From an uncultured Candidatus Poseidoniales archaeon (GTDB taxonomy: Archaea; Thermoplasmatota; Poseidoniia; Poseidoniales; Poseidoniaceae): a DNA stretch of 64,000 nucleotides. Shown one piece after another: positions 1-64,000 of the stretch; position 1 is the stretch's first letter, and each line of letters begins with the position of its first letter. The notes under the pieces were generated by a model. It saw only the letters and a list, made by a program, of their open reading frames with translations, was not told the DNA's origin and did no database searches. The stretch spans positions 62,001-126,000 of the forward strand of contig CAJIZC010000023.1 in the NCBI GenBank assembly GCA_905181785.1. Reading direction: 5' to 3'. The translations under genes and the position numbers were made by a program.

Positions 1-1107
1 CCAGTTCCTTGCGATTTCATCCTCATTGCAGCTGGAAACTTGGATGCAATCCAAGGCATGCATCCTGCTCTGCGCAGCCGTATCCGTGGTTATGGTTACG
101 AAGTCTACGTAAACTCTGAGATGCCAGACACCGCTCGCAACCGACGCAGGTTGATCCGATTCATCGCTCAGGAAGTTCGACGCGACATGGGAACAAGCAG
201 AGAAATTCCACACTTCGAAAAGGGTGCTGTTGCCATCATTCTTCGAGAAGCACAACGCCGTGCAGGACGCCGAGGCAAGTTGTCCCTCCGTTTGAGGGAA
301 CTTGGCGGCCTTGTCCGAATTGCAGGCGACATCGCCATGGAAGAAGGCGCACCCCTCACCACAGCAGCCCACGTTCTCGGGGCACGCAACATCGCTAAAC
401 CTTTGGAACAACAAGTTGCTGACCGCATGATCGAACGCCGACAAGATTACGCCTTGGTTGTGAATTCGGGCGAGCGCGTCGGTCGAGTGAATGGTCTTGC
501 AGTTCTCGGAGCCAACTCCGGTCTCTCTGACTTCAGCGGCATCATGCTCCCTGTCGAAGCCCTCGTTACGCCTTCACTCGGCGGCGGTGGTAAGATCCTC
601 GCAACGGGTGGTCTCTCAGACCTCGCAAAGGAAAGCGTAACCAACGTCAGTGCGGTGATTAAGAAATTAACAGGCAAGGACATCTCTGATTACGACATTC
701 ACATTCAGTTTGTGGACACCCATGGTGTGGATGGCGATTCCGCCTCAATCACCATTGCCACTGCCATCATTTCCGCACTTGAGAGCATTCCAATCCGCCA
801 AGACCTGGCCATGACTGGGTCCCTTTCGGTTCGTGGTGAAGTGCTCCCAATCGGCGGTGTAACTGCGAAGATTGAGGCGGCAGCCCAGTCCGGAATCAAG
901 ACCGTTGTCATCCCTCGTGCCAACATGCAAGATGTCTTGCTCGATACGAAGTATGAATCCATGGTTGAAGTGATTCCTGTCGATTCACTCGATGAAGTCA
1001 TGGAAATTGCACTGATCAAACACGCTGAAAAAGCAGGGTTGGTCGAGCGTTTGGGTGCGGTTATTGACCGGCTCACTCCTATCAGCAGCCAAGTGCCTTC
1101 AGCGTGA
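1..1107 (+). CDS. lonB: Archaeal LonB ATP-dependent protease, C-terminal part (5' end outside window)
   Basis: The frame is open from base 1 with no start, so only the last 368 or so residues are visible. The first residues match the end of the Lon AAA+ module ([16 protein letters not shown]), followed by the helical small domain and the S16 protease domain. The catalytic Ser lies in GDSAS (codon 739-741) and the Lys in [10 protein letters not shown] (codon 868-870), 43 residues apart as in the Lon Ser-Lys dyad. Archaeal LonB is normally a membrane-anchored protease for damaged and regulatory proteins; its Walker motifs and membrane segments would lie upstream of the window. A TTG at 40 is an internal codon, not the start. 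A short gap separates it from the MFS gene. Confidence 0.93.
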
Positions 1108-1179
1108 AGCCTACTATGAGAGCCATGGCTCAAGGCATCGGGGCGTTGGGTACAAGAAGGCCAGTCGATTGGCGAGGGC

Positions 1180-2556
1180 ATGAACACCACGACGTCCTCG
1201 AACCAACACGTCGTTGATGCGAGTAAAGGCGCTCTCCTCGTCTTGTTTCTCGTCACAGTAATTGACATGATTGGATTCGGGATCGTCATCCCCTTTCTGA
1301 CCTATTTAGTGGAAGACCTCACTCCTGCATCGCAAGAAGCAAGCATCGGTATATGGGTCGGAGTGCTCATGACTTCTTACTCTGCGGCTCAATTCCTGTT
1401 TTCACCGTTTTGGGGATCGCTTTCCGACCGGATTGGTCGTCGCCCAGTGTTGATGGTTGGTTTGGTTGGGAACACCGTTTTCTTTGCCATGTTTGGACTC
1501 GCAAACACGCTTGTCTTGGCTCTTGTAGCTCGTTTCCTTGCGGGCGTGTTCAACGGCAACTTGGCCGTTGCCCGCGCCTACATTGGTGATGTCAGTACCC
1601 CACAGCAGTTGGCCACACGAATGGGCTTGATTGGTGCTGCTTTTGGCCTTGGTTTCACCTTCGGGCCGTTCATTGGCGGTGAACTCTCGGACCCCGCAAG
1701 CCGATGGTCAATCTTTGAGGGAACAATCTTTGAAACGCATCCATACTTTTTACCATGCGCTGTAGCGAGTTTGCTGTCCATCATCTCGTTGCTTGTAGCG
1801 ATTCGCAACTTACCTGAATCGCTTCCACCTGAACGTCGAACAAAGGGTGAGCGGAAGTCATGGGCTGGAGGCATGGTTCAAACGATGAAAAGCACGGGTT
1901 CGATGCTTCGCTCCGGTAGCGTTTCCGTTGTTATTTGGGTGTCCATGCTGTTCATATTTGGGTTTACCATCATGCACGCTGTGTTCATCCTCTACACACA
2001 GATGTCACCCGGACAGGGCGGTCTCGCATTCACCGAAGCAGAAAACGGTCGAGTGTTTGCTATGATTGGTGTAACTGGTATTTTGACACAAGGTTTGCTC
2101 ATCGGGCCCCTGAGCCGGAAGTTTGGCACCCGTCGTTTGATTCCGATGGCGATCATCGTAACCGGTATCGGTCTCGTGCTCATCCCTTACACCCAATTTG
2201 AACAGCGATGGATCCATATTTTGATCGCTGGGGCCCTCATTTCAGTGGGCAATGGATTGTTCCAACCATCTTCATCTTCTTTCTTGACAAGAATCGCCAA
2301 ATCTGAAGGCTACGAATTAGGCGTTGTGATGGGCGCTCAGGAATCCGTTGGTGCTCTATCACGGATCATGGGGCCGCTTACTGGTGGCTTCGTGTGGGTT
2401 TTCACTGATGCAAGAGATTGGCCTTTGGATTACCACACTGCCTTCCACCTGTGTGGGGTTTTGATGGTGCTTGCTGCGTTGATGTCGCTTCGATTGCCCC
2501 CGCTTCCAGATGATGAGGGGGAACAACGCCCTCAATCATCATCGGAATCCGAGTGA
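1180..2556 (+). CDS. MFS transporter, TetA/multidrug-efflux-like
   Basis: A 458-residue polytopic protein with about 12 hydrophobic segments. The conserved MFS loop between TM2 and TM3 is present ([16 protein letters not shown]), as is a second-half counterpart around [12 protein letters not shown]. The layout fits the drug:proton antiporter DHA1 branch (TetA-like), but the substrate cannot be read from sequence. ATG at 1180 is the first good start after lonB. The C-terminus is a short charged tail. It lies 73 bases after lonB and 40 bases before the AI-2E-type gene on the same strand, so co-transcription is possible. Confidence 0.85.
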
Positions 2557-2596
2557 ACTGGATTATCTTCAAGAGTCATAGGGTGTACCACCCGGT

Positions 2597-4021
2597 ATGG
2601 AACACGCAAACACAGCCTGGGATTCAGGCCGATTCAACCGTCGAGTTTCGACCTTCGCTCATGTGTTAATTATCGTCACATTAGCGGTTGTCTGGCTTAT
2701 TTTATTGAAAGGGGTTCTACAGCCATTCTTCATTGCTTTAGGGATTTACTTCGTTCTAAAACCGGGCTCAGATTACCTCTCAACCAACGGGTTCCCGGTG
2801 ATTCTTTCATACCTCACTATGGTGATGTTAACGCTGCTTGTTGTTTCGAGCGCCACTCTTTTCGCTTACCATCAAGCAGCAGAAGTAATCGAGGATGAGG
2901 ATAAGATGGAGGACTACAACAACCTTCTCGAAGAACGCTGGTATGACCTCAAATCCACCCCACTCATTTCGACAGCGTTTGAAGACGAACAGGCAATGAA
3001 TAACACTCTGGTGGAGGACCTCGCATCGTGGGGCGTGCTGGAGAACGACCAGCAGCTTTCAGATGCCGCTGTTGGCATGCTGTCGGGCGTTGGCTCATTG
3101 TTAGCAACAAGCGTTACCGTGATGTTTTTCTTAATCTTCATCATTTTCGAGGCAAGTTTGCTTCCAGGACGGATTGAACGTGCGTGGCCGGGTGGTGCCA
3201 GCGACCGAGTGCAAATTGTTCGTTCTAAAATTGAAGCAAGTGTGAACACCTACATTGTGGTCAAGACTGGCGTTGGCTTTGGCACAGCGCTATGCGCCGG
3301 TTTGGTCATGCTGTTCTTTGGCATTGATCTGTGGTTCACATGGGCGTTGTTGACCTTCTTGCTCAACTATGTCCCCTACATTGGTTCGCTCATTGCCACC
3401 CTCCCCCCAATCGTGCTCGGTCTGATCCTGCTCGAACCTGCATCCCTCACCTTGCTGATCCTCTTGCTCCTCACAAACCAGCAACTATGGGGGCAAATCA
3501 TCGAAACCCGCTGGGCTGGAAGAGCGTTGGATTTGTCACCGGTGGTGTTGCTTCTCGTCACCGCCATTTCGTTTGCTGGATGGGGGATTTTAGGGATGAT
3601 TTTGGCTGTTCCTTTCGCTGTAATTGTCAAGATTGTCTTGGAGAACATCGAAGCAACTCGCCCAATCTCAATATTGTTATCAGAGCGGGCACCATCCATC
3701 GACGAAGCATGGGAAGAGGCGATGAAAGATGGTCGACTCTCCTCTTTTGAAACGCAATCCCTCACCCAGTTGCAAGAGGTGCTCGGTTATTCCAACCGCG
3801 AAATCAAATTAATCTCGGGTCGTATTGCCGTAGGTCGGGTGCTTCGCCGTGGAAAAATTACAGATGATCAATTGGATTTGATCAACGATGTGGCTGATGC
3901 ATTGCGCAATCACGAAGAATTGTCAGCCGAAGTTTCTTCGACGTTGCATCAAGGCAAAGTGGACAAAGAAATGCGCCCCGTGCTTACCCGCCTGCTGGCG
4001 GCCATCGAAGAAGAAGAATGA
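2597..4021 (+). CDS. AI-2E/UPF0118-family membrane permease with cytoplasmic tail
   Basis: 474 residues with the PF01594 layout: two N-terminal hydrophobic segments, a soluble stretch (about 90-165), then paired helices with the typical FLLNYVPYIGSLIA and LLLTNQQLWGQIIETRW-like motifs and a last segment reading GWGILGMILAVPFAVI. Family members are implicated in export of signal molecules or ions; the substrate is unknown. About 120 charged residues follow the last membrane helix, longer than in many homologues, and probably form a cytoplasmic helical domain. The stop codon directly abuts the stop of the convergent UPF0147 gene. Confidence 0.85.
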   Translation: MEHANTAWDSGRFNRRVSTFAHVLIIVTLAVVWLILLKGVLQPFFIALGIYFVLKPGSDYLSTNGFPVILSYLTMVMLTLLVVSSATLFAYHQAAEVIEDEDKMEDYNNLLEERWYDLKSTPLISTAFEDEQAMNNTLVEDLASWGVLENDQQLSDAAVGMLSGVGSLLATSVTVMFFLIFIIFEASLLPGRIERAWPGGASDRVQIVRSKIEASVNTYIVVKTGVGFGTALCAGLVMLFFGIDLWFTWALLTFLLNYVPYIGSLIATLPPIVLGLILLEPASLTLLILLLLTNQQLWGQIIETRWAGRALDLSPVVLLLVTAISFAGWGILGMILAVPFAVIVKIVLENIEATRPISILLSERAPSIDEAWEEAMKDGRLSSFETQSLTQLQEVLGYSNREIKLISGRIAVGRVLRRGKITDDQLDLINDVADALRNHEELSAEVSSTLHQGKVDKEMRPVLTRLLAAIEEEE

Positions 4022-4288
4022 TCAGAGAACTTCGGTTAGGATCTTTTCTAACTCGGTGTTGATCATAAGGATGAGCGTTCCAAATTCTGGAGGGATGTTC
4101 GGATCTTCGTAGAGTTCTTCCAATTTCGACTGAGCCATAGCGATTCGAACATCGATTTTCTTGGCTTTGTTCAGCAACCAGTTCTCACAAGCTTCCTTGG
4201 CTTGGCGTCGGATGTTTCGCGGGACTTTTGGGTCGTCAATTTGGTTGATCACTGTGGCTACTTGTTGAAGACGAGTTTCGATGTCCAT
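4022..4288 (-). CDS. UPF0147 family protein
   Basis: The 88-residue product starting MDIETRLQQVATVINQ carries the UPF0147 signature (DDPKVPRNIRRQAKEA, then RIAMAQSKLEELYEDPNIPP). This all-helical family is widespread in Archaea and has no established function. The frame stays open to 4711, but the upstream part is antisense to the prepilin peptidase and shows no family likeness, so the ATG at 4288 is chosen. It is convergent with the permease gene (adjacent stops) and divergent from the peptidase gene, with a 75-base shared upstream region. Confidence 0.85.
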   Translation of the reverse strand: MDIETRLQQVATVINQIDDPKVPRNIRRQAKEACENWLLNKAKKIDVRIAMAQSKLEELYEDPNIPPEFGTLILMINTELEKILTEVL

Positions 4289-4363
4289 AATTACAGCCCC
4301 TTTGGTCGCTACCTGCCGCTGTGTGTAGGCCGTCTTTAAGTTGATTGCCGCCTCCCGCACATC

Positions 4364-5362
4364 ATGGACATCAGCGAAACTGACCTTCTTGGATGGTCTC
4401 GTATCTTTGCGCTCACACTCGGCATGGGTTGGGCAGCGTGGATGGACCACAAAGAGCGTCGTGTCAACAACGAGCACTGGCTGGTTTGGGTAAAGCCAGC
4501 GCTCTTTCTCTGGGCATTGGATTTGATGAATCAAGGTGCGGACTTCACCATTTACCTCACCGCATCCGCGGTCGTAGCGTACGCCAGCGGAGCCGTACTC
4601 GGACGCCCTGCGTTGTCGGATTTGCTTCGCGGCTCCAAGATGGATGCTGTGGTGACCTTGTGGTACCTTGTCAGCGCTGCTGGTTTGATCATGGGTGCAA
4701 TATTGTATCAAAGTTCGAATCCCTTAGATGTCATCCTTGGCAACGACACGAGCCTCGGTGCGCTGTGGTGGCGGACATTCTCGGTTTTGTTTGTGGTGAT
4801 CCTCATTGACATGGCGTGGCGGTTGCGGCTTCTTCACGGCGGTGCTGATGCCAAGGCGTTGATGTGGGTTGCTTTGCTGATTCCTGATTGGACAACAATG
4901 CCACTTACGCTCTCCGAGGCCACTTCAATCGCCAACGTGGCTCTGCCGCCCAGCCTTGCTCTCTTGATGTGGGGCGGGCTTAGTTTTCTCTTCATCCCGT
5001 TTATCTTGCTTGGACGCAACATTGCAGCCGGCCACATTCAATCAGTCGGCGACCTTCGATTAGCATGGCACGCATCACGCATCGACCGCAACGATGTGAT
5101 CAACAGGCACGTTTGGTTGCTTACAACGGTGATTGAATTGCCAGATGGGAGCACTGGAGCGCATCACCGCACAAGGGCTCCAAGAACGACACCGTCGGAG
5201 GAAGCGGTTGTCGAGTCAATCAAAGCGCTCGAAGAAGCTGGAATCGACCAAGTATGGGTCAGTTCTAAATTGCCGCTGTTGATGTTTTTGTTCCCAGCGA
5301 TTGTACCGTTGGTGTTGCTTGGTGATCCAATGGTTCTCATCATGCCAATGCTTGGCTTGTAA
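4364..5362 (+). CDS. Archaeal A24 prepilin/prearchaellin peptidase
   Basis: A 332-residue membrane aspartyl peptidase predicted to cleave class III signal peptides from type IV pilin-like or archaellin precursors. The two catalytic Asp motifs are visible: the first in AAWMDHKERRVNN (about residue 28) and the second in GGADAKAL (about residue 163), the archaeal form of GxGD. It has about six to eight hydrophobic segments. It is longer than typical FlaK/PibD (about 230-250 residues) because of an acidic linker (about 225-300) between membrane segments. No pilin or archaellin gene is in the window, so its substrates lie elsewhere. Confidence 0.85.
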   Translation: MDISETDLLGWSRIFALTLGMGWAAWMDHKERRVNNEHWLVWVKPALFLWALDLMNQGADFTIYLTASAVVAYASGAVLGRPALSDLLRGSKMDAVVTLWYLVSAAGLIMGAILYQSSNPLDVILGNDTSLGALWWRTFSVLFVVILIDMAWRLRLLHGGADAKALMWVALLIPDWTTMPLTLSEATSIANVALPPSLALLMWGGLSFLFIPFILLGRNIAAGHIQSVGDLRLAWHASRIDRNDVINRHVWLLTTVIELPDGSTGAHHRTRAPRTTPSEEAVVESIKALEEAGIDQVWVSSKLPLLMFLFPAIVPLVLLGDPMVLIMPMLGL

Positions 5363-5386
5363 ACAAACCAGAAAAGAAGTGACGCA

Positions 5387-5536
5387 TCATGCGCCTTTGC
5401 GCTCGACGTTCTTAGGTCGTAGACCCTTGTAACTGCACTTGCGGCAGCGTGCGGCACGAACTGCATTGCGTGCGTTGCAACGCATGCAAATCTTGCGGTG
5501 GAGCAAGCGAGCCTCTGCTTCGGGGAATCGTGCCAT
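5387..5536 (-). CDS. rpl40e: Large-subunit ribosomal protein eL40
   Basis: A 49-residue basic protein with a four-cysteine zinc finger: C17-x2-C20 and C31-x2-C34, within [20 protein letters not shown]. This matches archaeal L40e in length and spacing. It is a structural component of the 50S subunit. It runs from ATG at 5536 to TGA at 5387 and is convergent with the prepilin peptidase gene, 24 bases away. Its upstream region (5537-5672) is shared divergently with the beta-lactamase-fold gene and contains an AT-rich patch near 5557-5566 that could be its TATA element. Confidence 0.93.
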
Positions 5537-5672
5537 AGTCCAGCGACCAACTCCCCCTATTTAATCACAACCGAGCCAAGCGATATGGGGCAGCGTAGGC
5601 TTTCCGTGCGTTGCTGTTTTTCCAAGTGACGCGTGAAGCAGTGTTGAAAGACCACGACCGTTACCCTCAGCC

Positions 5673-6437
5673 ATGCGTGTCCTGCGCCTTCCTGGTATTC
5701 ACCATGATTCCAACGTAATCATTGTTGTAGGAGCCGCAGGTGCTCTGCTGGTCAATGCGGGGACTTCATGGTATCAAACGCTCCAAGTTGAACGGGTGAG
5801 AGGATTGCTTGGTGAAGGTGTTGCGCTTGATCGAATCCTCCTTTCGAGCAAGCGGTACCCTTGCTCGGGTGGGGCAAAGCACCTTTCGGAGATGTTTGGG
5901 AATTGCCCCGTGCACATTCATGAAGAAGGACAAGCAGCCCTTGAAACTGGTGATTTTTTCACCACATGGGCAAATCGATATGATTCAGACATGCCAGCTT
6001 TACAAACTGAGGCGCTGGCTGATGGTGAGATCTTCCCTCTGGGTGACGGGCAGGTCGAAGCCATTCACATGCCAGGTTGTTCTCCTGACGGAATGGGGTT
6101 TTGGATTAAGGATCAGAGCATGATGCTTGCTGGATGCCTGCTCCCTCGAGCAGACCGTCCAGCACGCTGGGACTTGCCTGGTGGCTGCCTTCCCGATTTA
6201 ATCGACAGCCTTGAACGCATCAAAACCCGCCAACCCTCGGCAATTGTACCGCTGCAGGGTCCCGCCATCCGTGGAAAAACTCATGTCAAGAACGTTTTAG
6301 ATCAACACCTCGAATTTTTACGCGGATGTGAAGTCCGAAACGGAAGCCCGCCAAAATCTTGGGGCCGACCTACGCCAACCGCAATGTGGTACACATCTCA
6401 TCCACCTTGGCCCCTCGAAGAAAAGGAATCTGTCTAA
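5673..6437 (+). CDS. Metallo-beta-lactamase-fold protein with degenerate metal site
   Basis: The 254-residue order of elements is that of the MBL fold: an N-terminal strand pair, a V-N-A-G motif where active enzymes have V-D-x-G, a segment (LLSSKRYPCSGGAKHL, about 53-68) where active members have THxHxDHxGG, HMPGCSPDGMGFWI where they have HTPGHSPGS, then GCLLPRAD and a final strand. The metal ligands at these places are replaced (Lys, Pro and Ser for the HxHxDH set, Cys for the second-site His). It is therefore probably not a standard zinc hydrolase. It is convergent with the next gene, overlapping by 4 bases. Confidence 0.7.
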   Translation: MRVLRLPGIHHDSNVIIVVGAAGALLVNAGTSWYQTLQVERVRGLLGEGVALDRILLSSKRYPCSGGAKHLSEMFGNCPVHIHEEGQAALETGDFFTTWANRYDSDMPALQTEALADGEIFPLGDGQVEAIHMPGCSPDGMGFWIKDQSMMLAGCLLPRADRPARWDLPGGCLPDLIDSLERIKTRQPSAIVPLQGPAIRGKTHVKNVLDQHLEFLRGCEVRNGSPPKSWGRPTPTAMWYTSHPPWPLEEKESV

Positions 6438-7051
6438 GCAACGACGGGTAAATCCAGCATCAGTGGTTGCGATTGTTCGCTGCGCCGCTGTTCAGATTCC
6501 ATGATTTTCGCTCGACGGTTGGCCCTTTTCTGAGCCTTCAGTTCAAAGGGTTTCGTACCATCGAAATGAGTGGTTTGAGAACCATCCATGGCATAACTAG
6601 CCCTGTTCCAGCCGCTTTGAATGTGGATGGTTTGTTCACGAAGACGCATGCTTGTGATCGGACCATCATGGGTGAATAATCGCATGCTGCGCTGAGGCAC
6701 GCGAGCGCCGACCATCCATACCTGGCCGGTTTGAGTAGCGACAAGGAACGAAGTTTCACTCGATGAAACGGTGCACATGGCTCGAACAACTCCCCCCTCG
6801 ACTGAAAATTTGTCCACCTGTTCCATTGTGGGCAACGTCAACAACGTGACGCCACCATGAGCATCGCCAACAACCGCCATCTCAATACGCGAAGAGGGAC
6901 CTTTGAGGACCAGCATCACCGTGGCGATTGCATCTAATTTCATTCGACGGTTCGTTCCATGGTGCGGCCGCCATTGGATGAGGCCATCATCCATAGCAAC
7001 GAGGCATCCTTCTGGCGTTACAAGGCTTCGGACAACGACTCGGTTGTTCAT
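6434..7051 (-). CDS. Hypothetical protein, beta-propeller-like
   Basis: The 205 residues form recurring short strands such as GCLVAMDDGLIQW, SFLVATQTGQVWMVG and GGVTLLTLPTMEQVDKF, resembling WD40 or quinoprotein-type blades. There are too few for a complete seven-bladed propeller, so it may be a partial propeller, oligomerise, or be another all-beta fold. The tail (about 175-205) is basic and helical (KAQKRANRRAKIMESEQRR). No signal peptide or membrane segment is seen. Its 3' end overlaps that of the MBL-fold gene by 4 bases. Function not recognised. Confidence 0.6.
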   Translation of the reverse strand: MNNRVVVRSLVTPEGCLVAMDDGLIQWRPHHGTNRRMKLDAIATVMLVLKGPSSRIEMAVVGDAHGGVTLLTLPTMEQVDKFSVEGGVVRAMCTVSSSETSFLVATQTGQVWMVGARVPQRSMRLFTHDGPITSMRLREQTIHIQSGWNRASYAMDGSQTTHFDGTKPFELKAQKRANRRAKIMESEQRRSEQSQPLMLDLPVVA

Positions 7052-7120
7052 ACAACAGAAAGCAGAGCCGGAGGTACTCTTTCCTTTTGCACACCCTTGA
7101 GGTGAAACTGAAAGTGAATG

Positions 7121-7399
7121 TCAGTAGGAATCTTCAGCCTTGCTGTCCTTCTTCCACTTTCGGTAGCATGACTTGCAGACGCGGACACGGCCTTTGCGTT
7201 GGGTGTAGCCGCTGTCGCCCCACACATCCACTGCGTTATCGATCGAGAGGGATCGGCCACCGAAGCTCTTGTCGGCAAACCCATCACAGGTGTTTATTCC
7301 GCATGGAATTTCGCCTTCCTTCTTTGATTTCTTTGTGGTCGATTCAGCAGTATCGCCTGAGTCAGACTTATGCTTTCTTGCCTTTGCTTTGAAGCCCAT
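7121..7399 (-). CDS. Small basic zinc-finger-like protein
   Basis: A 92-residue protein with a Lys/Ser-rich first 28 residues, then a pair of cysteine motifs, CGINTC (about 33-38) and CKSC (about 75-78), with a basic run after the second (YRKWKKDSK). The CxxxxC plus CxxC spacing suggests one zinc-binding unit, and the charge suggests nucleic-acid or ribosome contact. ATG at 7399. It lies just downstream of the TFB gene on the same strand (51-base gap) and may share its transcript. No named family recognised. Confidence 0.6.
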   Translation of the reverse strand: MGFKAKARKHKSDSGDTAESTTKKSKKEGEIPCGINTCDGFADKSFGGRSLSIDNAVDVWGDSGYTQRKGRVRVCKSCYRKWKKDSKAEDSY

Positions 7400-7450
7400 G
7401 ACTCAAAGCACCGGCCTTCGATTCATCAAGGTTGCCACCGAGGCAGGGGT

Positions 7451-8464
7451 TCATTGCTCGGATACATAGCCAAGTTGACTCAGCAATCCATCGATTAATC
7501 GAAGCAGACCACGGAGTGTGACTTCGGAAACATTGGCCACATTGCACACCTCAGATTGAGTTCGGGGGGAACCTGATTCTGTGGAGGCCTTGTAGATCAG
7601 TGCTGCAGCAACACCCATTGGCTTTTTGCCTTGCCAGATGTCTTCGTGCGGTTGAATCGCAGACCAGAGGTGACCCACTTGCACGTGCGTGTTTGGGGGC
7701 AGCTGCAAGTCTGAAATGAACTTGTCAAAGTACTGGTCTGGTGAAGAGATTTTGTGCAGGTTGAGTCGGCGGGAGACCTGGCGAATCAATCGGGAAAGTT
7801 CCTTTTCTGCGACGTCGAATGCGTCAGACACATCTGGGATCTGACGTGGGAGGTTTTCTTGCCGTGCGACGAGGTATGTGCACGCTGCGGTGACACCAGC
7901 AATCGAGCGTCCGGTCACGAAGCCTTCACCTGACAAGCGTCGGTACAGGCGGGCAGCTTCTTCTTGGAGCGGCTTTGGAAGTCCGGAATTGTCTCGGATG
8001 AATTGGTTGGCCCTGACGAGGTTTCGCTCTCGACTCTTTCGGGTTTTGGAACGTTCGTCAATGACGCGTCGTCGACGCCATTCGCGACGGGCTCGGGACG
8101 AGATACCGTGCCGTCCAGCTGAGCCTGTGTTCAGGTCACGCACATCGATTGTCGTGTTCAGACCTTTGTCGGCGAGCGTGTAGGTCAGAGGCTGACCCAC
8201 TCGCGAGCGATCTTGGCTGCGGTCCCGATTGGTCCATTCTGCACCTTGATCGATGACGTTTTCTTCGACGACAAGCCCACATGAATTGCAGGTAATCTCG
8301 CCTCGAGTGTTGTCCATTTGCCAGTCAACAACGCCGCATTCTTCGCACGGGCGTGTATGCCCTTCTACGGTGCGCCGCACCGAATGGCTGATGTTTGCAG
8401 CGTCTTTCTGCATCCTGGAACTCGTGTTCAGGCTATCTTGTTGGGTTTGTGTATTTTGTTTCAT
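7451..8464 (-). CDS. tfb: Transcription initiation factor TFB
   Basis: 337 residues: a Ser/Gln-rich N-terminal tail, a zinc ribbon (CEECGVVDWQ with CNSCGLVVEE, about 38-62), the B-finger/linker, and two cyclin-like repeats. The first repeat includes LPKPLQEEAARLYRRL and GRSIAGVTAACTYLVAR; the second includes GKKPMGVAAALIYKAS. It recruits RNA polymerase to TBP-bound TATA promoters. The N-terminal extension of about 35 residues before the ribbon is long for a TFB. A TATA-like element lies about 40 bases upstream of the ATG, implying a very short leader. Archaea often carry several TFBs; this could be the housekeeping one or a paralogue. Confidence 0.95.
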   Translation of the reverse strand: MKQNTQTQQDSLNTSSRMQKDAANISHSVRRTVEGHTRPCEECGVVDWQMDNTRGEITCNSCGLVVEENVIDQGAEWTNRDRSQDRSRVGQPLTYTLADKGLNTTIDVRDLNTGSAGRHGISSRARREWRRRRVIDERSKTRKSRERNLVRANQFIRDNSGLPKPLQEEAARLYRRLSGEGFVTGRSIAGVTAACTYLVARQENLPRQIPDVSDAFDVAEKELSRLIRQVSRRLNLHKISSPDQYFDKFISDLQLPPNTHVQVGHLWSAIQPHEDIWQGKKPMGVAAALIYKASTESGSPRTQSEVCNVANVSEVTLRGLLRLIDGLLSQLGYVSEQ

Positions 8465-8500
8465 CTTCTCAACTTCTTGTTCAGTAGTTGAGAACCTCTC

Positions 8501-8510
8501 TATTTAAAAC
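8501..8510 (-). promoter_or_regulatory. Candidate TATA box of the tfb gene
   Basis: Read on the minus strand this is GTTTTAAATA, a good archaeal TATA-like element. Its centre is about 41 bases upstream of the tfb ATG, so initiation some 25 bases downstream would leave a leader of only about 15 bases. The call rests on sequence and spacing only. Confidence 0.5.
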
Positions 8511-8606
8511 CCTGTATGGGGGTGCTGTGCACTTAATGCATGACCTCTCGTAGGATAGACGGTGTGTTTGGGGTTCTCTGTCGTAGAATGGAATCATGCT
8601 CAAGTG

Positions 8607-8614
8607 AATATAAA
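8607..8614 (+). promoter_or_regulatory. Possible TATA element upstream of purA
   Basis: AATATAAA occurs about 100 bases before the purA ATG in the 249-base region between the divergent tfb and purA genes. It is the best TATA-like stretch on this strand, but it would leave an untranslated leader of about 70 bases, longer than usual here, so the assignment is weak. The rest of the region shows no gene or repeat. Confidence 0.3.
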
Positions 8615-8713
8615 GTGTTGTTTCAAAAAGGCCGGTTCCAGCCATCACGAGTTAACTGCAGCAAGCAAGAGTTCAAAGACGGTACGCGGCTCCATACAGG
8701 ATAGGAGAAGACT

Positions 8714-10021
8714 ATGCCAGCAACCGTCGTTCTTGGTGCCCAATGGGGAGATGAAGGAAAAGGCAAATTGGTTGACCGCATAGCGGAGCAAGCCACATGG
8801 GTTGTCCGCTTCCAGGGTGGCAACAACGCCGGCCACACGGTCGTGCTCGGTGAACAAGTGCTCAAATTCCACCTCCTTCCTTCTGGAATCACCCGCAAAG
8901 AATGCAACCTCGTCCTTGGTGATGGAATGGTCATCGATCCGTGGGTGCTCGACAAAGAACTCAACGGATGGAATGACACAACAGGCGAAGATCCTCGTGG
9001 CCATCGTTTGTTCATCAGCGAGCGGGCCCACATCATCCTTCCTTACCATTGCATACTCGACGGCCAGGATAAGAAAATTGGAACCACTGGCCGAGGCATT
9101 GGGCCCACCTACGCAGATAAAATCAACAGAATCGGATTGAGATTCGGCGACCTTGCAGAAGTGGACGGGGACGGTGCATGGATTGCAGCGACCGCTGCTC
9201 GAATGAATGCAAGTTTGGAAGCTGCTGGTTGTGAAGACCGCATCGCAGAAGAAAAACTCGCTGAAGACATCGCATGGATTCACGCTGCGTACGCAACCAG
9301 CATTTCCAACACTGGATTGATGCTGGATAATGCGCTTAAACTTGATGAACATGTCATTCTTGAAGGCGCTCAGGGATGCCTTTTGGACATCGACCAGGGT
9401 ACGTTCCCCTTCGTCACTTCTTCAGTTACTTCCCGTGGAAACGCAAGCCACGGAGCAGGGATTCACCCCGGTCATGTGGATGAAGTGATTGGAATCACCA
9501 AGGCCTATATTACCCGCGTTGGCCACGGTTCGATGCCAACTGAACTGGAAGATGCTGCTGGCGATCACCTTGGAACCGTCGGCCATGAATTTGGCACTAC
9601 GACGGGTCGAAAGCGGCGCTGTGGTTGGTTTGATGCTGTGGTCATGCGACACGCTCAACGGATCAATGGATTCACTGGCTTAGCATTGACTAAACTCGAC
9701 GTGCTTGGAGGTCTTGAAGAAATCAAGATATGTGTGGCCTACGAATTGGATGGAAAGGAGATTTTGGAAATGCCGGCAAGCGCAACCGCCCTCGCACGTT
9801 GCAAGCCCATTTACATCAGCATGCCTGGGTTCCCTGGCCATTCGCTGGAAGAGTGGTTGATGATTGCCAAGAAGGCTAATACAGACGGTGTTGGGTTTGC
9901 AACGCTCCCTACATCTGCTCAATTGTACATCAAGAAGATCGAGGCTCTTGTGGGTGTAGAATGCACCAGCGTCGGTGTTGGTCCTGACCGCGATGCAACA
10001 ATTGACCGTGTGCAGGCGTGA
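8714..10021 (+). CDS. purA: Adenylosuccinate synthetase
   Basis: A 435-residue cytoplasmic enzyme joining IMP and aspartate with GTP to give adenylosuccinate, the first committed step to AMP. The N-terminal GTP loop GAQWGDEGKGKLVD and the GGNNAGHT motif contain the catalytic Asp and His. GTTGRGIGPTYADK, EGAQGCLLDIDQGTFPFVTSS and TTTGRKRRCGWFD follow in the expected order. GGAG about 8 bases upstream supports the ATG at 8714. A long antisense open frame (8645-9352) is a shadow. A hairpin and tRNA-Ala follow. Confidence 0.97.
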   Translation: MPATVVLGAQWGDEGKGKLVDRIAEQATWVVRFQGGNNAGHTVVLGEQVLKFHLLPSGITRKECNLVLGDGMVIDPWVLDKELNGWNDTTGEDPRGHRLFISERAHIILPYHCILDGQDKKIGTTGRGIGPTYADKINRIGLRFGDLAEVDGDGAWIAATAARMNASLEAAGCEDRIAEEKLAEDIAWIHAAYATSISNTGLMLDNALKLDEHVILEGAQGCLLDIDQGTFPFVTSSVTSRGNASHGAGIHPGHVDEVIGITKAYITRVGHGSMPTELEDAAGDHLGTVGHEFGTTTGRKRRCGWFDAVVMRHAQRINGFTGLALTKLDVLGGLEEIKICVAYELDGKEILEMPASATALARCKPIYISMPGFPGHSLEEWLMIAKKANTDGVGFATLPTSAQLYIKKIEALVGVECTSVGVGPDRDATIDRVQA

Positions 10022-10032
10022 ACTCTTTCATC

Positions 10033-10060
10033 GCCTTTTGAGGTGAAGACTCAAAAAGGT
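10033..10060 (+). terminator. Hairpin after purA, possible terminator
   Basis: CCTTTTGAG is followed after seven bases by CTCAAAAAGG, a nine-pair stem with one bulged A, 12 bases after the purA stop and before tRNA-Ala. No U-tract follows, so it could also be an mRNA 3'-end stabiliser or a processing structure. Confidence 0.35.
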
Positions 10061-10083
10061 GAGGCTCAACCGTTGGCTTACAG

Positions 10084-10159
10084 GGGCGTTTAGCTCAGTT
10101 GGAAGAGTGCTTGGTTTGCAACCAAGATGTCGTGGGTTCAAATCCCACAACGTCCACCA
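10084..10159 (+). tRNA. tRNA-Ala (UGC), CCA encoded
   Basis: A full cloverleaf can be drawn: acceptor GGGCGTT pairs with AACGTCC, and the third pair is G-U, the G3:U70 identity element of alanine tRNAs. The D arm starts TAGCTCAGTT. The anticodon stem CTTGG/CCAAG holds the loop TTTGCAA (anticodon TGC). The T arm is GTGGG-TTCAAAT-CCCAC. The discriminator A at 10156 is followed by an encoded CCA. No intron is present. Confidence 0.95.
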
Positions 10160-10327
10160 CCCTCGTCAAAGAGTCTGAACCCCGTAAGGATTGGACGCAC
10201 AAGGTCGCCGGCATCAATACTAAGATGAATCGTACAGATTGAGCGTTGAGGCGATTAAATCACATCAAAGGTCCCGGGAAGAAACTCGCTTTGGGATCGT
10301 GAATCTATTCTCGCTCGAGCAACAGCA
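10160..10327. other. Non-coding stretch between tRNA-Ala and the small membrane-protein gene
   Basis: These 168 bases contain no open frame with a credible start and no second tRNA. Two AT-rich patches (about 10220-10230 and 10255-10266) might serve the gene at 10328, but neither is a convincing TATA box. Confidence 0.4.
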
Positions 10328-10627
10328 ATGGGTTTGAAACTGAGCGAAGATGGTCAAAATTGGATTCCAATAGAGACTGAGTCAACAAATATTCCGGGAG
10401 AAGGTGTTCAAACGTTTCCTGATGATTATGAGCCTTCCAGCGCACTTGCCCTTCTAGACGCTGCTTCATTGGGCGTGAGCATCGGAATGTGGCTCGTGTT
10501 CGTATTTATGATTGCATCGATTCTAGTGCCAGTTTTGGGATTCTTAGTTTTGTTATGGTTGTTCTTTATGGCAATTGGAATGGGTCCAATTGAATCCATA
10601 GCGCATATACTCGGGTTTTTCGGCTAA
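10328..10627 (+). CDS. Small hypothetical membrane protein
   Basis: A 99-residue product with a hydrophilic first 45 residues followed by one long or two short transmembrane segments (from about SIGMWLVFVFMIASILV through VLGFLVLLWLFFMAIGMG). No signal peptide, cysteine motif or family signature is seen. It sits alone between tRNA-Ala and a convergent unknown gene, in more AT-rich sequence than its surroundings, so it may be a lineage-specific or recently gained gene. ATG at 10328; no clear ribosome binding site. Confidence 0.5.
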   Translation: MGLKLSEDGQNWIPIETESTNIPGEGVQTFPDDYEPSSALALLDAASLGVSIGMWLVFVFMIASILVPVLGFLVLLWLFFMAIGMGPIESIAHILGFFG

Positions 10628-10668
10628 CAAACGGTTCCTGACGCACAAGGATTTGTACGTACAGGAAT

Positions 10669-11118
10669 TCAGTTCAGCCATGTATTGGATGGTTCTAAGA
10701 GCAATTTTTCAGCGTGCCAGCCGGAAAAATGAACCGTCGGAGCAGGCAAATCAATCCCCTCTGATCTTAGGTCTGTGAAGAATTTCATAAGTGAAAGAAA
10801 ACCTTTGATGGGTAATGCATCATCCACTGCATCATTGGGCGCGAGTGACCAGAATAATTCAGGTACACATCCGCCGATCATGCTTGAGATACCAACCATC
10901 TTTGATTCTCTGAGGTTTACTTCTGAGTCTTGAATGCACATGAGCCAGATGTGCAGGTCTTCATACTTCTCGATTCTAGGCTGCAGCAATGCGATTGAGC
11001 GTCGAAGTTCATCGCGATGTTGCCTTACAAAGCCCAAATCCACCTGGGTGAAACTCCTTGAGATTCCCAAAGCTTCCAGTACCGTTTCTAAATTCCATCC
11101 ATAGGTTATTGATGCCAT
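10669..11118 (-). CDS. Hypothetical protein
   Basis: A 149-residue, mostly helical soluble protein with two or three scattered cysteines and aromatic-rich stretches (YEDLHIWLMCIQDSE, HFSGWHAEKLLLEPS). No recognised domain. It is isolated between the small membrane-protein gene and a 130-base AT-rich spacer (11119-11248) that holds nothing identifiable. Its base composition is more AT-rich than that of the flanking housekeeping genes. It may be lineage-specific. Confidence 0.5.
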   Translation of the reverse strand: MASITYGWNLETVLEALGISRSFTQVDLGFVRQHRDELRRSIALLQPRIEKYEDLHIWLMCIQDSEVNLRESKMVGISSMIGGCVPELFWSLAPNDAVDDALPIKGFLSLMKFFTDLRSEGIDLPAPTVHFSGWHAEKLLLEPSNTWLN

Positions 11119-11248
11119 ATTTTGAACTACAATTCACAGTATATGAACCAAAATAAGACGGCTGTTCTCGAAGTGAAAGTAAAATCACAAATCCTCTTGT
11201 CGCACAGGTGGGGCACGTTGAACTAAATGGTCACCATTTGCAAACCAA

Positions 11249-13114
11249 TCAAACACACACTGTATGCGTGCAGGCTGGCGGTGTGAAGTAACGGCGGTCT
11301 TCTGGAATGAAGGTGTCCAATTGCAGGGTTGAGCCTTCTCCTTCTTGAATGAACACAACTGAAGACGTGCTGGCAGGGAGGTAATCCTCGCCAGTTGATA
11401 GGAGGCTCAAACGGAATCGGTGACCTTCTTCAATTTCAGCATCGAGTGGCATGAATTCCATTTTCGCATTGATGGTCTGGACGAGGGGTGTCCAGGTTTG
11501 AATGTCATCGCCACCTGCGTGGTAGCGCAGATCCATGATCGCATGACCAATGTGAATGCACTCGTCATTGGCGTCACAGTCTTCGAGCAAAGCATACAAT
11601 TGACCACCAAGCGTTGCGGTGGTGACATCAACATGCAAACGGGGTGTACCTGCAATATACATGGTCTTGTTGAGCGGTTCTGATTCCCAGACGGGTCCAG
11701 TTGTTGCATCGGGTAAAACACTCATGCCCCCTCCGACGCTGGTTAACAATCCGCCAAGGTCCATGCTGACAACCTCAATATCGGTTGGCGGGTATCGTTC
11801 TTCAAGCCGCCACGATCCCTGGTTTGATTGAATTTCAACGTCCAGACTGGGTTGTTCACCCTCGCCTCGTAGATAGAAATCAAACCACTCGAGAAGGTCT
11901 TGCATCCAATCCATTCGAACCATTTCGGGGAAGGCTTCTCCCCCTCGGCCTCCCATGTCTGAGCGGTCGAACAGTTGCTGTGGACGGTCTGGATAATCGT
12001 GGTCCCATTGGCCAAACAAGCCCTTGGCATCGATGCCTGCGTCTTTGAGAGCGTTGATGGTTGGTACAGCCATATGTGGGTCGACGTTCCAGTCATGCAT
12101 GCCCTGAATGAGGTAAACACTGCCTTGATAGTTCTCGAGCACTCGATCCAAGAAGTAGCGCTCAGCCCAATAGTCTCCGGCCACTTCAGATCCCAAAAGG
12201 TAGGCGGAAACACCTGTGCCGGGCCCAATCAGGTAATCTGGGCATATGTTTTGGTAATCTTCCTCATCACCATCAATTCCGTATGATCCGTAGACCCCGT
12301 TGTGCATGATCGGTGCGCGTGCTTCTGCTGAGCCGTTGCGCCACATCAATTCCTTGACGCCAATCAATCCTGAAATGGGTACGATGGTCTTGAGGTAATC
12401 GTGTTCAGCGCCGAACATGGCAGCTTGCCATGGCGTACTGCCATCGTATGATTTTCCAATCATCCCTACATTGCCATTCGACCAATTTTGTTCACCGAAC
12501 CAGCGGACTGCCGCATCGTTGCCGAGTTGTTCTGCGTTCCCCATGAGGTCCATGCAATGATTCGAACGTCCGGTTCCTGCAACAGAAACCTGTGCGAATG
12601 CGAACCCGTGTGGGAGGATTTGGTCAATGATCATCTGCCCCAGCCAAGTGCCTGGAACTTCGATGCTTGGGGTTTCGACGCTCGCTTCTTGGAAGTAAGG
12701 TCCAAATTCAGCGATCACAGGAACAGTGACGCCTTCCGGAACATCTGGCCGCCAAACAGCGAGGCTGATTTTTGCATTCGGTGCAGCTCCACCTTCTTCG
12801 AGCGGTAGTGTGTATTCGACAAAGTGATGCGTTGAGTTCCATTCATTGTTGGTGGCAAGGATTTCATAAGGACCGATTTCCAGCGCTACGCCAAATTCTC
12901 CATCGGTTTCGTACGGCATCATCGATCGTTCCCAAACGGGGACGCGTATGCCCTGTCGTTGCTCTTCTTCAGAGGCAAAATCCATCACGGCTTCGCCGAA
13001 CACGGCAGAGATGAACAAGAACACCAAAGCCACGGCAATGGTCGAACCCAGCACGAGGTTGAATTCACGACTCATTCGCTGTTCAGTGATTAATTCCGCA
13101 TCGACGCCGCTCAT
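11249..13114 (-). CDS. Membrane-anchored CocE/NonD-type (S15, X-Pro dipeptidyl-peptidase-like) hydrolase
   Basis: 621 residues: one N-terminal transmembrane anchor (about 16-40), an alpha/beta-hydrolase domain with the nucleophile elbow GKSYDG (about residue 220), a probable Asp in GMHDWNVDPH and His in GQWDHDYPDR, and a C-terminal jelly-roll domain (about 430-621) with TPRLHVDVTT and GHRFRLSLLST, as in S15/CocE proteins. Several cysteines fit an extracytoplasmic location. The likely role is hydrolysis of acyl, ester or peptide substrates outside the membrane. A strong AGGAGGT about 8 bases before the ATG fixes the start. Substrate unknown. Confidence 0.85.
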   Translation of the reverse strand: MSGVDAELITEQRMSREFNLVLGSTIAVALVFLFISAVFGEAVMDFASEEEQRQGIRVPVWERSMMPYETDGEFGVALEIGPYEILATNNEWNSTHHFVEYTLPLEEGGAAPNAKISLAVWRPDVPEGVTVPVIAEFGPYFQEASVETPSIEVPGTWLGQMIIDQILPHGFAFAQVSVAGTGRSNHCMDLMGNAEQLGNDAAVRWFGEQNWSNGNVGMIGKSYDGSTPWQAAMFGAEHDYLKTIVPISGLIGVKELMWRNGSAEARAPIMHNGVYGSYGIDGDEEDYQNICPDYLIGPGTGVSAYLLGSEVAGDYWAERYFLDRVLENYQGSVYLIQGMHDWNVDPHMAVPTINALKDAGIDAKGLFGQWDHDYPDRPQQLFDRSDMGGRGGEAFPEMVRMDWMQDLLEWFDFYLRGEGEQPSLDVEIQSNQGSWRLEERYPPTDIEVVSMDLGGLLTSVGGGMSVLPDATTGPVWESEPLNKTMYIAGTPRLHVDVTTATLGGQLYALLEDCDANDECIHIGHAIMDLRYHAGGDDIQTWTPLVQTINAKMEFMPLDAEIEEGHRFRLSLLSTGEDYLPASTSSVVFIQEGEGSTLQLDTFIPEDRRYFTPPACTHTVCV

Positions 13115-13191
13115 GATCTTACCTCCTACGGTAAAGGGCTGGTTCCGTTTCTTTTGAGGTTAACGAGTGGCTGGACCTTGGTCAATTCCAC

Positions 13192-14544
13192 TCAATCGTC
13201 CCTTCTGCGCTGATTTCTGTTGTTGTTTCCAGAGCGGTGATCCCCTCGAGGGTTTGAGCTTCCTTGTCCACTGCGGGATTGGTTGCGACCGCCACCGCCG
13301 CCACGACCACCGCCCCCGCCGTTCGACCGGTTTCGCTGGTGTTGCTTCTTCTTTGGAGCGTTTTTATCCTTGATCTTACCTGCTTTTTGGCCTGGTTTTG
13401 GAATGGCTCCAACGAAGTGGAACTCATGGGACAAATCAACAGGGATTTCTTTGCCGATCAACTGTTGGATTCCAACCAAATAACCGGCTTCAGACTCATC
13501 ACAAAACCCGTAGGCAATACCGGTGCGCCCTGCACGAGCGGTTCGGCCAATTCGATGGACGTAACTCTCAGGTTCATTCGGTAAGTCGTAGTTGAAGACG
13601 TGGGTGACACCATCAACGTCAATGCCTCGACTGGCGATGTCGGTTGCCACTAAGATTGGGATGTTGCCGTTCTTGAAACCTGCAAGGGCCTTTGTCCGGG
13701 CGCCTTGGCTCTTGTTCCCGTGGATTGCAGCCGCCGAAATGCCGCTTTGGTCCAACTGCTTGACCAGCCGGTTTGCTCCGTGTTTGGTTCGTGTGAACAC
13801 GATTCCACGCTCGACGCGTTCCTGCTTGATGATCTTCACCAACAATCGGCGCTTGTCTGCCTTTCTGAGGAACATGATTTTTTGCTCGATTCTGTCAACC
13901 GTAATTTCTTCAGGCGTGATGTCGACCTTGACAGCGTTGTGCAAAAACGAACCAGCAAGGTTCGCAATCGAAGATGGCATGGTTGCGCTAAAAAGAAGGT
14001 TCTGTCGTTGCTTCGGGAGAAGTTTCAGCACCTTCTTGATGTCATGAATGAACCCCATGTCAAGCATGCGATCCGCTTCGTCCAAGACAAAGAATTCCAC
14101 ATGGGTGATGTCGATGTGTCCCTGATTGATCAAGTCCAGCAAACGGCCTGGGGTCGCCACTAAGACATCGAGGCCTTTTTGCAAGGCACGAACTTGTGGG
14201 TTTTGATTGACACCGCCAAAAATCACTTTGTGGCGGATGTCCAAATGTTCACTGTATGCAGAAAACCGCTCGTCGATTTGTGCAGCCAATTCTCGCGTTG
14301 GTGAGAGGACCAAAGCGCGAATCTTACGGTTGCCTTGAGGTCGGTTGCGACTCATGATTTGCAACACTGGTAGAGCAAAAGCAGCGGTTTTACCCGTGCC
14401 AGTCTGTGCAACGCCAAGCACATCTCGGCCTGCGAGAAGCGGTGGAATTGATTGCTCTTGAACAGGTGTCGGCGTGGTGTATCCTTCTGCCTCAACGGCA
14501 CGCAGGAGTGGCTCAGAAAGCCCTAAAGTTTGAAAATCGGTCAT
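13192..14544 (-). CDS. DEAD-box RNA helicase
   Basis: A 450-residue helicase with all core motifs in order: Q motif region (MTDFQTLGLSEPLL, TPVQEQSIP), AQTGTGKT (I), PTRELAAQ (Ia), DEAD (II), SATMP (III), then IVFTRTKHGA (IV), VATDIASRGIDVD (V) and HRIGRTARAG (VI). The last 60 residues are rich in Gly, Arg, Asn and Gln, typical of an RNA-binding tail. It probably unwinds structured RNA in ribosome assembly or mRNA decay. The frame opens upstream to 14589, but the ATG at 14544 begins exactly at the conserved motif. Confidence 0.95.
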   Translation of the reverse strand: MTDFQTLGLSEPLLRAVEAEGYTTPTPVQEQSIPPLLAGRDVLGVAQTGTGKTAAFALPVLQIMSRNRPQGNRKIRALVLSPTRELAAQIDERFSAYSEHLDIRHKVIFGGVNQNPQVRALQKGLDVLVATPGRLLDLINQGHIDITHVEFFVLDEADRMLDMGFIHDIKKVLKLLPKQRQNLLFSATMPSSIANLAGSFLHNAVKVDITPEEITVDRIEQKIMFLRKADKRRLLVKIIKQERVERGIVFTRTKHGANRLVKQLDQSGISAAAIHGNKSQGARTKALAGFKNGNIPILVATDIASRGIDVDGVTHVFNYDLPNEPESYVHRIGRTARAGRTGIAYGFCDESEAGYLVGIQQLIGKEIPVDLSHEFHFVGAIPKPGQKAGKIKDKNAPKKKQHQRNRSNGGGGGRGGGGGRNQSRSGQGSSNPRGDHRSGNNNRNQRRRDD

Positions 14545-14684
14545 GTACATCCCTCGAACTGTGGGCAACAACACGATGTTGAGGACCAATCAGAACAAGC
14601 CGCGGTCCCGGCATCTCCCCTAAAACAGGGTAGGTCGAATTTAGAACCCGCCGACGATTGAAGGGTCGTTGAGCCAAAGCCACA

Positions 14685-16250
14685 TCACAAAATGGGTTGA
14701 TTACGAAGCCATTCGATGTCTGAGATGTACAATTGGCGAATGTCATCGAGCCCGAGAACCAGCATAGCCAATCGCTCAAGGCCCATACCCCATGCCAAAA
14801 CGGGTGTGGTGATGCCCAGCGGTTCTGTCACTTCAGGTCGGAAGATCCCAGCGCCACCCAATTCGAGCCATGTCCCACGCCACTTTACTTCGATTTCGAG
14901 GCTTGGTTCAGTGTACGGGAAATAAGCGGGACGAACTCGAACCTCGGGGTACCCCATCTTGGCGTAGAATGTTTTCAAGGTGGTGACGAGCATCTGAAGG
15001 TTCGCCCCTTCTTCCATGATGATGCCTTCGATTTGATGAAACTCGGGAAGGTGTGTTCGGTCAATAGCTTCCTTGCGGAACACCCTGTCTACCGAAAACA
15101 CTCGGCACGCTTCATCCGGGTGTTGTGCCAGATATTGGATGGTGTTCACGGTGGTGTGTGTTCGCAACAAGCCTTTCTCAGATGTGGCTTTGGAAAATGA
15201 ACCGCCCCAGCCAACCGAGCCAGTCGTTCCCCCGTGTTCATGGATGTCGCCCCAAGCCTTCACCAGGTCTTCAGGAAGAGGAATTGATGCCGGTGAATCG
15301 AGGTAGAAGGTGTCTTGCATTTCTCGTGCAGGGTGGTCTTGAGGGATGAACAAAGCGTCCATGTTCCATCCCGCCGTTTGGACGTAGTCATCGACAAGTT
15401 CTGAAAAGCCCATCTCCAAGAAGATGGCCCGGACGCGCTCAATCAGTGCTTGCATGGGGTGGCTTCGACCCGTTCTTGGGGTTGCGGACTCCAACGTGAC
15501 GTCGAATGATCTGAACTCTGCTTCTTTCCATGCCTCCGATTGAAGCAGTTCGGTTGTGATTTCAGCGATGGCTTGCTTTTCTTGTAGTTCTTCAGGAGCG
15601 ATGGCCGACCCTTGTGCGGTGATGGACCATGTGCGCGTTGTGCTTTCCGTCACTTCGATCAAGTTCCGGCGCGACTTGAAATGCTCCATCATGTCAACAT
15701 CAGCGTGTTCAAAGGCGCATGGAAGCGTGGTGAGGAATGCAGTTCTTGCTGCGAGGACCGCATCCACCGAAGCAGCATCAGCCGCTTCGAACACACCTGC
15801 GTTCAGCGAAACTCCGATTCGCTTGAGCAAACCAACGCCCGGGCCAGCTTCATGGCGTTCAAACGCAGATTGTAAGTTCGCCATCGAGGGTGATTCAGCG
15901 TTCTTGATCCACGTCCAGAGGCGTTGTTCAAGCAACCCTTCTTGAAGTGCTTTTGATCCTTCACTGCCCGGCGAAACCGTGCGGACAACATGTTCTACAG
16001 TCTCTGCTAAGCCGTAATTTGTCAAGCCGTGACCAGCACCAACAGCAACCGCTTGGTCGTTCCAGTTGCAGGCTTCGAGCACTTCAGTAAGGCTCCATTT
16101 TTTGGTGGCATCGCTTTGCATCACGCCGAGCATCTTACGCTCTGGGTTGAGCAAGACCGGTGCCTCCATGATGTGCTGCGTGCGCTCAACGCCCTTCAAA
16201 TCTGTCCTTGTAATCGGTATGATTGGCCTGTTCATTCGGCCTTCATCCAT
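14685..16250 (-). CDS. pheS: Phenylalanyl-tRNA synthetase alpha subunit
   Basis: About 521 residues. The N-terminal part (about 1-230) has the winged-helix-like modules of archaeal/eukaryotic PheS. The class II catalytic domain follows: HPAREMQDTFYLD (motif 1 region), RVFRKEAIDRTHLPEFHQIEG (motif 2) and GMGLERLAMLVLG (motif 3). It forms a heterotetramer with PheT, which is not in this window. The ATG at 16250 is two codons after the upstream gene's stop; a TTG at 16253 and an ATG at 16235 are alternatives. It ends about 140 bases upstream of the helicase start. Confidence 0.95.
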   Translation of the reverse strand: MDEGRMNRPIIPITRTDLKGVERTQHIMEAPVLLNPERKMLGVMQSDATKKWSLTEVLEACNWNDQAVAVGAGHGLTNYGLAETVEHVVRTVSPGSEGSKALQEGLLEQRLWTWIKNAESPSMANLQSAFERHEAGPGVGLLKRIGVSLNAGVFEAADAASVDAVLAARTAFLTTLPCAFEHADVDMMEHFKSRRNLIEVTESTTRTWSITAQGSAIAPEELQEKQAIAEITTELLQSEAWKEAEFRSFDVTLESATPRTGRSHPMQALIERVRAIFLEMGFSELVDDYVQTAGWNMDALFIPQDHPAREMQDTFYLDSPASIPLPEDLVKAWGDIHEHGGTTGSVGWGGSFSKATSEKGLLRTHTTVNTIQYLAQHPDEACRVFSVDRVFRKEAIDRTHLPEFHQIEGIIMEEGANLQMLVTTLKTFYAKMGYPEVRVRPAYFPYTEPSLEIEVKWRGTWLELGGAGIFRPEVTEPLGITTPVLAWGMGLERLAMLVLGLDDIRQLYISDIEWLRNQPIL

Positions 16251-16256
16251 CAACGG

Positions 16257-16634
16257 TCATTCTTCTTCATCCCAAAGGTGGATTTCACACTCGGGGCAAG
16301 AAAAATACGCCGGTTTTGACCCATCAACAAGGGTTACCTTTCCACATGGTCCGCACAACACTGAGGTCCGTATTGGTTCGTCAAGGGTTGTGTCAATTCG
16401 GTACATCACTCGACCAGCGTCTGGAAGTTGCTCCGCCTCAGGCGTCCAGGTTTCAATTTCTTCAGGCGTCATGCCGCGTTGGGTTTTCATGGACATTCCA
16501 ACGACGAACAGCACAAGGCCAGACACTCCAATTGTAGCGCCCATTGAATAAACGCCTCCAACGGTCAAAAATGCGCCCATGACAATGCAAATCATCGCAC
16601 CGATGAGGAAATTCTCTCGACCGTTCCGGAGCAT
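16257..16634 (-). CDS. Zinc-ribbon membrane protein
   Basis: About 125 residues: two transmembrane helices (about 9-30 and 33-50) followed by a soluble domain with a CGPC and a CPEC pair (about 94-97 and 114-117), a rubredoxin-knuckle-type zinc ribbon, and an acidic end. AGGTGAT just upstream supports the ATG at 16634. It sits between the aminotransferase and pheS genes on the same strand with gaps under 10 bases, so the three probably form one transcript. Function unknown. Confidence 0.65.
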   Translation of the reverse strand: MLRNGRENFLIGAMICIVMGAFLTVGGVYSMGATIGVSGLVLFVVGMSMKTQRGMTPEEIETWTPEAEQLPDAGRVMYRIDTTLDEPIRTSVLCGPCGKVTLVDGSKPAYFSCPECEIHLWDEEE

Positions 16635-16643
16635 CAAATCACC

Positions 16644-17999
16644 TCATCTGAGTGCTTCAGCCAATGCCTCAGCCACTTTAGGAATTTGAGCCAGAGGGAT
16701 CGCACACAGACCGATTCGTACGCCGCCAGTCAACGGAACCAGGTAGACGTGATGCGTGGCGCAAGCCTCTGCAATTTTGTTTGGATCTTCATGCTCGAGC
16801 CACGCGAAAAATCCGTCATGGGTTGGGTTCAGCGGCACCTTCAGTTCATCGCATGCTGCAATCAGAGCGGTGCGTCGTTCCACCAGCAAGTCTTGCAGGC
16901 GATCTCGTTCCTCACTCCACGCAGCCCCACCTTCATCAGAAGCGTGAATTTCACTGACTGCGTACTGTGACACACGAGGTGCTGCGGACCAGGTTTGTCG
17001 ACCCGTAACGCCCATCACGGTTCCCAGACGTTCGGTGACGGCCGGATCGGGATGAATGCTCACCAACGCTCCGGTTCGCAACCCATAGATGGTGTGCGAT
17101 TTCGAAAGCGATAGGGCAAAGGTGATGAGGAGGTTTTCCGGCCAAGGCCATCCGTTTTTCATTGCTTCATGAAGGGTCTCAGCCCATCCATGGGGCTCCT
17201 CGGCATAGAGGTGATAGGCTGCGTCTAAGAGCAAAGTATGGCCTACATGCTCGTTGACCGAAGCGCTTTCCATCACCGCTTCCAAAACAGCCATTCGCCC
17301 GTTAGGCGTAAGGGAAAGGCCAGTTGGATTGTGAGCGGGATCATTGATCCACATCATGACTTTGTCTTGAGTTTCACAAAGACCTGAGAGTTCATGCTTC
17401 AATCCGTCGATGTCCACATAGGGATAGGGTGAAGCCCCCTTTGGAAGGAGCGGGTAGGTTTTGATCTTTAAATCGCATCCAGAAAGAAAGCCCTTGTATG
17501 GTCCCCAATAGCGGTCTCGAAGCAACACAGAATCGCCCCGGTTGGAGAAATTGTTTGCTGCGAGGTACAATGCGCCCGACCCACCAGCAGTCGCTGTGGC
17601 GGTGATGTTGATGCCCATTGCTTCTAACTCCTGCCGGCGTTGCCCGAGTGCCAATGTTTTGGCGAGATCGAGAAAAGCAGGAAGTCCTGTGAGCGGGGCG
17701 TAGGCGGCAATTTCCACGGCTGGTGCATTGCGCACGGCTTCATCGACCACGGTGTTGATGGCAAGCGTCCCATCGTCTTCCAACAAGGCGCCAATGGTGC
17801 CGTTGACGGCATCTGCTCCAGATGCAATGGCTTCCTGATAACGCGCCCACCAGGCGAAAATAGTATCACTGCCTACCTTCGTCTGTGCATAAGGGTTGAG
17901 CAAACCTGCCCCCGCATCATGGTCCATGGCCCGCCCAATGCAGCCGCGTTCTTTGAGTTGCCCCTTCGTTTTCGTAGGCGAAGCATCCGTTTCATTCAT
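16644..17999 (-). CDS. PLP-dependent aminotransferase, class I/II fold (aromatic/tyrosine-type)
   Basis: About 451 residues with the type I fold. TATAGGSGALYLAANNF forms the PLP phosphate region, NDPAHNPTGLSL carries the Asn/Pro loop, LLLDAAYHLYAE has the pyridine-contacting Asp and Tyr, and SLSKSHTIYGLRTGALV contains the Schiff-base Lys (about residue 292) and a downstream Arg. Layout and length resemble aromatic or aspartate-type aminotransferases, but substrate choice cannot be settled from sequence. The first ATG (17999) is preferred over an adjacent TTG. It is divergent from tRNA-Thr. Confidence 0.82.
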   Translation of the reverse strand: MNETDASPTKTKGQLKERGCIGRAMDHDAGAGLLNPYAQTKVGSDTIFAWWARYQEAIASGADAVNGTIGALLEDDGTLAINTVVDEAVRNAPAVEIAAYAPLTGLPAFLDLAKTLALGQRRQELEAMGINITATATAGGSGALYLAANNFSNRGDSVLLRDRYWGPYKGFLSGCDLKIKTYPLLPKGASPYPYVDIDGLKHELSGLCETQDKVMMWINDPAHNPTGLSLTPNGRMAVLEAVMESASVNEHVGHTLLLDAAYHLYAEEPHGWAETLHEAMKNGWPWPENLLITFALSLSKSHTIYGLRTGALVSIHPDPAVTERLGTVMGVTGRQTWSAAPRVSQYAVSEIHASDEGGAAWSEERDRLQDLLVERRTALIAACDELKVPLNPTHDGFFAWLEHEDPNKIAEACATHHVYLVPLTGGVRIGLCAIPLAQIPKVAEALAEALR

Positions 18000-18026
18000 C
18001 AAGGGTTAGCGTTTGGGCGGAACATC

Positions 18027-18099
18027 GCCTGTGTAGCATAGCTGGTAGTGCATCGGATTTGTAATCCGAAGGCCGGGGGTTCGAGTCCCTCCGCAGGCT
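18027..18099 (+). tRNA. tRNA-Thr (UGU)
   Basis: Acceptor GCCTGTG pairs with CGCAGGC (one G-U pair). The D arm begins TAGCATAGCTGG. The anticodon stem TCGGA/TCCGA carries the loop TTTGTAA (anticodon TGT). The T arm is GGGGG-TTCGAGT-CCCTC with one mismatch or wobble. The discriminator T at 18099 is followed by CC then TTTT, so CCA is not encoded, unlike the Ala and Val tRNAs here. The T-run after the gene may serve as terminator. Confidence 0.93.
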
Positions 18100-18276
18100 C
18101 CTTTTATGGATGAGACATTGTACTTCGTTGGGATGCCCATAAAATGAGGTCTTGGCCATTCCAATTCTTCCGGGAGGATGATTGCCATTATGCGTCCCCA
18201 ATTGGCTAAGAACACCTGCTCGATGGCGGAGCACTCTGTACCGAACGCTCAAGGTCGAAGAGGATTTGGCCAAAGC

Positions 18277-19155
18277 ATGGTCGCCCAACGCTTGGACGGA
18301 AAAGCCTGCGCATTGAGCGTCGAGGAAGAACTCCACGGGCGTATTTCAGTCTGCATCGCAGCGGGTGTCAAACCACACCTCGCCGTCGTGATTGTCGGCG
18401 ATGATCCCGCAAGCCATGTGTATGTCAAATCCAAAGTGAAAGCCTGCGAACGGCTTGGCATCAAGAGCACTCACATTGAACTTCCAGAAGCAACGGGCGA
18501 GGATGAAGTGCGGGCGGTCATTCATCGATTAAACGAAGATGAAACGCTCCACGGTATCCTCGTGCAATCCCCGCTTCCAAAGCACATGGACGAAGAAGCA
18601 TTGACGGATTTGATCCACCCCGCAAAGGATGTTGACGGGTTCCATCCCGAAAACTTAGGACGTTTGGTCCAAGGTCGCCTCGATGGTATGCTGCCCTGCA
18701 CACCAAGCGGGGTTATGCGCATGCTCAAGTGGGCCGGCATTGAATTGAGTGGCAAACGAGCCGTTGTGCTTGGGCGCTCAAGAATTGTTGGCAACCCACA
18801 AGCTTTGCTCTTGGGTGCAAAAGGAGCGGACGCTACCGTGACCGTTGTTCATTCGAGAACCAAAGACGCTCAATCCATATGTGCCCAAGCGGACGTCGTG
18901 ATTGCTGCAATCGGGCGCCCGGAAATGGTTGGTGTGGACTGGATCAAAGAAGGCGCTGTTGTGGTGGATGTTGGCATCAACAGGGTCGAAGACTCCACCC
19001 GTGAGCGTGGATGGCGTCTAGCCGGCGATGTTCACCCTGATGTTGCTCAGACGGCTGCATGGCTTTCCCCTGTTCCTGGCGGGGTTGGACCGATGACGAT
19101 TGCTATGTTGATGGAAAACACCGTCCGTGCTGCCGAGCACACCGCAAACTTGTGA
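18277..19155 (+). CDS. folD: FolD, methylenetetrahydrofolate dehydrogenase/cyclohydrolase
   Basis: The 292-residue form starting MVAQRLDGK aligns with the family. It has the catalytic Tyr and Lys in YVKSKVKACERLGI, the LVQSPLP motif, KDVDGFHPENLGRL, PCTPSGVMRML and a Rossmann domain with GRSRIVGNPQALLL (active relatives usually have GRSxIVGxPxxxLL). PGGVGPMT ends the domain. It interconverts methylene-, methenyl- and formyl-tetrahydrofolate with NAD(P). The frame extends to 18178, but the extra 33 residues do not resemble the family. It implies true folate one-carbon chemistry. Confidence 0.92.
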   Translation: MVAQRLDGKACALSVEEELHGRISVCIAAGVKPHLAVVIVGDDPASHVYVKSKVKACERLGIKSTHIELPEATGEDEVRAVIHRLNEDETLHGILVQSPLPKHMDEEALTDLIHPAKDVDGFHPENLGRLVQGRLDGMLPCTPSGVMRMLKWAGIELSGKRAVVLGRSRIVGNPQALLLGAKGADATVTVVHSRTKDAQSICAQADVVIAAIGRPEMVGVDWIKEGAVVVDVGINRVEDSTRERGWRLAGDVHPDVAQTAAWLSPVPGGVGPMTIAMLMENTVRAAEHTANL

Positions 19156-19158
19156 GGG

Positions 19159-19959
19159 ATGACCATGGAACAGAAAGCACCCCGGCTCTCAAGTGGCTCA
19201 CTCGTGGCTGGTGGACTTTGCATGGCCTTTGCCGCAGCCAACGCATTTGGCGATTTGGCATTCAAACCAGGTTTCAGCGTTGAAGAAATTGTCAGCGTAA
19301 TCGTCGGAGGCGTTTGCTTTGTTGTTTCCTTTTTGGCCTCAAGGCCACGGGCGGTTCCTGAACTTCCTCATCGGCCAAGCATCGAAGAACAATACGAGGC
19401 TTTCGATGCAGCGCCAACGCCTTATCGATCGACTGAACACACTCAATTTGCGCCGGTCGTTCAACCGCAACCTGCCGCAGCGGTGCCCGACCTCACCGAT
19501 TCGTTCAATGCCATTCAACAGCCAGTTCCTCAAACAGTGGTATCCTCACGCCCCGCTCCAAGTTCGAATGAGGTCGCCGCTGCGCTCGCTTCCTTGTCCA
19601 CCGGTGAATTCGGTGCCCGAGCAGCCGAACAAGCGGCCTCGAGTCCTGCACCTCATGTGGCCACCGAACAGGGGCGGCAGTTCACCCAAGCCGTTGGTTC
19701 ATTGGCCTCAAGCCACGTACGAGCAGCAATCGTTGATGTGCCACTCCCTCCAAACGCCGCGTCAACCGCTGCAGTTCCGCTTGCTGAGGTGCACCCTGAA
19801 TTGCCATCGATGTTGGACCTCGATGCCCTGCTCGAGGAGGTTCAAGCGCCACAAGATACTCCTTCACTTCCACACCTCGACAGCGTCGCCACCGCCGCTC
19901 TTCCCAGCGCACCCCCGGTGGTCACGCCAGAATTACCAGACTTGGATGGCCTCTTTTGA
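19159..19959 (+). CDS. Hypothetical membrane protein with long Pro/Ala-rich tail
   Basis: 266 residues. Two N-terminal transmembrane helices (about 14-34 and 42-60) are followed by 200 low-complexity residues rich in Pro, Ala, Ser and Val and ending in short acidic leucine motifs (LPSMLDLDALLEE, LPDLDGLF). The tail is probably disordered and cytoplasmic, and the repeated L-D-L-D-type motifs could be docking sites. Starts 4 bases after folD and ends 30 bases before the PHP gene, so the three may be co-transcribed. No known family. Confidence 0.6.
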   Translation: MTMEQKAPRLSSGSLVAGGLCMAFAAANAFGDLAFKPGFSVEEIVSVIVGGVCFVVSFLASRPRAVPELPHRPSIEEQYEAFDAAPTPYRSTEHTQFAPVVQPQPAAAVPDLTDSFNAIQQPVPQTVVSSRPAPSSNEVAAALASLSTGEFGARAAEQAASSPAPHVATEQGRQFTQAVGSLASSHVRAAIVDVPLPPNAASTAAVPLAEVHPELPSMLDLDALLEEVQAPQDTPSLPHLDSVATAALPSAPPVVTPELPDLDGLF

Positions 19960-19989
19960 TTCAAGGCAAGGTCAATATGGGTTGGTGTT

Positions 19990-20880
19990 ATGGTTCAAAC
20001 AATGTGGTCGGATGCTTTTGACTTGCACAGTCATTCCACCAACAGCGATGGCGAGCATCCAGTAGAAATGGTTGCACAACTCATGGCTGCTGAGGGCGTA
20101 AAGCACTGGGCTTTGACCGATCACGACACCGTAGCCGGTTGGGATGCCGCTGAAGCAGCTGCAACCAAGTTTGGCATTCACTTCATTCCGGGTGTTGAAA
20201 TCACCTGCGAACCCGGGCTCCCTATCGTTCAAGAAGAAATGGATTTGTGGGGCAGGGACCGAGCACCCACATCGTGGCATCTACTGGCTTACTTTCCGTC
20301 GAAAACCGTCTCAAGTCAACAAAAATCGACCTTCCAAAATTGGCTTGCACCACTGGGCGAAAGTCGGGGGCCAAGAATGGCGCAAATGGTAAGCCTCGCT
20401 AACGAACATGGAATGAACATCAGCCTTGATGCTGTACTTGCACGAGCTGATGGTTCAGTTGGCAGGCCGCATTTGGCCGATGAGTTGATCGCACAAGGGT
20501 ATGCGGAAGATCGTCAAAGCGCCTTCGATGAATGGCTTGGCGATGGTCGTCCGCTTGCAATCACCCGCAAAAAACCCTCAATCGAGGAAGCGACAGCCGC
20601 CGTTCATGCGAGCGGAGGTTTCGTTTCATTGGCTCACCCGATTTACTACGGCGTGCCCGTCGATGCGCTCGTGAACTATTGCAAACTGGCTGGCGTCGAT
20701 GCAATCGAGTGCTTCCACCGCAGTCACCCCGATCCTTACCGTCATGCCTTGTTGACAACATCTCAGGCCAACGGGCTCACCTCGACCTGCGGATCAGATT
20801 TCCACGGTCAATCCTATCAACAAACACCAGGGAACATGCCATTGCCGCTTGCGGCCCTTCCATCAGGCCTGAGCCTGTGA
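19990..20880 (+). CDS. PHP-domain phosphoesterase
   Basis: 296 residues of the polymerase-and-histidinol-phosphatase (PHP) fold. Visible metal ligands are DLHSHSTNSDG (HxH), ALTDHD (DHD), FIPGVEIT (Glu), VSLAHP, ECFHRSH and CGSDFHG (final D-x-H). This matches the YciV/TrpH-like branch (3',5'-nucleoside bisphosphate or 5'-3' RNA/DNA phosphatase). A 25-residue insert near 75-100 interrupts the usual spacing. Cytoplasmic. Its 3' end overlaps the convergent tatC by 18 bases. Confidence 0.88.
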   Translation: MVQTMWSDAFDLHSHSTNSDGEHPVEMVAQLMAAEGVKHWALTDHDTVAGWDAAEAAATKFGIHFIPGVEITCEPGLPIVQEEMDLWGRDRAPTSWHLLAYFPSKTVSSQQKSTFQNWLAPLGESRGPRMAQMVSLANEHGMNISLDAVLARADGSVGRPHLADELIAQGYAEDRQSAFDEWLGDGRPLAITRKKPSIEEATAAVHASGGFVSLAHPIYYGVPVDALVNYCKLAGVDAIECFHRSHPDPYRHALLTTSQANGLTSTCGSDFHGQSYQQTPGNMPLPLAALPSGLSL

Positions 20881-21711
20881 AGCAGGAACACTTCGAGTTA
20901 GGCTGTCGAGCATGAGAGCCGCTTCAAACAACACGATGACAGGCAAGGCCACCAAGAAGAGGGAGAGTGGGTCTGGTGGCGAGAGGAATGCCCCCAGAAT
21001 GAACGCAGTAAACCAGATGTGGCGGCGGTATCCTCGGACATCCTCGCGAGCGACCACCTCCAACCTCAGCACCAAGAGTGTGGCGACAGGGGCTTGAAAC
21101 CCAATAGCGGACGCTATGGCTAGGTTTGCGATGAATCCAACATACCCCGAGAGCCGCCATTCAGTCGAAAGTCCAGCGTTCTGTGCGTCAGTGGTGAGGT
21201 ATTCCAAGAGCATCGGTGTCAGAAGGTTCCACGCATAAGCAACACCGAGCAGACCGAGCGCCAAAACACCGATCAACGTACTCATCAGCGCCATCGAAGG
21301 TTTTGGGGTGGAGGCTTTTATCTCGAGCATTCGCTGCTTGAATGCAGGGTTTTTGCTGCCTCGCCAAGCGCCTTCTGAGAGAAGCAGGGTGAGCACTGTG
21401 AATGCAGCGCAATAGGCGGCGAGTTTGACTTGTAGGAGGATAAATTCAACCGGTGTAATGACGATGATATTGACGCCATCTGGTAATCGCTCAGCCGATA
21501 TGAGCCACGAAATAAACGAAGATGTCACAGGAAAACAGATCACAAACATCAGTCCAAAGACCACCGCTAAAAGTCGGAAACGGCGACGCAAGTGCGCCTT
21601 GATGTCCAACAGCAAACGGCCACCAGGGCTCTCGAGAAGTTCGTTGACGGTGATGGCCAGTTCATCGGTCCCGGCCATGGTCTGTGGAGGCACCACGCCC
21701 TCATAACACAC
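20863..21711 (-). CDS. tatC: Sec-independent translocase subunit TatC
   Basis: A 282-residue polytopic protein with about six helices. TatC signatures are the N-terminal HLRRRFRLLAVVFGL, VITPVEFILLQVKLA in the first periplasmic loop and following helix, the Tyr-rich helix GLLGVAYAWNLLTPMLLEYL, the YVGFIANLAIASAIGFQAPV segment, and REDVRGYRRHIWFTAFILGAFLSPPDPLS. It docks twin-arginine signal peptides of folded exported proteins. No TatA is in the window. Start: ATG 21711 or, in better agreement with length, ATG 21678. Overlaps the PHP gene at the 3' end. Confidence 0.88.
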   Translation of the reverse strand: MCYEGVVPPQTMAGTDELAITVNELLESPGGRLLLDIKAHLRRRFRLLAVVFGLMFVICFPVTSSFISWLISAERLPDGVNIIVITPVEFILLQVKLAAYCAAFTVLTLLLSEGAWRGSKNPAFKQRMLEIKASTPKPSMALMSTLIGVLALGLLGVAYAWNLLTPMLLEYLTTDAQNAGLSTEWRLSGYVGFIANLAIASAIGFQAPVATLLVLRLEVVAREDVRGYRRHIWFTAFILGAFLSPPDPLSLFLVALPVIVLFEAALMLDSLTRSVPASQAQA

Positions 21712-21724
21712 ACCATGACGGGAA

Positions 21725-23155
21725 TTACTCGTTTTCCCAAATATGCGACGGTGTTGAATCGATCAAGCTTCGACCGTGTTGCTTGAGTCGCTTCAATCGG
21801 TGAATGACGAAACCAGTGATCCACAACGAGGGCATGGAAAGCAAAAGCGCCATCCACATGAGGTCTTCATGGTAGTCATTGAGCACGCGAACCTTCACGA
21901 CATCTTCCTCACCGGTGCTGGGGTTATGCATGACCACCAAACTGTAGACCTTAGGCGCATCAATTTCCAACGCTAACGTCGAATTTGGAGCAACCGTGTA
22001 GTGTTCACCAAGCGTCTTCATGATCGACCAGTCAATGCTCCCATTCTCCATTGCAGGCGGGGCTGATTCAACCATCAAAACAACCACTTCGATTGTGATG
22101 GATTGATGCAGGTTTGTCACGGTCGTATCCACGGAGTCCCCCGGATCAAACTTTTGAATGATTTCAAATGTTGAATCTTCTGGACCCAATTGGTACGACA
22201 CCCGTTCATCCGCCGTGTTGATTTGAACGTTGACAGCCATCAGAATAAGCGTGACCATGACCAGCGTGACGACGCCTTCGATCAAGACGTGGCGGCGGAC
22301 TTTACGCGTCGTGAATCCTTTGAAAAAGCCACCGTAATCGTTGCGCAAACGAGGTTGGAGGTGGTGGATGAACAGCGCCCCTACACCACCAACCAGCAAC
22401 CCAAGCGGTATGTCGATGAACCAGTGGATTCCAAGGTAAAGAATCGTGAACATGAACAGCAATGTGTTGGCACAAACAAACACGTGGTACCGGTAATGCT
22501 TCCATTCTTTCATTGTGCCTCCTTTCTCTTTGACGTGCAAATAATTGAGGAGAATAATCCCAAACGGGATGGCGACATGCAGGGATGGGACAGCGTTGTC
22601 CAACGGGTCGTGCAGGGCGTAAAACACACTGTACCACCCTTCGTGGTACAACAGGGCGTCCATTCCGGGGATCCAGGAAGAAGTCACTTCTACGTTGAAG
22701 AACAGATAATAAGGAACTGCAAGTGCATAGATGAGCAAGTAATTCAATGTCACTTTGTCGGTCATGTCTCGGTCGCCAGTGTAGGCAAAATACACCGTTG
22801 TGACATAAATCAAAAACAGGTAAATGAACAGGTAGTGGAAGTTAAGAAACGAGGTCAAAGATTCATTCGCAAAGAAGTTCTGAATGTGCAGGGTAAAGTC
22901 ACCTTCGATGCTGTACACCAACCCCGTCCAGTGACCGGTTTGGATTTTGATTGGTTCGTTGAGGGTGTCGGTGATTGATTTCCATCGGATGATGACAATG
23001 TAACCCATGGCGTGAAGGTAGTACCTTTGGTTGTGAATCACTTCACCCCAAGCCTTGAACGGTGTCCTCATGCTCTTGTCATGAAGGGTGAAAAACCAAC
23101 ATATGATTGGCGTGAGCACCAAGATGAGCCCCATCATGATTCCATAGGGCTCCAT
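21725..23155 (-). CDS. PAP2-superfamily (Aur1/inositol-phosphotransferase-like) membrane phosphatase with C-terminal beta domain
   Basis: 476 residues. The N-terminal 290 hold at least six transmembrane helices and the PAP2 motifs: NAVPSLHVAIPFG (C2, catalytic His) and LGIHWFIDIPLGLLVGG (C3, nucleophilic His and Asp). The C1 K-x6-RP motif is not obvious, as in the Aur1-like subgroup. After another helix (about 300-320) there is a beta-rich extracytoplasmic domain (about 325-440) and a final helix. Likely acts on lipid phosphates or transfers polar head groups. A second, shorter PAP2 protein is at 58622-59380. Confidence 0.8.
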   Translation of the reverse strand: MEPYGIMMGLILVLTPIICWFFTLHDKSMRTPFKAWGEVIHNQRYYLHAMGYIVIIRWKSITDTLNEPIKIQTGHWTGLVYSIEGDFTLHIQNFFANESLTSFLNFHYLFIYLFLIYVTTVYFAYTGDRDMTDKVTLNYLLIYALAVPYYLFFNVEVTSSWIPGMDALLYHEGWYSVFYALHDPLDNAVPSLHVAIPFGIILLNYLHVKEKGGTMKEWKHYRYHVFVCANTLLFMFTILYLGIHWFIDIPLGLLVGGVGALFIHHLQPRLRNDYGGFFKGFTTRKVRRHVLIEGVVTLVMVTLILMAVNVQINTADERVSYQLGPEDSTFEIIQKFDPGDSVDTTVTNLHQSITIEVVVLMVESAPPAMENGSIDWSIMKTLGEHYTVAPNSTLALEIDAPKVYSLVVMHNPSTGEEDVVKVRVLNDYHEDLMWMALLLSMPSLWITGFVIHRLKRLKQHGRSLIDSTPSHIWENE

Positions 23156-23199
23156 AGTGCCATGGGCTTCGCCGCTTGTTTTAGGCGTTATGACATCGA

Positions 23200-24441
23200 T
23201 TGGCTACAGGCGGGCGTTTCCTAAATCCTTCATTTGCCGCCCAAGAGGTGAAAGGTGATGCCCTTTTCCTTGATTTGATTACGACCATGTGGAAGCCTGC
23301 TCCTGAAAACACCCTCGAAAGTTTGAGGCACGCCATTCAACTGCATGATGGCATAGAGTTTGATCTGAGGCTAACCAAAGACAGCGAAGTGATCGTCCAC
23401 CACGATGCAACCGTTTCGGTTTCCAAGGAACGGATCACGGCTCCAACTTCTTGGGTCGAAGATTACACGCTGGACGAATTGGAAGCCTTTGGTTTCTGCT
23501 CTTTTCGAACGCTATTGGAGGATAAAGTGGTGTCGGAAGAGTGGCGGAACGGTGGCAAAATGGGTTGTGTAGAACTCAAAAGGCCTCACCCGAAATCGAA
23601 GGTTGGCGGTGGATTTTTTGGACGGAAAACTCACCAGCAACACGTTACTTCCCTGATCGAAGCTGCAGACGAGTTGCTGAACGAGGCTCAAATCCCTTCC
23701 GAAAATACTGTTTTTTACGCTTTTCACACGGGTATGAAACCTTCCATCGAGGCTTCGTCGACCTCACGGCCATGGGCAGAATTGTTGCCTTACATTCCAC
23801 CGTTTGGGAACCGTCAGACCAAACGGTTGCGGGCCCTCCCTCAGTTTTTGACGCATTCCTTTTCGCGTCTGGTTCACCGGCATCGAAGCGCTGGGGCTTC
23901 GATGATACCTGCAGCGATTGAATACTTCGTGGCTCCCCTCAACAAGATGCCACTCGGCAAGAAGGTTGGACTCACCGGGAAAGGAGCAGAGAACTTGAAA
24001 GCCGCCCAAGGTGGTTTTCCAGTTTATGTCTGGCCTGCTAAACCAGATGTGGAGCACGCATTGCTCTCAGCAGGATTAACCGGACTCACCGACCAGTCAG
24101 ACCCGGAATACACGTGGCTTCCCTCAGGGCATGCACGATGGACTCAACCGGCCACAATGCCACTCACTGCCGAGCAAACGCTGCTGCTCAATGGAGCAAC
24201 TGAAGACAACCACCTTGACGTGTTAAAGGAATTGAAAGCAGACGTGACCCCTTGGAATCAATGCAATCTTTCGGAACGCAAAACCTTGGCAGAGGGTTGG
24301 TCAAAGCGCTGGGCTTGGCGCACTGTTGAAGGGTCGAGGCATGACACGGATTTGGAAGCATCAGCTAGCCCGCCTTGGCAAGCTGTACGGTTGATTGGCC
24401 ACCGTGGGTCGGGGAAAACTGACCGTCCAGTTCTTCAGTGA
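23200..24441 (+). CDS. GDPD-family protein with catalytic HRG motif at the C-terminus (possible circular permutation)
   Basis: Related to glycerophosphodiester phosphodiesterase, a TIM-barrel enzyme. Near the start are APENTLESLRHAI, GIEFDLRL (Glu53, Asp55), VHHDATV (His67-His68) and CVELKRPHP (Glu125, Lys127); VYVWPAKPD with GLTGLTDQSDPEY (about 280-305) matches the last strands. The HRG motif, normally within the first ten residues, is missing there but appears at the end as RLIGHRGSGKTDRP (His401). An extra 85 residues precede it. The start is unclear: in-frame TTG 23200, GTG 23248, ATG 23287. The best ribosome site (AGGTGA) precedes an out-of-frame ATG at 23258 that reads six codons. See findings. 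Confidence 0.7.
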   Translation: MATGGRFLNPSFAAQEVKGDALFLDLITTMWKPAPENTLESLRHAIQLHDGIEFDLRLTKDSEVIVHHDATVSVSKERITAPTSWVEDYTLDELEAFGFCSFRTLLEDKVVSEEWRNGGKMGCVELKRPHPKSKVGGGFFGRKTHQQHVTSLIEAADELLNEAQIPSENTVFYAFHTGMKPSIEASSTSRPWAELLPYIPPFGNRQTKRLRALPQFLTHSFSRLVHRHRSAGASMIPAAIEYFVAPLNKMPLGKKVGLTGKGAENLKAAQGGFPVYVWPAKPDVEHALLSAGLTGLTDQSDPEYTWLPSGHARWTQPATMPLTAEQTLLLNGATEDNHLDVLKELKADVTPWNQCNLSERKTLAEGWSKRWAWRTVEGSRHDTDLEASASPPWQAVRLIGHRGSGKTDRPVLQ

Positions 24442-24444
24442 GTT

Positions 24445-25611
24445 TCACTCGATGTGGCGCAACGTTTGTTGTTCTGCAATGTACTTGGGTCGGTAGATTG
24501 GTGTTCCTTTGCCGTTGCGCATAACGCTGCGTTCATCAACGATCTGTGCTCCAATTCCAGCAACACGGGCCCAGCCGAAGAATGTGGTGTAGTAGGTCGG
24601 GTCTGTCAACCCAATGTGGTGCAACAATGCACCGCTTGCAATGTCCACGTTGGCGTTTGGATTGCTGATTTTGGGGTTTTCGCCAAGGACCCTCGGGGCC
24701 ACTTCTCTTAGCGTTCGAATGATCTTGAAGTTCTCGTCGTCAGGGCAGACTTGTTGACCAAGAGCAAATTGGACTGTCGCTCGTGGGTCTTCGGTCCGGA
24801 GGACTGCGTGCCCGAAACCGAACACCGGTCGTTTCGCTTCGAGTTCAGCGCGAACAAAGGCTTCGACCTCCTTTGGATCGCTGGTGCCAATTCGCAGCAC
24901 GAATTCCAAGCATGACTGGTTGGCTCGACCGTGCAAGGGTCCGGAAAGGGCATTCATTGCACCTGCCATAGATGAGTAAACGGTTGCGTGACTGGAGGCG
25001 ATTGCCTTGCCGGTAAAGGTGGAGAGGTTGCCACCACCGTGGTCCATGTGAAGCACGAGGTAGGTGGAGATAATTTGAGTCATCTTAGCCTTGTCCACGC
25101 CTTGAAGGTCAAGGGTGTTGACAAATCGATCCACCATTGAAGCGTTCGGGTCGTCAGCAGGAATGTTTTCGGTTCGACCTTCTCGAATCCTGAACAGCAG
25201 TCCCATCAACCGAGGCATTCGAGCAATGAGGTTCATGGCGTCAGAACGCCAGTCATTGGTGGTTTCGAGCATGCCGAGGGTGTGAATGCCGACGCTGAGC
25301 CAATCCATGGGGTGGCCGTCTCGTGGGAGTGCCTTGAGGATGGATTCAAGGTCGCCGGGAACGGTGGCCCTCGCTGTCAATTCTGCTCTGATTTCTTTGG
25401 ATTGCTCGGGCGTTGGAAGTTCCTTGTTGAACAGAAGGTAAACGATGTCCTCTGGAGCAAAGGTGGCGAGTTCTGTGATGGGGTATCCACAGTAATGGAC
25501 GCCTTCGGTTGGGGTGACAAACGAGGTTCGGCAAGTGCCGACTGGAACGCCTCGCAAACCCGTGTTTAGGTGGTTTGAGGTTAACTCAAGCAAGACTTCT
25601 TCATCGCTCAT
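24445..25611 (-). CDS. gltA: Citrate synthase
   Basis: About 388 residues from MSDEEVLLEL. Citrate-synthase landmarks: LHMDHGGGNLSTFT (first His region), GPLHGRANQ (second catalytic His), VFGFGHAVLRTEDPRA (equivalent of GFGHRVYKxxDPRA; the usual Arg after GFGH is Ala here) and NPNANVDIASG (catalytic Asp). It condenses acetyl-CoA and oxaloacetate. The frame opens to 25635, but the ATG at 25611 gives the family N-terminus. It is convergent with the GDPD-like gene, with stops 3 bases apart. Confidence 0.93.
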   Translation of the reverse strand: MSDEEVLLELTSNHLNTGLRGVPVGTCRTSFVTPTEGVHYCGYPITELATFAPEDIVYLLFNKELPTPEQSKEIRAELTARATVPGDLESILKALPRDGHPMDWLSVGIHTLGMLETTNDWRSDAMNLIARMPRLMGLLFRIREGRTENIPADDPNASMVDRFVNTLDLQGVDKAKMTQIISTYLVLHMDHGGGNLSTFTGKAIASSHATVYSSMAGAMNALSGPLHGRANQSCLEFVLRIGTSDPKEVEAFVRAELEAKRPVFGFGHAVLRTEDPRATVQFALGQQVCPDDENFKIIRTLREVAPRVLGENPKISNPNANVDIASGALLHHIGLTDPTYYTTFFGWARVAGIGAQIVDERSVMRNGKGTPIYRPKYIAEQQTLRHIE

Positions 25612-25726
25612 GAATACCTCACCGTGCACATCCACCGAGGCTTCTCGTATAAAACCGGCTGCTTGGCCTCACTTGGTGGCCCGAAACGATGGGAAGCATG
25701 AACGAGTATGACAGAGAAGAGAATGT

Positions 25727-26197
25727 TCATTTTTGCCGGTTCCACGGCGGCCATGTGCGAAATCCTTTGGTTGACTCACGGTCAGCAAAAACATGGATTC
25801 GGATTGTTTCACCCTCGATGAGGATGGCGTCGTCAGCCGTGACCCCAGGGCAGGTCTCTTTGACTTCCTTCCAGGAACGTTCTGTCGCAAGGTTTTCTGA
25901 CCACCAGGGGAAAGCAGCGCATTGTTGTGGTCGGACTTCATAAATTGAGCATCGTTTTTCGCCATCCAAAAAGATACACACATCATCACTCGCTCTGCTT
26001 TTCAGGACATAACGCCCGTCCAGAGTCTGCCTGCAGTCCCTCTCGAGCCACGCTTCAACTTCCATGCTATGGTGGGCAGCAATCCGTTCAGCATCCCGTG
26101 TAGAGAGGTAGACGATGCCTCCAGGTTCGTCGCAGCATCGACCGCAGTTAGGTTGGCATGTGAAGGGGACCCCCTTCATCCACCATCCTTCATTCAT
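25727..26197 (-). CDS. YkgJ-type cysteine-cluster protein
   Basis: 156 residues with the Zn/Fe-chelating cysteine-cluster signature: FTCQPNCGRCCDEPGG (C-x4-C-x2-CC) near the N-terminus, then VCIFLDGEKRCSIYEVRPQQCAAFPWW. The family (YkgJ/PF03692) binds metal, probably an iron-sulfur or zinc centre, and some members act in flagellin or other protein N-methylation or metal handling; the role here is unknown. Its ATG overlaps the stop of the upstream DnaA-like gene (ATGA), so it is translationally coupled to that operon. Confidence 0.85.
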   Translation of the reverse strand: MNEGWWMKGVPFTCQPNCGRCCDEPGGIVYLSTRDAERIAAHHSMEVEAWLERDCRQTLDGRYVLKSRASDDVCIFLDGEKRCSIYEVRPQQCAAFPWWSENLATERSWKEVKETCPGVTADDAILIEGETIRIHVFADRESTKGFRTWPPWNRQK

Positions 26198-28257
26198 TCT
26201 TCTTCACCTGAAAGCGACGATTTGGCAGATTCAATTGTTGAAAGGCTGATTTTCCGGTGAGCGGGTGCGTCATCCTCGAGCAAATCAAGCATATCAACGC
26301 TTGATTCGTCCACTTCCCAATCGCCTTCTGGGACGAAACTGTCCATCTCGACCACTTCGGTTTTGGAAGTACGATCTTTCTTTCTTCGACTCACCGTTCG
26401 CTTCTTCTTTTCGATTATGTCTTCTTCAAACGGTGGAAGCGGCTGTCGCTGTGGATCGATCTGGACCAGTTCTTCCTCAAGGTGGCGAAGATCATCAGCC
26501 ATCTGAATCAGTTGTTCAATCGAAGCATCTTCTGTGTGCTTTGCCAGTTCGGTCATCCTTCGTTCAAGGCGATCTAATTGCAACGAACTTGAGGCGAATT
26601 CAGCCTCAAACGAGCCGAGCCGATCGTCAATTGTTTCATCCAAATCAGCGAGAATGTCAGCGGCAGTGCCATAATCCTGTTCCTCAATGCGACCTGTTCG
26701 AGCGACAAGGTGTGCGTCTCTCTCGTTCACGTCCAACACCGAGGGGACTTTCAAATCAATGTCATGGAGGGCTGTTTGCATGTAGGCTTCATGGCGCGAT
26801 TGGGCGTTATCGGCCATGGCTTGTGTGTCGAATGTAGGGGGGTCGTAAGTGTCTTCGCCAATGGTTGGAAGGGTCGTATGCAACTCGATGCCACCAATGG
26901 TGTTGTCGCTGTACACAACATCGACGGCTTCAGCGATCAGCTTCGTCGCAATGTCTGACACATGCTCCCGTTCAATTTCCGCTGGTGCATGGCCGGCTGG
27001 CCTTGACGTGCCGGAAAGAACGGCTGCTACGTCGTCTCCATCAAGCAATTCTTCCCCAGATTCGAGGGCCAAGGCCACCATGTCCAAGTTGGCTTTTGTA
27101 GCCCGCCAACCGGCTTGATTGTGAAGAACTACACTTGCCAATTGCCCGTCGTCCAACATGAGGCTCCGTCGAAGTGCGAGTTGCCTTGCGAACAACACCA
27201 TGCTCGGGGCAGTTGGTGGCTCAAGGCTTACTTTTGCTGCACTTCGTACGAGTTCCCAAAGCCTTGATGCAGGCCAGCGTTCAGGATTGATGGTGCTCGT
27301 GAGGACGACATGCACGCCCATGTTCAGAGCATAATCGATCATGGTGCCGAGCAGCATTGCTGCCGATGGTTGATCGGCCATGAGGTGTGCGTCGTCAATG
27401 GCAAGCAATCGCCCTTGGGCAATGGCATCTTGCCAACCGGCAGGAAGCTCATCCAGAGTCGCTAAATCGCCAGCGCCTAACAAAAACACATCGCCTTCTT
27501 GACGGCGCAGAACACCTTGGGCGATGGCATGAAGCAGATGGGAGCGGCCACTTTCAGCGGGTCCAAGGATCAAAAGAGGGTTGAGCGAAATCCCAGGGGA
27601 GTCTACGATGGCTTCGGCAGCTTGTGTTGCTCGTAGATTTTCTTCAACTGTAAACCACTGCTTGAAACTCATACGAGATTCGGGTCGCAATCTGGTTGGC
27701 CAGGGTGCGTGGATGGGGGCGGTGACGCTGTGATGGAAAGCGGAGTGTGAAGGTGGCTGTGCCAGGTGCTCTGGCAATTCATGAATTGAGCGACCGCGTT
27801 GTGCGTCCAGCACGCTTTCCCAAACAGGGCGGCCGTCGGTTTCCAAACCGACAAAGAAGTCGGTCTCATCGACGGGTTGCTGCTGTGACTCAATGCTTTC
27901 AGCTGTACGTTCCCGTAGGCTTCGAAGCCTGCTTGAGACAATCGAAGCCAACGAATCATCGTCATGGTCGAGGCGCATGGTGGGTTGGTGCTTGCGACTG
28001 CCTTTGCCGAGCACTGCGTCCGCCACAAGGTCGTACGTCGGGCGTTCAACAACACCGACTCGTTGAAGCAGCGTGCCCGTTCGAGTGTCTGGAACGGATT
28101 GCTTGCCAAGCAAGCGGTTGAGGCGAGATTTCGGGCGCTGCTGTTTGGTCTCGGGCGCTTTAGTTTCTCGAGGGAGCACAGGGTCTGCGCCAAGGTCTGC
28201 TAGCCTTCGCTTCGCCTGAGCGATGGCCAAATCCAAGTGTTCCTTTCGCGAACTCAT
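26194..28257 (-). CDS. DnaA-like AAA+ ATPase with variant Walker A
   Basis: 687 residues. About 1-195 are charged and linker-like. About 196-400 form a AAA+ module closest to bacterial DnaA: MSFKQWFTVEENLRATQAAE, Walker A-like LILGPAESGRSHLLHAI (about 228-244), Walker B LLAIDDAHLM (about 285), a sensor-I-like VVLTSTINPERWP and a sensor-II-like region. The invariant Walker A Lys is Arg (residue 238, GRS for GKT). No DnaA domain IV DNA-binding helix-turn-helix is recognisable; instead an acidic helical tail (about 480-687) follows. The start overlaps the upstream stop as ATGA. May recruit or remodel a partner rather than melt an origin. Confidence 0.72.
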   Translation of the reverse strand: MSSRKEHLDLAIAQAKRRLADLGADPVLPRETKAPETKQQRPKSRLNRLLGKQSVPDTRTGTLLQRVGVVERPTYDLVADAVLGKGSRKHQPTMRLDHDDDSLASIVSSRLRSLRERTAESIESQQQPVDETDFFVGLETDGRPVWESVLDAQRGRSIHELPEHLAQPPSHSAFHHSVTAPIHAPWPTRLRPESRMSFKQWFTVEENLRATQAAEAIVDSPGISLNPLLILGPAESGRSHLLHAIAQGVLRRQEGDVFLLGAGDLATLDELPAGWQDAIAQGRLLAIDDAHLMADQPSAAMLLGTMIDYALNMGVHVVLTSTINPERWPASRLWELVRSAAKVSLEPPTAPSMVLFARQLALRRSLMLDDGQLASVVLHNQAGWRATKANLDMVALALESGEELLDGDDVAAVLSGTSRPAGHAPAEIEREHVSDIATKLIAEAVDVVYSDNTIGGIELHTTLPTIGEDTYDPPTFDTQAMADNAQSRHEAYMQTALHDIDLKVPSVLDVNERDAHLVARTGRIEEQDYGTAADILADLDETIDDRLGSFEAEFASSSLQLDRLERRMTELAKHTEDASIEQLIQMADDLRHLEEELVQIDPQRQPLPPFEEDIIEKKKRTVSRRKKDRTSKTEVVEMDSFVPEGDWEVDESSVDMLDLLEDDAPAHRKISLSTIESAKSSLSGEEE

Positions 28258-30251
28258 TCGGCGCCCTCCCGTTCTCTTCTGACCCGTTCCAGATCTTCTC
28301 GTTCCCAAGAACTCAGAGTGTCTTCGATGGAGGGGGCGGTTTGGTCCTTGGACGAAATCTCGCGAGGGAGGTGCTTTGGTTTCGCCTCGGTTTCAACCCC
28401 AGGCCTTGCAGACAACGGGGTAAGGGGGGTTGCTGCGCCGATTGGTTGGAGGTGCTCGATGGCTGCAAGCGGTCTTGGCCCTGAGCCCATCGGAGGCAGT
28501 TGGTGCGTTCGGGCTGATGAGCGCTGGCGCAAAGCGTCTCGAAGGCCACGAATGGATGCCGTTTGTGGCTGGAAGGTTCTGGCAACCGCAGCTTGTTGCC
28601 TTGCTTCGTAGGCTTCCAAGGTGGTGGCTATCGCTGCTGGTTTGTTTGCAGAATTTGGTGCAGGAAATTGAGGTGGTTCTCGAGGTGCATGTGCGGCAGC
28701 GGCCACGGTCTGTACCTGTTGGTTGCTCGGTGCTCTTGCTTCCCTCCGCTTCCGCCGCGTTTGGCGATGAGCAGGTCTTGGGCCAGTTCCAGTGGGCTTT
28801 TTCGATGCTTGAATCAGAGGTTTTTGGGTGGTCGTGGTTGCGGTCGTCGTTTGAATGAATTCAGGCTCTGCAGCCGGAACGTGTGAAGGTGCAACGGTTG
28901 CTTCGGTCTGTGGCGGTGAGAGGATTGGTTCAACCGCTTCAGCCTCTTGTAAAAGCGCTGCTTCCACTGTTGGTTCAGGCTCAGCCCAGGAACGGATTTG
29001 GTTCTCTAGTATGGCCGTCGCTTCTTGGCGCTCAGCCTCGTCAGTTGGCTCATGACCGCCAATCATACCGCCACCCTCGAAAGGAGGTGAAGTTTGAGTC
29101 GGTGAATGCTCAAGTCCACGTTGAAGTTGTTGTTCGATCCATTGGACCTCTTCCTCGGTGGGGGGGGCGCACAAGGGGTGGTCGAGGATCAATTCTGGTT
29201 CTGTGAGCCAGTGTTCAATCTCGAAGGGTTCAATCAAGGTGAGGCAACGGCTCATGCGATGCCTCGGTTCGAGTTCGAAAGCGTTCATGTCAGCGGTTGA
29301 GAGCAAGACATGGTCGTCCATTCGAACCCCGTCGACAACATCTCGGATGAAATCAATTGTTCTTCCATCACCGTTGACTCCAGCAAGGTACTCAATGCCC
29401 TCAAGCAGCACGACAGCCCTCATGTTTTCCCAAAGGAATGCGTCAATCTTGGTTCTCACCTGCTCGAGGCTTGGAGGTATGGCGCGTGGATGGTCGCTCG
29501 TGCTCAACCAGTGGCACGCAGCCGCAGGAAGGTTGTGTTCAACATTCAAAGAATCAGGATCATGGCGTGAAATCACTAAAATTGGGCGGCCGTGGTTGGC
29601 TAAGTGGCCTGCAAGGGTGAACAAATGGGCAGGGTTGATTGCGTCAAAGAGCAGGGCGTCACCGGGGTGAATCATTCGCTCAAGGCCTTCATAGCGTTGC
29701 ATGTAGGCACGGCTGCGTTGACGAACGGCCTCGGGTGCTTCGACGACCACTTCCAGCTCAGGCAAACGATCTTCTCGTCGCCAACTGCCAGGGCGAAGTT
29801 GCACATTCGACCACCACCGCTCTTCCCGTTCGGTCGAGCGTTCAACTGTTTCGAGGTGAAGGTAAGCGTTTGTGTGCAATGCAGCAACACGTTGCGCTTC
29901 ATCGGTTGGTAATTCGTGGACAGCAAGCAGTGCTTCCATTGGCACAGCATCGTCTTCTATTTCCAACAGCGCTTCGAGACCGAACACGATCGCATCGCCT
30001 TCGTGGATGGCGAGCGTAGGATGGCCTTCAAGAAACAAAATGTGACCGACTCGGGGCATAGCATCCTTTGGTTTGCGCTCAGTTCGGATGAATCCAGTGG
30101 TCGCTAACTTCGCCATATCCGATGAAAGAATTCTCAGGGCATCGCGGTCGCCACGGCGGACTTCCGTGACGTCTCCCTGAGGTAATTCGACCATCTTTTC
30201 CACACCCCTACGGGGTGTAAGCCTGCTGAAGTGTTCTTGAAGGGTCCGCAT
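28254..30251 (-). CDS. DUF835-domain protein with long low-complexity tail
   Basis: 665 residues. The N-terminal 130 include FIRTERKPKDAMPRVGHILF and look like a small sensory or adaptor domain. About 180-345 is a DUF835 domain (RPILVISRHDPDSL, AACHWLSTS, ENMRAVVLLEGIEYL, IDFIRDVVDGVRMDDHVLLST). Residues 380-665 are Pro/Ala/Gln/Glu-rich with Thr runs and basic patches (RRKRREAR), probably disordered. DUF835 resembles RecA/KaiC-like folds without a P-loop and occurs in archaeal signalling proteins. First gene of a three-gene operon with the DnaA-like ATPase and the YkgJ protein. GAGGGA precedes the ATG at 30251. Confidence 0.72.
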   Translation of the reverse strand: MRTLQEHFSRLTPRRGVEKMVELPQGDVTEVRRGDRDALRILSSDMAKLATTGFIRTERKPKDAMPRVGHILFLEGHPTLAIHEGDAIVFGLEALLEIEDDAVPMEALLAVHELPTDEAQRVAALHTNAYLHLETVERSTEREERWWSNVQLRPGSWRREDRLPELEVVVEAPEAVRQRSRAYMQRYEGLERMIHPGDALLFDAINPAHLFTLAGHLANHGRPILVISRHDPDSLNVEHNLPAAACHWLSTSDHPRAIPPSLEQVRTKIDAFLWENMRAVVLLEGIEYLAGVNGDGRTIDFIRDVVDGVRMDDHVLLSTADMNAFELEPRHRMSRCLTLIEPFEIEHWLTEPELILDHPLCAPPTEEEVQWIEQQLQRGLEHSPTQTSPPFEGGGMIGGHEPTDEAERQEATAILENQIRSWAEPEPTVEAALLQEAEAVEPILSPPQTEATVAPSHVPAAEPEFIQTTTATTTTQKPLIQASKKPTGTGPRPAHRQTRRKRREARAPSNQQVQTVAAAAHAPREPPQFPAPNSANKPAAIATTLEAYEARQQAAVARTFQPQTASIRGLRDALRQRSSARTHQLPPMGSGPRPLAAIEHLQPIGAATPLTPLSARPGVETEAKPKHLPREISSKDQTAPSIEDTLSSWEREDLERVRREREGAE

Positions 30252-30299
30252 GATTTCCCTCAGCGACAGCCGTTTGAAGCATGAAGCCCTCGGGCCGTC

Positions 30300-30716
30300 A
30301 TGGGCGAGGGTGATTCAATGCGTAGCATCGCATCGCTCGCTGGTGAAGAACGCAGGCTTTGGCTTGCTGGACTCGAAGATTTTGATGCGGGCAGGTATTG
30401 GCACGCTCACGAAGATTGGGAGGATTTGTGGAACGCACACAAACGGAGGGACGCCCCCCTCGAGGAAATTCTCTTTGTTCAAGGCATGATTCAAACTGCA
30501 GCCCTTTTGTTGAACCACGAACGAAAAAAAGTCCGAGGTGTCAATAACCTCACGGTCAAAGTCAACGCCAAATTAGCGACCTGGGGCTGTGTTTGGGGCA
30601 TCGATATCCCGCTTCACCTGGCGGCGATGAATGAGTATGGAGCAGACGCCGACAAATGGAGCCTCGATGCCCAGCAATACACGATGGAGCGATGTGAGCG
30701 TGAAGTTCAAACATGA
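30300..30716 (+). CDS. DUF309 family protein
   Basis: 138 residues, all-helical, with the DUF309 motif GRYWHAHEDWEDLWNAHK followed by FVQGMIQTAALLLNHERKK. Structurally characterised DUF309 proteins are small helical bundles of unknown function whose conserved His, Glu and Trp form a polar pocket; those residues are present. It is divergent from the DUF835 operon (48 bases between starts) and leads a three-gene plus-strand run of two membrane-protein genes. ATG at 30300; an in-frame ATG at 30318 is also possible. Confidence 0.8.
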   Translation: MGEGDSMRSIASLAGEERRLWLAGLEDFDAGRYWHAHEDWEDLWNAHKRRDAPLEEILFVQGMIQTAALLLNHERKKVRGVNNLTVKVNAKLATWGCVWGIDIPLHLAAMNEYGADADKWSLDAQQYTMERCEREVQT

Positions 30717-30734
30717 CGCCATGGAGGTCAGGCC

Positions 30735-31388
30735 ATGAAGGGAGGGGAGCACAGCCTGCCTTCGGGAATGCGCAGTTTCAATGAGTTGTCACTGGCTCGC
30801 CCCTTCTTGTTCCGATTCGTAACCGCAAGCGCAGCGGTTTTGTTCTTGTTGGCTGGATTTGCTTGGGTGCTTTATTCGGCAACTGAAAATACGATTGTAA
30901 GTGCTGTCCCTTTGATGCTGGTGCCCGCCTTGCTCTGGTGGTTCTATCACTCCTCAAGCATGCTCCACGTTCCGCTTGCAGTCGACATGAATCATCCATT
31001 CATGGTGGAAGACGATCCAATCGGTAAATCCAATGTCATGGTTCGATTGTCCGACGGGCGATGGGTCGATTTGGGGCATGGACGAGTTCGACTTGCCCAA
31101 GATGATTTACTTGGCGGCTGCAACCTCGTTCGCGACAATGAGGATTACACTTTTTTGGGCCACTTTAGCAACCGTGACTCCGCCAATCGGGGGCTCAGAA
31201 AGCAAGTTGTTCTGCTCAATCAAGCCCTTGCTTTGCGCGATGCGGTGAACGGAGAAGAAGACACAATCGAACAAGCCCGAGAACGCGAAGGGATGGACAC
31301 CGGACTGCTTGATCGTTCTTGGATGGAAGAACAAGAAAGCATTGATGTTGAACCAGAGGGTTTGATGAGCAAGTTGAGGGGCGAATAA
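30735..31388 (+). CDS. Hypothetical two-helix membrane protein
   Basis: 217 residues. Two transmembrane helices (about 28-50 and 55-72) are followed by a soluble domain of about 140 residues with a short beta region (VMVRLSDGRWVDLGHGRVRL) and an acidic, helical C-terminus. GGAGGT six bases before the ATG is a strong start signal. No family recognised. The topology suggests a cytoplasmic domain held at the membrane. It follows DUF309 by 18 bases. Confidence 0.65.
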   Translation: MKGGEHSLPSGMRSFNELSLARPFLFRFVTASAAVLFLLAGFAWVLYSATENTIVSAVPLMLVPALLWWFYHSSSMLHVPLAVDMNHPFMVEDDPIGKSNVMVRLSDGRWVDLGHGRVRLAQDDLLGGCNLVRDNEDYTFLGHFSNRDSANRGLRKQVVLLNQALALRDAVNGEEDTIEQAREREGMDTGLLDRSWMEEQESIDVEPEGLMSKLRGE

Positions 31389-31449
31389 ACAACACAATTG
31401 CCTTCACATCACCCTCCCCCTTCAAAACCACCAGTCATAACCCAAGAGC

Positions 31450-32064
31450 GTGACCACACCATCTCGTTGGGGCCAAAGGCTGGAGCATTTGAGCCAGAAC
31501 GAGCAGGACACACTGCTCGGCACTTCACTTTCTCGAAGGTTCACAGCGTTGCCGTTGTGGCTTTCTCACCCGGGGAACATCGGAGCCTTTTACGGTATTC
31601 TCATTTCCTTGGCCTTGCTCATGCCATACCGGTTTGCTGGTGAAGACACCAGTGCTTGGCTGGCCAATTGGTTGTTTCACACTTCCCTTCTCATCGTCGG
31701 TTGTTTGATGCTTGGGTTTGCTTCGCTTCTTTTGGTCCGTTGGTCAAAGCGATTCCCAATGACGCCACCAAGAATTGCCCTCTACCCCATGCCATTTGTT
31801 GGCTTGGCGTTGCTTACGCTGTCAAGAACCGACATGCTCAACGCTCCACTGTCGCTGGTTTGGTTGTTGCTTTTGCTACCTGGCCCACTGTACGTTCATC
31901 TCTCATGGGCTCCACGATGGCGCTTGTTGTGCATGCTTGAGGATGGAAAAGATCCCTTTGCCGGCATCGAATCAAAAGGCCCAGAACCAAATGAAGACGC
32001 TGCAACGCTTGCAGGCGACGACGAAGAGTTGCGCTCTGTTGTTGAGGAATACGCAGAAGAATGA
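31450..32064 (+). CDS. Hypothetical four-helix membrane protein
   Basis: 204 residues starting at GTG 31450. About four transmembrane helices lie between residues 45 and 150 (IGAFYGILISLALLMPY, LFHTSLLIVGCLMLGFASLLLV and two more), followed by an acidic cytoplasmic-type tail (EDAATLAGDDEELRSVVEE). No recognised family. It is the third gene of the DUF309 run and ends 1 base before the stop of the convergent kbl gene. Confidence 0.6.
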   Translation: MTTPSRWGQRLEHLSQNEQDTLLGTSLSRRFTALPLWLSHPGNIGAFYGILISLALLMPYRFAGEDTSAWLANWLFHTSLLIVGCLMLGFASLLLVRWSKRFPMTPPRIALYPMPFVGLALLTLSRTDMLNAPLSLVWLLLLLPGPLYVHLSWAPRWRLLCMLEDGKDPFAGIESKGPEPNEDAATLAGDDEELRSVVEEYAEE

Positions 32065-32065
32065 T

Positions 32066-33247
32066 TCAGATCAAACCAAGCGTTGGTCCAACCTTTTCAA
32101 ACAGTCGGAGCACATCATCGAGATCGTCACGAGATAAGCCCGCAGACATTTGTGTTCTGATTCTTGCTTTGTCCCTGCCCACCATTGGGAAGACGATAGC
32201 GCCTGCCATGACGCCTTCTTCACCGAGGGCTTTCGTCATCGATTTAGCGACGCTTGAATCGCCACACATCACAGGTATAATCGGCGTTTCTGAGACTCCA
32301 GTGTCGAATCCGAGCGATTGCAATTCCTTTCTGAAATAGTTGGTGTTTTCCCACAATTTAGCGTGGTGTTGCGGCTCTTCCATGAGCACCTCGACTGCTG
32401 CTTTTTGTGCTGCGGCTACACCTGGGGGTTGCGATCCGGAAAGCAACCATGAGCGGGAATGGTTCAGGGCGTGGGTGCGGGTCATCTCGGTCCCGGCGAG
32501 GATGCCGCCTTGAACGCCGAGGGCTTTGGAAAACGAGCCCGTTTCAAAGTCTACTTTTCCTTGAAGATTGAATTGAGCGACAATGCCTGCGCCCTTCTCA
32601 CCAAGCACACCTTCACCGTGGCAATCATCAACGTAGACCATGGCCCCGTATTCTTCTGCCAATGCGGTTACTTCGTCCAAGGGGGCAATATCGCCATCCA
32701 TGGAAAAGACACCGTCCGTGATGATGAGTTTTCTTGTGGCGTCTTCGTGCGCCTTGAGGACCGCTTCCAATTCGCCCATGTCGTTGTGTGCGTACACACC
32801 GCGGCTCGCTTTTGTGAGGCGGACTCCATCTATGATTGAGCCGTGATTAAGCTCGTCGCTGATGATGACATCCTGAGGCCCAGTGACAAGCGTCGGGATC
32901 AAACCGACGTTGACCGTATAACCAGCCGAATAGATTAACGATGCTTCCACGCCCTTGAATTCTGCAACCTTGCGTTCGGCTTCTAAATGAATGTCCATGG
33001 TCCCGGCAATCGCTCTGACGCTTCCGCTCCCGGCACCGTATTTTTCTGTCGCATCAACCATCGCTTGTTTGACCTTAGGATGGGTTGTGAGGTTGAGGTA
33101 ATTGTTTGCGGAGAGCATGATGGTCGGCTTTCCATTCATTCGGCACCGTGGTTGATTCGGGCTCTCAAGGGTTGGAGGCTCCCACAAGAGAGACTTCTCT
33201 GCCAGTTCATCGTAACGAGATTTCATCCAAGACATATCACCGGGCAT
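32066..33247 (-). CDS. kbl: 2-amino-3-ketobutyrate CoA ligase / alpha-oxoamine synthase family (Kbl-like)
   Basis: 393 residues of the PLP alpha-oxoamine synthase family. GSGSVRAIAGTMDIHLEAE, YSAGYTVNVGLI, DELNHGSIIDGVRL, VYVDDCHGEGVLGEKGAGI (Asp and His contacts to PLP) and TGSFSKALGVQGG (Schiff-base Lys) are in order. Kbl cleaves 2-amino-3-ketobutyrate to glycine and acetyl-CoA in threonine breakdown; 8-amino-7-oxononanoate synthase is the main alternative. No threonine dehydrogenase or biotin gene is adjacent. GGAGGCG eight bases upstream supports ATG 33247. The usual DDAHG reads DDCHG here. Confidence 0.88.
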   Translation of the reverse strand: MPGDMSWMKSRYDELAEKSLLWEPPTLESPNQPRCRMNGKPTIMLSANNYLNLTTHPKVKQAMVDATEKYGAGSGSVRAIAGTMDIHLEAERKVAEFKGVEASLIYSAGYTVNVGLIPTLVTGPQDVIISDELNHGSIIDGVRLTKASRGVYAHNDMGELEAVLKAHEDATRKLIITDGVFSMDGDIAPLDEVTALAEEYGAMVYVDDCHGEGVLGEKGAGIVAQFNLQGKVDFETGSFSKALGVQGGILAGTEMTRTHALNHSRSWLLSGSQPPGVAAAQKAAVEVLMEEPQHHAKLWENTNYFRKELQSLGFDTGVSETPIIPVMCGDSSVAKSMTKALGEEGVMAGAIVFPMVGRDKARIRTQMSAGLSRDDLDDVLRLFEKVGPTLGLI

Positions 33248-33365
33248 AGCATCGCCTCCAGTCCAACCGAGGGCACGGTGATTCAAGTTCCTTTGGGCGA
33301 AGCATGGTGCTTTATGATGGCGCTTTGACCATGCACCTCAAAAAGGAGGCGTTCGTCGCCGAGCC

Positions 33366-33833
33366 ATGGAATTGAGTGGTGACGTCAGCAGCGGGCTCGG
33401 GCGAGCTCATGTTTTCATGGCCCAACCACACTACCAAGAGCAGTTCCGAGCCTTACTCGGCAAAACCGCTTGGCCAGGGACCCTCAACGTGACCGTTGAA
33501 GGCTCGAACCTCATCCACTACATCGCCTTGAGGAAAAAGTCGGGCATCGATACGCTCGATGCTTCGGATGAAGACCGTGCTGAAGCAACCGAAATCGAAG
33601 TTTCTGACTTTGAGGCTCACCGAATACGGGGCTTCCTTAGGGATGGTGTTTCCTTCGGAGGTGCCACTGCATTCAAAGCCCAGTTCAAGACGCTATCTGG
33701 AAGCATCGAGTGCGCTATTCTCATTCCCGATTTGACCCGGCATATCGATGTGGTCGAAGTGATCGCTGGTGCGTGCTTGCGTGAAAAGTTCAATCTTGAA
33801 GACGGGGCTGTTGTCCAGATCAAGTTGGATTGA
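33366..33833 (+). CDS. ribK: Archaeal CTP-dependent riboflavin kinase
   Basis: 155 residues of the DUF120/RibK family, which phosphorylates riboflavin to FMN with CTP in archaea. Motifs: GDVSSGLGRAHVFMAQPHY (CTP-binding loop), then WPGTLNVTVEG (family PGTLN motif), and the C-terminal RHIDVVEVIAGACLREKFNL. It is the stand-alone catalytic form without the N-terminal helix-turn-helix found in some euryarchaea. It is convergent with truA, with 2 bases between stops. Confidence 0.92.
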   Translation: MELSGDVSSGLGRAHVFMAQPHYQEQFRALLGKTAWPGTLNVTVEGSNLIHYIALRKKSGIDTLDASDEDRAEATEIEVSDFEAHRIRGFLRDGVSFGGATAFKAQFKTLSGSIECAILIPDLTRHIDVVEVIAGACLREKFNLEDGAVVQIKLD

Positions 33834-33835
33834 CT

Positions 33836-34750
33836 TCAGCGATGCTTGACGATTGGCAGTTCGCCTAACCGAGCCCATTCATTGTGAAGCAGGCTCTTGA
33901 TCTCATGGCGTGCGGCCTCTCGCCATCGCTTTCTCATCGTGCGTTCAACAGCGGGGCCCTGTGGGGGGGCAGAAAAGCATTCAATTCCGACCTCGCTTGA
34001 ATCAAGCGGTAGCGCTTCCCAGTGAACGCCCCATAGCATCAGCCAGTCCGGTGGTGCAACGCCAAAATCAGCTTCGCGCTCTGGATGATCCAACGCTGCT
34101 TGAACCTCTTCTTGCGTGACCTCGCCAATTGACATCCGATGGAGCGCCATTGCTGTTCGTCGCACTTGGTTCCAAAGAAAGGCTTCACCAATAATCTCAA
34201 ACCCAACCAGCCGTCCATCGACCTTCCAAGGTGTGCAGGAGAATATTGTCCGCATTGGGTTCTTTCCTTCTTCCAATCGAGCAAAGTTTCTGGCATCATA
34301 GGTACCAACAAACATGCTCAACCATTCGTTAAACACTTCTCCTGGGTCGTTCCAAAACTCGATGCCTTCCAATCGGTAGCGATAGACTCGGTGCAGGGCC
34401 ATGCGTGGATTCCATGCCTCATCTATTTCTTGTACATCGAGAAATGCAATGTCTTTTGGAAGTCGGTCATCGAGGGCGCGAACCATTTTTCGAGGCGTAA
34501 GGGCGTCCCATAGTTCTCGCTTAATTCGCACTACACCGCCATTGACTCGAACGTGAACACCTGCATCTGTTCGGCTGGAAAGCACAAGGTTGTGTTGGCC
34601 CTCTTCAGGGTCCAGCCACTTGAGGTTCTGAAACACTCGAATCAATTCGCCCTGTACTGTGACAACATCAGGTTGGATTTGGCTGCCATGATAAGCATCG
34701 CCAAGGTACCCTATGCGGAAGGCAAGACGAACGGTTGCCCCGTTCGTCAT
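33836..34750 (-). CDS. truA: tRNA pseudouridine synthase TruA
   Basis: 304 residues. TruA fold with the catalytic Asp in LSSRTDAGVHVRVNGG, an N-terminal RIGYLGDAYHGSQIQPDVVTV (family: Y-D-G-x-x-F-x-G-x-Q), RYRYRL-like YRYRLEGIEFW, and FLWNQVRRTAMAL with the conserved Arg. It modifies U38-40 in tRNA anticodon stems. The N-terminal F-x-G-x-Q is H-G-S-Q here. AGGTGA right before the ATG at 34750 supports the start. It follows the TPR-like gene by 9 bases on the same strand. Confidence 0.92.
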   Translation of the reverse strand: MTNGATVRLAFRIGYLGDAYHGSQIQPDVVTVQGELIRVFQNLKWLDPEEGQHNLVLSSRTDAGVHVRVNGGVVRIKRELWDALTPRKMVRALDDRLPKDIAFLDVQEIDEAWNPRMALHRVYRYRLEGIEFWNDPGEVFNEWLSMFVGTYDARNFARLEEGKNPMRTIFSCTPWKVDGRLVGFEIIGEAFLWNQVRRTAMALHRMSIGEVTQEEVQAALDHPEREADFGVAPPDWLMLWGVHWEALPLDSSEVGIECFSAPPQGPAVERTMRKRWREAARHEIKSLLHNEWARLGELPIVKHR

Positions 34751-34759
34751 GGGTTCACC

Positions 34760-35281
34760 TCAGTCTTCTTTGTTGAGCATCTCAACGGCTTCCGCTGGAG
34801 AATAGCCGAGTCCGCCAACCGCCCAAATGAGCGCCTGCTTGAGCCATGGTTGAACCATTGGATTCTTCTTGCTTGGATCCATGACTTCGATGGCGTCAAC
34901 AATGTTCCTGCTTGCGGTGAAGAGCACCTCATCGGTAGGGATGTCATTGAGTTCCAGTTTCTTGGCGTAGCGTTGAAATTCCTTGACAGCTACCGGGATT
35001 CGTCGGCATTCAAGAGCGAAAGTAGCGAAGTCAGCGATGTATTCCTCGTTTTCTTCATCGAGTTGCATTGCTTTCTTGTAGGCCATCATAATTTTTCCAC
35101 CTGGAATGACATCATCTTGTGCCTCCGCGTTCTTCATGTTCGCAAATTCAGCGTACATGTGGTGAACTTGAGCGTTGGTTTTGTGCGTGCCCATCTTTGC
35201 ATCAAGGTCTGCAAGAGCGCCATCAAGGTCGCCACTGCGGAGCATTTCAATCGGTCCTTGGAGAATTTCGTCATCGCTCAT
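34760..35281 (-). CDS. Hypothetical TPR-like helical protein
   Basis: 173 residues from MSDDEILQGP. The sequence is all-helical with two or three 34-residue-like helical hairpins (EMLRSGDLDGALADLDAKM, YKKAMQLDEENEEYIADFATFAL), reminiscent of TPR repeats, so a protein-protein adaptor role is plausible. Cytoplasmic, without a signal peptide. It lies between the PH-domain membrane-protein gene (65 bases) and truA on the same strand. No specific family recognised. Confidence 0.6.
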   Translation of the reverse strand: MSDDEILQGPIEMLRSGDLDGALADLDAKMGTHKTNAQVHHMYAEFANMKNAEAQDDVIPGGKIMMAYKKAMQLDEENEEYIADFATFALECRRIPVAVKEFQRYAKKLELNDIPTDEVLFTASRNIVDAIEVMDPSKKNPMVQPWLKQALIWAVGGLGYSPAEAVEMLNKED

Positions 35282-35345
35282 AGTCATCGCCTGTTTCATG
35301 CCGGTGCGTTCCGACTTTTCAAACACTCGTTGAACTCGTTTGAGT

Positions 35346-36398
35346 TCATTCCTTAGGTGCGGTGTCAGAAATAGTTTTCTTCAAGTCGCTTAGAAGGTGA
35401 GACTGACTGTTCTTCTTGTGCATCTCATTGAGCAAGCCCTTGGCTTTCTCCCACTTGCGAATGTTGTACATGCAATGCTTAGGATCGGGGCGAATGGTTC
35501 GGATGGTTCGCTGGTAAGTCATGAGGCCGACAACGCTGCGTAGGATGCCCTTCCCTGCCTTTTCTGCTTTGGAATCGCCTTCATGGTCGGTGGTCCCTGG
35601 AATCGAGTGTGGGATGACGGGAACGTTTGATTCCTCAATGATGCCAACTCCTGAATCGGTCAGTACGGTAACGGTCGCAAATCCAAGCAAGGTGCCGGTT
35701 GGTGATCGAGCGACAACAACCTCTGAGATGCGATCGAAGAGAATGCGTCGGTGAGATCGTGACAACAAGAAACTGTGCTCGAATATGATGGCGTCGCTGG
35801 TGATTGCGTAGTGGAAACTGCGCTGAAAGTAAAACACCAATGCCATGTAGATGGTGACAAAGATGCCACCAAAGAGGGTTGGCTGATAGTCAGGGATAAA
35901 GCCACCAACGGGGTCCGTGAATATGCCTGAAACAGTGTGAACCAAATCATCCAGAAGGGTGATTGAAGGGGCGAGTGAGACGATTAGCAGGCCCACGGTC
36001 ACCCAGCGTCCCGAGGTGGAAACATTGACCAAACGGTTCATCCAAGTGATGAACAACATAACGGCTGTTAACCCTGCGCCACCGCTGGAAAAGAGAATGG
36101 TAGCAAGCAGGTCAACGAATGCATTTTCGCTGTTGGTTCCGGGTTTGAAATCAAACATCAGGTGGACCGCCAAAACAAGGATTCCGAGCAGGTAGAGGTT
36201 AAGGAACGCGAAGGTGCTTGGGCGCTTGGTAAGCAGAACCTCTTCACCAGCAATCAGTCGGAATTTCTTTGCTAATTTGGCTTGTTCCGCCGCCTTTTTC
36301 GCTTCTTCGGAAGCCATTTGGGATTCTTCAACGGCCTTTGTATCGACCTCTGGTTGTTCTTCAACAGCAGCCCCGGCTTCAATGGATTCTTCGCTCAT
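35346..36398 (-). CDS. Membrane protein with bacterial-type PH (bPH2/YdbS-like) domain
   Basis: 350 residues from MSEESIEAG. An Ala/Glu/Lys-rich coiled coil (about 1-48) is followed by four hydrophobic helices in two pairs (about 65-125 and 130-200), then a bPH2-like beta domain (about 205-270: HYAITSDAIIFEHSFLLSRSHRRILFDRISEV, with continuing strands). The family is linked to membrane or stress responses, but function is uncertain. The frame extends upstream to 36545 without family likeness, so the ATG at 36398 is taken. Confidence 0.68.
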   Translation of the reverse strand: MSEESIEAGAAVEEQPEVDTKAVEESQMASEEAKKAAEQAKLAKKFRLIAGEEVLLTKRPSTFAFLNLYLLGILVLAVHLMFDFKPGTNSENAFVDLLATILFSSGGAGLTAVMLFITWMNRLVNVSTSGRWVTVGLLIVSLAPSITLLDDLVHTVSGIFTDPVGGFIPDYQPTLFGGIFVTIYMALVFYFQRSFHYAITSDAIIFEHSFLLSRSHRRILFDRISEVVVARSPTGTLLGFATVTVLTDSGVGIIEESNVPVIPHSIPGTTDHEGDSKAEKAGKGILRSVVGLMTYQRTIRTIRPDPKHCMYNIRKWEKAKGLLNEMHKKNSQSHLLSDLKKTISDTAPKE

Positions 36399-36499
36399 AG
36401 CAATCGCTCCAGTCGTTTGTCGAGCGGACAACGCAAATAAGACCTTGCCCAATTGCGTCGTAAAACTACCGGAAATTGAATTGTGCGCCTCGTTCGGCG

Positions 36500-37705
36500 T
36501 CAGTGAAGCAAGCCCCAAGAATGTTCGGCGTTGCCCCGAGCCCATGCATAATCGGTTTCCTTACGGATTCCATGCTCGTCGATGATGCGCAACCGCTCAA
36601 GTTTGAGTGGGTATTCATTGTAGGTCAGATGGGAGGTGAGGCCGCCTCGAGTTGGTTGATCGAACGTCCAATGGGCTCGTTCAATGGCCTGAACTGTGAG
36701 TTCAATGATGGTCCGCCCGTTCCACATTTTGATGTTGAACTGAGGCAGTGGTGCTCCGGGGGAATGCCCATGCTTGCCTTCAACAAGGGTTGAGCCAAGT
36801 TTCTCAACGGTAACTTTTGTGAATTTTTCGCTTCGTTGATTCTTCCCATCGTGGAATAATCCACCTTGAGACAACCCAAGGTGACCGAAGTCTCTTCGTT
36901 TCCATGGCCGGTTGTCACGGGCGGTCACGGTGAAGGAGAGGTGAGGTATGAACCAATCAATGTAGGACCCATCATCGAGGTGCAACACGCCCCAATACCA
37001 CGGCACAGATGGGGCTTGAACGCTTACCTTTTGGAAGTAGGCGGTTCCATTGACTTCTTCTCCGTCAAGGGTGCCAGAAGCCTTGGTGCCGTGCAACCTA
37101 AGGATGTCGTACCCCATGTTTGCGGCGTAGGTCGCAGTTGCTTCTCGGGCGGTGGACATAGCGCTGTTCCAAGGTGTCAATTTGAGTTTCATATCCTTCG
37201 GAACGCTCGGGTGTTGAGCTTCTTCATCGGTGGTGAGGTTCAACCAAAATTCACTCAGATCACTCTTGAGGCCCATGCTCATGTCTTGGTCCAGCAACGG
37301 GACAACAGCGCCACCTCCCTGACCGGTAGTTCCTCCATTGCCGGGCCAATCAGGGTGAGAATCTGGGAGGGCAACAATGCGACAAATTTGTTTGATCACT
37401 GGTTCATGCATTTGAACGCCATCGAACCACCATGCACAAACCATGCCGTCGAGCGCCATGCCATCGTGTTCATCGAACCCAGGGCGCCCTTTTGGGGTCC
37501 AAGGTGTCCCATTCACATCCACAAGAGGGTTGTCTTTGGTTGACCACAACACCATCAATTGGCGTCCACTCGGTTTACCGTCAGGGTCATCGAGCATCAC
37601 CAGCCACCACCACCAATCCCACGTGAGATGGTGCAATGGTGGTCTGTTTTGCAGGCGCCACATGCCAGATAGATCTCCCGCAAAAGCGGTCATTTCCTCG
37701 TTCAT
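36500..37705 (-). CDS. Possible AttH/CrtC-type lipocalin-like protein, last gene of the ABC exporter operon
   Basis: 401 residues, beta-rich, with two repeated halves. The first contains LHHLTWDWWWWLVMLDD and LMVLWSTKDN; the second contains PWYWGVLHLDDGSYIDWFIPH, FTVTARDNRPWKRRD and IKMWNGRTIIELT. This doubled pattern with W-rich strands recalls AttH/CrtC (hydroxyneurosporene synthase-like) proteins, several of which are encoded beside ABC exporters. No signal peptide is apparent. Its ATG overlaps the stop of the upstream permease (ATGA). Family assignment is tentative; the operon membership is clear. Confidence 0.5.
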   Translation of the reverse strand: MNEEMTAFAGDLSGMWRLQNRPPLHHLTWDWWWWLVMLDDPDGKPSGRQLMVLWSTKDNPLVDVNGTPWTPKGRPGFDEHDGMALDGMVCAWWFDGVQMHEPVIKQICRIVALPDSHPDWPGNGGTTGQGGGAVVPLLDQDMSMGLKSDLSEFWLNLTTDEEAQHPSVPKDMKLKLTPWNSAMSTAREATATYAANMGYDILRLHGTKASGTLDGEEVNGTAYFQKVSVQAPSVPWYWGVLHLDDGSYIDWFIPHLSFTVTARDNRPWKRRDFGHLGLSQGGLFHDGKNQRSEKFTKVTVEKLGSTLVEGKHGHSPGAPLPQFNIKMWNGRTIIELTVQAIERAHWTFDQPTRGGLTSHLTYNEYPLKLERLRIIDEHGIRKETDYAWARGNAEHSWGLLH

Positions 37706-39009
37706 TCAATTTCCTTCCCTTTGAAGATGGCGCCGCCAATGAACCACAGAAGCGCCCCTTGAACAAGCAAAACCACGGTTGCAAACACAGAGGAAATCAA
37801 TCCACTGCTGCCAACGCCGGGTTCTGAGTAAAAGAAATCCAGAGCCAGAGCGCTTGCTCGGATTGGACCTAAATCGTCTCCAAAGGTGGTGCCTTGAAGC
37901 AAGAACATGTCCATGTTTGGCCACACCATCATCGCTGCAGCATCGACGATCATCAGCGCCCATCCAATGACCGAAAAGCGAAGAATTGAAGCATCCGGTG
38001 CGCCCATTGACACGAGGCACATGCCAAGTTCCCATGCGGCAAATGGAATCGCCAAAACGATACCATAGCGCCACATCACGCCCATGGTGCAAAACAGCAT
38101 ACCGTACACGAACGATGCCATCATGGTTGCAAAAATGATGCCCAGCCATACGCCGAGGTCGGCGAATCTGAAGAGGCCATCACCCGGACCCATGAACCCT
38201 GAAAGTAAAGCGAAAAGGATGCCTAGGGCAATATAATACGGCCATACGATGCCAAGGTAGCCGAGGATTCTGTAAAGGAAAACTTCGGTACGAGCGATTG
38301 GTTTTGCAAGCATAAAATGCATGGTGCCTGCTGACATCTCATCTCGAATCAAGCCGGTGGCTAAGAAGAGAGGCAGAAACATCCCTAAAAGCAAGACAAA
38401 CCCCATCTTTCCAATGCCAAGCACAAACGCCATGTGCGTTGCTTCAGCAGCGTAAGCAGCATCATCTGGATCTTCATCGACGTTCAGATCAGCGTTCACA
38501 TCCCATCGGCCAGAATACCTGTCTTGAATGAGCAGCACATCGCACTCCACTCCGTTTTGATTGCGGTCCTTACGGGAGGAGGTTCCATCGTAATTGTAAC
38601 AATCACCATCGTCATCAAATCCGGTTGTTTGTCGAGTTGAAGTGCCTGTTATAGAGTAATCAAATCCATCTTCATCGATGTAATTTGAAGCGGGCTCTGG
38701 TTCGATTGGAGGCGTTAACAGGCCAGGATGTGAGTTGTCCATGTACGGGTCTGTGCCCCATTTCAGTTCTTGGCCTGTTGGATAACCATCGCTGTCAGGG
38801 TCCAAACTGTCTCCATCGTTATCAATCGATTCAAAGCCACTCGCCATGACATCGATGTAAATCAGCATGACGAGCGAGATCGCCACCAACCCCACGCCCA
38901 ACACCACCCATGTGGATGCTTTTGTTCGGTATTGACGCATGGTGAATTCAGTGATTGCAGCGGCTTTTCTGTCAAGCGCTCTGTAGATTGAGTTTGGTTT
39001 TGCTTCCAT
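37702..39009 (-). CDS. ABC-2 type permease with acidic calcium-repeat-like extracytoplasmic loop
   Basis: 435 residues. TM1 (about 33-55) is followed by a large loop (about 56-185) with Asp-rich repeats such as DNDGDSLDPDSDGYPTG, KWGTDPYMDNS, FDDDGDCYNYDG and LNVDEDPDD, much like thrombospondin type-3 or dockerin-type calcium sites. Five or six further helices follow, with RDEMSAGTMHFMLAKPIARTEV, the typical ABC-2 loop. It pairs with the ATPase whose stop it overlaps (TGATG). A start at GTG 39012 is also possible. Confidence 0.82.
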   Translation of the reverse strand: MEAKPNSIYRALDRKAAAITEFTMRQYRTKASTWVVLGVGLVAISLVMLIYIDVMASGFESIDNDGDSLDPDSDGYPTGQELKWGTDPYMDNSHPGLLTPPIEPEPASNYIDEDGFDYSITGTSTRQTTGFDDDGDCYNYDGTSSRKDRNQNGVECDVLLIQDRYSGRWDVNADLNVDEDPDDAAYAAEATHMAFVLGIGKMGFVLLLGMFLPLFLATGLIRDEMSAGTMHFMLAKPIARTEVFLYRILGYLGIVWPYYIALGILFALLSGFMGPGDGLFRFADLGVWLGIIFATMMASFVYGMLFCTMGVMWRYGIVLAIPFAAWELGMCLVSMGAPDASILRFSVIGWALMIVDAAAMMVWPNMDMFLLQGTTFGDDLGPIRASALALDFFYSEPGVGSSGLISSVFATVVLLVQGALLWFIGGAIFKGKEIE

Positions 39010-40001
39010 CACTTGCCACCCCCGTTTGTGAGGTAGCCCAAGATGGAGGCAAGATCGTCATCGGGGTTGTCGATGGTGTGGACTCTGTGGCCGTTCTCAA
39101 CGATCACCTTGGGCAGATTGGCATGAATTGCACCGAGGTTGTGGGTTTGAATCGAGAGGTTGTTTTTGTTCGGAAATGAAATCCCTGATACATCGTCAAG
39201 GTCGATGACATCTTTGGCCAGTTGCTTTGCATCATCGGCTTCGATTGTGATTCGATGAGGTATTTGGTCGAGCTTTTCTCGAATGGAATGGAGGTTGCCA
39301 AGGGCGAGCAAACGACCGTTATGGAGGATAATGATTTGTTCGGTGATCCGTTCGATTTCTTGGAGGATATGGCTGCTCACGATGACGGTGCGCCCCATTC
39401 GTCCCAATTCTCGAATCACGTTCATGATGGTTGTTCGGGCCAACGGGTCACAGCCCTGAAGCGGTTCATCCAAGATGATCAATTCAGGGTCGTTCACAAG
39501 TGCATGAGCGATTTTAGCGCGTTGACGCATCCCTTTGGAGTACTGGCCGATTTTCTTGTGAGCAACATCGGCAAGCCCGACGAAGTTGAGCACCCTGTCG
39601 GCTTCAACCATCGCTTCAGCTCGGGTCAGTCCGTTGAGTCGAGCGAAGGTGGATACGAATTGATGTGCCGTCATCCAATCGTACATCTTTTCGTGTTCCG
39701 GGACAAATCCAACCCTTGCGTAAGGTGCTGGGTTTTTCCAGGGGTCTGTTCCAAAGAGGCGGATTTTCCCTTGACTTGGCTTGAGTTTACCCATGAGTAA
39801 TTTGAACATGGTCGACTTGCCTGCACCGTTCATTCCAAGCACGCCAGTCACGCCACCATTCAACGCCATCGTGATGTTTGATAAAGCAAAAATACGTCCA
39901 TAGGATTTGGAAACCCCTTCCAAAAGAACGGCGGGAACGGAGAGGTCAGGTTGCCATGCTTGATCTTGACCCTTTCCTTCCTGATTGAGATCTGGCATCA
40001 T
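39009..40001 (-). CDS. ABC exporter ATP-binding protein (second pair)
   Basis: About 330 residues. Walker A GMNGAGKST, Q-loop region VGFVPEHEKMYDWMT, signature YSKGMRQRAKI, Walker B ELIILDEP, D-loop GCDPLART and switch His SSHI. The typical signature LSGGQ is YSKGM, as in DrrA/CcmA-like exporter ATPases. A C-terminal domain of about 90 residues follows. The start ATG at 40001 overlaps the stop of the preceding permease (ATGA). It energises the permease encoded just downstream. Confidence 0.92.
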   Translation of the reverse strand: MMPDLNQEGKGQDQAWQPDLSVPAVLLEGVSKSYGRIFALSNITMALNGGVTGVLGMNGAGKSTMFKLLMGKLKPSQGKIRLFGTDPWKNPAPYARVGFVPEHEKMYDWMTAHQFVSTFARLNGLTRAEAMVEADRVLNFVGLADVAHKKIGQYSKGMRQRAKIAHALVNDPELIILDEPLQGCDPLARTTIMNVIRELGRMGRTVIVSSHILQEIERITEQIIILHNGRLLALGNLHSIREKLDQIPHRITIEADDAKQLAKDVIDLDDVSGISFPNKNNLSIQTHNLGAIHANLPKVIVENGHRVHTIDNPDDDLASILGYLTNGGGK

Positions 40002-41041
40002 TCTCTGGTCACCTCCATGGAGGAGACTCGAGCGCTCAGCGTGTAGAGCGCCAAGGCGTTCATCGCCACAAGAGAGGCCAGCGACCATGTCCAAGAGTAT
40101 TGGTCGTAGGTTGGTTGTGTGCCAATGAGAATTTGACCAACATGGGCCATGCAATCATAGGGCGACAGAAGGTAGAGAATTTCTCGGTCGAACAAGGTCG
40201 AAACCAAAACGGCCAACACCTTCGTACCAAGAACGATTGACAAAAGGCCAATGCCTGGGAAGAATTTCCCCTTTGAGACGCTCGAAAGCGCTAAACCGAT
40301 GCTGGTGTATGTGAAAATAAGCAGCATGCCAGAAACAAACGCCGCCAAAAACAGCGGAAATGTATCCATAATCCACGCCCAACCACGGCCCAGTGAGATG
40401 ATTTCTGCAAAGTAATACAGCGCCAAGGTCAACAGGACTACGAGCGCTTGAATCAAGGCCACGGAAAGGAATTTCATTCCAACGTAATCAAAGCGAGTGA
40501 TTGGTCTGGAAAAGTACAGGGCAGAGGTGCCATGTTGGCGATCTTCTGAGATGACGCTGCCTACCAGAAGGGCCGCTACGATGGGGTAGTACAGGACGTT
40601 TCTTGGAAAGAAACCAAGCACGTGACCGTATAGATTATCCCTGCTAACCCCCCATAATTGATGCAAACTGCCATCGCCAATCAACCCGGAAAGAAGCGTC
40701 AATGCTGCGTCGCTGAGCGAGGCGATGAACACGATCAGAACGAACAGTCTTGTCGGCATGCCCCAAGGCCTGTGCCCCTTCTTGAAGATGCCCAACAGAT
40801 GATGTCGGAGGATGGCCCAGTTGCGCATCCAGCGTGGATTCAGCGTCCCTTGCCACGGTTTGTACACCTGTTCGAACACATGGCCGGTCGAGGTTGGTTG
40901 AGTCGCTTGGGGAGCGCTCATGTCTTCATCGCCCTCACTTGAGCCCCATGCGGCCTCCATTCGGCCCTGGCCGGTTACGGGTGCTTCCGCCCCGTACTCG
41001 ATGTCCGCTGCGGGTGGCAGTTCAATCGGTTGTTCGCTCAA
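39998..41041 (-). CDS. ABC-2 type permease (first pair)
   Basis: 347 residues starting at TTG 41041 inside a strong GGAGGTGGAGGTGC context. The first 100 residues are acidic and polar, then about six transmembrane helices, with SEDRQHGTSALYFSRPITRFDYVG as the ABC-2 cytoplasmic loop. The next helices read ALIQALVVLLTLALYYF and LLIFTYTSIGLALSSVS. It pairs with the ATPase at 41038-42048. The start overlaps the ATPase stop, so expression is coupled. Confidence 0.87.
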   Translation of the reverse strand: MSEQPIELPPAADIEYGAEAPVTGQGRMEAAWGSSEGDEDMSAPQATQPTSTGHVFEQVYKPWQGTLNPRWMRNWAILRHHLLGIFKKGHRPWGMPTRLFVLIVFIASLSDAALTLLSGLIGDGSLHQLWGVSRDNLYGHVLGFFPRNVLYYPIVAALLVGSVISEDRQHGTSALYFSRPITRFDYVGMKFLSVALIQALVVLLTLALYYFAEIISLGRGWAWIMDTFPLFLAAFVSGMLLIFTYTSIGLALSSVSKGKFFPGIGLLSIVLGTKVLAVLVSTLFDREILYLLSPYDCMAHVGQILIGTQPTYDQYSWTWSLASLVAMNALALYTLSARVSSMEVTRE

Positions 41042-42048
41042 GCACCTCCACCTCCCATGTGCGCAGGTGCGTCGACCTTCCGAGCAAATGCAGGGGAGCC
41101 AAGCAAATCTTCACTTGTCTTCACTTCATACCCGAGGTTTTCCATGATCACAAGGAACAAATCTTCCAATGAGGCTTCATATTCGTGCATCCTTCGGACT
41201 TGAGCACCAGTTTGAGCAGCGCATGCTAAAATTCGAGTGGTTGTGTCTTCACCAACATGCCCGATGCGCATGACCCTGCCTTCACGGCGAACGGTCAAAC
41301 CGTCTGCTTCGAGGGCTTGGGCTAAACGGGTTGCACCACCCCACACGTGGATTTCGATTTCTCTATCGATGGCTTTGAGGTCCTCAATTGCGCCTTGTGC
41401 GGCGAGTTTACCTTTGTGGAGCAGAACGATGTTTTCGCACACCCGCTCCACGTCATCCATCAAGTGTGAAGCCATCAGGACCGATCGATCACCATCGCGA
41501 ACCGTTGTGGTCAGAGTTTGAATCATGTACTCCCGTGCTTTTGCGTCAAGGCCGTTCGAAGGCTCATCTGCAATGATCAGTTCAGGGTCGTGAATCAAGG
41601 CACAGGCTAGTTTTGTCGCCTGTTTCATCCCTGTCGAGAAACTTCCGATGTTCCGATAGCGCTCCTCACCAATGCCGACGTACTGCAACGATTCATGAGC
41701 CCGTGCTAAAGCGATTGTCGGGTTCATACCTAGGAGTTCACCTGAGTATCGAACTTGATGGATTGCATCCATGTCGGGGTTGAGTGCATCGTATTCGGGC
41801 ATGTAGCCAATGCGAGCCCGAATGGCGTCCCCTTCTGTTCGAATGTCGTGGCCAAGAACGGTGCCTTCGCCTTCCGAGGCTTGGATCAGACCGAGGATGG
41901 TTTTGAGGAAGGTGGACTTTCCAGCCCCGTTTGGTCCAAGCAGTCCAGTTGCACCCTTTTTGACGGCCAAGTTAAGGTTATCAAGAGCAATATGGGGCCC
42001 ATAAGATTTGGTGAGGTTTGTGGTTTTGATTATCAATTCATCAACCAT
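41038..42048 (-). CDS. ABC exporter ATP-binding protein (first pair)
   Basis: 336 residues, DrrA-like. Walker A GPNGAGKST, Q-loop IGYMPEYDALNPDMDA, signature FSTGMKQATKL, Walker B ELIIADEPSNGLD, switch ASHLMDDVERV. A C-terminal extension of about 100 residues carries the DrrA-type regulatory domain (EIHVWGGATRLAQALEADG). First gene of a five-gene minus-strand operon. The 76-base gap upstream (42049-42124) contains no gene. Confidence 0.93.
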   Translation of the reverse strand: MVDELIIKTTNLTKSYGPHIALDNLNLAVKKGATGLLGPNGAGKSTFLKTILGLIQASEGEGTVLGHDIRTEGDAIRARIGYMPEYDALNPDMDAIHQVRYSGELLGMNPTIALARAHESLQYVGIGEERYRNIGSFSTGMKQATKLACALIHDPELIIADEPSNGLDAKAREYMIQTLTTTVRDGDRSVLMASHLMDDVERVCENIVLLHKGKLAAQGAIEDLKAIDREIEIHVWGGATRLAQALEADGLTVRREGRVMRIGHVGEDTTTRILACAAQTGAQVRRMHEYEASLEDLFLVIMENLGYEVKTSEDLLGSPAFARKVDAPAHMGGGGA

Positions 42049-42124
42049 AATACGCCCCCCTATACAAAATGAGGTAAGCGACAGACCTTGAATGCTACCA
42101 CGTATATCTCATTCAAACTCCGAC

Positions 42125-44392
42125 CTAAAGCGAAAGGCCGCCTCTTGTTTTGACAGCGATTCCTTTGGTGAAGCCGGTGAATTCATCGGCTGTCCCATTC
42201 GCCAAACCATGGCCGAGAAGTGCGCCGCTTTTGTTGACAATGAGGCAGGTTTGTGAGGGTCGAATCCAAGGGTCAACGGCCAAGACGAAGCCATGAAACA
42301 CGTTCCGTCCTTGCCTGACAAAGGGTTCTGCATCCTCGTTCACCATCACCCACGCAGGACCGGCTCCTTTCGGAGGTTGAGACGTTGAGGAAGGCATCTG
42401 CGTTGGAGCCTCAAGTTTCCTCAAGCCGTGCAAAGCAACGGCTCCTTCATCGGTTAATGACAATCCACCATCGCCAAGTCGAGGGCTGGCGATGTGTGCG
42501 CCTGCTCCGGTGATTGCGTTTTTGACTCGGCCTTGCCGATTTACAACAAAGGTCGCATCAGCCAAGAGGTTGCGAGCCGCTTGACTTTCAACGTTCATCA
42601 GGACAGAGAGTTTGTCGGAAACAAGACGTCGATACACAATCAACTTGGCTGCTTCCCTCCCGTCTCGGTCAAGGTGGGTTGGGCTCGATTCGGTATCGTC
42701 GACAGCATCGACCACGCCTGCTTGCTGAAGGGCTTCCATGCATCGGGCTTGTATGCCATCACCAAGCATGTCCACTGTGATAATTTTGCGCTCGCCCAGG
42801 TGGAGGCGGTCCAGTTCGCGTCGAATCCACGAGAGGTTAGGCCGTCGTCGCCAAAGCCAATCTGGGCCGTCGATGTGTGCGAACGGGTTGAGGTCCTCAA
42901 GCGAATACGGGACCAAACCGACAGGGGTGAGGATCAGAACTTCCAGCCCTGGGGCATGATGGGTGATGCGGACCATGATATCGCTTAATCGCTCCCGCCA
43001 AGGGCCAGAGGAACCGTGCATTATGAGCACGCTTTCACAACCGCGACCTTGGTTTTCTAACGGCGTCCACCGTTCGATCAGGTTTCGGCGTGCTGAAACG
43101 ATTTGAGGGCGGACGAAGGTGTCTTCTCCGCCCCATGGTTCGCCGCCCTTGCGAGGTGTTTCTTGGGCGTGGACGAGCCAGTTCCATCCTTCTTCCCATG
43201 CGCCTGAATCAGGACCACGCTCGCGCCCTGCGTCCCTGTCATTTAGAATTAAGTCGTCGAGCATTTTGAGTTTCATCATGGCTTGCTGGGGGCGCGTTGA
43301 TAGCCAAAGGAACGCTTCCCTTAGGGCTGGATGCTGATGGCTGCGTCGTTCGACAAGGCGCCATAAGGTTCCATCGCGAATGGCTTGCTTACACCGGCTC
43401 AATTCACTCAATGTCATCTCCAAATTGTAACGTGCCAGCAGTGAGGTGCGTTCCTCTTTGGACATAGCTTTGACTTCGATCGGGGTGATGGTTGCCACGC
43501 ATGGCATCATCATCGGCCAGTCGTTCATCGAATCGATTCGTTCAGTTCCCCACGGTGTCAAGAGGCGCCCATCTCGTGCAAAAAGAGCGTAGGCAGCTGA
43601 ATCAAACAGGTCCGCACCAAGGGCGATCGACATTGGAAACAACATTGGATGGCCGCAGCCGAACATATGGACGGGACGCTCAGGAGGAAGGTAGGGAAGG
43701 CTGGCCAGCATTATTTTGGCATAGTCTTTGTATCGATGCTGTTCCATCACTGGCACAATGCCGCCAATTGGATGGACTGCGAATTGATGTTCAGCCATGC
43801 CTTTGGCTGATTTTGTTCGCAAGTCTTTGAACAGGCCGCCTTGAATTGGCCCGTTTAACATTGTAGACCCGGAGGCCAAGACGCTTTTGGCTGCCCGTTC
43901 AAGCGTCTCATCAACGCAATGTTCGACTTGTTCGTGGGTCATGTCTGGTCGAGAAAACACATCCAGCATGGTTGCGATATCGACGCCGATGCTTTGTTGG
44001 AACTCGACGATTTCTTCGACGCCAACCTCCACATCGCCGTAAATGTAGGATTGGAAGGTGCCCGAATCGGTCATCACAACGCCAGGGAAATCCAGCAGTT
44101 TGTGAACTCCGTCTGCAGTTGCTTTTTGCTTTAATTCATCGTGCTTCCAGATGATGTAAGAGTTTGTGATCAATGCACCAATGCCGTACCTGTCCCACAT
44201 TTCCCGAGGTTCAATGGTTCGGATGTTCGGGTTGATGACGGGGAGCAGTGCGGGGGTTTCAAGCACGCCGTGTGTAGTATGGAGTCTTCCCAATCGGGCG
44301 CGACCATCTCGGCCAGTGATTTCGAACAAGCCTTGATCCTGTTCTCTACACGGCTTAGGGTCTTCGCGTCGACCTTCCTTCCATGCGCCCAT
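42125..44392 (-). CDS. tgtA: Archaeal tRNA-guanine transglycosylase with ArcS-like and PUA domains; zinc site absent
   Basis: 755 residues. N-terminal TGT barrel (about 20-340): VMTDSGTFQSY (first Asp), SIGVDIATMLDVFSRPD, GGLFKDLRTKSAKGM and GADLFDSAAYALFARDG (second Asp, nucleophile). Archaeosine-forming TGTs then have a CxCxxC...H zinc site; here that place reads WPMMMPCVATITP (about 295-305) and the later His is Tyr (LARYNL). About 455-560 resembles the ArcS core (DUF5591): LEVLILTPVGLVPYSLE, but the PCSxxKPY motif is replaced by HGSSGPWRERLS. A PUA domain (about 650-755) ends the protein. Expected role is preQ0 insertion at G15 of tRNA, with altered metal use. Confidence 0.88.
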   Translation of the reverse strand: MGAWKEGRREDPKPCREQDQGLFEITGRDGRARLGRLHTTHGVLETPALLPVINPNIRTIEPREMWDRYGIGALITNSYIIWKHDELKQKATADGVHKLLDFPGVVMTDSGTFQSYIYGDVEVGVEEIVEFQQSIGVDIATMLDVFSRPDMTHEQVEHCVDETLERAAKSVLASGSTMLNGPIQGGLFKDLRTKSAKGMAEHQFAVHPIGGIVPVMEQHRYKDYAKIMLASLPYLPPERPVHMFGCGHPMLFPMSIALGADLFDSAAYALFARDGRLLTPWGTERIDSMNDWPMMMPCVATITPIEVKAMSKEERTSLLARYNLEMTLSELSRCKQAIRDGTLWRLVERRSHQHPALREAFLWLSTRPQQAMMKLKMLDDLILNDRDAGRERGPDSGAWEEGWNWLVHAQETPRKGGEPWGGEDTFVRPQIVSARRNLIERWTPLENQGRGCESVLIMHGSSGPWRERLSDIMVRITHHAPGLEVLILTPVGLVPYSLEDLNPFAHIDGPDWLWRRRPNLSWIRRELDRLHLGERKIITVDMLGDGIQARCMEALQQAGVVDAVDDTESSPTHLDRDGREAAKLIVYRRLVSDKLSVLMNVESQAARNLLADATFVVNRQGRVKNAITGAGAHIASPRLGDGGLSLTDEGAVALHGLRKLEAPTQMPSSTSQPPKGAGPAWVMVNEDAEPFVRQGRNVFHGFVLAVDPWIRPSQTCLIVNKSGALLGHGLANGTADEFTGFTKGIAVKTRGGLSL

Positions 44393-44455
44393 GAGATGGC
44401 CACAGGCGTGTGTCTTTCAATCCCTCCGCTCAGGAATGGCTGCTTGGACTTTGGT

Positions 44456-44938
44456 TCAAACAAACTCAACTGCGCCATGAGCCAAGATAAATTCTCGGCC
44501 CAATTCATCGAAGGTTTCGAGCAAGGCCTTGTCAAATCGGACCCTTGAAATCTCAGAGTCACCTTCAAGATCTGTCCTTACGCCCTCAAGTGTTCCTGGT
44601 GCGGCCCCGCATGAAAGGCAAGCACCGGTAAGGTCGAGGACCAAATCAAGTGACTCACTTTCACCTTCAGCCCAGTCCAGTTTGGAAACGGCGATGCCGC
44701 CGCCGTGGCCGTCGAGGGCAGCCCGGACATCGCCCAATCGAGCGAGAAGAGCAGGAACCATTTCTGGCGTGTACAAGAGCGTTAGAAGGGAAGTTGAACG
44801 AAGCCTTGCTTCTTCAACGGGGTCGACGGTCTCAGCGATTCGTTTTGCAGCCTCTGCAGACATTGCAACCTTCGCTTCGGCAGCGTACTTTGCAACCAAA
44901 TCGTCTTCTTCCATGCTCTGCTGATTGTCCGCCACCAT
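44456..44938 (-). CDS. NifU-like (Fe-S scaffold C-terminal domain) protein
   Basis: 160 residues. The C-terminal 95 resemble the NifU C-terminal domain: RAALDGHGGGIAVSKLD, then VLDLTGACLSCGAAPGTLEGVRTDL with the CxxC that holds a transient Fe-S cluster. The N-terminal 60 residues are acidic and helical. The gene is divergent from sufC, with 112 bases between starts. Probably an Fe-S carrier that works with the SUF machinery. The upstream region includes an AT-rich GATTTTAATGG-like patch (44948-44958). Confidence 0.82.
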   Translation of the reverse strand: MVADNQQSMEEDDLVAKYAAEAKVAMSAEAAKRIAETVDPVEEARLRSTSLLTLLYTPEMVPALLARLGDVRAALDGHGGGIAVSKLDWAEGESESLDLVLDLTGACLSCGAAPGTLEGVRTDLEGDSEISRVRFDKALLETFDELGREFILAHGAVEFV

Positions 44939-45050
44939 TTCAAGCCTCGGATTTTAATGGTACCAGCCGATAGACTAAGCCTTGATATGGTCGTTAAGCC
45001 CTCTACACCACTTGATAAGGGAGAGACGCAAGGGAGTGTTGGGTGTGGCG

Positions 45051-45794
45051 ATGAAGGAAGAGATGTTACGCGTTGAAAATCTCCACGTCAGTGTAGAAGG
45101 CACATCCATCATCAAGGGTTTGGACCTCAAAATTCACCGCGGAGAAATCCACGTCATCATGGGTCGAAACGGAGCAGGGAAATCCACCCTCGCTAACGTC
45201 GTCATGGGCCACCCTGCCTATGAAATCACCAGCGGTAGCATCTTTTTCCAAGGCCGTCCACTGGAAGAATTAGCGGTCTTTGAAAGGGCCCGAGCAGGCA
45301 TGTTCCTGTCCTTCCAGTACCCGGCAGTGATTCCAGGCGTCCAAGTCGGAACCTTCCTCAAGAAATCAGTTGCTTCCGTTCGAGATGAACCTCCGAAGGG
45401 ACGGGTGTTCCGAAAGGAACTCAACGCTGCAATGGCCCAGTTGGAAATGGACAAGAGCTTCCTTTCTCGCTATGTGAACGATGGGTTCAGCGGCGGGGAG
45501 AAAAAGCGACTCGAAATTCTACAGATGCTCCTTCTGAAGCCAACCCTTGCGCTTCTGGACGAAACAGATTCTGGCCTTGACATCGACGCTCTTAGGATCG
45601 TTGCGAAAGGCATCAATCAAATTGCACCCGAAGCAGGTTGCCTCATCATCACCCACTATCAACGGCTTTTGGACCACGTGAAACCTCACTTTGTTCATGC
45701 CATGATCGATGGTGTAATTGTCAAAACAGGGGGCCCCGAGTTGGCCCTCGAACTGGAAGATCGTGGCTATGATTGGCTCGATGCTGCAGCATGA
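45051..45794 (+). CDS. sufC: SUF Fe-S assembly ATPase SufC
   Basis: 247 residues. Walker [11 protein letters not shown]-loop LSFQYP, signature [11 protein letters not shown], Walker [13 protein letters not shown], His switch ITHY. The GEKKR signature is diagnostic of SufC. It forms a SufBCD scaffold complex. The frame opens to 44982, but [11 protein letters not shown] at 45051 fits the family start. First gene of a six-gene operon; the SufB ATG is 7 bases after its stop. Confidence 0.96.
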
Positions 45795-45800
45795 GGTGAA

Positions 45801-47210
45801 ATGATGAATGAAGAAGCATTAGAAGCAGTTGGAGACTACCGCTATGGGTTCCACGACCCAGAAAACGCCACCATCAGGTTCGATAAAGGGCTGTCTGAAC
45901 AGGTTGTTCGCGACATCTCGGAACTCAAGAACGAACCTCAATGGATGACTGACATTCGCGTCAAGGCTTACCGCCATTTCGAAGAGCGGGCTATGCCTGA
46001 TTGGGGGAATTGCAACCTCCTTGAATCAATTAATTTTGAAAACGTGACCTACTTCCTCCGCTCCTCGAACAAGACCGAAAAGGACTGGGATGACGTACCA
46101 GATGACATCAAGAACACCTTCGACCGCCTCGGCATTCCAGATGCGGAACAAAAGTGGCTTGGTGGCGTGACTGCACAGTACGAATCTGAAGCGGTGTACC
46201 ACTCAATTCGGGAAGACCTCGAGGAACAGGGCGTTATTTTCTTGGACATGGATACTGGATTGAAAACCCACCCCGAGCTTGTCAAGAAATTCTTCGGCAC
46301 CGTTGTACCACACAGCGACAACAAGTTCTCAGCGCTTAACACCGCCGTTTGGTCAGGTGGATCGTTCATTTACGTCCCAAAGGGCATTGAAGTGGAAATG
46401 CCGGTTCAGGCTTACTTCCGAATCAATGCGAAGAACATGGGTCAATTTGAACGTACGCTCATCATTGCCGATGAAGGAAGCACCATCCACTATGTTGAAG
46501 GTTGCACAGCACCAAGCTACTCTACAGATTCGCTCCACTCTGCCGTCGTTGAACTGATCGCCATGGAAGGAGCCAAAATCCGTTATTCCACCGTTCAGAA
46601 CTGGTCGAACAACGTGTACAACCTCGTTACAAAGCGAGCCGTTGCTCACAAGAATGCAACCGTGGAATGGGTTGACGGAAACATCGGCTCAAAACTGACG
46701 ATGAAGTACCCCTCGGTCTTGCTCAAGGGCGAAGGCGCTCACGCAGAAGTGATTTCTGTAGCGTATGCGGGCGAAGGTCAGCACCAAGATGCTGGGGCTA
46801 AAGTCCACCACCTCGCACCCAACACCACCTCCAACATCCTCTCGAAGTCCATTTCCAAGAATGGTGGTCGCTCTTCCTACCGCGGCATGCTTCAAGTCAT
46901 GCCTAAAGCGACCGGTTGCCGTTCAAAGGTGGTCTGTGACGCCTTGATCCTCGATGATTCATCGCGCTCTGACACCTACCCAACCATGGAAATTGGCAAC
47001 GCTACCGCCGACCTTGAACACGAAGCAAGTGTGTCGAAAGTGTCCAGTGACCAACTGTTTTACCTCATGAGCCGCGGCCTAGCAGAGGAAGAAGCGATGG
47101 GCCTGATTGTCAACGGTTTCTTCGAACCATTCACCCGTGAATTACCAATGGAATACGCAGTGGAACTCAACAAACTCCTCGAGTTGGAAATGGAGGGGTC
47201 CATTGGATGA
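45801..47210 (+). CDS. sufB: Fe-S scaffold protein SufB
   Basis: 469 residues with the SufB beta-helix core. Landmarks: [59 protein letters not shown] (Cys site), [18 protein letters not shown], and C-terminal [19 protein letters not shown] and [26 protein letters not shown] lies just before the start; two ATGs are adjacent (45801, 45804). It overlaps the following sufD-like gene by 4 bases (ATGA). Central scaffold for [4Fe-4S] assembly. Confidence 0.97.
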
Positions 47211-48241
47211 ACTACCAACAAATGGCAGTCCCTCCGCGTTCGGCTCATTTGTGGCGGTACACCCCCTGGCCTCGAATCCATCCCACGAAACCTGAGGAAC
47301 TTCCTCAAGCGGACTCAATCGATTTCACCTTCGATAGTTTCGCCGCAGAACCCTTTCAACGGAACGGGCAAAGCGCGGACATAGCCCGAGTTTTTCTCGA
47401 AGAAAGCGGCGGTTCATGCCATCGGCTTATCATCGATGGGCGGGGCGAAACGGTCCACATACACGCTCGTGCCTCCGGACACATCGCTGTTGGTCACCTG
47501 GATCTCATCGTGAAGGGCGAGGCTACAATCTTGCTTCACCTCTCTGGCGAAGCAGGCTGGTGTGGCATTCACATCACGGGTCAAGTAAAAGCAAACAGCC
47601 ACCTTGGTTTTGGTTTCATCAATGAACTCGATCCAAACACCAAAATGCTCCGCTGTGAAGATTGGGGTGTCGACCGGGATGCTTCGCTTGAATCGGCGAC
47701 GTTATCCGTTGGTGGCTTCAATTGCAAAAGCGATTTGCGGGCCAACCTCAACGGCACCGGGGCATCCATCCGCCAATCCGTCACCGCTCACGGCCAAGGA
47801 GCGCGCCATGACGACCATCACATCGAAATCCATCATCTTCACGGCCACACAAACTCTGATTTGGTCACAAATGCTGCTTGCTCAGGCAGCAGTCATTATG
47901 TGGCAACTGGACTGCTCACCATTGCTGAGGGGGCAAATGGTTCAGATGCAGGCCAAGTCTTTCGCAACCTCCTTCTCTCCGAAAAAGCACGAGCCGAGGC
48001 CATTCCTGAATTGGAAGTGCTCGCCGATGATGTCTCAGCGGCACACGGAGCGGCAAGCGCACCAATTGATGCAAGCCAACTCCACTACCTGATGTCCCGT
48101 GGCTTAAGCCCCGAAGAATCAGAATCAATGATCGTAAACGGGTTCCTCATTGATGCCTTTTCCAATCTCCAAAACGGTGAACTCACCGAACAAATGCGAA
48201 CCCGGTTAACGGTTCATTTGGAGTGCGAACTCAAGAGGTGA
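47207..48241 (+). CDS. sufD: SufD-like Fe-S scaffold partner
   Basis: 344 residues, shorter than bacterial SufD. The C-terminal motif [18 protein letters not shown] with [10 protein letters not shown] is the SufB/SufD hallmark. The middle part forms a beta-helix ([46 protein letters not shown]). It overlaps sufB at the ATGA and its stop overlaps the sufS start as TGATG. SufD pairs with SufB on SufC. Confidence 0.9.
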
Positions 48242-49440
48242 TGAACTTGGCTCTACGAGATGACTTTCCGATTCTTCAACGGCGCGTGCACGGGCACCAA
48301 CTTGTCTACCTCGACAACGCAGCGACCACGCAAAAGCCACAGGTTGTCATTGACGCCATGAGCGATTACTACACTCAATCAAACGCCAACGTCCACCGCT
48401 CCGTTCACACCTTGGCTGGCGAGGCAACCGACGGCTACGAATCATGCCGTACCCGACTCAAGTCGTGGTTCAATGCAGAACGAGCCATCATCACAAGCGG
48501 TACAACCGAAGCGATCAATCTTGTCGCCCACGCTTGGGGCCGGGCGAACTTGGTCGAAGGTGACGCGATTGTGTTGACTGAAATGGAGCACCATTCAGAT
48601 ATTGTTCCTTGGCAAATGTTGGCGGAAGAACGCGGCGTAGAAGTCCGCTATGTCCCCGTTCTCGATGATTTCACCCTCGATATGGATGTCTATGGAGCCT
48701 CCCTTGACGGCGCCAAACTTGTCTGCGTGGTTCACACTTCCAACGTTCTTGGAGTTCGGAATCCTGTCGAGGACATCATCCGGCTTGCTCATGAATCTGG
48801 TGCGAAGGTGTTGATTGATGCCGCACAAGGTGTGCCCCACGATCGAATTGACTTCGACGCTTTTGGAGCGGATTTCATGGCCTTCTCAGCGCACAAAATG
48901 TGCGGCCCAACGGGCATCGGGGCCTTACTGGTCCGCCCCGAAATATTCGAGGAGATGCAACCTTTCATGGGCGGCGGCGATATGATCGAGACCGTTACCA
49001 CAGAAGGTTCGACGTACCAAACCAATGAGCACAAGTTCGAAGCAGGCACTCCACGCATTGCGGAGGCGATTGGCTGGGATGCAGCCTTTGGCTGGATGGA
49101 GGCTCTCGATTTGGAACACGAGCATAAGCGTCTCTTGGAAATCGCTCGTTACACGGCTCGTGAATTGCGCAGCTTGGGCATGACTGTGTACGGTCGTCAC
49201 GATGATTCCGACAGCGCAGTCGTCTCCTTTTTGCACCCAACCTTGCACAGCGAAGACATGGCTCATCTTCTCGACGCAGTCGGTTTTGCTGTGCGAACCG
49301 GCCACCACTGCGCCCAACCTTTGCTCAACCGACTTGGAATTTCGAGCACCGTTCGCGCTTCCTTCTACCTGTACAACACCATGGATGAAGCAGAGGCTTT
49401 CATTGCCCAATTGAAAACCATATTGGAGAGGTTTGCATGA
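48241..49440 (+). CDS. sufS: Cysteine desulfurase SufS
   Basis: 399 residues. VYLDNAATTQKPQVVIDAM near the N-terminus, THE-like ILTEMEHHSDIVPW, VLIDAAQGVPHDRIDF (Asp), FSAHKMCGPTGIGALL with the Schiff-base Lys, and VRTGHHCAQPLLNRL with the persulfide Cys on the short group II loop. It takes sulfur from cysteine for Fe-S synthesis. Starts at the ATG of TGATG (48241). The sufE gene overlaps its stop by 4 bases. Confidence 0.96.
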   Translation: MNLALRDDFPILQRRVHGHQLVYLDNAATTQKPQVVIDAMSDYYTQSNANVHRSVHTLAGEATDGYESCRTRLKSWFNAERAIITSGTTEAINLVAHAWGRANLVEGDAIVLTEMEHHSDIVPWQMLAEERGVEVRYVPVLDDFTLDMDVYGASLDGAKLVCVVHTSNVLGVRNPVEDIIRLAHESGAKVLIDAAQGVPHDRIDFDAFGADFMAFSAHKMCGPTGIGALLVRPEIFEEMQPFMGGGDMIETVTTEGSTYQTNEHKFEAGTPRIAEAIGWDAAFGWMEALDLEHEHKRLLEIARYTARELRSLGMTVYGRHDDSDSAVVSFLHPTLHSEDMAHLLDAVGFAVRTGHHCAQPLLNRLGISSTVRASFYLYNTMDEAEAFIAQLKTILERFA

Positions 49441-49850
49441 CCTACCCGGCTCAACTGCTGGAATTGATCGAAGAGTTCCAAGATGTTGAGTCGCATATGG
49501 AACGCCTAGAAATGGTGTTCGAAATGGCTGAAGAAGTCGTCGCATTGCCCGTCGAAACTTGGTCGGATACAACACGAATCGTCGGTTGCCAATCAGAAGC
49601 ACATGTCAACGTTTCACTGGATGAAGGCAAGGTCCTCATGGCAGGAGGAGCAGACGCTCAACTCGTTCAAGGCTTGATGGGCATCCTCACAATTGCCATC
49701 AACGGAAGCGCACCCGCACAGGCGCTGTTGCTCTCGCCTCAGTTTGCCCAAGAAATGGGCATCCTGAATTCACTTTCACCAAGTCGTTCAAACGGTTTCA
49801 GAAACATGTTTGACAAGGTTATGTTGGAAATAAGAAAGCTGGAGTCCTGA
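49437..49850 (+). CDS. sufE: Sulfur acceptor SufE
   Basis: 137 residues. Acceptor cysteine motif VGCQSEAHVNVSL, then a MAGGADAQLVQGLMGILTIA helical segment and FAQEMGILNSLSPSRSNGF near the C-terminus, the usual SufE arrangement. It accepts persulfide from SufS. It overlaps sufS (ATGA) and is followed by sufT 2 bases later. Fully consistent with its operon context. Confidence 0.94.
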   Translation: MTYPAQLLELIEEFQDVESHMERLEMVFEMAEEVVALPVETWSDTTRIVGCQSEAHVNVSLDEGKVLMAGGADAQLVQGLMGILTIAINGSAPAQALLLSPQFAQEMGILNSLSPSRSNGFRNMFDKVMLEIRKLES

Positions 49851-49852
49851 TT

Positions 49853-50170
49853 ATGGTAGAGAAGAAAGATGTGCTGCACCACCTAGATGAAGTTGAAGAC
49901 CCCGAATTGGAACTTTCCATCGTGGAACTTGGATTGGTGTATGACGTTCGTTTTGAATCCAAGGATGAAGGCCTACATGCTGAAATCGACCTCACCCTCA
50001 CCTCACCTGGCTGCCCTGCAGCACCCGAAATTATGGCGGCAACTCACAGGGCTGCATTGATGACGGAAGGCCTTGCTACAGTTCACATTAATTTGGTTTG
50101 GTCGCCAAGGTGGGATCCAAAACTCCACGCCACTGAAGATGCCCGAATGGACATGGGCATCTGGGATTAA
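49853..50170 (+). CDS. sufT: SufT-like MIP18 (DUF59) Fe-S maturation protein
   Basis: 105 residues of the MIP18/DUF59 family: DEVEDPELELSIVELGLVYDV, LTLTSPGCPAAPEIM (conserved Cys), and VNLVWSPRWDP-like HINLVWSPRWDPKL near the end. The PaaD/SufT/Cia2-type proteins assist Fe-S cluster maturation. It closes the SUF operon, and its stop lies 2 bases from the stop of the convergent DRG-family GTPase gene. Confidence 0.93.
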   Translation: MVEKKDVLHHLDEVEDPELELSIVELGLVYDVRFESKDEGLHAEIDLTLTSPGCPAAPEIMAATHRAALMTEGLATVHINLVWSPRWDPKLHATEDARMDMGIWD

Positions 50171-50172
50171 AC

Positions 50173-51288
50173 TCAACGCTTGACGACGATCGTCAACACA
50201 TCGCCGTCCTTGAGAAGGTGATCGAGGCCAACTCGCTGCCAATCGAACTTAGCGCTTGGACCTTTGACACGAGCGTACCTGAACTTCCGCACAAAGTTCC
50301 TGTGAAGCTTGTTGCAGATGCGTTCCACTGTTGTGTCGTCCTTGACAATGAGTGGTTCTTCCATATCTGCATCTTGGCCTTGCGGTTTGAGGTACACTCG
50401 CATGAAGCCAAGGTTGTCGTAAATGAAATCCTTGAGGTCATCTAAGCCAATGCCCTTGAACGCAGAAATACGCATCACGGGCCAATTTTCGGGAAGGTTT
50501 GAACGGGCGTGCACCAACTCTTCCTCAGTAGCGATGTCAATTTTATTGATTGCAATGACCGCTTTTTCATAGATTCTGTTTTGGGCTAAACAATCGACAA
50601 TCTGTTCCGCAGTCGTGTCGTTACGAAGCGTAACAATCGCTGATGTGAACCCGAACGAACGAATGATATCTCCCATTTCTTCATCGTCGAGGTGAGTCTG
50701 TTCGACCGTTGTTCGCACATCAATACCGCCTCGCTCTGTGCGCTTAATGAACACCGGTGGGCGGGTTTCATTGAGGCGCAGGCCAGCGTTGTGAAGTTCA
50801 CGATGGAGGACATTGAAGTGAGCGTCTTGGAAGGGGTCAACGATGTAGAGCACCATGTCTGCGCTTCGAATGACATTGAGGATTTCACGGCCACGACCCT
50901 TTCCTTCCGCAGCACCCTTGATCAATCCAGGTAAATCCAAAATCTGGATTTTAGCACCACGGTGTTCCATAACACCGGGGATGCAGGTGAGGGTGGTAAA
51001 GGCATAGCCTGCTGCCTCAGAGTGAGCGTCAGTGACTTGCGAAATCAGTGTGGATTTACCAACCGATGGGAACCCTACGAGTGCGACGGTCGCATCGCCT
51101 GATTTCTTGATCTCGAAGCCTTTGCCACCACCGCTCGCTTTCGAGTGAGCATGGGCCTTTTCCTCCTTAATTTTCAACTGAGCAATTTTCGCCTTGAGTT
51201 TGCCAATGTGGGCGTTGGTGGCCTTGTTCTTCTGAGTCTTGTCAATCTCGGCGCGAATCAACTCGATTTGCTCTTTGATTGTGGCCAA
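50173..51288 (-). CDS. DRG-family (Obg-like) GTP-binding protein
   Basis: 371 residues. A basic helical N-terminus (about 1-55), then G1 GFPSVGKSTL, G3 DLPGLIKGAAEGKGRG, G4 NKID, and a C-terminal TGS domain (about 290-371, VYLKPQGQDADMEEPLIVKDD...). This is the archaeal/eukaryotic DRG subgroup, linked to ribosome and tRNA handling. A TTG start at 51288 with GGAGGG eight bases upstream is preferred; there is no nearby ATG at the family start, though the frame opens to 51324. Convergent with sufT. Confidence 0.92.
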   Translation of the reverse strand: MATIKEQIELIRAEIDKTQKNKATNAHIGKLKAKIAQLKIKEEKAHAHSKASGGGKGFEIKKSGDATVALVGFPSVGKSTLISQVTDAHSEAAGYAFTTLTCIPGVMEHRGAKIQILDLPGLIKGAAEGKGRGREILNVIRSADMVLYIVDPFQDAHFNVLHRELHNAGLRLNETRPPVFIKRTERGGIDVRTTVEQTHLDDEEMGDIIRSFGFTSAIVTLRNDTTAEQIVDCLAQNRIYEKAVIAINKIDIATEEELVHARSNLPENWPVMRISAFKGIGLDDLKDFIYDNLGFMRVYLKPQGQDADMEEPLIVKDDTTVERICNKLHRNFVRKFRYARVKGPSAKFDWQRVGLDHLLKDGDVLTIVVKR

Positions 51289-51421
51289 AACAAAACCCTC
51301 CAAGCAGAACGGCGCGTCCCGCATTCTTCAATGCTGTTGCCTGCTTTGCCAAAGGGACGGAGTTTCAATCTCGGTCAATTGAGCCGATGGCATCAAACGG
51401 GTCGCCCGTTTAGAGCGTCTC

Positions 51422-52102
51422 ATGGGCCTTGAAATGGTGCTGCTTTTGGTGGACAAGCCAGCCTTGCAGCGCTTGCTTGACCTGCCATGGCAAGACCTCC
51501 ATAGCGGCATGGAATCCGGTGCGTTCCGAGGGCAACGCCCTGCCTCAAATTCACGGCTGAAGCGTTTGTTTGACATTGACGTCGAGGCTGAGTTGCTGGA
51601 TTGGATGGAAACATGCGAAATCGAAGGGAAACCAACGGTGTTTGAAGCGTTGAAGCAGCTTCGAGGTGGGGAAGAAGGTCTGCTTCATTTGATGCATTTC
51701 GCAAGCCCTGGTGCTTGGGAAGTATGGGAAGGGCGTGGCTTTCTCTACCTCGACGTAGCGCTGGGGGCATCGGTGCCTCACGTTGATGCTTTGTACAGCG
51801 AAGAGACCTGGTCGGATGTTTCCAACCGTTTGACAGGACTTTCTGAAGATGAATTTGCGACGTCTGTTTGCCTCGATTGGATGGAACGCAGGAAGGCCTT
51901 GGGCGAAACGCTTGATGAGAAAGAAGATCCTAAGATTGTCCCAACATACGAAGCCCATGACCGAGCCAGCCGCACCCTCGTTCACGCCATCAACACCTGG
52001 AAGGGCAACGAGGACCTCGTAGGCATCATTGGAAGGGAACACCTTCGTGCAGCAGAATGGGGCCATGGGCCTTGGAACCTCGCTGCGTTTCTACAGCGAT
52101 GA
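51422..52102 (+). CDS. Hypothetical protein
   Basis: 226 residues, mixed alpha/beta, acidic, no membrane segments. The last 50 residues (AHDRASRTLVHAINTWKGNE, then LVGIIGREHLRAAEW) faintly recall the C-terminal motif of TraB/PrgY-type proteins, but the N-terminal GTxH motif of that family is missing, so this is not claimed. It starts at ATG 51422 or 51434 in a region divergent from the GTPase gene. GrpE follows after 39 bases. Confidence 0.55.
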   Translation: MGLEMVLLLVDKPALQRLLDLPWQDLHSGMESGAFRGQRPASNSRLKRLFDIDVEAELLDWMETCEIEGKPTVFEALKQLRGGEEGLLHLMHFASPGAWEVWEGRGFLYLDVALGASVPHVDALYSEETWSDVSNRLTGLSEDEFATSVCLDWMERRKALGETLDEKEDPKIVPTYEAHDRASRTLVHAINTWKGNEDLVGIIGREHLRAAEWGHGPWNLAAFLQR

Positions 52103-52141
52103 AACGAGGGGTTCAAAGACCACTTCCCGCACCGCCAAACA

Positions 52142-52690
52142 ATGAGCGAAGAAGATGCAGTGGATGATGAGATTCCAGTCATCGAAGATGGCATGGAAAC
52201 CATGGACCTTGCCGAGGAAGTCGAGGTCGAAGTGCAAGACCCATTGGAAGTTGCACTCGAACGAGCTGAAACGGCTGAGAAAGAAATCGCTTACAAGGAT
52301 GCAGAAATTCAAAACGTGCGCAAACGCATGATGGCGGAAAAAGCAGAACTCATTCAATACAGCGGCATGGGCCTCGCCCGTCGAATGCTAACCGTTCTAG
52401 GTGATGTCGACCGGGCTCTGGCCAACGTCGGCGATGAAGACGAAACGACAATGGCGCAAGGCCTTCGGCTCACGCGAAACAAAATGTGGCATGAATTACA
52501 AGCCGATGGCGTTTCAGCCATTGAGGCCAAAGGACAAAAATTCGATCCCGCAAAAATGGACGCAATCACAACCATCCCTGCATCAGAAGCATTCGCTGCA
52601 GGTCATGTTGTCGATGTTCTTGAATCCGGCTATATGTACAAGCAACGGGTGTTGACAGCCGCTCGAGTTGTCGTTGCTTCGGATGATTAA
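52142..52690 (+). CDS. grpE: GrpE nucleotide exchange factor
   Basis: 182 residues. Acidic N-terminus, a long coiled-coil (about 30-80: LERAETAEKEIAYKDAEIQ, NVRKRMMAEKAELI), then the beta domain with KGQKFDPAKMDAITTIPAS, GHVVDVLESGYMYKQRVLTAA. It releases ADP from DnaK. In archaea GrpE/DnaK/DnaJ is thought to have been gained from bacteria. No dnaK or dnaJ is adjacent, which is unusual; they must lie outside the window. Confidence 0.9.
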   Translation: MSEEDAVDDEIPVIEDGMETMDLAEEVEVEVQDPLEVALERAETAEKEIAYKDAEIQNVRKRMMAEKAELIQYSGMGLARRMLTVLGDVDRALANVGDEDETTMAQGLRLTRNKMWHELQADGVSAIEAKGQKFDPAKMDAITTIPASEAFAAGHVVDVLESGYMYKQRVLTAARVVVASDD

Positions 52691-52729
52691 TGGCCAAACC
52701 TTCTTGATGAACGCCCGTGATGGGCCCAC

Positions 52730-52990
52730 ATGGTCAGGAAGTTAGCAGGCAAAGCCACCGGGAAAGTGGCTGGTGCCGCAGGTAAAGCCGCCAAAACAGC
52801 AGCAAAGGAAGCAGCAGGTGCCGTCAAACGCAACGTCATCGATGAAGCGACCAAGCCGATGAAAGAAGCAGCCAAGAAGAAAGTCAGTGCCATCTCTGAA
52901 TCCATCAAAGCCAAAGCCGAGTCGAAGGCGCGTGAACTGGTCCAAGAACAAATCAAAAAAGATGTGAAAAAGAAATTGTTTCGAAAGTAA
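52730..52990 (+). CDS. Lys/Ala-rich basic helical protein
   Basis: 86 residues, about half Lys and Ala, predicted to be entirely helical (VRKLAGKATGKVAGAAGKAA then SIKAKAESKARELVQEQI). No histidine or cysteine. The composition recalls LEA-like, histone-H1-like or nucleoid-associated tails, but family is not recognised. It lies between grpE and the convergent nadM gene (stop touching stop), 39 bases after grpE on the same strand. Confidence 0.6.
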   Translation: MVRKLAGKATGKVAGAAGKAAKTAAKEAAGAVKRNVIDEATKPMKEAAKKKVSAISESIKAKAESKARELVQEQIKKDVKKKLFRK

Positions 52991-53536
52991 TCAGCCAGCA
53001 TGCACGCCTGTTTCGAACGTCGAAAGACGGAACAGTGCATCGTTTTCAATCAACCATTCAATCACCGGCTTTGGAACCGTCTGACCTAAAACTTCCCTCA
53101 CAGCCTCATCGTCGTACACCGTTGAGAGCATCTTTGCAGTTTGACGGACTCGCCAACCTTCGTAACGCTCTCTTTCACTCAACACCACTTCCTGAACCGG
53201 GAATCCCGCTTCTTCATAGAGGACTAAAGTCGCCTGATCCGAGGTGACGAGCGTGCCTTTTCCGTGATGCTTTGTTGCATGAGCGACCCAGTTTGGCGGG
53301 TCATTGATGTCTTCAATTGAACACGTTTCAACTTCAATGCCCATCGATTCTGCCCAAGCGTGAAGCATGGCGTTCCTGTCTTCTGCGGACCACGGATTGT
53401 TTGGTTCCCATTCGCTTTGAGCCGACCCAATCGCAACCATGACTGGTTCATCGGGGAAGGCAGCAGCGGCCTTGAGCAACAAAAAAGCGTGTCCGTTGTG
53501 GAACGGTTGGAATCGCCCCAACACAATCGCACGCAT
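52991..53536 (-). CDS. nadM: Archaeal nicotinamide-nucleotide adenylyltransferase
   Basis: 181 residues. Nucleotidyltransferase signatures: VLGRFQPFHNGHAFLL (HxGH region), AIGSAQSEWEPNNPWSAEDRNAML (family GSAQxSHTxxNPFTxxER) and, near the C-terminus, YEGWRVRQTAKML in place of the usual ISGTxIR motif. It makes NAD from NMN and ATP. The S-G-T of the last motif reads Y-E-G-W, a possible variation. It is followed on the minus strand by nothing before 52990; the aminotransferase gene upstream of it (53548) starts further left of the same strand run. Confidence 0.88.
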   Translation of the reverse strand: MRAIVLGRFQPFHNGHAFLLLKAAAAFPDEPVMVAIGSAQSEWEPNNPWSAEDRNAMLHAWAESMGIEVETCSIEDINDPPNWVAHATKHHGKGTLVTSDQATLVLYEEAGFPVQEVVLSERERYEGWRVRQTAKMLSTVYDDEAVREVLGQTVPKPVIEWLIENDALFRLSTFETGVHAG

Positions 53537-53547
53537 TTCAGTTCACC

Positions 53548-54726
53548 TCAGAAGTAACTTGCCACATCGATATCGGGAAGGTCATGGCCGCAGGCACGGA
53601 AGCAGTCAAGCATGCGGATGCATCCTTCAACCATTTCTTCAACGGGTGTTTCGCCCATTGAGCCAACCCTGAACATTTTCCCCTTGAGGTGATCTTGTGC
53701 CCCAATGACTTGGGTGTTGAATTCATCCTTCAGCCTTGAGCGCCACCCGTCATCCATTCCTTCAGGGTACATGATGGCGGTGACAGAATCACTGCGTTGT
53801 GATGCATCGGCTAACAGTTCGAATCCAAGGTCGCTAAACAGGTTTCTCACCCCGTTGGCCATGTGAGCGCATCGGTTCCAGCGGACTTCATTCGTTTCAT
53901 TTTGAAGCACTTCTAATGCTGCACCCCAGCCCATTGCCAGGTTGATGGCTGGTGTCCAAGGGGTTTGGTCATCATTGCCTTTCTTCAGGGCAGAGACCAT
54001 GTCGAGGTAGTAGGTCGGATTTGCATCACCCTGTTCTCGAATGGCGTGCACGCGCTCAATGTAATGCTCGTTGATGGCGATGGCGGCAATTCCTGAAGGT
54101 CCAGCGGTGCATTTCTGGGCGCCCATAACCACCGCTTCTGCTTTCCACGCTGCTGGGTGAACCGGCATGCCTCCCACCGATGTGATTCCGTCAAGTATGA
54201 ACGGAGTTTCATGGCGAGCGCACATTTCCGCAATTGCTTCTGCATCTTGAGTGATGCCAGTGCTTGTTTCATTGTGGCAGATCAGAACAGCCTCGTAGCA
54301 CTTTCGCTCGAGTTGCCGCTCCAATTCACCGAGGTCAAAAGCCCGACCCCATTCACCCTTGAGGTGCTTGACATTGCAAAACCGATTGCAAATGTCTGCA
54401 ACTCGTTCCCCAAATTTTCCGTTGGTCGGAACGAGCACTAAATCGTTGGAACGGAAACGGTTTGCAATCACCATCTCCATCGCTGCAGTGCCGCTCCCAG
54501 ACACGACGACGACTTTGTAGCCATCCTCTCCGGTCCAAGATTCTGATTTTCGAACAGAGGGTGATGGGGAGAGGTTGAACGCAGCCCGAAGTCCAGAGTT
54601 CAGTTTGGCCATGACGTCACGAAACTCAGGCCCACGTGCCGTGATGACTGGTGTCGCCATGGCGCTAAGGCAAGGTTGGCCCATACGGACTGGACCCGGG
54701 ACAAGGAAGCAATCGTCGTAGCCCAT
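53548..54726 (-). CDS. Class V PLP aminotransferase (alanine-glyoxylate / serine-pyruvate type)
   Basis: 392 residues from MGYDDCFLVPGPVRMG. Features: FLVPGPVRM N-terminal motif, VSGSGTAAMEMVIAN, CHNETSTGITQDAEAI, FILDGITSVGGMPVHP (Asp and Thr/Ser near PLP), VMGAQKCTAGPSGIA (Schiff-base Lys), and C-terminal MFRVGSMGETPVEEM. It belongs to the phosphoserine/alanine-glyoxylate group and probably transfers amino groups from Ser or Ala to glyoxylate. The frame continues to 55026, but that upstream part is antisense to pdxT. It is divergent from pdxT, whose product makes its cofactor PLP. Confidence 0.88.
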   Translation of the reverse strand: MGYDDCFLVPGPVRMGQPCLSAMATPVITARGPEFRDVMAKLNSGLRAAFNLSPSPSVRKSESWTGEDGYKVVVVSGSGTAAMEMVIANRFRSNDLVLVPTNGKFGERVADICNRFCNVKHLKGEWGRAFDLGELERQLERKCYEAVLICHNETSTGITQDAEAIAEMCARHETPFILDGITSVGGMPVHPAAWKAEAVVMGAQKCTAGPSGIAAIAINEHYIERVHAIREQGDANPTYYLDMVSALKKGNDDQTPWTPAINLAMGWGAALEVLQNETNEVRWNRCAHMANGVRNLFSDLGFELLADASQRSDSVTAIMYPEGMDDGWRSRLKDEFNTQVIGAQDHLKGKMFRVGSMGETPVEEMVEGCIRMLDCFRACGHDLPDIDVASYF

Positions 54727-54850
54727 TGGTCGTGGCACCGCTTGGAGGTTTTTCAACACCTTGCATCGAGGTCTTAGCCCCGATGTCCAGTTGGATAGGA
54801 CGGTTGGAGCAATCCGTTGACCTCTTAGGGTGGTGGCATTTCCAAATACC

Positions 54851-55549
54851 ATGGTGCGCATTGGATTGGCGATGTTGCAAGGCGCTCGCCATGAACACAT
54901 CGAAGCGTTGCAAGGTGCAGCAGCAGAACTTTCCGTTGACCTCGAAGTTGTAGAACTGCGCCGTGGCGACCAAGTTGATGCAACGCTGGACGCATTGGTG
55001 CTTCCTGGTGGAGAATCAACCGCCATGAGAAAAGCAAGCGAAAGCGAAGCTTTGTTACCCGCACTTTATGCTTGGATGGATGAGCATGAATCGCGTCCAG
55101 TTTTGGGTACTTGTGCAGGTGCCATCCTTCTTTCAGCACCGGATGGGGAGCGCACTCCATACATTGCAGCACCAATCGCTCGCAACGCTTGGGGTCGGCA
55201 ACGTCAATCCTTCGAGGCGGAAGTGGAAGTGGATTTAATCGTCCCAGAAGCGGGCATAACGACCAATCATGTTGCAGATCCTGACCGATTCAACCACAGA
55301 CCCCTTCCAGTCGGGCCAAACGCATCACCAGTTCGAGCCAGCGGCTACCCCGGCGTGTTTATTCGAGCTCCTCGATTTGAAACAGATACCGTTGAATGTG
55401 AAGTGATTGCCACCCTCGAACACGAAACAGTAGGCGTTCTTGACGGTTGTCGCCTCGCCCTCACTTTTCATCCTGAATTGACCCTTGACAGGCGCTTTCA
55501 CCGCTGGTTGATCGCCAATGCCGTCCGCACTCATCCAGACGAACCTTAG
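54851..55549 (+). CDS. pdxT: PLP synthase glutaminase subunit PdxT
   Basis: 232 residues. Class I glutaminase fold: IGLAMLQGARHEHIEAL, LVLPGGESTAMRK, GTCAGAILLS with the nucleophile Cys, and TFHPELTLDRRFHRW with the catalytic His and Glu. It supplies ammonia to PdxS for pyridoxal 5'-phosphate synthesis. The ATG at 54851 gives the family N-terminus; PdxS is not in this window. It ends just before the radical SAM gene. Confidence 0.93.
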   Translation: MVRIGLAMLQGARHEHIEALQGAAAELSVDLEVVELRRGDQVDATLDALVLPGGESTAMRKASESEALLPALYAWMDEHESRPVLGTCAGAILLSAPDGERTPYIAAPIARNAWGRQRQSFEAEVEVDLIVPEAGITTNHVADPDRFNHRPLPVGPNASPVRASGYPGVFIRAPRFETDTVECEVIATLEHETVGVLDGCRLALTFHPELTLDRRFHRWLIANAVRTHPDEP

Positions 55550-55592
55550 CGACGGCTTCAAACCCAAACGCCGGCACGCCCAACTGAGTTCC

Positions 55593-56678
55593 ATGGCCAC
55601 TTCACTGCAAATGGCAACAGAAATCCTTCCCGCGGAGGAAGGTGAAGCCGAGGGTTGTGTCCAATGCCAGATCGGCAGCAAGCTCGTGCTTTTCGTCACG
55701 GGAAAATGCCACTGGGGTTGCGATTATTGCCCACTTTCAGACAACCGCCGTGAATCACCAGACATGTTTGCCAATGAACGCCGTTGTTCCACCTGGGAAG
55801 AGGTCATCGAGGAAGGCCACGCCATGCGAGCCACGGGGACGGGAATCACAGGCGGCGACCCGATGCTTGACATGGAACGTTCCCTTGAGGCAGTGAAGCA
55901 ACTCAAGGCGGCGTTTGGTAAAGAACATCACATTCACCTCTACACCTCAATCCCATTCGATCCTAAAAAAGCAGCCGCATTCGGCTCTGCTGGTCTTGAT
56001 GAGATTCGATTTCACCTGTTGGATGGCACGGTTACCAAGTACCTTCCAGTGATGCAAGCATGCGCTGATTCGGGCATCGAAGTCGGTGTTGAACTCCCCT
56101 GTGAGCCAGACAAAGAAGAGCAGTTGTTCGCTCTGCTTGACCAACTTGAATCTTCACCCGCATCGTTCCTCAACCTCAACGAACTCGAAATTACCGTCGG
56201 CAACCAGGAAAACATGGACGTCCGAGGATTCAATCTAAGCGGCGGCATCACAGCCGCAGCTGAAGGCTCTGCCGACCTTGCCCTTCGCCTCAAAGAGGCA
56301 TCCCAGCCAATGAACTTCCACCTCAAGTTTTGTTCCGCCCGCTACAAGGACGCCGGTCAATTGAGAGCCCGATTCCGCAGAAGGGGTCAAGCCACCCTTC
56401 GGCCATATGAAGTGCTAAGTGAGGATGACACCATCCTGTTTGGGGCCATTCCAACCTCCTTAGCAGATGCACCTGATGATGTCGCTGAATTGAAGCACGA
56501 ACTTGGGGTTGCAGATGGATGGATTCGATACGATGCTCAATTTGAGCGCATCGAACTGCCCCTTTCGCTTGCTGAGGAGTTATCAGACTCCCTTGAAGTT
56601 CCAGTTTTCCTCGTTGAAGTTCATCCAACTCACGACCGACTTGAAGTCGGTTTGGTTCACTTGAATGAACACCGCTGA
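55593..56678 (+). CDS. Radical SAM protein
   Basis: 361 residues from MATSLQMATEIL. The Fe-S motif is GKCHWGCDYCPLS (C-x3-C-x2-C), after which TGTGITGGDPMLDMERSLE gives the GGE-like loop, then a TIM-barrel body: IHLYTSIPFDPK, DEIRFHLLD, GVELPCEPDK, LNLNELEITVG. The C-terminal part (about 250-361) is a separate domain with FCSARYKDAGQLRARFRRRG. Function unassigned; the ORF extends to 55518, overlapping pdxT, but the conserved region starts after 55593. It is the last plus-strand gene before tRNA-Val. Confidence 0.82.
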   Translation: MATSLQMATEILPAEEGEAEGCVQCQIGSKLVLFVTGKCHWGCDYCPLSDNRRESPDMFANERRCSTWEEVIEEGHAMRATGTGITGGDPMLDMERSLEAVKQLKAAFGKEHHIHLYTSIPFDPKKAAAFGSAGLDEIRFHLLDGTVTKYLPVMQACADSGIEVGVELPCEPDKEEQLFALLDQLESSPASFLNLNELEITVGNQENMDVRGFNLSGGITAAAEGSADLALRLKEASQPMNFHLKFCSARYKDAGQLRARFRRRGQATLRPYEVLSEDDTILFGAIPTSLADAPDDVAELKHELGVADGWIRYDAQFERIELPLSLAEELSDSLEVPVFLVEVHPTHDRLEVGLVHLNEHR

Positions 56679-56739
56679 ACCATCCAAGCAAGCCAACGGC
56701 GAGGCTTATATCATCGGTGCTTTAGGACAGGCTACCTTA

Positions 56740-56815
56740 GGGCTCGTGGTCTAGGGGTTATGACGTCGCCTTCACATGGCGAAGATCGCCGGTTCAATTC
56801 CGGCCGAGCCCACCA
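56740..56815 (+). tRNA. tRNA-Val (CAC), CCA encoded
   Basis: Acceptor GGGCTCG pairs with CGAGCCC. The D arm follows TGGTCTAGGGGTTATGAC. The anticodon stem TCGCC/GGCGA holds the loop TTCACAT (anticodon CAC). The T arm is GCCGG-TTCAATT-CCGGC. The discriminator A at 56812 is followed by an encoded CCA (56813-56815). No intron. Its 3' end is copied 94 bases downstream. Confidence 0.95.
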
Positions 56816-56943
56816 TTCGACATCAGAGGCCGGATTGTACCAGTCATGAACAATTCAGTTGGATTTAGTTTGTTCATTGACGCCGGTTCAATTCCGGCCG
56901 AGCCCACCTGTTGTTAACCAAGGCCAGATTGTACCAGTCATGA
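56787..56943. repeat. Direct duplication of tRNA-Val 3' end and following sequence (94-base offset)
   Basis: The 28 bases 56787-56814 (T arm, acceptor 3' strand and CC) recur exactly at 56881-56908. After a 12-base dissimilar stretch, 23 bases at 56827-56849 (AGGCCGGATTGTACCAGTCA...) recur at 56921-56943 with one change. The copy has no rest of a tRNA and cannot form one. The repeat could be a scar of tandem duplication or of an element that used the tRNA 3' end as attachment site. Confidence 0.8.
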
Positions 56944-57154
56944 GCCATGCGAGGAAAGACAAAAGGTACCCGAGTAAGACAAACACCTCGAGCAACCATA
57001 TGAGAAATAAAATCGCCCCGCTGCTAAGCAACGGTTGCACAAGTCCATTGAGTGAAACTCAAATTACGCATAGAAATTGAATTTTTACGCTGTGGTTCAT
57101 AATTTCATGACATTTATCCATCATGTTCAATAGAACATAGCCTTTCAATGAAGC
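56944..57154. other. Gene-free AT-rich stretch after the repeat
   Basis: About 210 bases, noticeably more AT-rich than the surroundings, with only short open frames that show no coding character. AT-rich patches near 57085-57115 could include the promoter of the thioredoxin-CcdA gene at 57155. No repeat, tRNA or integrase remnant was recognised. Confidence 0.5.
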
Positions 57155-58621
57155 ATGGGCCTCTTGGACCAAGCAGATTTCTCTGTTTTCAAGCAGGGGG
57201 AAACTTGGAAGGCCTTTGGAATTGCAGCGTTAATGTTTGTGACCATTTCGTTCGCAGCGCTCTCAATGTTCGACAGCATGGATGAAGTGTTTGCTTCGGA
57301 CGCTGACCCTGCTCCAATTCCCAACATGATTTTTGAATCCCTTAATCGGAGTGGCGTCGAATCGGTAGTGGCGAACGAGACTGGCTGGATCGACCTCAGC
57401 GACCACCGTGGAGACATCATTATTCTTGATTTCATGGCCCACGATTGCAGCAACTGTCACGCTGTACAAGAACACATTGAGGAGAACATGGATGCTTGGG
57501 CCGAAAAAGCCAACGCCTCTGGCAAAAACCTCACCATCTTTGGTTATGGTGCGTGGTACGATGAAACAATCGAGTACCTCAACGAAACTTCGGGTGCCTA
57601 TCATGTTCCTGCCTACCCAACCGGTTTGGGCAGCACCAACGCCGCACAAATCGCAAACAATTCAACAGCCGACCCAGTGCGCCTCTTCACCACTGGTGGT
57701 ACCGGTCAAATTCCAATTGTAATGATACTTGATTCAGAGGGCTACATTATTGCGAAAGAAGCCACAGGCACCCCCAAAGACAAATGGTCGAAATTTGATG
57801 GGGTCCTCGATAAGGCGCTCACAGGAACCGTTGAAGACACCATGGATTCACGCATTGCTTGGGAAGAACCTGGTACATCCTATGTCGCCGTGTTTGTGCT
57901 GGGTATGGTGCTCTCTATTCTCGTGTACTTCTCCCCCTGTGCCTTCCCAGTTTTGCCCGGCTTCATCTCATATTACCTTTCTTTGGGGGCGCGAGAAGAT
58001 GAACTGATCGCCGAAGGGAAACTGAAAACGAAGATGCCGTCTTCATGGGTCATCGGTTTGCTGTCTGGGGTCGGTATGTGGACCTTCTTTGGTATCATTG
58101 GCATCCTTGCCATCGTCATGGGTGAAGCCTTTGCCGCCTCTGGTTTGATTCATTGGATTGCAATCTTTATTGCTTTGCTATTGATCGTATTGGGGTCCAT
58201 GATGTTGATTGGAATAACATCGAAGTTGATGGGCTTTGTTGATGGCTTCGTACGCAAATACAGCACCACTGAGGCAGATGAAACCTTCACTCCACGCCGA
58301 AACATGTACCTCTATGGATTTGGCTATGCTGCGGCATCCATCGATTGTACAGCAGCAGCAGTTCTGCCCTTCGTTCTCTACTTGAGCACGCTTGGACGAT
58401 CAGCGATTGGCGTTGGAATTGGCGGCTTGATGCTGGGCTTGTTGGTGCTCATGATCTTCGTCACAGTCGCAGTCGGTATGGGACGCCAAGTAATGATTAA
58501 TTTCCTGCGCCGCTCGACGGGTATGATCAAGATGGTTGGCTCTTGGATGATGATCATGGCTGGTATTAGCCTCACCTTGTACCTTACAAATTCTCCTTTA
58601 GTCAGCATTATTTTTGGCTGA
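57155..58621 (+). CDS. Thioredoxin-CcdA (DsbD-like) fusion protein
   Basis: 488 residues. TM1 (about 20-42), an extracytoplasmic thioredoxin-like domain (about 55-230) with the redox pair in MAHDCSNCHAVQEH (C-S-N-C) and IPIVMILDSEGYIIAKE, then six to eight transmembrane helices of the CcdA type with YFSPCAFPVLPGFISYY and ASIDCTAAAVLPFVLY, each carrying a conserved Cys. It would pass electrons across the membrane to extracytoplasmic thiol proteins, as DsbD or ScsB does, with the domain order reversed from classical CcdA-thioredoxin. It is convergent with the PAP2 gene. Confidence 0.85.
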   Translation: MGLLDQADFSVFKQGETWKAFGIAALMFVTISFAALSMFDSMDEVFASDADPAPIPNMIFESLNRSGVESVVANETGWIDLSDHRGDIIILDFMAHDCSNCHAVQEHIEENMDAWAEKANASGKNLTIFGYGAWYDETIEYLNETSGAYHVPAYPTGLGSTNAAQIANNSTADPVRLFTTGGTGQIPIVMILDSEGYIIAKEATGTPKDKWSKFDGVLDKALTGTVEDTMDSRIAWEEPGTSYVAVFVLGMVLSILVYFSPCAFPVLPGFISYYLSLGAREDELIAEGKLKTKMPSSWVIGLLSGVGMWTFFGIIGILAIVMGEAFAASGLIHWIAIFIALLLIVLGSMMLIGITSKLMGFVDGFVRKYSTTEADETFTPRRNMYLYGFGYAAASIDCTAAAVLPFVLYLSTLGRSAIGVGIGGLMLGLLVLMIFVTVAVGMGRQVMINFLRRSTGMIKMVGSWMMIMAGISLTLYLTNSPLVSIIFG

Positions 58622-59380
58622 TTACCGCTCCATTGCAGCGTCAAACCGTTCAGCGTACGCCTCTGTTGCCACTCTGTCAAGCGCTGGCTTCATCCAATAC
58701 CGCCAAGTCACGTAAGCAAAAGCAAGCCCAGTTGCTACGTCCCAGATGTAATGCTGTTTGGTGTACATGGTGGACAAGATCAGCATGGCCCAAGCGAACA
58801 GGAGGCCCCAATGCAAAATCTTCAGTTTTGTGGTTTCGGAAGGGTACCAGTATCGCAGCACAAACACCACTTGAGTGCTTTGAACAACGTGCAAGGAAGG
58901 CCAAGAATTCCACGGCGTATCCAATGAATGCATGAATTGGTAATACGGGTACCAGAAATCACCTTGATTCAATTGATCTTTAATTGGACCTCGCAAATCA
59001 ATTTCAACCGGAGCGAGTAAAAAGACGGCAAAAACCATCCAGCAACTGATGGTCATCATCTGGTGGAAGATGATGTTTTGACGCCACATTGTGTCTGTTT
59101 TGTGGCCAAGGAATGCAGCTGCGGGATAATACAGATAGAGGGTGAGGTAAGGAATAAACATCCACGGAAGGAAAGTGAGGTTCGTGTCGAAAGCCAAGGT
59201 CGGATCAAAGGCTTCTCGCTGAAGGTAATTGGAAACATGGTTGATGGTCGTGTATGGCAGCGCGTTGAACACCCCCATCATCAGTATAATGACAACCGTC
59301 AACCTGCGATTGGCCCACGTTGAACGCTTTGACCAGTGGTACTTCCAAAACCACCAAGGTTCAGTCCCACGGCTTTTCAT
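58622..59380 (-). CDS. PAP2-superfamily membrane protein
   Basis: 252 residues with five or six transmembrane helices and the PAP2 motifs: WNSWPSLHVVQSTQVVF (C2, catalytic His) and TKQHYIWDVATGLAFAYVTW (C3, His and Asp). The C1 Lys/Arg motif is not evident. It is related in plan to the larger 21725-23155 protein but lacks the C-terminal beta domain. Likely acts on lipid phosphates or head groups. Its stop abuts that of the convergent CcdA fusion. Confidence 0.82.
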   Translation of the reverse strand: MKSRGTEPWWFWKYHWSKRSTWANRRLTVVIILMMGVFNALPYTTINHVSNYLQREAFDPTLAFDTNLTFLPWMFIPYLTLYLYYPAAAFLGHKTDTMWRQNIIFHQMMTISCWMVFAVFLLAPVEIDLRGPIKDQLNQGDFWYPYYQFMHSLDTPWNSWPSLHVVQSTQVVFVLRYWYPSETTKLKILHWGLLFAWAMLILSTMYTKQHYIWDVATGLAFAYVTWRYWMKPALDRVATEAYAERFDAAMER

Positions 59381-59479
59381 TAAGCAAATCCAACCTCGCT
59401 GAGCGTGTAAAGATAATGCCGGCGGATGAGGCGGGGATGGGAAAAAGGGGGTCTTCTTTTGGATGGGCCATGTTGGTGA
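59381..59479. other. Spacer between the PAP2 gene and the thiamine ABC ATPase gene
   Basis: 99 bases with no coding frame of note. On the minus strand it lies just upstream of the PAP2 ATG and could hold its promoter, or the end of the thiamine operon transcript. No hairpin or TATA box was convincing. Confidence 0.35.
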
Positions 59480-60118
59480 TCACTCTTCTTCTGAACTGAA
59501 CAGTTCTCGCCAAGTCAGCACCCTGTCTGCGATGAGGGTGGCCTCCTCCGGATCGTGAGTGACATGTATGGCGGCAGTGGATCTCTGCTTGAGCCATTGG
59601 CGAGTTTGGAGTGCAAGTGTTCGTCGTGTTTCTAAATCCAGAGCCGAAAAAGGTTCATCCAAGAGCAACACTTCCGGTTTACCGAGCATTGCTCGAACCA
59701 AGGCAACCCTCTGAGCTTCTCCACCTGAAAGGGATTCAACTCGGCGCTTCTCGAACCCCTCCATTTGAACGAAGGACAATTCCTGAGCGATGGTGGTATG
59801 TTGTTCAGCTTTTGGGATTTTTTTCTCAAAGCCCAATGCAATGTTTCCAGCAACGTTGAGGTGTGGGTAGAGGATTGGTTTTTGGAACAAGTATCCAATG
59901 GCTTCACTGCCGCGATGGCTCTCAATTTCAAGTTCTCCAGAGTCTGGTTGTTCAAGGCCCACGAGGCATCGCAGGAGCGTTGATTTGCCACAACCACTTG
60001 GTCCGAGGATGGCTACAATTTCCCCATCATGCAACGTGAGGTTTAATCCGTTTAGAACATGGATTTCTCCAAAAGATTTCGCTAGGTTGGTTGCTTTGAG
60101 CACTGTTTTCTTTGACAT
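59480..60118 (-). CDS. thiQ: Thiamine-type ABC transporter ATP-binding protein
   Basis: 212 residues, a short ATPase like ThiQ. Walker A GPSGCGKST, Q-loop GYLFQKPILYPHL, signature SLSGGEAQRVAL, Walker B EVLLLDEPFSALD, switch VTHD. The small size without a C-terminal extension fits ThiQ rather than FbpC or PotA. Its ATG directly follows the stop of the permease gene. It energises uptake with the permease and binding protein encoded upstream. Confidence 0.88.
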   Translation of the reverse strand: MSKKTVLKATNLAKSFGEIHVLNGLNLTLHDGEIVAILGPSGCGKSTLLRCLVGLEQPDSGELEIESHRGSEAIGYLFQKPILYPHLNVAGNIALGFEKKIPKAEQHTTIAQELSFVQMEGFEKRRVESLSGGEAQRVALVRAMLGKPEVLLLDEPFSALDLETRRTLALQTRQWLKQRSTAAIHVTHDPEEATLIADRVLTWRELFSSEEE

Positions 60119-61867
60119 TCAAAACCCTCCCCCATCGCCTTCCGGCCGAAAACGTTCAGCCATGAAAAACAACAGGAAGGTAATGGCCATGAGCACGGTT
60201 GCCGCAGCCATGGCGGCGGGTTGAATCAAGGGATCAAATTTTGGCCTTGACATCAACTGATCCACAACCACCGAAAGGGTGTCCCATGAACCAGCCCGCA
60301 CAATCAGCCAAGACGCTCCAAACTCACCAAGTGAGAAAGCAACCGTCAACGAAGAAGCAACGACTGCAGGTCCCCGTATGAAGGAGAAATAGCCATGATA
60401 CCAAGTTTGAAGCGGGTTAAGATTCAAAACCAACGCTTGCTCCTTCCACTCAGGTTCGACAGCCCGCATCGCAGGCAACATCACGCGGACAACAAACGGA
60501 ACGGTAAGGATCACGTGAGGAAGAACAGGGAGGAAACTCCATTGGAAAAGGGCAGGCATTGTTTTCAAGACGCCAAGCAGCACACCAAGTCCTACCATCA
60601 CGGCAGAAACAGCAAGTGGGAGTAAGGTCAAGACATCAAGTGCTTTTGCCATTCTTGGTCGATGTTGAAGTTCCAGTGCATGGATGCTTGAGGCCAACAT
60701 CCAGCCCGTTGGCAGTGCGATGCATAAAGTGCAAAAAGCATAGAGAAGAGAGTTTCCAAGTGCTTCACCAACTCCCATCGTCGACAAATCACCAGACCAA
60801 GCCGCACGCCACCCTTCAACGCTCCACTGAGGGGCCATACCGGAAGTGAACGAACCTTCTCGAACCCTGAAGGAGGCGAAAAAGGCCGCTAGCATTGGTG
60901 CCAATGTGAACCCAGCACCAGAATAGACAATCAGGCGAGCGCGCCAATTCGGAGGGCCCCTCGCACTGCGAGCCCCACCTTCTGAAATCAATGAAAAGCG
61001 AGTAGAATGACGCTGTTGAAGCGTAGAGGTGAGGTAGAGTGCTGCCAAAAGAATTAGAAATTGAACCATTGATGCAGACATGACAATTTCGCTCGTGTCG
61101 ACTCGATAGTTCTCGATGCCTGCTGATCCTCCATAAGAAGCCATCAAGGATTCGAGGGTGTTGTTGAACGGAGCAAGCCATTTGACCAAAGCAAACGAAG
61201 TGAAAGAGAAGAGAAAACTTAGCGATGCGGCGCACAACACAGCAGGTCCAAGAATCGGCCACCAAAGATGGCGGAACCGTCCAAGGCGAGTTTTCCCCTG
61301 CCCTAAGAGTCCGATTTGTTCTTCCCATGCCGGATCAAGGCGAGCCACCGTCGGTTCGACAAATCGAATCATCAACGACAGGTTGAACCATGCATGGGCG
61401 AAAATAAGGGCAATGAAGTGCCCGGGGTGATCCCATCCTGTTCGAGCGGCTAAGTCTCCTATTAGGCCGGTTTCCTTGCGCAGGTCGATGCCCAGTGTGT
61501 GCAACAATCCACCGTCATCGACCAACAGGAGGAAACCCATAGCAGCCACGATGGCCGGCATGACAAACGGTACAGAAAATAAGGCTCGAAAAAATGCAGG
61601 TCGGCGCCACTGGTAACGACCTAAGCACCACGCAATCGGTAAGCCAATGACAACAGTCAGTGCTGCTGAGGCGGTGGCTTCCAAAAGGGTGTAATGTAGG
61701 GCTTCTGTGGCTCCATAGACGTCACTGAACCGCCACAAGGCCTCCCAAGGTGTGTGGCCGGTGACTTGCTGTAACCTTGCTAATGCATAGATGAATGGCA
61801 AACTCGCCAGCGATAGGTAGGCGAGGATCGAGATGCCCCGAATTGCCCACTTCGATGTTGGAGTCAT
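60119..61867 (-). CDS. thiP: Thiamine-type ABC transporter permease (fused two-half)
   Basis: 582 residues with about 12 transmembrane helices in two halves, each carrying a binding-protein-dependent transport signature (EQIGLLGQGKTRLGRFRHLWWPIL and EQALVLNLNPLQTWYHGYFSFI). The fused ThiP/FbpB-type plan matches ThiP. GAGGGA precedes ATG 61867 with a spacing of ten; a start at 61921 would overlap the upstream gene by 40 bases. Works with the binding protein and ATPase of the same operon. Confidence 0.88.
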   Translation of the reverse strand: MTPTSKWAIRGISILAYLSLASLPFIYALARLQQVTGHTPWEALWRFSDVYGATEALHYTLLEATASAALTVVIGLPIAWCLGRYQWRRPAFFRALFSVPFVMPAIVAAMGFLLLVDDGGLLHTLGIDLRKETGLIGDLAARTGWDHPGHFIALIFAHAWFNLSLMIRFVEPTVARLDPAWEEQIGLLGQGKTRLGRFRHLWWPILGPAVLCAASLSFLFSFTSFALVKWLAPFNNTLESLMASYGGSAGIENYRVDTSEIVMSASMVQFLILLAALYLTSTLQQRHSTRFSLISEGGARSARGPPNWRARLIVYSGAGFTLAPMLAAFFASFRVREGSFTSGMAPQWSVEGWRAAWSGDLSTMGVGEALGNSLLYAFCTLCIALPTGWMLASSIHALELQHRPRMAKALDVLTLLPLAVSAVMVGLGVLLGVLKTMPALFQWSFLPVLPHVILTVPFVVRVMLPAMRAVEPEWKEQALVLNLNPLQTWYHGYFSFIRGPAVVASSLTVAFSLGEFGASWLIVRAGSWDTLSVVVDQLMSRPKFDPLIQPAAMAAATVLMAITFLLFFMAERFRPEGDGGGF

Positions 61868-61881
61868 CGCCAAAGCATCCC

Positions 61882-62997
61882 TCAAGCTTGCTGAGTTGCT
61901 GCTTTCCAGGCGTCCAGCCATGCATCCATGTTGGCGTCAATTTCCTCATAGGTCATGGTTGTCACCACAGACGGAACATCGGCATGGTGCCGGTAGCCAT
62001 TCGTTTCGGGCAAATCGGTCCCCTCGAGAACAGAGTACATGAGGTTGTTTTCAGGCATGTTGGTGTTGACATCGGTTGAGAGCAAATAATCGATGAAGAG
62101 GTTTGCTCCATTGACTTGGGCTGCGCCGTTTATGATTCCGGTGTATTCCACTTGATGGAAACTGGAATGGTCCAACATCAACGATGTCGAGTGAGTGTAG
62201 TTTTCGGCATAGAACGCTTCCACACCGGGCGAATGGCAGTAGGACACCGTCATCCAGGCATCACCGATATAGCCCTCAGTGTACTCACCGTAACCACCTG
62301 TGTAATGCGTCTCATAGGCTTCAGTCCATCCTGTTGTGATGATTGCATCATTGGCCAACATGTCGGTCCACCATGCCATAGCGTCGCCTTCAGTTTCGTA
62401 ACTGAAGTACTCCATGGTCGCCACTAAAAAGGCCCGGCCTGGTGAGGATGTCACAGGTGAAGGGAAGGCGATTTTGCCTTTCCACTCTTCCTCAGTCAAG
62501 TTGTGCAGGTGAGTTGGCACCGTCATGTTCGCTTCGCTTAGAGCGTCTTCATCATAATTGAGGCACACATCACCCTGATCGAAAGGAATGGCTTGATCCC
62601 CTGCGTAGAAGGCAGAAGCAGAACTTGCGATGTTGACCGGTGTTGCTGCATGGGGTTGGAGCAGGCAATTCTCGATGGCTGTCGGCAAGTAGGTGTTGTC
62701 CAGGCCAATCATCAAATCAGCTTGTTGAGCACTTTTCGTTAACATCATTTGGTCCAGAATGCCACCGGCATCGTCGACCTTAATCATCTCAACCGGAATG
62801 CCAGTTTGGTTTGTGAATTCATCGGTGACCGTTTCCGAAAGGGCTGTAATGTCATAGGTCAAGATTCGCAACACACCGTCATCAGCGTGCCCTGCAGGCA
62901 GCACTGAACAATCATCGTTTGATTCCGTCTGTTCGAGGCAACCTGTGAGCGGGGCGAAAAGAAGCACGCACATCAGCAAGAGAGCGTTCAACTTCAT
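61882..62997 (-). CDS. tbpA: Thiamine-binding lipoprotein-like periplasmic protein
   Basis: 371 residues. A lipobox-like signal (LLLMCVLLFAPLTGC) anchors it outside the membrane. Family landmarks of TbpA/ThiB are RILTYDITALSETVTDEF, MIGLDNTYLPTAIEN, PFDQGDVCLNYDEDAL, FPSPVTSSPGRAFLVATMEYF and GWTEAYETHYTGGY. The ATG overlaps the stop of the regulator gene (ATGA). It captures thiamine (or a related pyrimidine) for the ThiPQ importer. Confidence 0.9.
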   Translation of the reverse strand: MKLNALLLMCVLLFAPLTGCLEQTESNDDCSVLPAGHADDGVLRILTYDITALSETVTDEFTNQTGIPVEMIKVDDAGGILDQMMLTKSAQQADLMIGLDNTYLPTAIENCLLQPHAATPVNIASSASAFYAGDQAIPFDQGDVCLNYDEDALSEANMTVPTHLHNLTEEEWKGKIAFPSPVTSSPGRAFLVATMEYFSYETEGDAMAWWTDMLANDAIITTGWTEAYETHYTGGYGEYTEGYIGDAWMTVSYCHSPGVEAFYAENYTHSTSLMLDHSSFHQVEYTGIINGAAQVNGANLFIDYLLSTDVNTNMPENNLMYSVLEGTDLPETNGYRHHADVPSVVTTMTYEEIDANMDAWLDAWKAATQQA

Positions 62998-63860
62998 GCC
63001 GCAGCCTCCCCAAGAGCGCCAACGATTTGGTGGGTTCGGTCCACCAATTCAAGTGGATTGTGCGCCAGAACGTAGAGCGAAGGTTCCCATCCAAAAGCAC
63101 CTTCATCAAGCAGAACATCATGCTTACCGTTGCTTCCTGAAACTTCACCTTTTGGAGCAAATCCAAAGGTGTAGCCAAGTTGTTCGCATGCTTGTTTGAT
63201 CCGTTCAACTTCGACACCAGTTTCGTTCATTGGAGGACGGATGTTGAGAGCGGCGACTTTTGCCTCGTCTTGGCTGTGCACGGCAAGGAGCAAATTCGCC
63301 AAGTGCTTGGAAGTTCCAAATGCCGGGGTTTCGTGGTGGCGCAACGCTCCATCGACCAGCGTGATGCGGCCAGGGAAGGCTGCCACTTCCTCGGTGCTGA
63401 ACGCACCATGTGTGCAAGAAGCAATGTTGAGTCCAACTGCTGGCACTGCTTTGCCAATGCGCTTGACATCCAATCGGCTTGCAGCCCATTCGAGTCGACG
63501 AAGAAGGGCTCGTTGTTCTTGCCCAGCATCGAGATCCAGTCCAGTGAGGGTTTTGTCAAACCGAAGGGTATGATTGCCGGTGAATTGCAGTTCAACGATG
63601 AGCCGCTGGCGCACGACCTGTATGTCCGGGCCCATGTTGGCGAGCGCTTGTGAGAGTTCATTCCCCCAACTGTCGATGGTCGCTTCATCAGCAGTGGCAC
63701 CGAGAGCGCTCGGTGTCTTTTGCATCTGCCGTGAAATGGTGCTCTGGGTTGAGCCAAGCAGGTCTGCAATGTCATTTTGTGACCAGCCCTTTGTACGGAG
63801 GTCCTTCGCTACGTGTTGGTGTAATCGTTCAAGCCACTTGTCGCCAATGATGCCGAGCAT
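62994..63860 (-). CDS. thiR: ThiR-like transcription regulator (HTH plus ThiN domain)
   Basis: 288 residues. A helix-turn-helix of Xre/GntR-like form (WSQNDIADLLGSTQSTISRQM, about 26-46) is followed by a ThiN domain (about 130-288; VGLNIASCTHGAF, FGTSKHLANLLLAVHS, AALNIRPPMNETGVEVERI). ThiN domains bind thiamine phosphate; HTH-ThiN fusions (ThiR) regulate archaeal thiamine genes. First gene of the transport operon, overlapping tbpA as ATGA, so it probably controls its own operon. Confidence 0.85.
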   Translation of the reverse strand: MLGIIGDKWLERLHQHVAKDLRTKGWSQNDIADLLGSTQSTISRQMQKTPSALGATADEATIDSWGNELSQALANMGPDIQVVRQRLIVELQFTGNHTLRFDKTLTGLDLDAGQEQRALLRRLEWAASRLDVKRIGKAVPAVGLNIASCTHGAFSTEEVAAFPGRITLVDGALRHHETPAFGTSKHLANLLLAVHSQDEAKVAALNIRPPMNETGVEVERIKQACEQLGYTFGFAPKGEVSGSNGKHDVLLDEGAFGWEPSLYVLAHNPLELVDRTHQIVGALGEAAA

Positions 63861-63898
63861 ACCATGTGGTTCGGACCTCTCCTATTCAATGTTGCTCG

Positions 63899-63905
63899 TA
63901 AATTA
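63899..63905 (-). promoter_or_regulatory. Candidate TATA box of the thiamine operon
   Basis: The minus strand reads CATAATTTACG; the AT-rich core lies about 42 bases before the thiR ATG, the distance seen for the tfb TATA box, and would give a leader of about 15-18 bases containing AGGAGAGGT as ribosome site. Confidence 0.45.
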
Positions 63906-63917
63906 TGCAGTATGCAT
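63905..63917 (-). promoter_or_regulatory. 13-base palindrome, candidate ThiR operator
   Basis: ATGCA-GTA-TGCAT is a perfect five-base inverted repeat with a three-base centre. It directly joins, or overlaps by one base, the upstream edge of the likely TATA element (TAATTTA on the minus strand, 63899-63905), so a bound regulator would block TBP/TFB. The thiR start is 45 bases downstream. Identity as the ThiR site is inferred from position. Confidence 0.4.
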
Positions 63918-64000
63918 GAGTTTGGCTGCCGACTCTGAATCAACGAAATTACTGTTCTGTTGCATTGATTCGAGTGGCTAAATCGATGTACGGCGCCAAC
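63918..64000. other. Right edge, no gene seen
   Basis: The last 83 bases hold no credible coding start or RNA. They are upstream of the thiamine operon promoter and probably part of an intergenic region continuing outside the window. Confidence 0.4.

Follow-up and report, generated by a model that had tools for sequence, protein, structure and literature searches.

Conventional members of the GDPD / GlpQ-UgpQ superfamily (PF03009), including 2pz0 of T. tengcongensis, 4oec of T. kodakarensis and 1o1z of T. maritima, carry an HRG motif at the N-terminus, before the PENT motif; this order is typical, not essential, in the superfamily. Residues E44 and D46 of 2pz0 are metal ligands, and H59 is a catalytic histidine. 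The histidine and arginine of HRG provide the remaining catalytic and phosphate-binding residues of GDPDs. In nature, circularly permuted TIM barrels are uncommon. GH70 glucansucrases, which are enzymes unrelated to GDPDs, represent a circularly permuted form of the GH13 alpha-amylase TIM barrel, in which the strands are rotated in order and the active site is retained (PMC11046441).

In this study, a gene of Candidatus Poseidoniales was analysed whose product shares the fold and the PENT, E-x-D, H-D, E-x-K and HRG motifs of conventional GDPDs, which are its best sequence and structure matches, but carries HRG at the C-terminal end and adds larger loops and a helical linker between beta8 and beta1. 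The product is very probably a cytosolic, metal-dependent phosphodiesterase of the GDPD superfamily with a (beta/alpha)8 barrel circularly permuted by one strand. The GH70 barrel starts at alpha3, whereas only beta1 would have moved here, the cut falling within the catalytic beta1-alpha1 loop. Naturally permuted TIM barrels are thus already known, and no published circularly permuted GDPD was found in the literature searched. The cut separates a catalytic histidine from the remaining active site in a protein near-universal in an abundant order of surface-ocean archaea. The protein offers a testable case for studying the origin of permutations and how they remain active. Annotation programs match part of the protein only, and would call it truncated or devoid of a catalytic motif.

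Reading frame, motif layout and neighbouring genes

The window, that is, the whole 64,000-nucleotide stretch that was analysed, is part of a 1.66-Mb genome bin related to Candidatus Poseidoniales (Marine Group II). Positions 23200-24441 form a genuine open frame carrying every GDPD motif listed in the preliminary description, which had set the start at TTG 23200. The ATG at 23287 is the likelier start codon, because an in-frame TAG immediately precedes the equivalent ATG in one relative (L006) and the residues upstream of the equivalent ATGs lack conservation across the family. The gene therefore likely occupies 23287..24441 on the forward strand and encodes 384 aa plus stop (Pfam PF03009, E=9e-14). 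The protein begins with MWKPAPENT, its C-terminal end is RLIGHRGSGKTDRPVLQ and its last 16 residues read LIGHRGSGKTDRPVLQ. No signal peptide was evident at this new N-terminus, and the protein is therefore probably cytosolic. A short purine-rich element (AAGAGGTGAAAGG; CTTAGAAAGGAG in relatives) lies at window positions 23240-23265 and at equivalent sites in many members of the genus, approximately 30-45 bases 5' of the start, and may be part of the promoter for a leaderless transcript.

Motifs numbered 53-55, 67-69 and 125-127 from 23200 correspond to residues 24-26, 38-40 and 96-98 from ATG 23287. All were present as first described, together with the C-terminal HRG. All features lie on the forward strand. 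PENT (residues 6-9; 23302..23313) marks the new N-terminus at the start of helix alpha1. It is followed by E24-F25-D26 in strand beta2 (23356..23364), where E24 and D26 are the predicted metal-ligand pair, by H38-H39-D40 (23398..23406), where H39 is the predicted second catalytic histidine, and by E96-L97-K98 in strand beta3 (23572..23580). VYVW (24022..24033), which contains the invariant W249, had been taken with its following residues (VYVWPAKPD) as the last strand; it is barrel strand 7, and the final strand preceding the tail in the linear barrel is GLTD. A predicted helical linker (residues 269-367; 24091..24387) leads from beta8 to the relocated strand beta1, LIGHRG (residues 369-374; 24391..24408), in which His372 is the residue formerly numbered His401. 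The C-terminal tail SGKTDRPVLQ (24409..24438), including the invariant G376, would be the first half of a split beta1-alpha1 loop.

A convergent citrate synthase gene (24445..25635, reverse strand) ends 3 bases past the stop codon. This tail-to-tail arrangement was observed at 73 of 80 named loci, and at nearly all loci examined in family f2. The divergent upstream neighbour (21725..23155, reverse strand) encodes a PAP2-superfamily membrane protein; the same type of neighbour occurs in most of family f1. In f2 and some f1 genera, an ATG22-type MFS transporter stands there instead.

Conservation and rotation of the strand order

The preliminary description had also considered a decayed gene or the stub of a truncated tandem GDPD, and a frameshift artefact belongs to the same group of explanations. 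In their favour, an upstream ATG at 23258 lies out of frame and Pfam recognises profile positions 8-69 only. That ATG had been noted as a possible sign of decay, the bases after it faintly resembling a broken HRG start, but it reads no conserved peptide in relatives. The frame is intact, and HRGxG occurs inside the last 30 residues in 117/117 distinct orthologues with both ends present, which is far beyond chance. For the 12 codons surrounding HRG, a comparison of 20 genus-level orthologues gave a pS of 0.785 and a pN of 0.055, values indicating that the C-terminal tail is under strong purifying selection. Decay is excluded by this ratio together with the intact orthologues. A tandem stub can be ruled out, given that no second GDPD is present and the citrate synthase gene is reached only 3 bases beyond the stop codon. 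Overall, decay, artefact or stub is extremely improbable. In one locus (L131), an HRG upstream of the likely start was judged to be a chance occurrence; the assembly contains ambiguous bases.

The alignment of 43 orthologues (28-73% identity to the window protein) had invariant columns that include N8, E24, D26, H39, E96, K98, H372, R373, G374 and G376. W2 was near-invariant at the head of the protein, and SGKTxRPV was conserved in the tail.

Against Pfam PF03009, the protein scored 52.6 bits (gathering cut-off 23.6), with a partial match confined to profile positions 8-69. When the protein sequence was doubled, the best Pfam stretch (372-452) crossed the C-to-N junction and matched profile positions 1-68. 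Searches of NCBIfam returned partial, sub-threshold matches only. The protein closely resembles conventional GDPDs over beta2-beta3 only; outside beta1-beta3 the similarity is low, and the stretch from beta3 to beta8 contains large insertions.

In a rotation scan, hhalign was used to set a profile built from 112 permuted proteins against one of 17 conventional GDPDs of the phylum, for cut points taken round the circle. The native order scored 134.9 and covered conventional profile positions 9-215. Scores of 156.4-157.1 over positions 1-215 were obtained when HRG was placed before PENT and the barrel was left unbroken (cuts at columns 270-367), and cuts just past HRG returned the score to 135-137. 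The match to the conventional family thus improved and became complete only upon rotation, and the gain belongs to the strand-1 HRG segment, since the score rises only with HRG in front. The profile-profile alignment placed HRG on HRG and E96-x-K98 on the conventional ELK strand. Rotation of single sequences, scored by HMMER against the 17 conventional Thermoplasmatota GDPDs, gave a median gain of only 1.6 bits, because the rotated loop is approximately 10 residues longer than in those proteins; the comparison therefore required profiles on both sides. Since HRG occupies residues 372-374 instead of preceding PENT, the motif order assigns the protein to PF03009 as a permuted variant and not as an ordinary member.

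Predicted fold and proposed active site

AlphaFold2 models were built with orthologues only, and the method may be biased towards complete barrels. For the window protein, run with 42 orthologues, the mean pLDDT was 90.9 and the pTM 0.90. Strands were predicted at residues 22-29, 92-97, 141-145, 163-165, 207-210, 246-249, 265-268 and 369-372, plus a short one at 35-37; DSSP assigned 369-372 as a strand, thereby raising the barrel count to eight. In the models, the C-terminal strand is the eighth strand of the TIM barrel. A 337-aa orthologue from another genus, whose linker is approximately 50 residues shorter than that of the window protein, gave an identical arrangement (pLDDT 93.6, pTM 0.91), its last strand lying at 320-323. 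Foldseek returned GDPDs as the top PDB matches for both models, with a TIM-barrel fold and approximately 15-20% identity; the target-normalised TM-scores of approximately 0.5-0.7 are expected from a sequential aligner, which is unable to place a strand that has moved. The one-strand circular permutation first proposed is supported by the invariant C-terminal HRG, the rotation test, the Pfam match across the junction and two AlphaFold2 models.

We considered whether the LIGHRG strand is instead exchanged in trans, so that it completes the barrel of a neighbouring subunit in a domain-swapped dimer with an active site shared between chains. The helical linker, of up to approximately 100 residues, is in principle long enough to reach a partner. 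However, the monomer models confidently show a regular strand, even with the linker shortened by approximately 50 residues, and exchange between chains is accordingly improbable. Several genera have a shortened linker, as in L067 (the 337-aa form), L066 and L081 (g13) and in L064 and L065 (g20), and retain the C-terminal HRG strand.

With pairing inside one chain, the permuted protein would begin within the old beta1-alpha1 loop just before PENT, continue from beta2 to beta8 and pass into the helical linker of variable length. The terminal beta1 would then insert between beta8 and beta2, thereby bringing His372 and Arg373 to the active site formed by E24, D26, E96 and H39; His372 would then lie near E24 and D26. 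The active site is apparently kept although beta1 has moved to the C-terminal end, and the new termini would place the break in the beta1-alpha1 loop, at the barrel's catalytic mouth. Conservation of SGKTxRPV in the tail and W2 at the head suggests that both still contribute to the pocket.

E24, D26 and H39 align with E44, D46 and H59 of 2pz0, and both catalytic-histidine positions, the HRG arginine, E-x-D and E-x-K are invariant in the 43 sequences. From this invariance of all GDPD catalytic positions we infer that the protein is an active phosphodiesterase that depends on a metal. As in conventional GDPDs, the acidic residues would hold a divalent metal, with the two histidines serving as general acid and base. 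The substrate may be a glycerophosphodiester or of lysophospholipid type, and its hydrolysis would yield a glycerol phosphate and an alcohol. A permuted barrel could exist with other chemistry, either hydrolysing a different phosphodiester or serving a non-catalytic role, which is compatible with the permutation itself; the low similarity outside beta1-beta3 and the large insertions from beta3 to beta8 point that way. Invariance of the catalytic positions argues for phosphodiester hydrolysis, and other chemistry is considered unlikely.

As a GDPD-type phosphodiesterase, the protein is a candidate for a role in the glycerophosphate metabolism of these archaea, in which the type of membrane-lipid backbone is in question. 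The classical G1P dehydrogenase gene was found in none of the 25 Poseidoniales genomes tested, and its absence from Poseidoniales has been described (PMC6962369); an enzyme releasing glycerol phosphate is therefore of interest for their lipid metabolism, and any such link is speculative. In a more far-reaching and rather doubtful proposal, the order-wide permutation put both chain termini at the catalytic mouth and allowed them (W2, G376) to join the substrate pocket or lid, giving a GDPD of altered specificity that may supply glycerol-3-phosphate to archaea lacking the classical G1P dehydrogenase.

Distribution and origin in Candidatus Poseidoniales

Among named records, matches at 71-76% identity came from the MG-II chromosome CM001443 and from several Poseidoniaceae MAGs, among others, and an orthologue was detected in 57 of 60 relatives. 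Class-wide, a match was found in 270 of 293 genomes, including nearly all of both Poseidoniales families, and the genomes without a match are mostly fragmented bins or belong to the sister order. The permuted protein is near-universal across the order, in each of its two families. Among GTDB genomes, the best 80 matches came from Poseidoniales or from loosely labelled marine Euryarchaeota/Thermoplasmatota bins, and members outside the phylum may rank below them. The expectation that homologues share the C-terminal HRG held for every complete orthologue. One bin (G271) contains three copies (L081, L056 and a third), one full-length and two of the short form; this bin may be mixed.

Only conventional-order GDPDs were found in the sister order and in the other lineages of the phylum that were sampled; in the latter, the matches lay at the PENT/EFD region. 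HRG preceded PENT in 17/17 conventional GDPDs of the phylum inspected. The conventional GDPDs of the sister order (L072, L074-L076; 230-247 aa) belong to the same superfamily and a related archaeal lineage. Unlike the permuted protein, they have an N-terminal SHRG, lack a C-terminal HRG and do not adjoin citrate synthase; their neighbourhood is unrelated and not syntenic with the permuted gene. Homologues with an N-terminal HRG and without a C-terminal one were distant conventional GDPDs only, from the sister order and other lineages, and none was an orthologue. No relatives of the permuted protein were found on viral contigs, and plasmids gave only partial matches, to ordinary GDPDs.

The permutation probably became fixed a single time, either before or in the ancestor shared by all Candidatus Poseidoniales, and possibly arose by tandem duplication and trimming. 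No intermediate between the conventional and permuted forms was seen in Poseidoniales, the sister order or the phylum sampled. In the second Poseidoniales family, several genomes have an extra short GDPD-like frame of conventional order (approximately 195-235 aa), at L079, L080, G038:C26:42951-43292, G048:C11 and G057:C2. The first motif of the short frames at L079 and L080 reads GHRLG[TA]SG, with HRL replacing HRG.
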